Shown here: piece by piece, positions 1 through 28,537 of the stretch
Numbering within the stretch: position 1 is the stretch's first letter
Layout of the letters: each line of letters starts with the position of its first letter
NCBI GenBank assembly: GCA_016928395.1
Contig: JAFGKV010000154.1
Coordinates: 1-28,537, forward strand
Direction of reading: 5' to 3'
From: Candidatus Fermentibacterota bacterium
GTDB lineage: Bacteria; JAFGKV01
Length of the DNA: 28,537 nucleotides
Program-made: the position numbers and the translations under genes
The notes under the pieces: model-generated
What the model saw: the letters and a program-made list of their open reading frames with translations, nothing else
Databases searched by the model: none
Told to the model about the DNA's origin: nothing

Positions 1-2
1 CG

Positions 3-716
3 GCGCACAGAATCCACTTGGTCGGCAATGTCATGATCGACACTTTGACGAGGTTGCTGCCTCAAGCCGCGGAGCATTGGAGTGCCGCAGGGACTCAAGA
101 GCAAAGACTCCAGGCAGGCGATGGCGGTGGCAAGGGGGATTTGGGGCGGGTGCTCACGACCCGCCCGTACTGCCTCGTCACCCTGCATCGCCCTTCCAAT
201 GTCGATGACCCCCCGATGCTGGGCGCCATCATTGACGCTCTCGGTGACATCAGTCGCCACATCCCCGTCATCTTTCCGGTACACCCGCGTACGATGGCCA
301 TCCTCTCACGCATCGGTGATTCTCGCTTTGTGTCCGGGGGTGCGCATTTCGTCTCCGGCGCGATCGCGGCGGCCTTGGCCCCGACTTCGGACAGTGTTCC
401 TCAGCTTCGCCTCCTTCCTCCCCTGGGATATCTCGACTTCCTGGCATTGCAGATGCACGCGACGGTTGTGATCACCGACTCCGGGGGCATGCAAGAGGAA
501 ACGACTTACTTAGGGGTTCCCTGTCTCACGGTTCGAGCGAACACCGAGCGCCCGATCACGGTGAGCATGGGCACGAATACCCTGATAGGTCGCGACATGA
601 TTCGTCTCCGGGCTGAGGTGTCGCACATTCTTGGCGGGCACGGCAAGCGGGGCGAGATCCCTCCGCTCTGGGACGGCCGGGCAGCGGAGCGTATCGCTTC
701 GATCATCGTTGAATAG
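3..716 (+). CDS. wecB: UDP-N-acetylglucosamine 2-epimerase (non-hydrolysing), 5'-truncated by the window
   Basis: The reading frame is open from the window edge, so the N-terminal part (about 130-150 residues in this family) lies outside. The visible part starts at the family motif HLVGNVMIDTL and continues with LVTLHRPSNVDD and IFPVHPRT. The C-terminal signature follows: DSGGMQEE, then LGVPCLTVR, then NTERPITVSMGTN. These are the UDP-binding and catalytic blocks of the GT-B-fold epimerases that interconvert UDP-GlcNAc and UDP-ManNAc in the cytoplasm to supply ManNAc for surface polysaccharides. About 20 residues after TLTRLL (AAEHWSAAGTQEQRLQAGDGG and neighbours) are low-complexity and look like a lineage-specific insertion. 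The TTG at 18 is internal and not a real start. rnd follows in the same direction after 180 bp. The family call is secure; the exact sugar product is inferred. Confidence 0.93.
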   Translation, partial: AHRIHLVGNVMIDTLTRLLPQAAEHWSAAGTQEQRLQAGDGGGKGDLGRVLTTRPYCLVTLHRPSNVDDPPMLGAIIDALGDISRHIPVIFPVHPRTMAILSRIGDSRFVSGGAHFVSGAIAAALAPTSDSVPQLRLLPPLGYLDFLALQMHATVVITDSGGMQEETTYLGVPCLTVRANTERPITVSMGTNTLIGRDMIRLRAEVSHILGGHGKRGEIPPLWDGRAAERIASIIVE

Positions 717-839
717 CGTGACTGTGTGGCGACTCAGAATCCACGAGACCAAAGCGGCGGGCCCCAGGTTCTCAGATCGGGGCAGATTGGGTCGCGCCGG
801 TCATGACGCGGGAGACTCGATCAATGCGGAGGTCACGCC

Positions 840-858
840 GAGGGCGGGAAACACCCTC
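840..858 (+). other. Small hairpin between wecB and rnd
   Basis: Arms GAGGG (840-844) and CCCTC (854-858) enclose a 9-nt loop. No T-run follows, so this is at best a weak or factor-dependent terminator for wecB, or chance. The remainder of the 180-bp gap (717-896) shows no convincing promoter, RNA gene or short coding sequence. Confidence 0.2.
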
Positions 859-896
859 TGCAGTGCGCCTCTCCGAGGTCCCCAGAGAGACTCGCG

Positions 897-2102
897 ATGA
901 CCGTTGAGAAAGCAGGGGATGTACGTCATACGATGCCAGCTTCCGCGTATCTGTCGCCATGCCAGGCTGCCTCGCCGCCCTATTTCTGGGTGGATTCGAC
1001 AGACGACTTCGCGACCATGGCGGCCGCGCTGGCGCACGCTCCGCGAATGGCCATCGACACTGAAGCCGATAGTCTCTATCACTATGTGCAGAAAGTCTGC
1101 CTGCTCCAAATCTCCACCGACTCCACAACCTACATAGTGGACCCCTTGGCAGTCACTGATCTCTCGCTCTTGCAGCCGATGATGGCTGATTCTGCCGTGG
1201 AGAAGGTGTTTCACGCCGCCGGATCAGACATCGCGGGCCTGCGCCGAGATCATGCCCTGAGCTTTTCCGGAGTGTTTGACACGCACATAGCCGCACAGCT
1301 CGTGGGGCTTCCTGCAGTAGGTCTGAGTGCACTCCTGGAACAAGAATTCGACATTGTGCACTCAAAACGTCGACAGCGCGATGACTGGTCGCAACGTCCG
1401 CTGAACCCGGAGCAACTAAGGTACGCCGCCATGGATACCCACCATCTCCTCGCCCTGCGGGATGCCCTTGAACAGCGGCTTCAGGCAAAGGGAAGACTCA
1501 CCTGGGCTCAGGAGGAGTTCGACATAATCGCCTTCTCTCGCGAGGAGGAGCGAGTCTTCGATCCCCAATGCTTCCGCAGAATCAAAGGCTCACGGGATTT
1601 GGCGCCCCTCCAGCAGGCCATGCTCCAGGCCCTTTTCGTGCTTCGTGACCGGCTGGCACGGCAGATGGACGTGCCGCCGTTCAGGGTCATGAGCGATTGG
1701 GTTCTTGTGGATCTCGTCCGGCATCCGCCCCGCGCGACCACTGAGCTTGCCGGCCGACGAGGCGTTTCCCCCCGCCTGGCGAGGAATCACGGGGCTTTGG
1801 TGCTGCAGGTCTTGAAGCATGCGAGCCACGGCAACCCTGTGAGCCCCGCGCCGCGACCCAAGGGTACCCGCCCACCGGTGGAGGCGCGGATACGACTGGA
1901 GAATCTCAAGAGGTGGCGAGACGGCAAAGCCGCCGAGCTAAAGCTCCCTGTGGGCATCGTGTTCCCGAATAGCCAGCTTGAAGCCATGTCCCTGGCGGCG
2001 CCCGCTGACAGAGCAGCCTTGGGCGCCATTCCCGGCATGCGGCGGTGGCGAGTTCGCGAATTCGGCGAGGAGGCTCTGCGCGCGCTCCGGCTCTCATCGT
2101 AG
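897..2102 (+). CDS. rnd: Ribonuclease D (DEDDy 3'-5' exoribonuclease with two HRDC domains)
   Basis: RNase D trims 3' ends of tRNA precursors and other small structured RNAs in the cytoplasm. The exonuclease core is intact: Exo I IDTEADSLYHY (Asp54, Glu56), Exo II FHAAGSDI (Asp111) and Exo III YAAMDTHHLL (Tyr176, Asp180), giving the DEDDy pattern. A first HRDC domain lies around residues 235-310 (LQQAMLQALFVLRDRLARQ, FRVMSDWVLVDL). A second lies around 330-400, ending in a helix-hairpin-like PGMRRWRVREFGEE. The 401-residue length is close to the usual 370-400. The ATG at 897 has only a weak Shine-Dalgarno; an ATG at 933 would remove 12 residues that precede the conserved region, so the exact start is uncertain. 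It ends 64 bp from the convergent beta-propeller gene. Confidence 0.95.
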   Translation: MTVEKAGDVRHTMPASAYLSPCQAASPPYFWVDSTDDFATMAAALAHAPRMAIDTEADSLYHYVQKVCLLQISTDSTTYIVDPLAVTDLSLLQPMMADSAVEKVFHAAGSDIAGLRRDHALSFSGVFDTHIAAQLVGLPAVGLSALLEQEFDIVHSKRRQRDDWSQRPLNPEQLRYAAMDTHHLLALRDALEQRLQAKGRLTWAQEEFDIIAFSREEERVFDPQCFRRIKGSRDLAPLQQAMLQALFVLRDRLARQMDVPPFRVMSDWVLVDLVRHPPRATTELAGRRGVSPRLARNHGALVLQVLKHASHGNPVSPAPRPKGTRPPVEARIRLENLKRWRDGKAAELKLPVGIVFPNSQLEAMSLAAPADRAALGAIPGMRRWRVREFGEEALRALRLSS

Positions 2103-2128
2103 AGGAGTGCGGCCCTGATCCCTCCTCT
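2101..2128 (+). terminator. Possible weak terminator hairpin between convergent rnd and the propeller gene
   Basis: AGAGGAG (2101-2107, overlapping the rnd stop) pairs with CTCCTCT (2122-2128) across a 14-nt loop. There is no poly-T tract on either strand. It is placed where a bidirectional terminator would be expected, but the stem is short. Confidence 0.25.
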
Positions 2129-2165
2129 CTCCGGTGTTCCGCGGTCAGCGAACATGCGCAGAAGA

Positions 2166-3671
2166 CTATCGGATGACCACTACCTGGCGAGACATGGCCG
2201 AATCGTCACCTACCGGACGAATCATGTAGGTGCCAGGGGGCACTGGTCTGCCGCGACCGTCCCGGCAATCCCAGGTCAGAAGTGAGGATCCCGCCAGGGT
2301 TCTGATTCGCCGCCCCACCAAATCGAACACACCGACTTCCAGGAGCTCTGAGCTCGGATTCAGAATCCCAAGCCGCACCATGGTTCGAGCCGGATTCGGA
2401 TACGCGGGGCCCAAGACCATTGTGCCCGGCAGGGGTTCACCGATACCGGTCGTCTCCGGACCCCAGCAGGGGTAGCGGATGTCTGCAGGGCCGTAGAGGG
2501 GGGTCGTCTGGTAGTCGGAGAGCCTGATCGTGACCAGATTGGTCTCATCCCACGCGTCAGAAGGGTACATTGAGAGGCAGATGTACTGCATGGTCGGATC
2601 CCATCCGCCGAACTCAGCATACCAACCCTCATCGAATGCGACTCCACCGGAGAACGCCCCTTCGGACGTGTAGAACAAGACTCCCTCGACGGTCTGCCCC
2701 TGTTGGTTCTGCACCATGGTGATGTAGCCGAACAGCGAACCATCGGGCGACCAATGTAGTCTCTTGGCGCTGAGGTACTGGTCTTCCACGATCTGACGCA
2801 TGTCCGATCCGTCAGGATTGCACCGCCAGATGCCTTCCAGACTCTCATCGCCCCACCATACCGACGTCATGAGCAGCACGGGGCCGCCGGAGGGGTGGGC
2901 TGCCAGCGCGGTGAACTTCGATACTCCTTGGGGAACGGGCACCAGGTCGACCAGTCCAGTGCCGTCAGGGCCTATTCGGTTGGCTCCACCCGCATTGTCT
3001 ATGAACAACAACTCCTCGCCCGAGGGCATCCAGGCTACGTCGCCCACGCCCTGCTGGTTGTCCCAGTCCCAGGTGAGAGTGACGTCGCACGTGCTGGTCA
3101 CGCCCGGGTACACCGTCACCGGCATGAAGCCGAAGTCCTCGGCATCATACAGGATGACGGGGTCATAGGCGGTCACATACTGGTCACCCACGGGCACGTC
3201 ATCGAAACGGAATCGCCCCCATGTGTCGGCAGTGACGCTGTTGGGTTTGGAGCTGATATAGACCCATGCGCCCGATTTGGCATATCCATCCTCCCAGACA
3301 GTTCCCTCCACCGATCCGGTGGGTGAACCAGGGGGAAAGCTCCCCGGCGTCTTGTGGGTAACAGAATATCGCTGCTGGCCTTGGCGATCCGTGATCCAGA
3401 GGTTGGATCGCCAGGGCGTGTTCATGAGATCTTCCTCGCTGGAGAAGGCGATCCACTGCCCATTGGGGGAAAATGACGGCGCGCGCAACACACCGAAGGT
3501 GTGGCCCGTGAGATCGACCAAAGGCAACGGCGTGGGGGATGGAGGATCGAGGCGGTAGAGAATGTCCTCGCTGTCCTGCACACGCACGGTGAAACCGATA
3601 CTGGCGGCATGGAGTGAATGAACCGCACAGGCCATTCCTGCCACGACGGAGACAAACCCGGATACGCGCAT
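2166..3671 (-). CDS. Secreted TolB/PD40-type beta-propeller protein with an inserted carboxypeptidase-regulatory-like domain and a FlgD-like C-terminal tail
   Basis: I chose the ATG at 3671 because AAGGAGGAG lies just upstream and because a signal peptide begins there (MRVSGFVSVVAGMACAVHSLHAAS). The longer frame to 3773 adds unsupported residues. The 501-residue product has PD40-like blade motifs (APSFSPNGQWIAFSSEED, VGDVAWMPSGEELLFIDNAG, RLHWSPDGSLFGYI). Between blades, around residues 120-200, is a CNA_B/CarboxypepD_reg-like beta-sandwich (GSVEGTVWEDGYAKSGAWVY to FRFDDVPVGDQYV). The last 85 residues begin at LGPAYPNPARTMVRL and end in a segment with GVFDLVGRRIRTL and GRPVPPGTYMIR. That tail is the YPNP/FlgD-Ig type used as a C-terminal sorting or anchoring domain in FCB bacteria. 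An exported sensory, binding or structural role is likely; the ligand is unknown. It is transcribed in the same direction as hemW, 114 bp downstream of it. Confidence 0.85.
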   Translation of the reverse strand: MRVSGFVSVVAGMACAVHSLHAASIGFTVRVQDSEDILYRLDPPSPTPLPLVDLTGHTFGVLRAPSFSPNGQWIAFSSEEDLMNTPWRSNLWITDRQGQQRYSVTHKTPGSFPPGSPTGSVEGTVWEDGYAKSGAWVYISSKPNSVTADTWGRFRFDDVPVGDQYVTAYDPVILYDAEDFGFMPVTVYPGVTSTCDVTLTWDWDNQQGVGDVAWMPSGEELLFIDNAGGANRIGPDGTGLVDLVPVPQGVSKFTALAAHPSGGPVLLMTSVWWGDESLEGIWRCNPDGSDMRQIVEDQYLSAKRLHWSPDGSLFGYITMVQNQQGQTVEGVLFYTSEGAFSGGVAFDEGWYAEFGGWDPTMQYICLSMYPSDAWDETNLVTIRLSDYQTTPLYGPADIRYPCWGPETTGIGEPLPGTMVLGPAYPNPARTMVRLGILNPSSELLEVGVFDLVGRRIRTLAGSSLLTWDCRDGRGRPVPPGTYMIRPVGDDSAMSRQVVVIR

Positions 3672-3785
3672 GCTTGCTCCTCCTTCGGATGGGGCTACAT
3701 CTAAATCAGCACGGAGGTCAACCCGAAGTCTCTGTCTGTCCCCCAAAGTAGAACGACTCCCCCGCACGCGCAACCGCCATTCAGT

Positions 3786-4901
3786 TCACGGCAGGAACTC
3801 CAGGGGCAGACGATCAGCGATGGCCAAACCCGCAAGAGTCACAGTGACGCGATCCTGACCGCACACAAGGAATCCTCCTGCCTGCAGACGTTCCAACGTC
3901 ACCTCCCACCCCGCGTATCGGGTGAGTGCCGACAAGGGTACACCTCTCGCCGTTCGCATGCCCAGCATGACCCGCTCCAGCGCAAGCTGCTCGTCAGTCA
4001 GAGTTTCCGACTCCTCCATGGGTACAGCGTTCCGGCTGAGACGCGCGACATACTCTTCCACGGACCGCACGTTCCATGACCGGGTTCGTCCATCAAAGGA
4101 GTGGGCAGCTGGCCCGAGACCGCAGTAGGGGGCGTGGTGCCAGTAGAGCGCGTTGTGGCGCGCCCGGAAGCCGGGCAGGGCGAAGTTCGAGACTTCGTAG
4201 TGCTCGTACCCATGATCCGTAAGCAGCCGCGAGGTAAAGAGGAAGAAGTCGTACTCCTTCGCCTCGGGAGACCGAATCAGACTCGGCGGACGGCGGCTGA
4301 GCGGTGTGTTCGGCTCGATGGTGAGCTGATAGCAGGAGAGGTGCGCCGGCCGCCATCTGAGGGCTTCGTCCAGGGTGGTGCGCCACCGCTCGCGGCGTTG
4401 GCCGCGGAAGCCGTACATGAGATCAATGCCGATATTCGTAAAGCCGGCATCCTTTGCCAAATGGATTGCCGCACGCGCTTGGGATGCGGTGTGGCGCCTA
4501 CCCAAGAAGCGCAGCTCATCATCCCGGAACGACTGCACCCCGATGCTGAGCCGATTGGCGCCATTTTTTCGCAGAGTCTCCAACAAGGGCGTGGTGATAT
4601 CGTCTGGATTGGCCTCCACCGTTACTTCGGCATCTTTGGTCAGCGGCCACGGGGTATCGGGACCACGCAGCAATCGTGCCAGCAGCTCCGGAGGGAGCAC
4701 GGTTGGGGTTCCGCCACCCACATAGAGGGTCGTGAAGGTTTGGCCGGCGCGCAGTCGAGCCTCTACGGCCAGGCTTTCAGCATACGCGTCGATGGGCGAG
4801 AGATCGGTCTGGGAGCAGAACCCGCAGTAGGCACACTTGGTGCGACAAAACGGGACGTGCACGTACAGCCCGGCGTCAGGCGGCACTTCCCGCGCCTTCA
4901 T
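3786..4901 (-). CDS. hemW: Heme chaperone HemW (coproporphyrinogen III oxidase-like radical SAM protein)
   Basis: 371 residues, the usual HemW length. The radical SAM cluster motif is CRTKCAYCGF (Cys19, Cys23, Cys26) after GLYVHVPF, followed by YVGGGTPTVLP for SAM binding. IGVQSFRDDELRFLGR and NIGIDLMYGFRGQ are typical HemN/HemW-family blocks. YEHYEVSNFALPG and HNALYWHHAPYCGLGPAAHS are the HemW-type C-terminal blocks. Known HemW proteins bind heme and deliver it to respiratory enzymes and are not oxidases; many databases still name them HemN-like. The ATG overlaps the lepA stop as ATGA (4898-4901), so translation is coupled to lepA. The lepA-hemW pairing recurs in many bacteria. Confidence 0.92.
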   Translation of the reverse strand: MKAREVPPDAGLYVHVPFCRTKCAYCGFCSQTDLSPIDAYAESLAVEARLRAGQTFTTLYVGGGTPTVLPPELLARLLRGPDTPWPLTKDAEVTVEANPDDITTPLLETLRKNGANRLSIGVQSFRDDELRFLGRRHTASQARAAIHLAKDAGFTNIGIDLMYGFRGQRRERWRTTLDEALRWRPAHLSCYQLTIEPNTPLSRRPPSLIRSPEAKEYDFFLFTSRLLTDHGYEHYEVSNFALPGFRARHNALYWHHAPYCGLGPAAHSFDGRTRSWNVRSVEEYVARLSRNAVPMEESETLTDEQLALERVMLGMRTARGVPLSALTRYAGWEVTLERLQAGGFLVCGQDRVTVTLAGLAIADRLPLEFLP

Positions 4902-6694
4902 TCCTCCTTCGTCTTCAGCACTGATACGAAGGCACTCTGGGGAATGACAACATCCCCGACCATCTTCATCCGCAGCTTGCCACGCTTCTGTTTCTCCAGG
5001 AGCTTGCGTTTACGGGTTACGTCGCCTCCGTAGCACTTGGCTGTCACGTCCTTACGGAAGGGCTTGATGGTCGATCGGGCGATGATCTTGCCTCCAATAG
5101 CGCCCTGGATGGCGATGCGGAACTGGTGGCGTGGGATCTCCTCTGCCAATCGCTCACAGGCATGAAGCGCCCGCTCCCGGGCCTGGCTCTCATGCACGAT
5201 AAGCGAGAGTGCATCCACCCGCTCGCCATTGACCAGTATGTCAACCTTGACGACGCGCCCTGGACGGTAGTCGGTGAGATCATAGTCAAACGAGCCGTAC
5301 CCCTGCGTGACGCTCTTGAGCCGGTCGTAGAAGTCGAACAAGACCTCGGCCAGCGGCATGTCGCAGGCAAGCTCTATGCGCCCCGGCGTGGGATAGTGAA
5401 ACGACGTGCCCTCGGCGCGCCGCTCCAGGCACAGCTTCATGACGACGCCCAAGTACCGTTCAGGCATGAGGATAGTAGCGTGGATATAGGGTTCGTGGGT
5501 GGTAGCGACATCCATGGGATCTGGAAAGTGAGCCGGGTTGTCTACCACCAGAGCCGTACCATCCTTCAGGGTGAAATGATACTCCACGCTGGGAACCGTC
5601 ATGATGATACTCTGATCGAACTCCCGCTCGAGCCGCTCCTGCACGATCTCCAGATGCAGAAGCCCTAGAAAGCCGCAGCGGAAACCCTGACCCAAGGCAG
5701 CCGAGGAGTCCTTCTCGAAGATCAACGAGGCATCGTTGAGTGCATACTTTTCCATGGCATCGACCAAAGGTCGGTAGTCATCAGAGGACACCGGATAGAT
5801 GGACGAAAAGACCACGGGTTTGGCCACCTTGAAACCGTGAAGCGCCGTGGAGGCAGGGCATTCATCGTGAGTGATAGTGTCGCCGATGCGGGTGTCACTC
5901 ACGGTTTTGATATTGGCGATGAGATAGCCGACTTCGCCGGCTGACAGCGCCGGCCGCTTCACCCTTCGAAGTTGGAAGATGCCGACCTCCTCAACCTTGA
6001 ATGTGCGGCCATTGGACATGGTCATTATGGTATCGCCCGGACGGACTGCCCCGTCTATCACGCGGATGCTGACAACAGTACCCCGGTAGGCATCGTAACT
6101 CGCATCGAATATGAGCGCACGAAGGGGCTTGCTGGGCTCTCCCCGCGGAGGGGGAACTCGTCCTACGATAGCCTCGCGTATCGCGTCAATGCCAACTCCT
6201 TCCTTCGCCGAACACAGAATGGCCTCCGAGGGATCGATCCCCAGTTCGACCCGCATCTCCTCTTTGGTACCGGCGATGTCCGCCGCGGCCAGGTCGATCT
6301 TGTTGATGACCGGTATGATGGCCAAGTCATGCTCCATGGCGGCATAGAGATTGGCCAGAGTCTGAGCCTGGACTCCTTGCGCCGCATCAACCAGGAGGAG
6401 AACACCTTCGCAGGAGGCCAGCGCCCGGGAGACTTCATAGGAGAAATCAACGTGACCGGGCGTATCGATGAGGTTGAGCACGTAGTCGTGGCCGTCAGGC
6501 CCCCTATAGGGCAGCGTGCATGTCTGGCTCTTGATCGTAATCCCGCGCTCACGCTCGATATCCATGGAATCGAGAATCTGCTCGCGAAAGTCTCGATCCG
6601 CCACGAGGCCGGCGTGTTGAATGAGGCGGTCGGCCAGCGTTGACTTGCCGTGATCGATATGGGCGATGATACTGAAGTTGCGGATATCGGCCAT
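4898..6694 (-). CDS. lepA: Elongation factor 4 (ribosomal back-translocase LepA)
   Basis: A GTPase that acts on the elongating ribosome or ribosome biogenesis. The start at 6694 gives the canonical N-terminus MADIRNFSIIAHIDHGKSTL and 598 residues, the normal LepA length; the longer open frame to 6868 is not coding in other LepA proteins. GTPase motifs are complete: G1 AHIDHGKST, G2 region RERGITIKS, G3 DTPGHVDFSYEV and G4 NKIDLAAADI. The LepA-specific C-terminal domain is present (FRKDVTAKCYGGDVTRKRKL, KQKRGKLRMK). The Shine-Dalgarno is weak (AGGG about 14 nt upstream). Downstream hemW overlaps by ATGA. A 106-bp gap separates it from the upstream isomerase-fold gene. Confidence 0.97.
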   Translation of the reverse strand: MADIRNFSIIAHIDHGKSTLADRLIQHAGLVADRDFREQILDSMDIERERGITIKSQTCTLPYRGPDGHDYVLNLIDTPGHVDFSYEVSRALASCEGVLLLVDAAQGVQAQTLANLYAAMEHDLAIIPVINKIDLAAADIAGTKEEMRVELGIDPSEAILCSAKEGVGIDAIREAIVGRVPPPRGEPSKPLRALIFDASYDAYRGTVVSIRVIDGAVRPGDTIMTMSNGRTFKVEEVGIFQLRRVKRPALSAGEVGYLIANIKTVSDTRIGDTITHDECPASTALHGFKVAKPVVFSSIYPVSSDDYRPLVDAMEKYALNDASLIFEKDSSAALGQGFRCGFLGLLHLEIVQERLEREFDQSIIMTVPSVEYHFTLKDGTALVVDNPAHFPDPMDVATTHEPYIHATILMPERYLGVVMKLCLERRAEGTSFHYPTPGRIELACDMPLAEVLFDFYDRLKSVTQGYGSFDYDLTDYRPGRVVKVDILVNGERVDALSLIVHESQARERALHACERLAEEIPRHQFRIAIQGAIGGKIIARSTIKPFRKDVTAKCYGGDVTRKRKLLEKQKRGKLRMKMVGDVVIPQSAFVSVLKTKEE

Positions 6695-6800
6695 GGAGTA
6701 GATGGTTACCCTATTGATGGAGGAGACACGCGCCACCGAGATGGTCCGCGCCGTGTGGTGAATGCCGACCTGGATGTCAGGGAAGGTACGGACGTCGCGG

Positions 6801-8036
6801 TCACACGACAATGGGCGTGACGTGCTTGAACGCGCAAAACGCCAGTGCGCGCTCCCGCACATCACCATGGAGGACTATCTGATGGTTGCCCGGAGCATGC
6901 TCGAGCCATGACTCAACGCTGCCGGCCAACTCCACCTGTGCCATGACGTGGCCGGCCTCGATCCCGGAGGCGACAATCCGGCCCGGCGCGATAAGCAGAC
7001 TCCCGAATCCCGCGCCGAAACGGAGAATGGTCACGGGGCCTTCCCGAAGGCTGCCTTGTAAGGCGGCACCCCGGCGGACATCCGGCTGCATCGCCACCTT
7101 CAATGACATGGGATCATGCAGCATGGTACACGGTGCCGTGCAGTGCGAGAGAGTGAGGGCGTTCGCCGACCGGTCTATCCGCAGGGCGTCAGCAGTCCAA
7201 CTGGGGCCCGAGTTGAGGGCTGAAGCCAGGACCATGGTGAACACCGCCTCCAGGTCACCCTCGCAGCCGGCAACGATGCCCTCATCGTTGAGGAGGCTGA
7301 TGCCCAGGCAGGGAGCGATCCCGCTGTCGAGCAGGTCGTAGCAACGAACCGTCAATGCGGTGAGCTGGTGCGCTTCAATCATGTCTCGCATGGCAAGGTA
7401 GAGCCGCGCCGAATCAAGGAAGTCGGCATCGGTGGTCTCAATGACTGCGGCCTGGGACGCGAGCGAGTGAACCACGGCGTGCGCCTGGGAGGCGGAAACG
7501 AGATCATAGCGTTCCAGCAGCTTTTCCAGCTTGAAGTTGGCGATGCGTGTCTTGAATTCCCTGAAGGAGTGAATCCCATGGGACGTCAGTAGCCATGGGG
7601 CGGGCGCACCAAAACAGCCGATGACTCCCTCGTCGATGCGCGCGATGGCCGCGGCGATGTGGGCGAACCCATCAATGACCGACACCGCCTCGTCGCCGCC
7701 CAGCGGCGCATATGCGACCTTCAGGGGAAATCGAGTCTTCAGGGCGGCATAGGCTTCCAGAGTCGCGGCCAGTGAGTTATTGTCGGGATTCGCCCACAAG
7801 AGAACTGGCTTGGCAGTCTGGAAGACAATTTGGTTGATTATGGCCTCGGTCCCTCCGCTGGCCACCAGGATGACCGCGCCGTCGATGGCATCCCTTCGGG
7901 CGGAGACCGCCCGTTCCGCCTGGAGGATGTTGCTTACGTAGTCGATGACACCAAGCCCTCCTGCGGCCGCGGCAACCCTCTGCCGTAGGGTCTCCATATC
8001 CTCAAGCTCTGAGAAGACTGCGAAGAAGCCTAGCAT
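6801..8036 (-). CDS. L-fucose/L-arabinose isomerase-fold protein, substrate unknown
   Basis: The start at 8036 (MLGFFAVFSELED) is supported by GAGGTGG upstream; the frame runs further upstream to 8153 without support. The 411-residue product resembles the FucI/AraA-like superfamily. It has an N-terminal Rossmann-like region (IDGAVILVASGGTE, KPVLLWANPDNNSLAATLEA) and a second domain with IGCFGAPAPWLL. A probable metal-site region carries several acidic residues (GISLLNDEGIVAGCEGDLEA, about 245-264), and a C-terminal beta domain carries GNHQIVLHGD (383-392). FucI and AraA use paired acidic residues and a late histidine to bind Mn2+ and interconvert aldose and ketose. Comparable residues seem present here, but the protein is shorter than FucI (about 590) and AraA (about 500). 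It may be an isomerase of an unknown sugar or a non-catalytic relative. It shares direction with lepA. Confidence 0.72.
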   Translation of the reverse strand: MLGFFAVFSELEDMETLRQRVAAAAGGLGVIDYVSNILQAERAVSARRDAIDGAVILVASGGTEAIINQIVFQTAKPVLLWANPDNNSLAATLEAYAALKTRFPLKVAYAPLGGDEAVSVIDGFAHIAAAIARIDEGVIGCFGAPAPWLLTSHGIHSFREFKTRIANFKLEKLLERYDLVSASQAHAVVHSLASQAAVIETTDADFLDSARLYLAMRDMIEAHQLTALTVRCYDLLDSGIAPCLGISLLNDEGIVAGCEGDLEAVFTMVLASALNSGPSWTADALRIDRSANALTLSHCTAPCTMLHDPMSLKVAMQPDVRRGAALQGSLREGPVTILRFGAGFGSLLIAPGRIVASGIEAGHVMAQVELAGSVESWLEHAPGNHQIVLHGDVRERALAFCAFKHVTPIVV

Positions 8037-8468
8037 GGGTACCACCTCATTGTGAAGCGCCGCCCCTGTCTCTCCCGAAGAACGTCGTATGTGCGCACCG
8101 TAGCACACCACGCCGGAAAATGACGATGCGGAGGAGGATCTATTCAGTATCAATCGCTCAATACCGTATCAAGAAGTCCACTTGTCAACGATCATCACTG
8201 TATTTCGGTTGTTGTGGATCGATTCTGTTTATCCGAAGATCCGGCAGACACGGAGAACCCGTCTTCTTGCGCATAGACCGACTTTTGGCATTCTAACGAA
8301 ACGCAGATAACCTACATCAAGATAGAGACGAGATCCATGGAGGTATCGTACGGGGGATGCATTCACACGGTGATAGCGCGGGTGCCTACGGTGCTCTGTC
8401 GTGACTCACAATGCCCGCTATCGTGGAGTCGTCTGCAAGCCCTCGGCCCACTCAAGACTCGAAAGGTA
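8037..8468. other. Divergent intergenic region upstream of the isomerase-fold gene and the ATP-grasp operon
   Basis: No credible gene is seen here. On the minus strand a perfect TTGACA (complement of 8183-8188) is a candidate -35 for the isomerase-fold gene, but no good -10 sits 16-18 bp downstream. Two direct copies of GTATCAA (8147-8153 and 8166-8172) lie 19 bp apart between that box and the gene, about two helical turns, and could be operator half-sites. A bulged hairpin is possible at 8235-8266 (GAAGA/TCTTC plus CGG/CCG). The stretch is more A+T-rich than its neighbours between about 8130 and 8330, as expected of regulatory DNA. Confidence 0.4.
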
Positions 8469-8496
8469 TTGACATAGGTAACAGGCATGGTAAACT
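8469..8496 (+). promoter_or_regulatory. Sigma70-type promoter of the ATP-grasp/GNAT/aminomutase operon
   Basis: A perfect -35 TTGACA (8469-8474) is followed after 16 bp by TAAACT (8491-8496, 4 of 6 to TATAAT). The predicted transcript starts near 8503, giving a leader of about 110 nt before the GTG at 8612. Because this promoter lies inside the longer open frame that begins at 8411, it argues against that upstream start. Confidence 0.6.
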
Positions 8497-8599
8497 AGAG
8501 GCGATTAAAGAGGAGTTGACGGCGTTGCGAGAGCCGCTGCTGCCCCACCGGGCGAAGAGTCTCCGCGGCCCCTCAGACTGCCGTCCTGCTCAAGAAGAC

Positions 8600-8603
8600 G
8601 GAG
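8600..8603 (+). promoter_or_regulatory. Shine-Dalgarno deciding the GTG start of the first ATP-grasp gene
   Basis: GGAG lies 8 nt before GTG 8612. A competing purine-rich site, AAAGAGGAG at 8507-8515, stands 9 nt before an in-frame TTG at 8525 and would add 29 residues. That site would be almost at the 5' end of the predicted transcript. I prefer 8612 because the conserved fold (RLALAYNAKP) begins there. Confidence 0.45.
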
Positions 8604-8611
8604 ACTCTTCG

Positions 8612-9697
8612 GTGCGCCTTGCCCTTGCGTATAATGCCAAACCAACTGCCAGAAGCGCCATCGAGGCTGTACACCCTGAAACGGTCCTCGACGAGGAGGA
8701 GGAACCTCCGCCGCTGACTGCGGGCGTCGGTAGCAACGACGACGCCTACGCCGAATGGGATGATGCGCCCACAATTCTGGCGCTGGCGGGGGCTCTTGCC
8801 AATCAATTCGATGTTTCACTGGTTGAAGCTGATGCACGCTTCCCTTCCCGCGTACAACGCCTCAAGCCGGACATTGTGTTCAATGTTGCCGAAGGAATGG
8901 TCGGTCCGGCCCGGGAGGCCCACGTGCCCGCAATCCTGGAGATGCTGCGCATCCCGTATAGCGGGTCAGACTCTCTCACCCTGGCGGTGTGCCTCCACAA
9001 GGCGTGGGCAAATGTTATCCTCGCTGCCAACGGTGTGCCCACACCGCGCCATCGAGTGATTGAAGGCATTACTGATCTTGATAGCCCGTGGGAGATATTG
9101 TTTCCGATTATCCTCAAGCCGCTGCACGAAGGATCCAGCAAGGGCATTCGAGATGATCAGGTGGTGGGCTCCCTCTTCGATTTGAGGGTGAGGGCCGCGC
9201 GCCTTCTCCGGGATTACCATCAGCCCGTTCTGGCCGAGCAGTTCCTTCAGGGCCGCGAGTTCACCGTGGCAATTTTAGGGAATCCTCCTGACGTGCGAGT
9301 ACTGCCGCCGGTGGAACTGCGGTTCGATGCCTTTCCGCCGGGCACAACCCCGATCTACTCCTGGGAGGCGAAGTGGTTATGGGATCGACCCGATTCTCCG
9401 CTTGACGTGTTCCAATGCCCCGCCGGCCTGTCTTTTGCCCAGCAGGCGGAGATCGAACAAGTCTGTCAGGCTACGGCGAGGATTCTGCGCATCAGGGATT
9501 GGGCGCGAATCGACGTTCGCATGGATGCGGCCGGGGTGGTACACGTCATGGAAGTCAATCCCCTCCCGGGGATGCTGCCCGATCCCGACGCTCATTCCTG
9601 CTATCCCAAAGCCGCCCGAGCCGCCGGGATGACTTATGACGACGTGGTCTTGGCTGTGGTCGACGCGGCGTGCCGACGATGGGGGCTTCGCTCATGA
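8612..9697 (+). CDS. D-alanine-D-alanine ligase-like ATP-grasp protein (first of two)
   Basis: ATP-grasp ligases join a carboxylate to an amine or thiol through an acyl-phosphate. From GTG 8612 the product has 361 residues. Ddl-family landmarks are PDIVFNVAEGMVGPAREAHV, ILEMLRIPYSGSDSLT, HKAWANVILAANGVPTP, FPIILKPLHEGSSKGI (ATP-binding lysine loop) and VLAEQFLQGREFTV. The metal-binding end is RIDVRMDAAG followed by VMEVNPLPGM, close to the EiNtlPGmT end of true Ddl. An insertion around residues 25-48 (VLDEEEEPPPLTAG) is unusually acidic and proline-rich. Start alternatives are ATG 8411 and TTG 8525. The stop overlaps the next ATP-grasp start as ATGA. The family is often annotated as D-Ala-D-Ala ligase, but the context (a second ATP-grasp, GNAT, lysine aminomutase) suggests another substrate than cell-wall D-Ala. 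Confidence 0.88.
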   Translation: MRLALAYNAKPTARSAIEAVHPETVLDEEEEPPPLTAGVGSNDDAYAEWDDAPTILALAGALANQFDVSLVEADARFPSRVQRLKPDIVFNVAEGMVGPAREAHVPAILEMLRIPYSGSDSLTLAVCLHKAWANVILAANGVPTPRHRVIEGITDLDSPWEILFPIILKPLHEGSSKGIRDDQVVGSLFDLRVRAARLLRDYHQPVLAEQFLQGREFTVAILGNPPDVRVLPPVELRFDAFPPGTTPIYSWEAKWLWDRPDSPLDVFQCPAGLSFAQQAEIEQVCQATARILRIRDWARIDVRMDAAGVVHVMEVNPLPGMLPDPDAHSCYPKAARAAGMTYDDVVLAVVDAACRRWGLRS

Positions 9698-10698
9698 GAC
9701 CGCAGGTAGTCCTGCTCTTCAATGAACCAGTGAATACCGAGGAACCGTCTGAGGTAGGAGTCATCGGTGAAGCCGAGGATATTGTCTCAGCACTGGAATC
9801 CAAAGGACACGCCGTGGAATCAAGGCCAGTCTCGCGCCAGACGCTGCTTCCGACCCTGAGTGAGTTGGAAGACCGCCGGGAATCAGTGGTCGTGTTCAAC
9901 CTGTGCGAAGGACTCAACGGTCATTCCCACCACGAGCCGCTGCTGGCGGGTCTCTTGGAGCTTCACAGGCTCCGCTTCACGGGGAGTCCCTCATCGACGC
10001 TCTCGTGGGCACTGGATAAGCGCGTTGCCAAGGCCATTCTTGGCTTCGCGGGAGTCCGCACTCCGGGAGCACAGGCGTTCTGCACCGCAGGCTCCATGGA
10101 CGAGATAAAGGAGTTCGCTCTGCCGGCCATCGTGAAGCCTGTCCGAGAAGACGGCAGCCTGGGCATCACCGCCGACTCGGTGGTGCATACCGCAGATGAA
10201 CTTCATGCCCGCATTCGCTGGGTCCTGGAGACCTATCGCCAGCCAGCTTTGGTGGAAGGATATCTGACGGGCCGGGAATTCAACATGTCTATCCTGGGCG
10301 AAGGAGACGACGCCAGACTTCTGCCGGTGGAGGAGATCCTGTTTGAGGGGTATTCGCCGGGAGAACCGCGCCTGCTCTCCTACGACGCCAAGTGGCGCGT
10401 GGGAAGCCATGATGATGTCCGTACCATCCCGAAATGCCCCGCCGCAGTGGATGGCAACCTGCGTGATGCGATGGAATCGCTGGCACTCACCACGTACCAA
10501 GCTTTCGGATGCAGGGACTATGCCCGAATCGACATCAGACTCGACGGCGGTGGAACACCCCATGTGCTGGATGTGAACCCAAACCCCGATATCTCACGGG
10601 TGGCCGGCATGGCCCTGGCGGTCACACAATCGGGCATGTCCTATGAAGAGTTTGTGGACAGTGTCGTGGAGGCAGCATGGAACCGAACGCCGTACTAG
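9694..10698 (+). CDS. ATP-grasp protein, D-Ala-D-Ala ligase-like (second of two)
   Basis: The start at ATG 9694 is chosen because it overlaps the upstream TGA as ATGA and gives a clean beta-strand MRPQVVLLFNEP; an earlier ATG at 9670 is less likely. The product has 334 residues. Shared landmarks with its neighbour are VVFNLCEGLNGHSHHEP, LHRLRFTGSPSSTLSWALDK, GVRTPGAQAF, PAIVKPVREDGSLGI and LVEGYLTGREFNM. The C-terminal metal and substrate loop differs: RIDIRLDGGGTPHVLDVNPN then PDISRVAG, with Asp in place of Glu before VNP and NPD in place of the Ddl-like LPGM. It is therefore a diverged paralogue and probably binds a different acceptor. A cytoplasmic ligase is likely. GNAT starts 22 nt before its stop. 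Confidence 0.87.
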   Translation: MRPQVVLLFNEPVNTEEPSEVGVIGEAEDIVSALESKGHAVESRPVSRQTLLPTLSELEDRRESVVVFNLCEGLNGHSHHEPLLAGLLELHRLRFTGSPSSTLSWALDKRVAKAILGFAGVRTPGAQAFCTAGSMDEIKEFALPAIVKPVREDGSLGITADSVVHTADELHARIRWVLETYRQPALVEGYLTGREFNMSILGEGDDARLLPVEEILFEGYSPGEPRLLSYDAKWRVGSHDDVRTIPKCPAAVDGNLRDAMESLALTTYQAFGCRDYARIDIRLDGGGTPHVLDVNPNPDISRVAGMALAVTQSGMSYEEFVDSVVEAAWNRTPY

Positions 10699-11168
10699 GC
10701 CCTTTGCACTCTGACCTTGTCGAGGACGTCGTGGCGATGGTAAGGGACACGGGCGTGTTCCGTCCCTGCGAGGTAGACGTGGCCGAGGAACTGCTCGAAG
10801 CGGCTGCCCTGGAGGGAGACGAGTCGGGTTACCTCGTACGGGTTGCTCTGGTGCAGGACAAGGTGGCGGGGTATGCATGCTGGGGCGCCACGCCGTGCAC
10901 GGAAGGCACCTTCGACCTGTACTGGATCGCCGTATCACCCGCCTATGGTCGACGCGGCGTCGCCGGGGCGCTCCTAAATGAGGTCGAGCAGGATGTAGTC
11001 TCACGCGGAGGCCGGCTGCTCATCGCCGAGACATCGAGCACCGAGCCGTACGAGGCTGCGCGTTCGTTTTACGTTCGAAGGGGCTTCCGGGAGGAGGCCC
11101 GGATTCCCGACTTCTATAAGCCGGGAGATGCGAAAGTGGTTTTCGTCAAAACTCTCTTGCAAAGCTAG
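10677..11168 (+). CDS. GNAT-family N-acetyltransferase
   Basis: A small enzyme (163 residues) of the GCN5-related fold, expected to transfer an acyl group from acyl-CoA to an amine. The CoA-binding motif A is clear at DLYWIAVSPAYGRRGVAGAL (about residues 81-100), with the pyrophosphate-loop pattern RRGVAGAL. The closing strand-helix is YEAARSFYVRRGFREEARI. The ATG at 10677 sits behind GTGGAGG and overlaps the end of the second ATP-grasp gene by 22 nt. The aminomutase gene follows 25 nt later. The known beta-lysine acetyltransferase AblB, partner of lysine 2,3-aminomutase in N-epsilon-acetyl-beta-lysine synthesis, is about 270 residues, so this shorter protein may be an analogue and not a true AblB. 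Substrate unknown. Confidence 0.9.
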   Translation: MEPNAVLGPLHSDLVEDVVAMVRDTGVFRPCEVDVAEELLEAAALEGDESGYLVRVALVQDKVAGYACWGATPCTEGTFDLYWIAVSPAYGRRGVAGALLNEVEQDVVSRGGRLLIAETSSTEPYEAARSFYVRRGFREEARIPDFYKPGDAKVVFVKTLLQS

Positions 11169-11193
11169 AGAGTCAGGAGGGAGTGGAGGAACG

Positions 11194-12315
11194 ATGGAAC
11201 TCTGGCAGGAGTTCCTTGCCTCGGCGATTCGTACGCCCGCACAGCTCAGGCGATACTTCCCTGAGATCGATGTGGCGGCATTGGAGCGGGTTGCCGAGGT
11301 GTATCCTATGTGTGTCACCCCGTACTATCTGGGCCTTGTCCAGCGGATTGACGATCCCATAGCGAGACAGTGTATACCTGATCCCGTCGAGCTGGATTCG
11401 TTCGGTCTGGTGGCTGACCCGCTGGCGGAAGAGAGCATGAGCCCCGTGCCCTGCGTCGTGCATCGGTACCCGGATCGCGCGCTGTTTTTGGTCTCATCCC
11501 AGTGCGCCATGTACTGCCGGTTTTGCACGAGAAAGCGAAAGGTGGGCACGGACTGGGCCATCACCGATGAGTTGCGTCGCGAGGGCCTCGCGTACATTGC
11601 GCGAACCCCCGAAATCCGTGATGTGGTGGTCTCCGGGGGGGATCCGCTCATGCTGTCGGACGGCCTCATCGAAGGCGTTCTGAGCGGTCTACGGCGAATC
11701 CCCCACGTGGAGGTCATCCGCCTTGGCACTCGGACGCCCTGCACCCTGCCCCAGCGGATCACGCCTCGGCTAGTGCGCATGTTGCGGAAGTACCATCCGC
11801 TCTACGTGAACACGCATTTCGAGCACCCCAGGGAACTCACACCGGATGCGGTTCGGGCATTGACGCGTCTTGCGGATGCCGGCATTCCTCTGGGGAATCA
11901 GTCCGTGCTCCTGCGCGGCGTGAACGATGACCCCGCCGTGTTCCTGGAACTCAACAGAAGACTGCTGAGCGCGCGGGTGAAGCCCTACTACATGTTCCAA
12001 GCCGATCTCGTAGACGGGACCGCCCATTTCTGCACCCCGATTGAGACCGGCCTTGATGTGATACGCGGTCTCCGAGGCCACACGTCGGGGATGGCTGTTC
12101 CCCATTTCGTCATCGACTCGCCGGGAGGCGGCGGCAAGATTCCGATCCTCCCCCAGGAGTACGTCCGTCGGGAGGGGCGGCAACTCATTCTTCGGAACTA
12201 CCGTGGGCAGATCCACCTCTACTCGGATCGCACCGCAGAGCCGAACCCGTGTGAGGAGATCGCCGGGATGCCTGACCTGATCGAAGCCTTTGAGCCCTTG
12301 GCGGCCATAGGCTAG
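11194..12315 (+). CDS. Lysine 2,3-aminomutase-family radical SAM enzyme (KamA-like)
   Basis: Radical SAM/PLP enzymes of this family move the alpha-amino group of lysine to the beta-carbon. ATG 11194 follows GGAGGAA closely; product 373 residues. The iron-sulfur motif is CAMYCRFCTRKR (Cys104, Cys108, Cys111), with Arg113 at the position that contacts the substrate carboxylate. SGGDPLML (148-155) is the SAM-binding GGDP block. VIDSPGGGGK carries the PLP lysine (Lys315). The two aspartates that grip the lysine side-chain amine in clostridial KAM (Asp293, Asp330) align with Asp271 (QADLVDG) and Asp308, which favours lysine over glutamate as substrate. The C-terminal Cys-rich zinc segment of clostridial KAM is absent, as in shorter EpmB/KamA forms. 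The substrate assignment is inference from alignment by eye. Confidence 0.9.
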   Translation: MELWQEFLASAIRTPAQLRRYFPEIDVAALERVAEVYPMCVTPYYLGLVQRIDDPIARQCIPDPVELDSFGLVADPLAEESMSPVPCVVHRYPDRALFLVSSQCAMYCRFCTRKRKVGTDWAITDELRREGLAYIARTPEIRDVVVSGGDPLMLSDGLIEGVLSGLRRIPHVEVIRLGTRTPCTLPQRITPRLVRMLRKYHPLYVNTHFEHPRELTPDAVRALTRLADAGIPLGNQSVLLRGVNDDPAVFLELNRRLLSARVKPYYMFQADLVDGTAHFCTPIETGLDVIRGLRGHTSGMAVPHFVIDSPGGGGKIPILPQEYVRREGRQLILRNYRGQIHLYSDRTAEPNPCEEIAGMPDLIEAFEPLAAIG

Positions 12316-12327
12316 ACCTTTTCAGAT

Positions 12328-12363
12328 CACAGGGCGCCCGAACGTTTGTTCCGACGCCCTGTG
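12328..12363 (+). terminator. Strong hairpin closing the ATP-grasp/aminomutase operon
   Basis: Arms CACAGGGCG (12328-12336) and CGCCCTGTG (12355-12363) pair perfectly over 9 bp. Inside the loop GAAC (12340-12343) can pair with GTTC (12348-12351), giving a two-tier hairpin 13 nt after the stop of the aminomutase gene. No T-run follows on the plus strand, so intrinsic termination may be inefficient; it could instead stabilise the mRNA 3' end. Confidence 0.6.
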
Positions 12364-12406
12364 CGTGTCTGGCCGACTCTGAGCGACGCCAACCCGCAGG
12401 TAAGGC

Positions 12407-12435
12407 TTGCACTCACCCCCTGAGGTGCCTATCCT
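12407..12435 (+). promoter_or_regulatory. Weak candidate promoter for the SH3b lipoprotein gene
   Basis: TTGCAC (12407-12412) and TATCCT (12430-12435) are separated by 17 bp, 41 nt before the start at 12476. The -35 matches the consensus poorly (3 of 6). Its position just after the upstream terminator hairpin is the main support. Confidence 0.3.
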
Positions 12436-12475
12436 CGGTGGATTCGGTCTTCAGCTCCTTTTCTGAGAGGTGCCA

Positions 12476-12793
12476 GTGCGATTCGGAGGAGTGACAGCGG
12501 TGGCGGTGATGCTGGCATGCGCCCCGCCGGCGGCGGTGCTGCCGCCTCAGTCGGCGGCGCCGGCCCAGGGCGACGTCGTCGCGCCGCCACAAGCTCCCAC
12601 CATTGCGGTGGCGGCGAAAAAGGGACGTACGTACGCCAATATCCGCCTATTCGCGGACAGCAGAAGCCCAGTAATCGCGAAAGTGCCCGTGGGGACCGTG
12701 CTCAACACCTTTGGCTGTGATGGCCCGTGGCATCAGGTCCAAGTTCCCGCCACAGGGGCCCTTGGCTGGATTCACTCAGTCTACCTCGAGTAG
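12476..12793 (+). CDS. Small lipoprotein with an SH3b domain
   Basis: About 105 residues. GTG 12476 lies 5 nt after GAGAGG; a GTG at 12470 is an alternative and adds two residues. The N-terminus is a lipoprotein signal (TAVAVMLAC, lipobox LAC). An Ala/Pro-rich linker of about 30 residues follows. The last 60 residues are a bacterial SH3 domain: YANIRLFADSRSPVIAKVPV, then GPWHQVQV and a final GALGWIHSVYLE, matching the family pattern of anVRs..s.vi..l..G and GWv...yL. Such domains usually bind peptidoglycan or periplasmic peptides. A zinc-ribbon membrane protein begins 6 nt after the stop, so the two are probably co-transcribed. Confidence 0.8.
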   Translation: MRFGGVTAVAVMLACAPPAAVLPPQSAAPAQGDVVAPPQAPTIAVAAKKGRTYANIRLFADSRSPVIAKVPVGTVLNTFGCDGPWHQVQVPATGALGWIHSVYLE

Positions 12794-12799
12794 CCACTC

Positions 12800-13138
12800 G
12801 TGGCTCATTGTCCTGCGTGCAGCCGTGCAGCGCCCCTGCGCCAAGTGCTACAACTATCTCCCGCCGGCGCATTTATCTGCCCGGCGTGCAAAGCAGAATC
12901 ATGTATGGATCAGGGAAGGTTCCGGTTGGCCGCAGGGGCCTGCGCCTACCTGACATGTATCGTGCCGTTGTGCGCCTGGCTCATCTCGGGCCGGCTGGGC
13001 ATCACCGTGGGAGCCTTGGCGCTGTGGGGCCTCTTGAGCCCCTCGGCGTATGCGTCGTGGACTATCCTGCGGCTGGCTCCTCGCCCCCCCATGGCCCATT
13101 CTCTTCGAGGAGAGGATGCGGATCGCCAAGGAGCGTGA
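12800..13138 (+). CDS. Small zinc-ribbon membrane protein, function unknown
   Basis: 112 residues from GTG 12800, 6 nt behind the SH3b lipoprotein stop. The N-terminus holds two CPxC knuckles (HCPACSRAAPL and FICPACKAES) spaced as in a rubredoxin-like zinc ribbon. Two hydrophobic segments follow (AACAYLTCIVPLCAWLI-like, about 44-62, and VGALALWGLLSPSAYASW, about 70-88), so it is probably an inner-membrane protein with a cytoplasmic metal knuckle. The last 77 nt overlap the 3' end of ispH on the opposite strand. I do not recognise a named family. The frame is supported by the paired CPxC motifs and membrane pattern, not by homology. Confidence 0.6.
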   Translation: MAHCPACSRAAPLRQVLQLSPAGAFICPACKAESCMDQGRFRLAAGACAYLTCIVPLCAWLISGRLGITVGALALWGLLSPSAYASWTILRLAPRPPMAHSLRGEDADRQGA

Positions 13139-14240
13139 GAAGCCGAACCATCGTTTCTCCCACCTCTGCATCCGGAGTCGATGCGCCGCCCGCAAAACCT
13201 ACGACGCGCTGAGGTCTTCCCGCGAGCCATGAAATGTCTGCCTCGATTGCATCCCGGCTCCCCTGCGGCTGGTGCCGGACTCTCCTCAGGGATAGTAGGC
13301 CCTCCGGGCCTTCCACGTGCACTGTGCGCACGTAGCCAGCGGCAAGCTCCGCCAGATGACGCGTATTGCTGCTCTCATGCCCTCCCACCACAATCATCAG
13401 ATCCAGCGAGCGTTCGGCCAGATGGCGCACGGCATCCTGATGCTCTTGGGTGGCGCGGCAGATGGTGCCGAAGCTTCGAAAGTATGTCGCTGCGTCGGCG
13501 CCGAATTGCCCCCTGGCAGCCGCACGGAGCACGTCGGCTATTTCCAGTGATTCGCGCGCCAGCATCGTGGTTTGGTTGACGAGACCAAGACGCTGAAGAT
13601 CGCGAGCCGGATCAAGACCCGGGCTGTGAAACCCGGGGGCAAGGAATTGGCCGGGAAGGGTGGAGTCCCCTCGAATTATGGCCTCCGCCAGAGCCTGTGC
13701 CCCCGCCACGTCGGGCACCACCACGTAGTGCCCTCCTCCTGCCGTGGCCCGCGACAGGGTGGCGCGTGTCTCGGGATGATCCGGCCTTCCGTGGAGCACG
13801 GTGGTGAATCCATCCCGGGCATAGGCCGCCACTCTCACCCACACGGCACGGACGCTGGGGCATGTGGTATCCACGATCCCTACGCCCGCATCACGGAGCT
13901 GTGCCTCTTCGGTCACGGTTGCCCCAAAGGCCGGTATGATGACCGTGTCGGATACGGAAAGGGCTGCCCACCAGCAGGGAGACTCCGCGTCAACGGTCTC
14001 TACTCCCTCGGCTTTAAGCCAGCGCCCGACAGTAGGATTGTGAATGATGGGGCGCAGGAGCAGGAGCCCGCGGCCGGAAGAAAGCGACACGTGGGCACGG
14101 TCGACCATTGCAAGGGCGCGTCGCACGCCCTTGCACATTCCCGTTTCCCGTGCCAGAACCAACTCCGTGGCCCCGGCCTGGACACACCCATGGCGCCGAA
14201 GATACGCGATGAGGGGATTGGGGCCGAGGGGGCTTTTCAC
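13062..14240 (-). CDS. ispH: 4-hydroxy-3-methylbut-2-enyl diphosphate reductase (IspH/LytB)
   Basis: The last enzyme of the non-mevalonate isoprenoid pathway, an iron-sulfur reductase that makes IPP and DMAPP from HMBPP. The three cluster cysteines are present: ETGMCKGVRRA (Cys36), DTTCPSV (Cys127) and TICRATQEHQ (Cys261). Active-site histidine and glutamate motifs IIHNPTV and GRPDHPE are intact, as is VNQTTMLARES. At 392 residues it is the long form, with an insertion before VNQTTM (FLAPGFHSPGLDPARDL), compared with about 315 in E. coli. The start is uncertain. GTG 14240 overlaps the upstream stop as GTGA, the junction style used elsewhere in this operon. An ATG at 14267 has no Shine-Dalgarno. 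Confidence 0.93.
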   Translation of the reverse strand: MKSPLGPNPLIAYLRRHGCVQAGATELVLARETGMCKGVRRALAMVDRAHVSLSSGRGLLLLRPIIHNPTVGRWLKAEGVETVDAESPCWWAALSVSDTVIIPAFGATVTEEAQLRDAGVGIVDTTCPSVRAVWVRVAAYARDGFTTVLHGRPDHPETRATLSRATAGGGHYVVVPDVAGAQALAEAIIRGDSTLPGQFLAPGFHSPGLDPARDLQRLGLVNQTTMLARESLEIADVLRAAARGQFGADAATYFRSFGTICRATQEHQDAVRHLAERSLDLMIVVGGHESSNTRHLAELAAGYVRTVHVEGPEGLLSLRRVRHQPQGSRDAIEADISWLAGRPQRVVGFAGGASTPDAEVGETMVRLLTLLGDPHPLLEENGPWGGEEPAAG

Positions 14241-15559
14241 GGCGGTGGAAGCGGTTGCGCCTCCCATGCGGGCACAACGGAGTCAGCCGGCGACGGCAGC
14301 AGGCAGACCAGCGGCGGCGTCAACGGATTGCCAGCCAGATCCCGGGCCCCCGATAAGACGGCCAGCAGGCGCCGATCGGGCGGGAGGAGCCCCGAGGCTG
14401 ACCAGGCCAGTACCTGCATATCACGCCACACGGCCACACCAGGCACAGGCCTAAGTCCCGGCGCCTCTAAGATTGTCAGGCTGTCTCTTCCCGACTCCTC
14501 CATTGGTTCAGTGAACATAATCCACAGCCGCCCCGGCTGCGCGTCGTAGAGCAGGCGATACACTGCCGGGGGGACGGTATCGGCAAGGCTCGTCCCCACA
14601 AAGGTGAGCGCCGTGTCGGCAAGAGAGAGGCCCGCGGAGTCGAGCACGTCGGATGCGGTGACGACCATGAGGTCGTCACGAAGTGACCCACGCAGCAGGA
14701 GACGGACCGCGGCGGGATCGGCCGCCGACAGGTTCACCGACTGGATAGGATAGCCAAGGCCGGCGGTGTCGTGGAGCGCGAATGCTGCACTTCGAGCTTC
14801 CCTGAGTGCTTCAGAGAACCCAATGCGGATAGAACGCGAATGGTCTACGCGTACATCCCTGGCCACGGGAGGCGCCGTGTCTTCCGGCGCCAATGCCAGA
14901 CGTACGAACGCGGCTGAGTCCGGCGGCACCTCCACCGTCAGTGCCGCCCACGGTTCTATGCCACGACGATATGCGCGGTCGCCGTCATTATCGGCGAAAG
15001 CCTCTATGTGCCACATCCCCGGGGCAAGGCCGGCGGCAACAAATCCGCCGGAGGCGTCGGTGAGGCAGGTCCACCGGAGGGCAGAGTCATCTCTTGTGGC
15101 CGTGACCACCGCCCCGGCCGCCGGGCTGGCCCCCGTCACCGCGGTTCCCTCGACCCGCGTCGAAAGCCCGGTGCCTGTGGAAAACCAGAGCCCAAACGCC
15201 TCCTCCATGGGGAGGCCGTGTCGATCCAGCGCTCCCGGCCCGATCCATACCCAATGGACGACATCGGGAAGCCATCCCCTACGGGGGAGCAGCGTGAGCG
15301 TGGTCCCATCCCATGTCTTGTCGACGCGGACCGTGTCCGGACTGACGATCACGCGGTCCTCAACGGTAGACCGCTGCACGGGCTCACTCCACGTAAGGGT
15401 CACGGCGGAGTGAGCCGTGACGCTGTCCGCGCCGGCCACAGGGCTCCACAGCGTCACAAAGGGGCCGGTCTTGTCTTCAGGGCCTCCGCCTGGGCGCCCC
15501 TTCTTGGCGCAGCCTAGCAGCAACGCCACAAGAAGCAGCCCGACGACGGCGTGTTTCAC
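14237..15559 (-). CDS. Ig-like (Big_5) lipoprotein with GGPEDK motif
   Basis: 440 residues from GTG 15559, which overlaps the argF stop as GTGA; the frame upstream of it lies inside argF and is not coding. The signal peptide VKHAVVGLLLVALLLGC has a clear lipobox (LLGC, Cys17), followed by a Gly-rich linker and GGPEDKTGP. That motif, followed by an SbsA-type Ig-like domain (AVTLTWSEPV, VIVSPDTVRV), is a hallmark of FCB-group outer-membrane lipoproteins. Next comes a CNA_B-like domain (VEGTAVTGASPAAGAVVTAT, GFVAAGLAPGMWHIEAF, NDGDRAYRRG). Two more Big_5-like repeats begin at TAPPVARDVRVD and TVPPAVYRLL. It is probably anchored to the outer membrane as a structural or adhesion protein; its partner is unknown. 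Confidence 0.82.
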   Translation of the reverse strand: MKHAVVGLLLVALLLGCAKKGRPGGGPEDKTGPFVTLWSPVAGADSVTAHSAVTLTWSEPVQRSTVEDRVIVSPDTVRVDKTWDGTTLTLLPRRGWLPDVVHWVWIGPGALDRHGLPMEEAFGLWFSTGTGLSTRVEGTAVTGASPAAGAVVTATRDDSALRWTCLTDASGGFVAAGLAPGMWHIEAFADNDGDRAYRRGIEPWAALTVEVPPDSAAFVRLALAPEDTAPPVARDVRVDHSRSIRIGFSEALREARSAAFALHDTAGLGYPIQSVNLSAADPAAVRLLLRGSLRDDLMVVTASDVLDSAGLSLADTALTFVGTSLADTVPPAVYRLLYDAQPGRLWIMFTEPMEESGRDSLTILEAPGLRPVPGVAVWRDMQVLAWSASGLLPPDRRLLAVLSGARDLAGNPLTPPLVCLLPSPADSVVPAWEAQPLPPP

Positions 15560-16473
15560 CGCGTACCCATCAGAACATGCAGGAGGGCGCGCTGGAGGTG
15601 GAGCCTGTTCTCCGCCTGTTGGAACACGATGGCCCGGGTCCCGTCCATGATGGAGTCGGTGATTTCCTCCCCGCGATGGGCGGGCAGGCAATGCATGACC
15701 ACCGCGCCAGGCGAGGCGGCGTCCACCAGCGCATCGTTCACCTGGAACCCGACGAAACGTGCGAGCCGCTCCTGGCGCTCTGCCTCTTGGCCCATGGATG
15801 CCCATACGTCGGCATAGACCACATTGGCACCTTTCACTGCCTCGGCGGGGTCATTCCCCACCACCAGCCGGTTGCCGATCTCCCCATGGGCCGCGTCCAC
15901 AATCTCCCGCGTGGGCTCATACCCCGGGGGCGTGGCAATGGCCAGAGAGATGGGGGTCCTGCGGGCGCTGTTTATGAGGCTGTGGGCCACATTGTTCCCG
16001 TCGCCGATATACGCCACCCGTATGCCCTCCAAGGTGCCGAAGTGCTCGTCGATTGTCATGAGATCGGCCAGGGCCTGACAGGGGTGGTAGAGATCGGTCA
16101 GCCCATTGATGACCGGGATCGTCGCGTGAAGTGACAGCTCCTCGACTTCGCTGTGGGCAAAGGTACGAATCATGATACCGTCGATCATCCTGGACAGCAC
16201 ACGGGCAGCATCGGAGACCGCTTCGCGTTTGCCCAACCCCACCTCTCCGTGGGTGATGTACATGGCATGTCCGCCCAGCTGGACCGCGGCCACCTCGAAG
16301 GACACGCGGGTTCTGAGGCTAGGCTTGGCGAAGACCATGCCCAAGACCTTGCCCTTGAGTGAGTCTACCCTGCCCCCGTGACGGTAGACAGCCTTCAGGT
16401 CTTTGGCCAAGGCCAAGAGATCCGCAACATCCCCGTTTGTCAGGAGATCAATGGAAACTAAGTCCTTCTGCAT
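15556..16473 (-). CDS. argF: Ornithine carbamoyltransferase
   Basis: Makes citrulline from ornithine and carbamoyl phosphate in arginine synthesis. ATG 16473 follows AAGGAGG by 5 nt, giving 305 residues, typical for the family. The carbamoyl-phosphate loop is KPSLRTRVSFE. The conserved HPCQ lies in LTDLYHPCQALADLMT, and the ornithine-side HCLP in MHCLPAHRGEEI. VVYADVWASMGQE is the usual SMG-loop block separating ornithine from aspartate carbamoyltransferases. N-acetylornithine or N-succinylornithine transferase variants cannot be excluded without alignment. It overlaps the gmhAB fusion by 26 nt and the lipoprotein by GTGA. No other arginine gene is present, an unusual setting. Confidence 0.94.
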   Translation of the reverse strand: MQKDLVSIDLLTNGDVADLLALAKDLKAVYRHGGRVDSLKGKVLGMVFAKPSLRTRVSFEVAAVQLGGHAMYITHGEVGLGKREAVSDAARVLSRMIDGIMIRTFAHSEVEELSLHATIPVINGLTDLYHPCQALADLMTIDEHFGTLEGIRVAYIGDGNNVAHSLINSARRTPISLAIATPPGYEPTREIVDAAHGEIGNRLVVGNDPAEAVKGANVVYADVWASMGQEAERQERLARFVGFQVNDALVDAASPGAVVMHCLPAHRGEEITDSIMDGTRAIVFQQAENRLHLQRALLHVLMGTR

Positions 16474-17623
16474 CGCATCCTCCTTCTTCGTGCGCGTCGT
16501 CGTTGACGTAGGCATTTGTGTTGTGAGTCAGAATCCTTTGCACTGCCGCAGGCAGGTTCTCCACCACTACGACATCCCCGGCGCCTTCCCGCGCCCAGGT
16601 CACTCCGTGTCCGGTCTTCACGAGAATGCCGGTAGCCCCGATGCGGGCGGCGGCCTCCATGTCACTCTGGTGATCGCCAATCACCACCGAACGGGCAAGA
16701 TCAAGGCCCAGATCGTCCCGGGCGAGGAAGAAGAGCCCGGGACGGGGTTTCCTGCACCCGCATCCGTCCTCGGGCCGGTGGGGACAGACATACACTGCCG
16801 CAACACGTCCACCCGCATCTCGGATGCGTTCCTCCATGAGACGGTGAATGGTGCGAACCTCCTCGTAGGAGGCCAGTCCGCGTCCGATGATGCTCTGGTT
16901 CGTGACGATAACCACCGGAAGGTCATGGCGAGCCAGTTCGGCCAGTGCCTCGAGAGCACCGGGAAGGAACTGGAACTGCTCCCATCGGGTGACATACCCA
17001 TCGCCCGGGCCCAGAGCATTAATGACACCGTCACGGTCAAGGAACACGGCGGGTCGAAAGACGGGCGCCCGCCTCACCCGTTCCCGCAGTGCCACCGCTG
17101 CGGCATGCCCGATGACCAGATGCGCGTCTTCAATGCGTTCCATGCAATCATCGGGGACGATCACCGCAAGATCCACCATGCCGGCCAACCGGCCTCCCTG
17201 GAATCCCGTGAGGCCCGCAGTCACGGCGCCCATCGCCGCGGCATGCTCCACCGCACGCAGCACATTAGGAGAGTTACCGCTGCCGCTTATGGCGATCACC
17301 AGATCACCCGGCCGCACCAACCCCGCCAGTTGTTCCACAAAAACCCGCTCGTAGGAGGTGTCATTGGCCCACGCCGAGATCAAAGGCACATTATCCACCA
17401 GGGAAATCACCCTCAGGCGGCGATGCCCCGGGCTGGCTGTTCCCTTGCCGAGATCACATGCGAGGTGAGCCGCCGCTGCCGCCGAGCCGCCGTTGCCCAG
17501 CAGGAAAACGGTGGCATCGCGGCGCCAGGCTTTCTCCAGTTCTTCCACCAGGCGATCGATGTCGTCTCGCGGCATGTCCTCCAAGACTCGCGCCACGGCG
17601 CGAAGGTAGCTCTCACTGTTCAC
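16448..17623 (-). CDS. Fused sedoheptulose-7-phosphate isomerase (GmhA) and heptose-1,7-bisphosphate 7-phosphatase (GmhB)
   Basis: A 391-residue two-domain enzyme. Residues 1-185 form a SIS domain: FLLGNGGSAAAAAHLACDLG, VISLVDNVPLISAWANDTSY, DLVIAISGSGNSPNVLRA and the closing EDAHLVIGH, as in GmhA. Residues 190-370 form a HAD phosphatase: PAVFLDRDGVIN (Asp196, Asp198), VIVTNQS, the GmhB-type zinc loop CPHRPEDGCGCRKPRPG (Cys280, His282, Cys288, Cys290) and VVIGDHQSDMEAA. Together they would carry out two steps from sedoheptulose 7-phosphate toward ADP- or GDP-heptose, with an outside kinase between them. GTG 17623 overlaps the GT2 stop as GTGA and has GGTGGAGG 6 nt upstream. The tail after about 370 is unstructured and partly encoded over the argF start. 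Confidence 0.92.
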   Translation of the reverse strand: MNSESYLRAVARVLEDMPRDDIDRLVEELEKAWRRDATVFLLGNGGSAAAAAHLACDLGKGTASPGHRRLRVISLVDNVPLISAWANDTSYERVFVEQLAGLVRPGDLVIAISGSGNSPNVLRAVEHAAAMGAVTAGLTGFQGGRLAGMVDLAVIVPDDCMERIEDAHLVIGHAAAVALRERVRRAPVFRPAVFLDRDGVINALGPGDGYVTRWEQFQFLPGALEALAELARHDLPVVIVTNQSIIGRGLASYEEVRTIHRLMEERIRDAGGRVAAVYVCPHRPEDGCGCRKPRPGLFFLARDDLGLDLARSVVIGDHQSDMEAAARIGATGILVKTGHGVTWAREGAGDVVVVENLPAAVQRILTHNTNAYVNDDAHEEGGCDAEGLSFH

Positions 17624-18627
17624 TCACAACCTCCACCTCTTCCCATCTGCAGGGCCAGGGCTCGCTGCACCACGTCAATCTCGGCGTAAGGACGCCCCAT
17701 GAGCCGTGCAAGATTGGCGCGAACAAGCCTCGCAAGGAGCAAGCCGGACAAAAGGAGACGATGCGCCAGCAGGGCGTTGCGCCCATAGTGCTTCCGTATG
17801 AACCGATGCTTTCCCTTGTAGAACTGCAGCACCAAACCTCTGCCCCAAAGCTTGCTCACCGTCTGGCTGCCGAAGTGGGTCACCAGAGCATCAGAGAGAA
17901 ACCACGTCTCCCATCCTGCTTGACGAAACCGGTAGCACCAGTCGGTCTCCTCGTGGAAAATCGGGTATCCCTCGTCCTTGAGACCGATCTGCTCTACTGC
18001 ACTCCGGCGCACCAAGATGCAGGCGCCAATCACCCAATCAACCCCGCACGGGCTGTCGTGATCCCAGTACTCCAGTACCGCATGCCGGCGCCACGAGTTG
18101 GGCATACGCCGCCAGGGTAGCAGATGCTGCAGCACCAGACGCCTGTTGGTCAGGAAGTTCCGGCAGGAAGGTTGCAGCGTACCGTCGCCGTTGAGAAGCC
18201 GCGGGCCGACCACAGCGACCCGGGGATTCTCCCGTAGGAAGGCCACCAACCGATCCACGGCACCGGCATGGAGGACTGTGTCGGGGTTAAGGCAGAGAAG
18301 GAACTCCCCGCGGCTAACCAGAATCGCCTGATTGGTGGCGCCCGTGAACCAGTTGTTGAACCGATTGGCGATGAGCATCACATCCCGGGCATGCTCCAGG
18401 GCCTCCACCGAACCATCGGTGGAGCCGTTGTCCACCACGATGATCTCGTACGGAATCTCCACGGTGTCCCGCACGGAACCCAGGCATCCCAGCAGAAGGT
18501 CTCTGCTATTGGTGTTCACGATCAGGATAGAGAGGGGGAGTGAGGGGGTTATCCGGGGCAGTGCCTCCTCCGGCGCACAGGGAGAGGAGCCCAAGGTCGC
18601 GGCAGTGATGGGACGAGCTGACGGCAT
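17620..18627 (-). CDS. Family 2 glycosyltransferase (rhamnosyltransferase-like)
   Basis: 335 residues, GT-A fold. Landmarks are LSILIVNTNSRDLLLGCLGS, YEIIVVDNGSTDGSVEAL (nucleotide-sugar binding), FNNWFTGATNQAI, FLLCLNPDTVLHAGAV (DXD-type metal site as NPD), DWVIGACILVRRSAV and IFHEETDWCYRFRQAGW (catalytic-base ED motif). This block order is that of the RfbF/WbbL-like GT2 group, which adds deoxyhexoses or other sugars to O-antigen or cell-wall glycans. The C-terminal stretch after LVLQFYKGKHRFIRKHYG is helical and basic and may associate with the membrane. ATG 18627 lies 19 nt after the upstream radical SAM stop. It is coupled to gmhAB by GTGA, which fits a role in a heptose-containing glycan, though its acceptor and donor cannot be read from sequence. 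Confidence 0.9.
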   Translation of the reverse strand: MPSARPITAATLGSSPCAPEEALPRITPSLPLSILIVNTNSRDLLLGCLGSVRDTVEIPYEIIVVDNGSTDGSVEALEHARDVMLIANRFNNWFTGATNQAILVSRGEFLLCLNPDTVLHAGAVDRLVAFLRENPRVAVVGPRLLNGDGTLQPSCRNFLTNRRLVLQHLLPWRRMPNSWRRHAVLEYWDHDSPCGVDWVIGACILVRRSAVEQIGLKDEGYPIFHEETDWCYRFRQAGWETWFLSDALVTHFGSQTVSKLWGRGLVLQFYKGKHRFIRKHYGRNALLAHRLLLSGLLLARLVRANLARLMGRPYAEIDVVQRALALQMGRGGGCE

Positions 18628-18646
18628 TCCCTATGGCCTGCCTTCT

Positions 18647-19717
18647 TTACGAGTGAATCAAGGCCGGAACGTACCGTCGCCATCGGCGAAGGCGCTCGCC
18701 AGGAGTCGGGCTGAACGTGCAGTTCATGATGCTGCAGCCCCTGGTGCAGGCCCGCACCAGCGCGCGCCCTCTGGCGGCTTCATCCCCGAACCACTGGCGG
18801 CGGATAGGGCCGTCATTCACATGGCCGAACGGCGGGAGATAGGGACAGAAGCGGAGATCGCCGGAAGGGCTGATTCCCAAAGATGCAACGCCAACGGTGC
18901 AGGGGACGATTTGCCGTTCCGGGTCCTCATAGTAGCGAGGCAAGAGGGCCAGCTGCCGCCAAGGATTCAGCACAGGCCAACCGCTGCGAGAACCCGCGCG
19001 AAGCTGCTCCACCACGGCTCTGACCCGGGCCGGTTCCACCCCCAAGCCTAGCGCGCGATACCATGATGAATCGCGGGCCGACCCAAACGGCTCTCCTAAG
19101 GGCTGCACCGTGAACCCACCGATTCCCTGGGCGGCGGTCCATTGGGCCAGGGGGGCTATCTGATCCACGTTCAGACTGGTCAGCACCGCGGCAATCCGAA
19201 GCCGGCGGCCCATGCCGGCCGCGCACAGATCCTTGGCCAGATCCATGACGCGCCGGTGGGCGCCGGGGGCACGGTGCAAGGCATCATGGGGGCCGGAATC
19301 CAGAGAGTCGAGAGAGAGCGTAAGCGATACCAGGGGCCACGCGACGACGTCGGCCGGGTCAATATCCGGCGCACCATTGGTCACTACCGAAGGAAGAAGC
19401 CCACAGTCGGCGGCGATCTGTACGATGTCGCCCAGGTCGGAGCGGAGGAATGGCTCTCCTCCGGCCAGCCCGACGTGCGTTGGCCCCATCCACACCGCCA
19501 GTTCATCGAACACCTCTCGCCACTTTTCCGGGCCGAACTCATCATGCTGTTCGCGCCAGACCTGGCAATGCATGCAGCGATACGTGCAACGACTGGTGAG
19601 GCCTATGGCCACCGACAGGGGAGGCCCAAAAGGGGTCAGTCTCGTGCGGCACGCCCACGCCAGCATGCTGTGCCACAGGTGAGTCACCCCCGCCGCGGCC
19701 ATGGTGCGGCGGTTCAC
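18647..19717 (-). CDS. Radical SAM/SPASM-domain protein (downstream of the AP-superfamily gene)
   Basis: 356 residues from GTG 19717, which overlaps the upstream stop as GTGA. The cluster motif is LTSRCTYRCMHCQVW (Cys44, Cys48, Cys51), followed by GLAGGEPFLRSDL and LTLSLDSLDSG. A SPASM-like C-terminus begins at CTVGVASLGISPSGDLRFCP and includes GHVNDGPIRRQW and CTRGCSIMNC, consistent with auxiliary iron-sulfur ligands. SPASM enzymes mostly modify peptides or proteins or mature enzymes, but no small precursor peptide is obvious next to it. A very basic tail (RLRRWRRYV) ends the protein. The target is unknown. It is sequence-distinct from the other SPASM-type protein two genes upstream. Confidence 0.88.
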   Translation of the reverse strand: MNRRTMAAAGVTHLWHSMLAWACRTRLTPFGPPLSVAIGLTSRCTYRCMHCQVWREQHDEFGPEKWREVFDELAVWMGPTHVGLAGGEPFLRSDLGDIVQIAADCGLLPSVVTNGAPDIDPADVVAWPLVSLTLSLDSLDSGPHDALHRAPGAHRRVMDLAKDLCAAGMGRRLRIAAVLTSLNVDQIAPLAQWTAAQGIGGFTVQPLGEPFGSARDSSWYRALGLGVEPARVRAVVEQLRAGSRSGWPVLNPWRQLALLPRYYEDPERQIVPCTVGVASLGISPSGDLRFCPYLPPFGHVNDGPIRRQWFGDEAARGRALVRACTRGCSIMNCTFSPTPGERLRRWRRYVPALIHS

Positions 19718-21486
19718 CTGATATACCCGAGAACCCGTAGCTGCTCGATGATGGCGGCGTCGCCCGACTCTCCGCTCTCCGCAGTCCGCCTGCCGACACG
19801 GGGTCCATAGCTTGGAACGGTGGGGATCTGCTGGCGAGCAAATCGCGGTGAGAATGCGTCACTCAACACTTTTCCCTCCAGGTCATCGGCCACAGGAAGC
19901 CCCAGGACGGCCAAAACAGTGGGCGCGATGTCATGAAGGCGGGCGCCGACAAGCCGAGCGCCTCGCTTGAACGGGGCGCCATGAAGAATCACGATGCCCG
20001 GCGGCCCCTCGGTGTGCTGCCCTGAGGCTCCGGGCTGCCATCGGTTCCATCGGGTGAGCCCGAAGCATTGAGGGCCGAGTTGAAGGGAATCCGACAGCGG
20101 TGCATGCAGGTTGATGGTCGCGGCCACATCCGCCTGGGCGAAGACATAGACCACGAACTCCCCGGCCTTGTAGCTCTTGTCGTGGGCGGTGAGCATCCGC
20201 ACATCCTTGAAGATCGGCTCGCCCGAGGGCATGGCCTGGAGAGCGGCCAGATCGGCGGTCAGCTTCGCCGCCGTTGGCTCCAGATCTGCGGCAGCGACTG
20301 TCCCGTCGGGTTCACGACCCACTACGGAGACAGTGAGCAGGCGCATCTGGCGAGACTCGGCATGAACATAGGCGCGGGATCGGGCAAGATCGGGGCTGCC
20401 GTCAGGCTTTAGGGTGAGCCACCCCATGTCTTGCAGCAGACCCTCAACATCGAAGAGATCGTTGATACACCGTTCGGCCGTGCTGCTCTCCATTCCGTGG
20501 TCTGATAGGATCACCACGGGCGCAGACCTGTGCCTGCAGAGCCGGCCAACTACGCCGTCCAGAAACCGATAGTACTCCGGCACCAGCGGCGCAAAGATGC
20601 GCTGCTCTTCGGGATCCAGCGTGAAATCCTGGGGCCGCCAGTACTTCCACAGCAGGTGTTGACATACATCCAAATACCAGAAGTACGGTGCCACGACCCG
20701 CAGGGACCGATCACGATCCATGAGATAGTGCGTGATGCGCTCTGTCGCATAGTCCATTGCCATGATGCGGCGATACGCGCTAATGCGCTCACCCAGATCA
20801 TCCAGATACCGTGCCACATCTGGCACTGAGCCGCGCCACGGCACCGAGCCTTCCTCGACGCCACGCCGCCACGCAGCGAACTGGGCGCGAACCTCCCTGA
20901 TAAGCCGTTCCTGCTCCGGGGGCAACGCACCGTCAAACACGCCGGCCTGGGCCAGGTCCTCTCGAAGACCCGGGGGAAAGGCGGTGTGCTCGACTGCCGC
21001 GTCATGCACGCGGTCTGTCACCATGTACCCGTCAATGGTCTCCGCCGGCCAGGTGGCCCACCATCCCACGAATGCAGATCGCACGCCGTGATCCGTGCAG
21101 ACGTTCCACAGCGCCGGAACCAGACGTTCGTTGGAGGATAGGGCCGACAGCATCTCATGCTCTCCCCGTTCATCCAATTTGAGAACCCGGAAGGAGATTC
21201 CGTGCTTGTCAGGAGACTGCCCGGTAGCGATGGTGGTCCAGAGGGCTGGCGAGGCCGTGGGCACATAGGTCGCGAGCTCCCCGGCCGTACCGGTTCTGAC
21301 GAACTCGGCAAGGTTCGGCAGTTGGCCTTGGGCCATCAACTCATCCATTGAATCCCAGTTGGCGGCATCCAAACCGATGATCAGGAGCGGGCCTCGTTCG
21401 CCCCCACAGCGGGCGCACAAGACGAGCGCAGCCAGCATGGCAGCGCGCAACAAGCCACACCGAAACGGTTTCAGTGGATGGGCCAT
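19714..21486 (-). CDS. Exported alkaline-phosphatase-superfamily enzyme (type I phosphodiesterase/nucleotide pyrophosphatase-like)
   Basis: ATG 21486 is preceded by GAGGAGG at 6 nt. The 590-residue product starts with a signal sequence (PFRCGLLRAAMLAALVLCAR); the cysteines near its end do not form a clean lipobox. Metal and nucleophile motifs of the superfamily are visible: LLIIGLDAANWD (Asp40), PTASPALWTTIATGQSPDKH (Thr/Ser nucleophile near 77-79), VVILSDHGMES and LHDIAPTVLAVLGLP. The C-terminus EQLRVLGYIR is common in this group. Such enzymes hydrolyse phosphodiesters or transfer phosphoethanolamine or similar groups outside the cytoplasm. The exact reaction is unknown. It lies between two radical SAM/SPASM genes, 11 nt after one and GTGA-coupled to the other. 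Confidence 0.88.
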   Translation of the reverse strand: MAHPLKPFRCGLLRAAMLAALVLCARCGGERGPLLIIGLDAANWDSMDELMAQGQLPNLAEFVRTGTAGELATYVPTASPALWTTIATGQSPDKHGISFRVLKLDERGEHEMLSALSSNERLVPALWNVCTDHGVRSAFVGWWATWPAETIDGYMVTDRVHDAAVEHTAFPPGLREDLAQAGVFDGALPPEQERLIREVRAQFAAWRRGVEEGSVPWRGSVPDVARYLDDLGERISAYRRIMAMDYATERITHYLMDRDRSLRVVAPYFWYLDVCQHLLWKYWRPQDFTLDPEEQRIFAPLVPEYYRFLDGVVGRLCRHRSAPVVILSDHGMESSTAERCINDLFDVEGLLQDMGWLTLKPDGSPDLARSRAYVHAESRQMRLLTVSVVGREPDGTVAAADLEPTAAKLTADLAALQAMPSGEPIFKDVRMLTAHDKSYKAGEFVVYVFAQADVAATINLHAPLSDSLQLGPQCFGLTRWNRWQPGASGQHTEGPPGIVILHGAPFKRGARLVGARLHDIAPTVLAVLGLPVADDLEGKVLSDAFSPRFARQQIPTVPSYGPRVGRRTAESGESGDAAIIEQLRVLGYIR

Positions 21487-21497
21487 CCGCGACCTCC

Positions 21498-22466
21498 TCA
21501 CCCGGTAGAATCCACCCAGAGACGCCGCCCTGCGACCCGCCACAGAGCTCGTCGAATATCATGTACGATGGGATGATACTTCCACCACACTGCATCGCAG
21601 GATGCGCACAGAGGAAGACCCTCGCGGCGATTGGATGCGACACGTTGCCGTACCTCCATAAGCCGGTCACCGTGCCACACATCCGTGAGGCTCTGGCGGA
21701 CGAGATCGCCCACCGGATGCGCCCCGTTCAGGTCGGCGCAGCACAGGAACACTCGCCCATCCCAGCCCACGCTCATGCCCTGCCACAGGGGTTGGCATGG
21801 GTGGTAGCGGCGGCCTCGGAGCACGACTTCCTCACTGCGAAGCTGTCCTCCCCACCCGTGGGGCGCAAGACGGAGTATGCGATCCGGTCCCGGAGAACCA
21901 AGGAGCGCAGCCACGCGGGAGTCCGAGATGACTGCCTCATCAGGAGGCTGGATGATCTGGAGCGTGGTGCGCGGCCCGCGCCCGCCCAAGCGACGGCGCA
22001 TCTCGTGAAAACCGCGAACGTTCTCAACCATCGTATCCAGATCCGCACCGCGCTGGACTTGGCGAATCCGCTCATTGTCCACGCCATTGATGCTGAACGA
22101 CACATCGTCCAGTCCTGCCTCGATGAGGGATCGGGCCCGATCCCCGTCCAGCAGCATCGCATTGGTGTGCAGCACGGTGCGCAATCCCCGTGCTGAAGCA
22201 GCGGCAACCAGGTCTCCAATGCTCGGATGCAGGAGCGGTTCTCCCGCGAGGAAAAACCTGATTTCACCCACCCCGGCATCCGCGGCCTGGGCCAGGATGG
22301 ATTCCGCCAGAGAAAGCTCAAGAAGCCCTCCCGGCCGCGCCGAAGAGGCAACACACCACCTGCACGAGAGATTGCACCGATTGGTGGGCTCCAGGTTCAG
22401 GTAGGCCGGCGCGCCGAGAATACCAGACCGATGGAGATACCACTGGAGACGCCAGGCAACGGCCAC
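21498..22466 (-). CDS. Radical SAM/SPASM-domain protein (upstream of the AP-superfamily gene)
   Basis: 322 residues from GTG 22466, 3 nt after the stop of the ACT-like gene and without a clear Shine-Dalgarno, so reinitiation is likely. The cluster motif is EPTNRCNLSCRWCVAS (Cys31, Cys35, Cys38), followed by FFLAGEPLLHPSIGDLV and VSFSINGVDNERIRQVQRG, typical of MoaA/SPASM enzymes. The SPASM region begins at CQPLWQGMSVGWDGRVFLCC, continues with HPVGDLVRQSLTDVWHG and closes with LPLCASCDA. The final CASC pair and the CC pair would hold an auxiliary cluster. Substrate unknown. Confidence 0.88.
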   Translation of the reverse strand: MAVAWRLQWYLHRSGILGAPAYLNLEPTNRCNLSCRWCVASSARPGGLLELSLAESILAQAADAGVGEIRFFLAGEPLLHPSIGDLVAAASARGLRTVLHTNAMLLDGDRARSLIEAGLDDVSFSINGVDNERIRQVQRGADLDTMVENVRGFHEMRRRLGGRGPRTTLQIIQPPDEAVISDSRVAALLGSPGPDRILRLAPHGWGGQLRSEEVVLRGRRYHPCQPLWQGMSVGWDGRVFLCCADLNGAHPVGDLVRQSLTDVWHGDRLMEVRQRVASNRREGLPLCASCDAVWWKYHPIVHDIRRALWRVAGRRLWVDSTG

Positions 22467-22469
22467 GGT

Positions 22470-24305
22470 TCAGGGCGCGGCGTCGGCGCCTGTCATCAGA
22501 CAGGCCGCTACCACGCGCACAGCCGCAACGTCAAGGGGAGCACCGCCCTGTCCCACCACCCTGCACAGAGTGAGATCGGCGTCACCGACGTGCACCTGGC
22601 TGACCGTGACATCAGCACGCACCTGGAGATCGGATATGCACGACGGGATGCCGTGCCCCTGTTCCATGGCAACGGCCATGAGGGCAGCCACGGGAGTACC
22701 TTCGTCGTTCTGCGTGAATTCGTATGCCACTACGGGGTTGGTCGTTGGCTGCCCGAGATCGGCAATCCCCTCCACAACCTGGCTGGCCAAACGGGTGAGC
22801 GACACCATGTCCTGCTGGCTCATGCCCAGGCGGGAAAACTCGTCCATGGAGTAGAAAACTTGGTCAGCCAAGGCCTTCTGGCGATCGGAAAGGCTGGCTT
22901 CTATGCCTTTCAACCGGGTAGTTTCCATCCGGCGCATACCCTCATCGAAGTCCCGGAACGCGGGGAAGACCTCGCGGATCCTCTCCTTGATAGCCAGGTA
23001 CACCCCCTCGGTGTCCTCAAACTGCCCAAGATCGACAGAGATGTTCATGATGAAGAAACGCTGGTCTCGCACTGTTCGGGCGGGCACTACCGACCCGATG
23101 CTCACGCCTGGAATGCTCTGCAGCAGTTCCGGCAACCTTTGTGCGGGCCTGATTTCGGCCTGGGCCGCAGCATACACCACTATGACCTTGAACCCGGCAG
23201 TGGTCGTTTCCCGGGAAGTAAGGGCAATGTAGACCTGGGTGAGACCACTGGTGCCCTGTTCCTTCATGAGAAAGGGAATGACCGCACGGGCATACTGCTC
23301 GAATCCGCCCCGGGATTCGATGCGCTTTGCCCAGGCTGCTCGCCGCCCGGTAATCAACTCGGTGAGTTTGCGTTCCAACTGGGCATGGTGGAGTTCGGTC
23401 AGGGTCCGCCCCTGCCCTGCGCCAATCTCGAGCCGGATAAAGACCAGTGCGTCTCTGGTGGTGAAGTCAATGAGGTGATACTGCTCGTAGAACCCCAGCG
23501 TCTCGCCTACCACCCGGAGACAATCCTCCACTGATACGTCGCCTCTGAGGCCAACCACCGTGATGCAGGTGCGGGTTTCCCGCATGGCGCTGCGGGGCTC
23601 GACACTGACCACGCCGAGGCCGCCCGAGTGTCGGACCTTCTCCAGGAGCCGATAGTTGGAAACCACCTGATAGGCCAACTCCTGGGGCGGCCACGCCATC
23701 ATGTACTCGTCTGACCGTCCTCCAAAGAACTTCGCGCACTCTCCCATGGGGTCGGTGATCTCCTGGAGCTCATGGTCGTTACACATGCGTTCCAGCTCTT
23801 CGATGACATGTGTCAGGACCTTGAGCTTCTTTGCCTCCCTCGCCAACAGAATTGCCTTTGCCCGCCGGCCTACGCTCAGCTTTCTCAGGTGCGCTACAAT
23901 GTCGTCCAATTCCCCATCCAGCCGCGCGATCTCCTCGTCGCTGGAAAGGCCCAGCGCCATGACGAAGACGCCGATTTCGACCTTCTTGTCTTGAAGCACG
24001 AAGCCATGAGCGAATTGGACATTCCAGCCTCGCTCGTGGACGACACCCAGACACACTTCGCCCATGCCCGGCCAGTCATCGGACATAGCCGCCAGGGCCA
24101 CGACGTGCCGGAACCGTCCCTTGACCAAGGGTCGATAGCGCAGGATCTCCACCGCGACGCCTCGGGGACTCGCCCGCCACGTGGCATATGCCGACCGCAA
24201 GAGTTTGATCTCGCGGCGTGACGGAAAGAAGGCCCGCGGAGCCTCCAGCGTCAGCTCGCTGACACAATCAAGGGGCGAGTCAGGCGGGGAGCCTTGACGT
24301 GTCAC
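22470..24305 (-). CDS. Large cytoplasmic protein with ACT-like segments, function unknown
   Basis: 611 residues if GTG 24305 is used; ATG 24326 adds seven residues but lacks a ribosome-binding site. No signal peptide or membrane segment. Residues 67-118 look like an ACT fold (VVALAAMSDDWPGMGEVCLG, then ERGWNVQFAHGFVL, then GVFVMALGL). Other beta-alpha-beta segments resemble further ACT-like repeats: RTCITVVGLRGDVSVEDCLR to ALVFIRLEIG (246-294), FKVIVVYAAAQAEIRPA with IPGVSIGSVVP (372-408), and FFIMNISVDLGQFEDTEGVY (417-436). A middle helical part (140-230) is charged and includes FFGGRSDEYMMAWPPQELAY. The arrangement recalls the N-terminal regulatory part of the large NAD-glutamate dehydrogenases, but no dehydrogenase domain follows. 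I assign no function. Confidence 0.8.
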   Translation of the reverse strand: MTRQGSPPDSPLDCVSELTLEAPRAFFPSRREIKLLRSAYATWRASPRGVAVEILRYRPLVKGRFRHVVALAAMSDDWPGMGEVCLGVVHERGWNVQFAHGFVLQDKKVEIGVFVMALGLSSDEEIARLDGELDDIVAHLRKLSVGRRAKAILLAREAKKLKVLTHVIEELERMCNDHELQEITDPMGECAKFFGGRSDEYMMAWPPQELAYQVVSNYRLLEKVRHSGGLGVVSVEPRSAMRETRTCITVVGLRGDVSVEDCLRVVGETLGFYEQYHLIDFTTRDALVFIRLEIGAGQGRTLTELHHAQLERKLTELITGRRAAWAKRIESRGGFEQYARAVIPFLMKEQGTSGLTQVYIALTSRETTTAGFKVIVVYAAAQAEIRPAQRLPELLQSIPGVSIGSVVPARTVRDQRFFIMNISVDLGQFEDTEGVYLAIKERIREVFPAFRDFDEGMRRMETTRLKGIEASLSDRQKALADQVFYSMDEFSRLGMSQQDMVSLTRLASQVVEGIADLGQPTTNPVVAYEFTQNDEGTPVAALMAVAMEQGHGIPSCISDLQVRADVTVSQVHVGDADLTLCRVVGQGGAPLDVAAVRVVAACLMTGADAAP

Positions 24306-24311
24306 AGGCAT

Positions 24312-24317
24312 CTCCTC
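24312..24317 (-). promoter_or_regulatory. Shine-Dalgarno favouring GTG 24305 for the ACT-like gene
   Basis: GAGGAG on the minus strand lies 6 nt before GTG 24305 and downstream of ATG 24326, which has no purine-rich site. ATG 24311 would sit directly against it and is too close. Confidence 0.5.
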
Positions 24318-24449
24318 GCAGGTCATGGTAGGGGCCGTTCAGGAAGGACGTCGCTGGCCGGGATCCGCTCAATGTGGTGCGTCGTTGCCTGGGGACCGAC
24401 GTTCCAGCATATCTTGCTGACATGATGATTCCCGGCCGATTGCATGCGA

Positions 24450-25265
24450 TCACCGTTTCGATGAAAACAGGAACCGATCGAGGTTTTCGTCAAGTATTAC
24501 GGCCAGCGCCTCATCGTCCATCCCATGGACCGCCGCCAAGGCATGGACGATGCGAGGTATCCATGCCGGCCTGGAGGGCTCCCCCCCATACGGCACAGGA
24601 GAATCCGTCTCCACGAGCAGACGATCTAGTCTGACGGTCGCGGCAACCGACAGAATCGAGGGGTTGATGAGAACTGACGGACCGGCTGATACATAGATGC
24701 CGGACGCGGCGCAGGCGTGACCGATCAGCTTCGTCGAATGGGTAAACCAATGGAGTAAGGCGGGCACTCCCCATACCTTGCGAAACTGCGCGGCGATCGT
24801 CAATGTCTCCCGTTGGGCCCGACGGGAGTGAAGACACACGGGCAATCGGTTCCGGCCCGCTACATCAAGCTGCCGCATAAGGACCTCGTGCTGCCGCTGC
24901 CGCTGGGCAGGGGTTGCCGCATGGAGATAGTCGAGGCCGACTTCGCCTACGAAGGCAACTCGGTGAAGATTGGCGCAAAGGAAGGCTAGTCCCGCCTCAA
25001 CAGCCGCATCGCTCTGCTGCACTAGCGCCGCGGGATGCAGGCCAATGCCCGGCACCACAGTCTCAGGAAAGCGGTCTGCCAAGTGGAGAGTTGCCCGCAT
25101 GGATGCCTCGTCCTCGCTGCACGCAAGCATGCGCATGACGCCCACGTCGGTTGCGGCAGCCATCGCGGCATCCAGGTCAGGGAGTTGATCGAGATGGCAA
25201 TGGGCGTCTGCCAGGACGATGCGGTTCGGTGGGGAGGTCACGGGTGTGGCGGGGTCATTCCCCAT
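24450..25265 (-). CDS. TatD-family metal-dependent hydrolase (DNase)
   Basis: 271 residues from ATG 25265; the frame extends upstream to 25448 through the mucR 3' end and is not coding there. The metal-binding set is complete: DAHCHLDQL (His22, His24), GEVGLDY (Glu109), VCLHSRR (His147), LLHWFTHS (His173) and LLVETDSP (Asp222). TatD proteins are TIM-barrel 3'-5' DNases; some act as tRNA or D-aminoacyl-tRNA hydrolases. PGIGLHPAAL is the usual GxHP block. The C-terminal YGGEPSRPAW varies from the common RGKRNEP-type loop. A GTG at 25241 is an alternative start. It is 56 nt downstream of mucR and 144 nt upstream of the ACT-like gene. The short gap 24327-24449 contains a small CAGCA/TGCTG inverted repeat and no convincing promoter. 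Confidence 0.92.
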   Translation of the reverse strand: MGNDPATPVTSPPNRIVLADAHCHLDQLPDLDAAMAAATDVGVMRMLACSEDEASMRATLHLADRFPETVVPGIGLHPAALVQQSDAAVEAGLAFLCANLHRVAFVGEVGLDYLHAATPAQRQRQHEVLMRQLDVAGRNRLPVCLHSRRAQRETLTIAAQFRKVWGVPALLHWFTHSTKLIGHACAASGIYVSAGPSVLINPSILSVAATVRLDRLLVETDSPVPYGGEPSRPAWIPRIVHALAAVHGMDDEALAVILDENLDRFLFSSKR

Positions 25266-25321
25266 GGCGCCGGCCTCGAATGTGCCGGGGCAGGCGCCAC
25301 GGGAGGAGAAGAACGCCAGTG

Positions 25322-25762
25322 CTATCCGGCAAGACGTTGCCGGCGCGCGGCCGCCAATCGTTCGCCGAGCCGGTTGTCGAGCGCCGTCTTGCGCCGCTGT
25401 GCGGAAAGCTGGCGAGCAACCAGTGGTTGCCGCTTTGAGAATCCCCACTTGGCACGATACTCAAGAGGGGTAAGCCCGTGGGTTGTAAGGTGACGCGAGG
25501 TAAGCTGCTTGAACTTCATCCCGCATTCCAGGCAAAAGACCAGGTTTCGAGTCACAGATTTCTGAGGATTGGCGCGAAGATAGCCAAGGCCCGTCGCCTC
25601 TCCCTCAGTCTCAGTCTTCGCACACTGCTCTCTTTCTTGTACTTCTACCAAAGCAGCATACACCTGATGAATTGAAGCAGCCAGCTCATCGGGAGAGACG
25701 CGCCCCGACCCAGCTTGTGCCGCAACGATCTCTGAGGTCATTTGTACGAGAGTCTTTTCCAT
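25322..25762 (-). CDS. MucR/Ros-family zinc-finger transcriptional regulator
   Basis: 146 residues; ATG 25762 lies 7 nt behind AGGAGG. The longer frame to 26056 covers the promoter region and is rejected. The C-terminal half is the Ros/MucR DNA-binding domain: FCLECGMKFKQLTSRHLTTH with Cys77, Cys80, His91 and His95, then GLTPLEYRAKWGF and a basic tail (SAQRRKTALDNRLGERLAAA). The finger has ten residues between the second Cys and the first His. The N-terminus (MTSEIVAAQAGSGRVSPDEL, IHQVYAALVEV) is the conserved oligomerisation half. In alphaproteobacteria these proteins bind A+T-rich DNA, regulate exopolysaccharide and cell-cycle genes and repress themselves. Here it stands first in a directon containing glycan genes, so a similar regulatory target is plausible but inferred. 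Confidence 0.93.
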   Translation of the reverse strand: MEKTLVQMTSEIVAAQAGSGRVSPDELAASIHQVYAALVEVQEREQCAKTETEGEATGLGYLRANPQKSVTRNLVFCLECGMKFKQLTSRHLTTHGLTPLEYRAKWGFSKRQPLVARQLSAQRRKTALDNRLGERLAAARRQRLAG

Positions 25763-25830
25763 TGGAGAACCTCCTGTTAGCCTTTGTGCGAAGACACGAA
25801 ATCGGTACTGAACAGACAAGGTTACACTAT

Positions 25831-25850
25831 GCACACCCAGCAAGGTGTGC
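25831..25850. repeat. Inverted repeat in the mucR leader
   Basis: GCACACC (25831-25837) and GGTGTGC (25844-25850) are perfect complements across a 6-bp spacer. The repeat lies about 70-90 nt before the mucR start and downstream of its predicted promoter, so it could be an operator or an mRNA leader hairpin. Confidence 0.5.
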
Positions 25851-25881
25851 TGCATCGTATAAATGTAAACAGGGAACTCTA

Positions 25882-25908
25882 ATGCAACAATATTGTAGCA
25901 TACTACAA
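25882..25908. promoter_or_regulatory. Overlapping operator-like palindromes on the mucR -10 region
   Basis: The first palindrome, 25882-25901, reads ATGCAACAATATTGTAGCAT: 9 of 10 base pairs are symmetric and its centre falls exactly on the predicted -10. The second, 25893-25908, has arms TTGTAG and CTACAA around CATA (7 of 8 pairs). Both are A+T-rich, unlike the surrounding DNA. Occupancy by any protein would block the mucR promoter, which suggests autoregulation; the binding protein is not proven. Confidence 0.55.
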
Positions 25909-25917
25909 GCATGTCAA
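25889..25917 (-). promoter_or_regulatory. Promoter of mucR and possibly of the whole minus-strand directon
   Basis: On the minus strand TTGACA (complement of 25912-25917) is followed after 17 bp by AATATT (25889-25894, 4 of 6 to TATAAT). The predicted transcript starts near 25882, with a leader of about 120 nt before the mucR ATG. Confidence 0.6.
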
Positions 25918-26204
25918 GTTCTGTTCTGACTACTCGGGTCTCGGCGACAAGAAGGAGCACAACGGCGCGCAAATTGGCAGCACAATTCGGCATGCAAGAG
26001 AGGAGGATCTTCAGGACTGTCGGAATCTGAATCCTTGAGGCAGACGCAACTCGCACACATCAAGTGGCGGCGGGCGAGAATGAGACGAGGTGGTGCCATG
26101 GTAGGCGTGGAATCGAGACTCCCGTCATGGGCCGACAGCCGAAAGCCCGAGGCTTCGGGCGAGACTCTGACTGTGAACCGGGGATTTCGGCAACGCGAGG
26201 GTCC
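25918..26204. other. Gene-free stretch between the mucR and lipoprotein promoters
   Basis: No supported gene is seen. Two hairpins can form: AGGA-TC-TTCA with TGAATCCT (26004-26035, 8 bp with a 2-nt bulge) and GCCCGA with TCGGGC around GGCT (26145-26160). Neither has a T-run. They may be leader remnants or chance. Confidence 0.3.
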
Positions 26205-26232
26205 TTGACGCCCAGGGCCGTGGGCCTATACT
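26205..26232 (+). promoter_or_regulatory. Sigma70-type promoter of the YfaP/DUF2135-like lipoprotein gene
   Basis: TTGACG (26205-26210, 5 of 6) is followed after 16 bp by TATACT (26227-26232, 5 of 6). The predicted start near 26239 leaves a leader of about 54 nt before ATG 26293. This is one of the best promoter matches in the window. Confidence 0.65.
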
Positions 26233-26292
26233 CCCTTGTACCGAGGCCTGACGCGTCATGCCTGGAACGCCCGGGCAAGGGAGGAAACGATT

Positions 26293-27621
26293 ATGCGATG
26301 CAAGCGCTTGACGATTCTTTCGGTCGGCGGCGCGTTACTGACGGTGTTCGTTACGGCGTGCACTACCACTCCAGAGAACGATGAGAGGGACCTGGGAATA
26401 CCGGGCGCCGTGGTGAGGACAGACCAGGACGTGACAATCCGGCACCCGGATGGCTGGACGATCCACGCCCCCGTGGGGTCCGTGCCGTCTGACGAGGCTG
26501 GGGAGAGCGGTGAAATGCTCTTCACTATCGAGCTGGGCAACTTGGCGACCTTGGCCATGCCTGCCACCCCGCCTCCAGGGTGGACCATCGTGGGTGACCC
26601 GGCGGACTTGGGCCCCTCGTGGTTCACCCTGGCCATTCCTGTGACCGCCTCCCTACCCATTTCGCCTTCGCTGGATCTCGGCGCCGTTCATGCCTGCGTG
26701 TTTGCCTATGACGGCGCTACGGCCAGCTGGGTGGCGCGAGGCGGCGAGGTGCAACAGGGTCTGGTATCCGTCGATGCAGTACGGCTTGGGCCCCATCTCA
26801 TTATGACCCGGCCGCTCTCGGCCCAAGGGTGGGGAGCCTTGGCCTTCGATGCCATTGCCGGCTACCAGTTCGTCGTGTCCATCGTGGATGTTCGCCTCGG
26901 CTACTTCCCCGAGGATGCGGCCTTCGATCCGGCGTGGTGTCATGCGCGCGTCCGTTCATTGGAGGAACATGGCACACCTGCCGGCGCCCGGTCATACCTA
27001 CCGGTTCCTCAGGGCATCTATCACCTGGCCCTCGGAGTTTACCGCACTATGGATGGCGCCTACATGGGCTACGGAGAAACCACGGTCACGGTGGGGCAGC
27101 CTCACTGCGACTGGACAAATCCTGACCACGCGATCTATGCCAACGCGGTTTCCGTGGGGGATCTCACCCGGTGGACCGATCCATCCCGCCTGCGCCCCGG
27201 CGCACAGCCCGGAGTCCCCTCGCCGACTCCCCCGGTGGGCATCGGTGCCATCAATGTTCGCCTCGAGTGGACAGCCGAGGCCGATCTGGATCTCTGGGTG
27301 ATGGATCCATGCGGTAACCGCCTCTACGATGGGGCTCCCGAGGCAGTCTGTGGCGATGCTGTCGGGCGGCTGGACATGGAGAATCAGTGCGCACGGTTCG
27401 TCGTCGGCAAGCCCGAGAACGCCTTCTGGGCTGCGCCCGCCCGGGGGCTCTACACGGTGTACCTGGACTACTATGCCGACTGCGGCGGCGCGGGGCGTAT
27501 TCCCTACACCCTTCGTTGGATGACCCGCGGTGTGGTCCACGTTCTCCGCGGAACGGTGATGCCGCCGGAGTGGGAGGGCGTGGTCGGGGACGAGGTGAAG
27601 CTGGTGGAGTTCCGCTACTGA
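26293..27621 (+). CDS. Lipoprotein with ZU5-like N-terminal and YfaP/DUF2135-like C-terminal domains
   Basis: 442 residues. ATG 26293 follows GGGAGG at about 9 nt; the frame upstream to 26236 lies at the predicted transcript start. The signal ends in a perfect lipobox, VTAC (Cys23). Residues 45-160 (VTIRHPDGWTIHAPVGSVP to ACVFAYDGATASWVARGGEV) resemble a ZU5-type sandwich. The region 195-290 has a helper beta domain with YQFVVSIVDVRLGYFPEDAA. A short linker (SPTPPVGIG) leads to a C-terminal domain of about 120 residues: AINVRLEWTAEADLDLWVMD, LDMENQCARF and GLYTVYLDYYADCGGAG. The WTxxADLDLxVxDPxG pattern is typical of the YfaP/DUF2135 family, often found on surface or inter-alpha-trypsin-like proteins. 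Probably an envelope protein of unknown partner. The YfaP/DUF2135 match is by motif only. Confidence 0.82.
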   Translation: MRCKRLTILSVGGALLTVFVTACTTTPENDERDLGIPGAVVRTDQDVTIRHPDGWTIHAPVGSVPSDEAGESGEMLFTIELGNLATLAMPATPPPGWTIVGDPADLGPSWFTLAIPVTASLPISPSLDLGAVHACVFAYDGATASWVARGGEVQQGLVSVDAVRLGPHLIMTRPLSAQGWGALAFDAIAGYQFVVSIVDVRLGYFPEDAAFDPAWCHARVRSLEEHGTPAGARSYLPVPQGIYHLALGVYRTMDGAYMGYGETTVTVGQPHCDWTNPDHAIYANAVSVGDLTRWTDPSRLRPGAQPGVPSPTPPVGIGAINVRLEWTAEADLDLWVMDPCGNRLYDGAPEAVCGDAVGRLDMENQCARFVVGKPENAFWAAPARGLYTVYLDYYADCGGAGRIPYTLRWMTRGVVHVLRGTVMPPEWEGVVGDEVKLVEFRY

Positions 27622-27682
27622 GATTGGCCATTCTCGATGCAACGATTCCACATTGTGCAGCGCGGTCCCATGGGGCGTGCCC

Positions 27683-28537
27683 ATGATCGCCGACATCACT
27701 GCCAAGAGCATGTTGTCATCGGTTCGCCAGCCGGATCCGTGGTTTGGCCTGCGCTACTCTATGAATCTCTACCGTGGCTGCCAGCACCAGTGCATCTATT
27801 GTGACTCCCGGAGCGCATGCTACGGCATCGAGAACTTTAGCGACATCGTAGTCAAGACCAACGCCATCGAGCTGCTCCGTCGGGAATTGCCTCGCAAGCG
27901 CGTGAAGGGCACCATCGGCACCGGCTCCATGCACGACCCCTACATGCCTCTGGAAGCCGAGCGCCGGCTCACCCGCGGCGCGTTGGAGGTCATCGCCCAG
28001 CACCGGTTTTCAGTTCACGTCATCACCAAGAGTGACTTGGTTCTGCGGGACACTGATGTGCTCGGCTCCATCGGGTCAGTCTACGCTGCCGTCAGTTTCA
28101 GCATCACGACAGCCGACGACTCGCTGGCTGCCAAAATCGAGCCCAACGCGCCGCCTCCGTCGCGCCGCCTCCGCGCCATGCAGACACTCGCGGGCCTGGG
28201 AGTGCTGACCGGCGTGGTTATGATGCCCCTACTGCCCTTCCTGGAGGACACCGAGGCCAATGTCCGGGCTATTGTAACCCGGGCGCATGAGGCCGGCGCG
28301 GCCTACATCGTTCCAGCCTTCGGCATGACGCTGCGGGACCGGCAACGGGACTACTACTACGCGCAGCTCGACCGCCTGTTCCCAGGGCTGAGAAAGCGCT
28401 ATGAACGGCGATTCGGCGAGCGCTACTCTTGTGGCGCCGCCAATGCCCGGCGTCTAAAGGAGTGCCTCAGCAACCGCTGCGCCGACGTGGGCCTGGTCAC
28501 GCGCATGCCGGTCTACTCCCCGCACACAGCAGAGCAG
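27683..28537 (+). CDS. SplB-like radical SAM protein (SPL family, COG1533 type), 3'-truncated by the window
   Basis: The frame is open from ATG 27683 to the window end (285 codons) with no stop. The N-terminus IADITAKSML and the motif YSMNLYRGCQHQCIYCDSRS (Cys33, Cys37, Cys40) with ACYGIENF are diagnostic of the SPL-like group. TIGTGSMHDPYMPLEAERRL and VHVITKSDLVLRDTDVL follow in the usual order, then AAVSFSITTADD and EPNAPPPSRRLRAM. The spore photoproduct lyase SplB repairs UV lesions, but most members of this wider group have no known substrate. A late CGAANARRLKE and CLSNRC add further cysteines. The Shine-Dalgarno is weak (ATGGGG about 8 nt upstream); a GTG at 27677 is an alternative. The gap from the lipoprotein is 61 nt. 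Confidence 0.9.
   Translation, partial: MIADITAKSMLSSVRQPDPWFGLRYSMNLYRGCQHQCIYCDSRSACYGIENFSDIVVKTNAIELLRRELPRKRVKGTIGTGSMHDPYMPLEAERRLTRGALEVIAQHRFSVHVITKSDLVLRDTDVLGSIGSVYAAVSFSITTADDSLAAKIEPNAPPPSRRLRAMQTLAGLGVLTGVVMMPLLPFLEDTEANVRAIVTRAHEAGAAYIVPAFGMTLRDRQRDYYYAQLDRLFPGLRKRYERRFGERYSCGAANARRLKECLSNRCADVGLVTRMPVYSPHTAEQ

Follow-up and report, generated by a model that had tools for sequence, protein, structure and literature searches.

A conserved operon of two ATP-grasp ligases, a GNAT acyltransferase and a KamA-family aminomutase that probably makes a small acyl-capped beta-lysine peptide

The chemistry of each of the four enzyme families encoded in the operon described here is established. 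In the pathway for the osmolyte N-acetylglutaminylglutamine amide (NAGGN), a GNAT and an ATP-grasp enzyme yield an acetylated dipeptide, and the operons of secondary metabolism that contain ATP-grasp peptide ligases are said to have been surveyed by Iyer et al. in 2009. The operon analyzed in this work lies in a 28,537-nucleotide stretch of DNA (hereafter, the window), which corresponds to contig C195 in a draft genome of 4.79 Mb. It shares the combination of a GNAT with ATP-grasp enzymes with the NAGGN pathway but differs from it in the presence of KamA and in the lack of an asparagine-synthase-like amidotransferase among its four genes. The ATP-grasp peptide-ligase operons, which follow a related logic (PMC2922099, PMC4431377), also link ligases, a GNAT and an amino-acid-modifying enzyme and are predicted to produce a capped small peptide; the present module likewise keeps its ligases linked across genomes to an amino-acid-modifying enzyme, here KamA, and to a capping enzyme. 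The AblA/AblB pathway for the osmolyte N-epsilon-acetyl-beta-lysine (Pfluger et al. 2003, as cited in PMC3543383) resembles the window in that a gene for a lysine 2,3-aminomutase-type enzyme adjoins an acetyltransferase gene, whereas the window operon has two additional ATP-grasp ligases and a GNAT that is not AblB. A search of open papers, which did not cover the 2009 survey, yielded no description of the exact four-gene set. The operon is real and well conserved, the literature searched offers no explanation for it, and it represents a variant of ATP-grasp peptide-metabolite operons already known.

The four adjacent genes form one operon on the forward strand: ligase A (8612-9697; Pfam Dala_Dala_lig_C, 3.6e-28), ligase B (9694-10698 from an ATG, with a possible alternative GTG start at 9670; same Pfam domain, 1.5e-26), the GNAT acyltransferase (10677-11168; Pfam Acetyltransf_1, 9.7e-12) and the KamA-family radical SAM aminomutase of the lysine 2,3-aminomutase (LAM) type (11194-12315). 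The junctions given in the preliminary description, an ATGA at 9694-9697, a 22-nt overlap at 10677-10698 and a 25-nt gap at 11169-11193, were all found. As all junctions are either overlaps or 25 nt long, there is no room for a precursor-peptide gene, as would be expected of a graspetide locus, in the interior of the operon. The open reading frame of gene A as called extends from 8411 to 9697, but its ATG at 8411 precedes the -35 box of the putative promoter; the homology begins at the GTG at 8612, which is preceded, 8 nt upstream, by GGAG (8600-8603), so that this GTG, rather than the ATG, is most likely the start. The operon is flanked by a divergent 450-aa open reading frame without a Pfam match on one side, and by an SH3-domain gene followed by a LytB/IspH-like gene on the other. 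The same downstream neighbours occur in Candidatus Eisenbacteria MAG Prado127 (locus L003), the nearest named relative, which belongs to the same genus as the window and is 70% identical to it in ligase A. Because the flanking genes are separate and L003 retains the downstream ones, the operon can be regarded as self-contained, as first proposed.

Ligases A and B match the C-terminal ATP-grasp domain of the D-Ala-D-Ala ligase (Ddl) family in Pfam, and share with the Ddl/Van ligases the ATP-grasp fold, the ATP/Mg residues and the overall profile. The best matches of both are Ddl-family profiles and folds, which raises the question of whether they are ordinary or resistance-type D-Ala-D-X ligases in a cell-wall-related operon. 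However, both proteins fall well short of the cut-offs of these families, scoring 162 (A) and 126 (B) bits against 243 for NF002378, and 128 and 108 bits against 246 for TIGR01205, and the genome encodes its own Ddl elsewhere (C162), which scores 306 bits, above the cut-off. Alignment further showed that the AKY of the Ddl omega-loop is AKW in both proteins and that the C-terminal SLVP signature is replaced by other residues; A retains EGSS and the omega-loop lysine, and B has EDGS in place of EGSS. A quick tree of 53 sequences, built by maximum likelihood, separated A (23 sequences; SH-aLRT support 85), B (26; 90) and Ddl (4; 100) into three groups, so A and B belong to two clades of their own with altered omega-loop and carboxylate-binding motifs. 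The identification of A and B as ordinary Ddl was accordingly rejected, and we consider a D-Ala-D-X role extremely improbable. The model of B matches Ddl in a Foldseek search, at low model quality (pLDDT 64.5, and 52 for A, both built from three-row alignments and too weak for judging the pockets). Single B-like genes with other neighbours account for the rhizobial plasmid ATP-grasp genes, which are not this module.

The KamA protein aligns along its length with lysine 2,3-aminomutase (2a5h, E = 5.5e-111) and, in LAM numbering, retains the CxxxCxxC cluster cysteines, the PLP lysine (Lys337) and the equivalents of Asp293 and Asp330, the two aspartates taken to hold the side chain of the substrate lysine in LAM. 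The preliminary assignment as a lysine 2,3-aminomutase thus agrees with the substrate residues and is a prediction made below the equivalog cut-off: the protein scores 432.6 bits against the AblA equivalog TIGR03820, under its cut-off of 525.4, and passes the cut-off of the broader KamA subfamily (277 vs 199). As its score does not reach the equivalog cut-off of any of the three models (lysine, glutamate and arginine), and as Tyr290 is replaced by Phe, the substrate might be a different amino acid, such as arginine or an already ligated lysine, in which case free beta-lysine would not be an intermediate. The retention of both aspartates and the top score with the lysine model make this very unlikely. 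For comparison, a KamA paralogue in the same genome (C169) has Lys and Asn at the two aspartate positions and therefore resembles the glutamate type.

The families are co-conserved rather than scattered, the pattern on which the initial pathway idea hinged. In one set of 386 genomes, the GNAT type was found in 26 and KamA in 101, and the A-type ligase in 66, an upper figure given that the A profile also catches some B proteins and larger fused ligases. All three types occur together in 24 of the 386 genomes (20 families), compared to 1.2 expected if they were independent, and the pairwise associations are strong by Fisher tests that ignore phylogeny (GNAT-A, p = 2e-20; GNAT-KamA, 2e-13; A-KamA, 2e-15). 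The complete set of four lies together in 15 genomes from 13 families, not all of them independent because L048 and L051 come from one genus, as do L003 and the window. Two orders were observed: A-B-GNAT-KamA in 8 loci (the window, L003, L042, L043, L044, L045, L048 and L051) and KamA-A-B-GNAT in 7 (L069, L070, L071, L073, L079, L081 and L086), with an HDAC gene in L073 and a gap in L086 between KamA and A.

Other fetched loci show A-B-KamA, A-KamA or B-GNAT arrangements, and the pairs that are frequently kept are KamA beside A and B beside GNAT. In genome G189, KamA+A and B+GNAT are on different contigs (L047 and L078), and in L069, B and GNAT are fused in a single 600-aa open reading frame, a fusion reminiscent of the NAGGN pathway. 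The recurrence of the two pairs, the fusion and the split support one pathway composed of two half-modules. The module is not rigid: in five loci (L046, L056, L098, L004 and L038), A and KamA occur without B and GNAT nearby, or A-B-GNAT occur without an adjoining KamA; KamA is not adjacent in KSB1 (L004) and G172 (L038), the latter genome encoding a KamA elsewhere. Its distribution is also patchy, since at the thresholds applied all three types are missing from G002, a genome of the same family as the window.

These patterns bear on the possibility that the operon is a variant of the AblA/AblB osmolyte pathway, the ligases being bystanders or making other use of the precursor. In favour of this reading, the best matches of KamA are the AblA model and LAM, and a GNAT is encoded next to it. 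However, this GNAT barely matches the AblB model (15.8 bits against a cut-off of 205.1); AblB is missing from all 15 cluster genomes tested, with control genomes positive in the same search; and among the 26 genomes with the GNAT type, the ligases are present in 25 and KamA in 24, so that the GNAT is tied to the ligases as tightly as to the aminomutase, in addition to being fused to B in L069. AblB identity was therefore rejected, and the osmolyte reading as a whole appears rather improbable. The closest solved relative of the GNAT is PDB 2r7h (E = 8.7e-50), the name of which, "putative D-alanine N-acetyltransferase", is the depositors' prediction; a literature search on the function of 2r7h found no paper. 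Related GNATs were also found alone.

Taken together, the co-conservation of the families, the distinctness of the ligases from Ddl and the lysine-type residues of KamA partly support the pathway outlined in the preliminary description, which withstood both of the refuting conditions named there. Its link to the osmolyte is no more than an analogy, as this GNAT differs from AblB and the cluster genomes tested lack an AblB. The operon is probably a dedicated module for a small, acyl-capped peptide that contains beta-lysine, and the acylation of beta-lysine and its coupling through two ATP-dependent reactions are a good inference. KamA would convert L-lysine to beta-lysine; A and B, as Ddl-fold carboxylate-amine ligases, would form one amide bond each through an acyl-phosphate, yielding a di- or tripeptide with beta-lysine; and the GNAT would transfer an acyl group, most likely acetyl, to a free amine on the substrate or product of B. 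The recurring half-modules suggest that KamA supplies A and that the GNAT partners B. The enzyme families, their catalytic and substrate motifs, the structure of the operon and its broad co-conservation are observed; the substrates, the order of the steps, the product and its role in this scheme are those we infer.

The accessory neighbours in other genomes, each rare, fit amine or diamino-acid chemistry. L070 and L073 encode an HDAC-family protein with a GNAT-type N-terminus that is closest to acetylpolyamine amidohydrolases; in L038, L041 and L042, a related third protein is weakly similar to ATP-grasp enzymes; upstream in L038, a pyruvoyl-type arginine decarboxylase and an agmatinase were identified by eye; and on a Thioflavicoccus plasmid, a B-like ligase and KamA are located beside 2,3-diaminopropionate genes. 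An alternative is that the ligases attach beta-lysine, or a peptide containing it, to a macromolecule, such as the peptidoglycan stem, a surface polymer or a protein, for example, EF-P. Beta-lysine is known on EF-P, the genome encodes a GenX/EpmA above the cut-off, and in one related cluster (L056) an LPG-synthase-like aminoacyltransferase adjoins KamA. Nevertheless, EpmA and another lysine-type KamA (C331) are encoded elsewhere in the genome, neither A nor B resembles EpmA or Mur ligases, and no cell-wall or EF-P gene recurs in the sampled clusters, so we consider attachment to a macromolecule unlikely. As for the preferred small peptide, exporter and resistance genes were not seen to recur beside the sampled clusters, which mildly favours an intracellular metabolite; most likely, it would be soluble and act as a stress or compatible solute, a signal or a cofactor-like compound. 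The adjacency of the four genes in two orders across 13 families, with split halves elsewhere, is strong evidence for one shared product which, once identified, would be a common but unseen bacterial metabolite. Its identification would also clarify the role of two ligase clades whose members would be annotated by similarity as D-Ala-D-Ala ligases, a label that is linked to antibiotic resistance as well.

Upstream of gene A, the promoter noticed earlier, a sigma-70-like candidate site defined by its match to the consensus, is located on the forward strand at 8469-8496 (TTGACA at 8469, 16 nt, and TAAACT at 8491-8496, with the TG of an extended -10 element; 10 of the 12 consensus bases), and the 6-kb region contains 3 sites of this quality compared to 1.4 expected from shuffles. 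Its TTGACA is kept in L003. The 5' leader (8497-8611, forward strand) contains a feature absent from the preliminary description, a perfect 13-bp inverted repeat (8553-8565/8599-8611), the stem of which takes in the GGAG that serves as the ribosome-binding site of gene A. In a comparison of two nearly identical copies, a 57-nt block (8554-8610) is identical between the window and L003, the aligned region being 68% identical overall, and 2000 permutations of the alignment columns yielded no identical run over 40. The upstream reading frames of the two copies differ by a 4-nt gap, so a common leader peptide is unlikely and the leader is likely conserved as a nucleotide-level element. Among the 386 genomes, the block was found only in those of the window and its genus-mate (G000 and G001), apart from one weak 21-nt match; it has no Rfam match, and in 9 other loci inspected by eye, no convincing similar hairpin was seen upstream of A. 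The overall stability of the 144-nt and 67-nt folds is unremarkable (z = -0.4 and -1.4, respectively), and the case for a hairpin accordingly rests on the perfect stem and its conservation. Our hypothesis is that this hairpin, by covering the ribosome-binding site, might gate the translation of gene A.

A broader proposal, which we put forward tentatively and with considerable doubt, is that these genes represent an undescribed but widespread pathway in which exchangeable units, KamA+A to make and couple beta-lysine and B+GNAT to extend and cap it, would produce acylated beta-lysyl peptides of a new class. A linked enzyme resembling acetylpolyamine deacetylases might remove the acyl group in some lineages and, in the genus of the window, translation might be gated by the leader hairpin.

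Downstream of the operon, the strong hairpin reported at its end is located at 12328-12363 on the forward strand, with 16-nt arms, and its stability stands out against shuffled sequences (z = -4.8; 0 of 200 shuffles). Because it has no T-tract, and no equivalent was found in L003, this hairpin is not a canonical intrinsic terminator. The window and L003 also share a second identical run, of 51 nt, over the start of kamA (11175-11225).

Upstream of the gene for ligase A, the first of the two Ddl-like ATP-grasp enzymes, the leader (window positions 8553-8611) contains a perfect 13-bp inverted repeat that spans the ribosome-binding site and lies within a 57-nt block identical in sequence in L003, the locus from a member of the same genus, to which this block and repeat are restricted among 386 genomes, apart from one weak 21-nt match. 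Another run identical in L003, of 51 nt (11175-11225), crosses the GNAT-KamA junction into the first kamA codons.

The genome that contains the window also encodes a KamA paralogue of 639 aa (L105:4717-6636), in which the lysine-binding positions (Asp293/Asp330 in LAM numbering) are occupied by Lys/Asn, and which is therefore glutamate-aminomutase-like.

Several proteins in other genomes combine domains in a single chain. Two Ddl-like ATP-grasp units are present in one protein of 953 aa (L049:4723-7584) and in one of 880 aa (L050:5008-7650), and a methyltransferase domain is joined to a Ddl-like ATP-grasp domain in a 655-aa protein (L089:3782-5749); ORFs of similar size in several other genomes may belong to the same methyltransferase/ATP-grasp family. 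Within or beside the cluster, a GNAT-like N-terminus is fused to an acetylpolyamine-amidohydrolase-like HDAC domain (L070:3079-4812; L073:7246-8991). In three genomes, the cluster is adjoined by mutually related proteins sharing an AWEWEYD motif (L038:3634-4560; L041:3520-4419; L042:3657-4583), with weak similarity to ATP-grasp and, in the two scanned, no Pfam matches. A Card1-like CARF/endonuclease protein is encoded immediately after the operon in one genome (L045:10759-11841), a placement that is probably due to chance.

On two rhizobial plasmids (L066, L067), ATP-grasp genes resembling ligase B stand alone, with no annotated KamA or GNAT in the neighbourhood; in the vicinity of the L067 gene, there are transporter and peptide-uptake genes.
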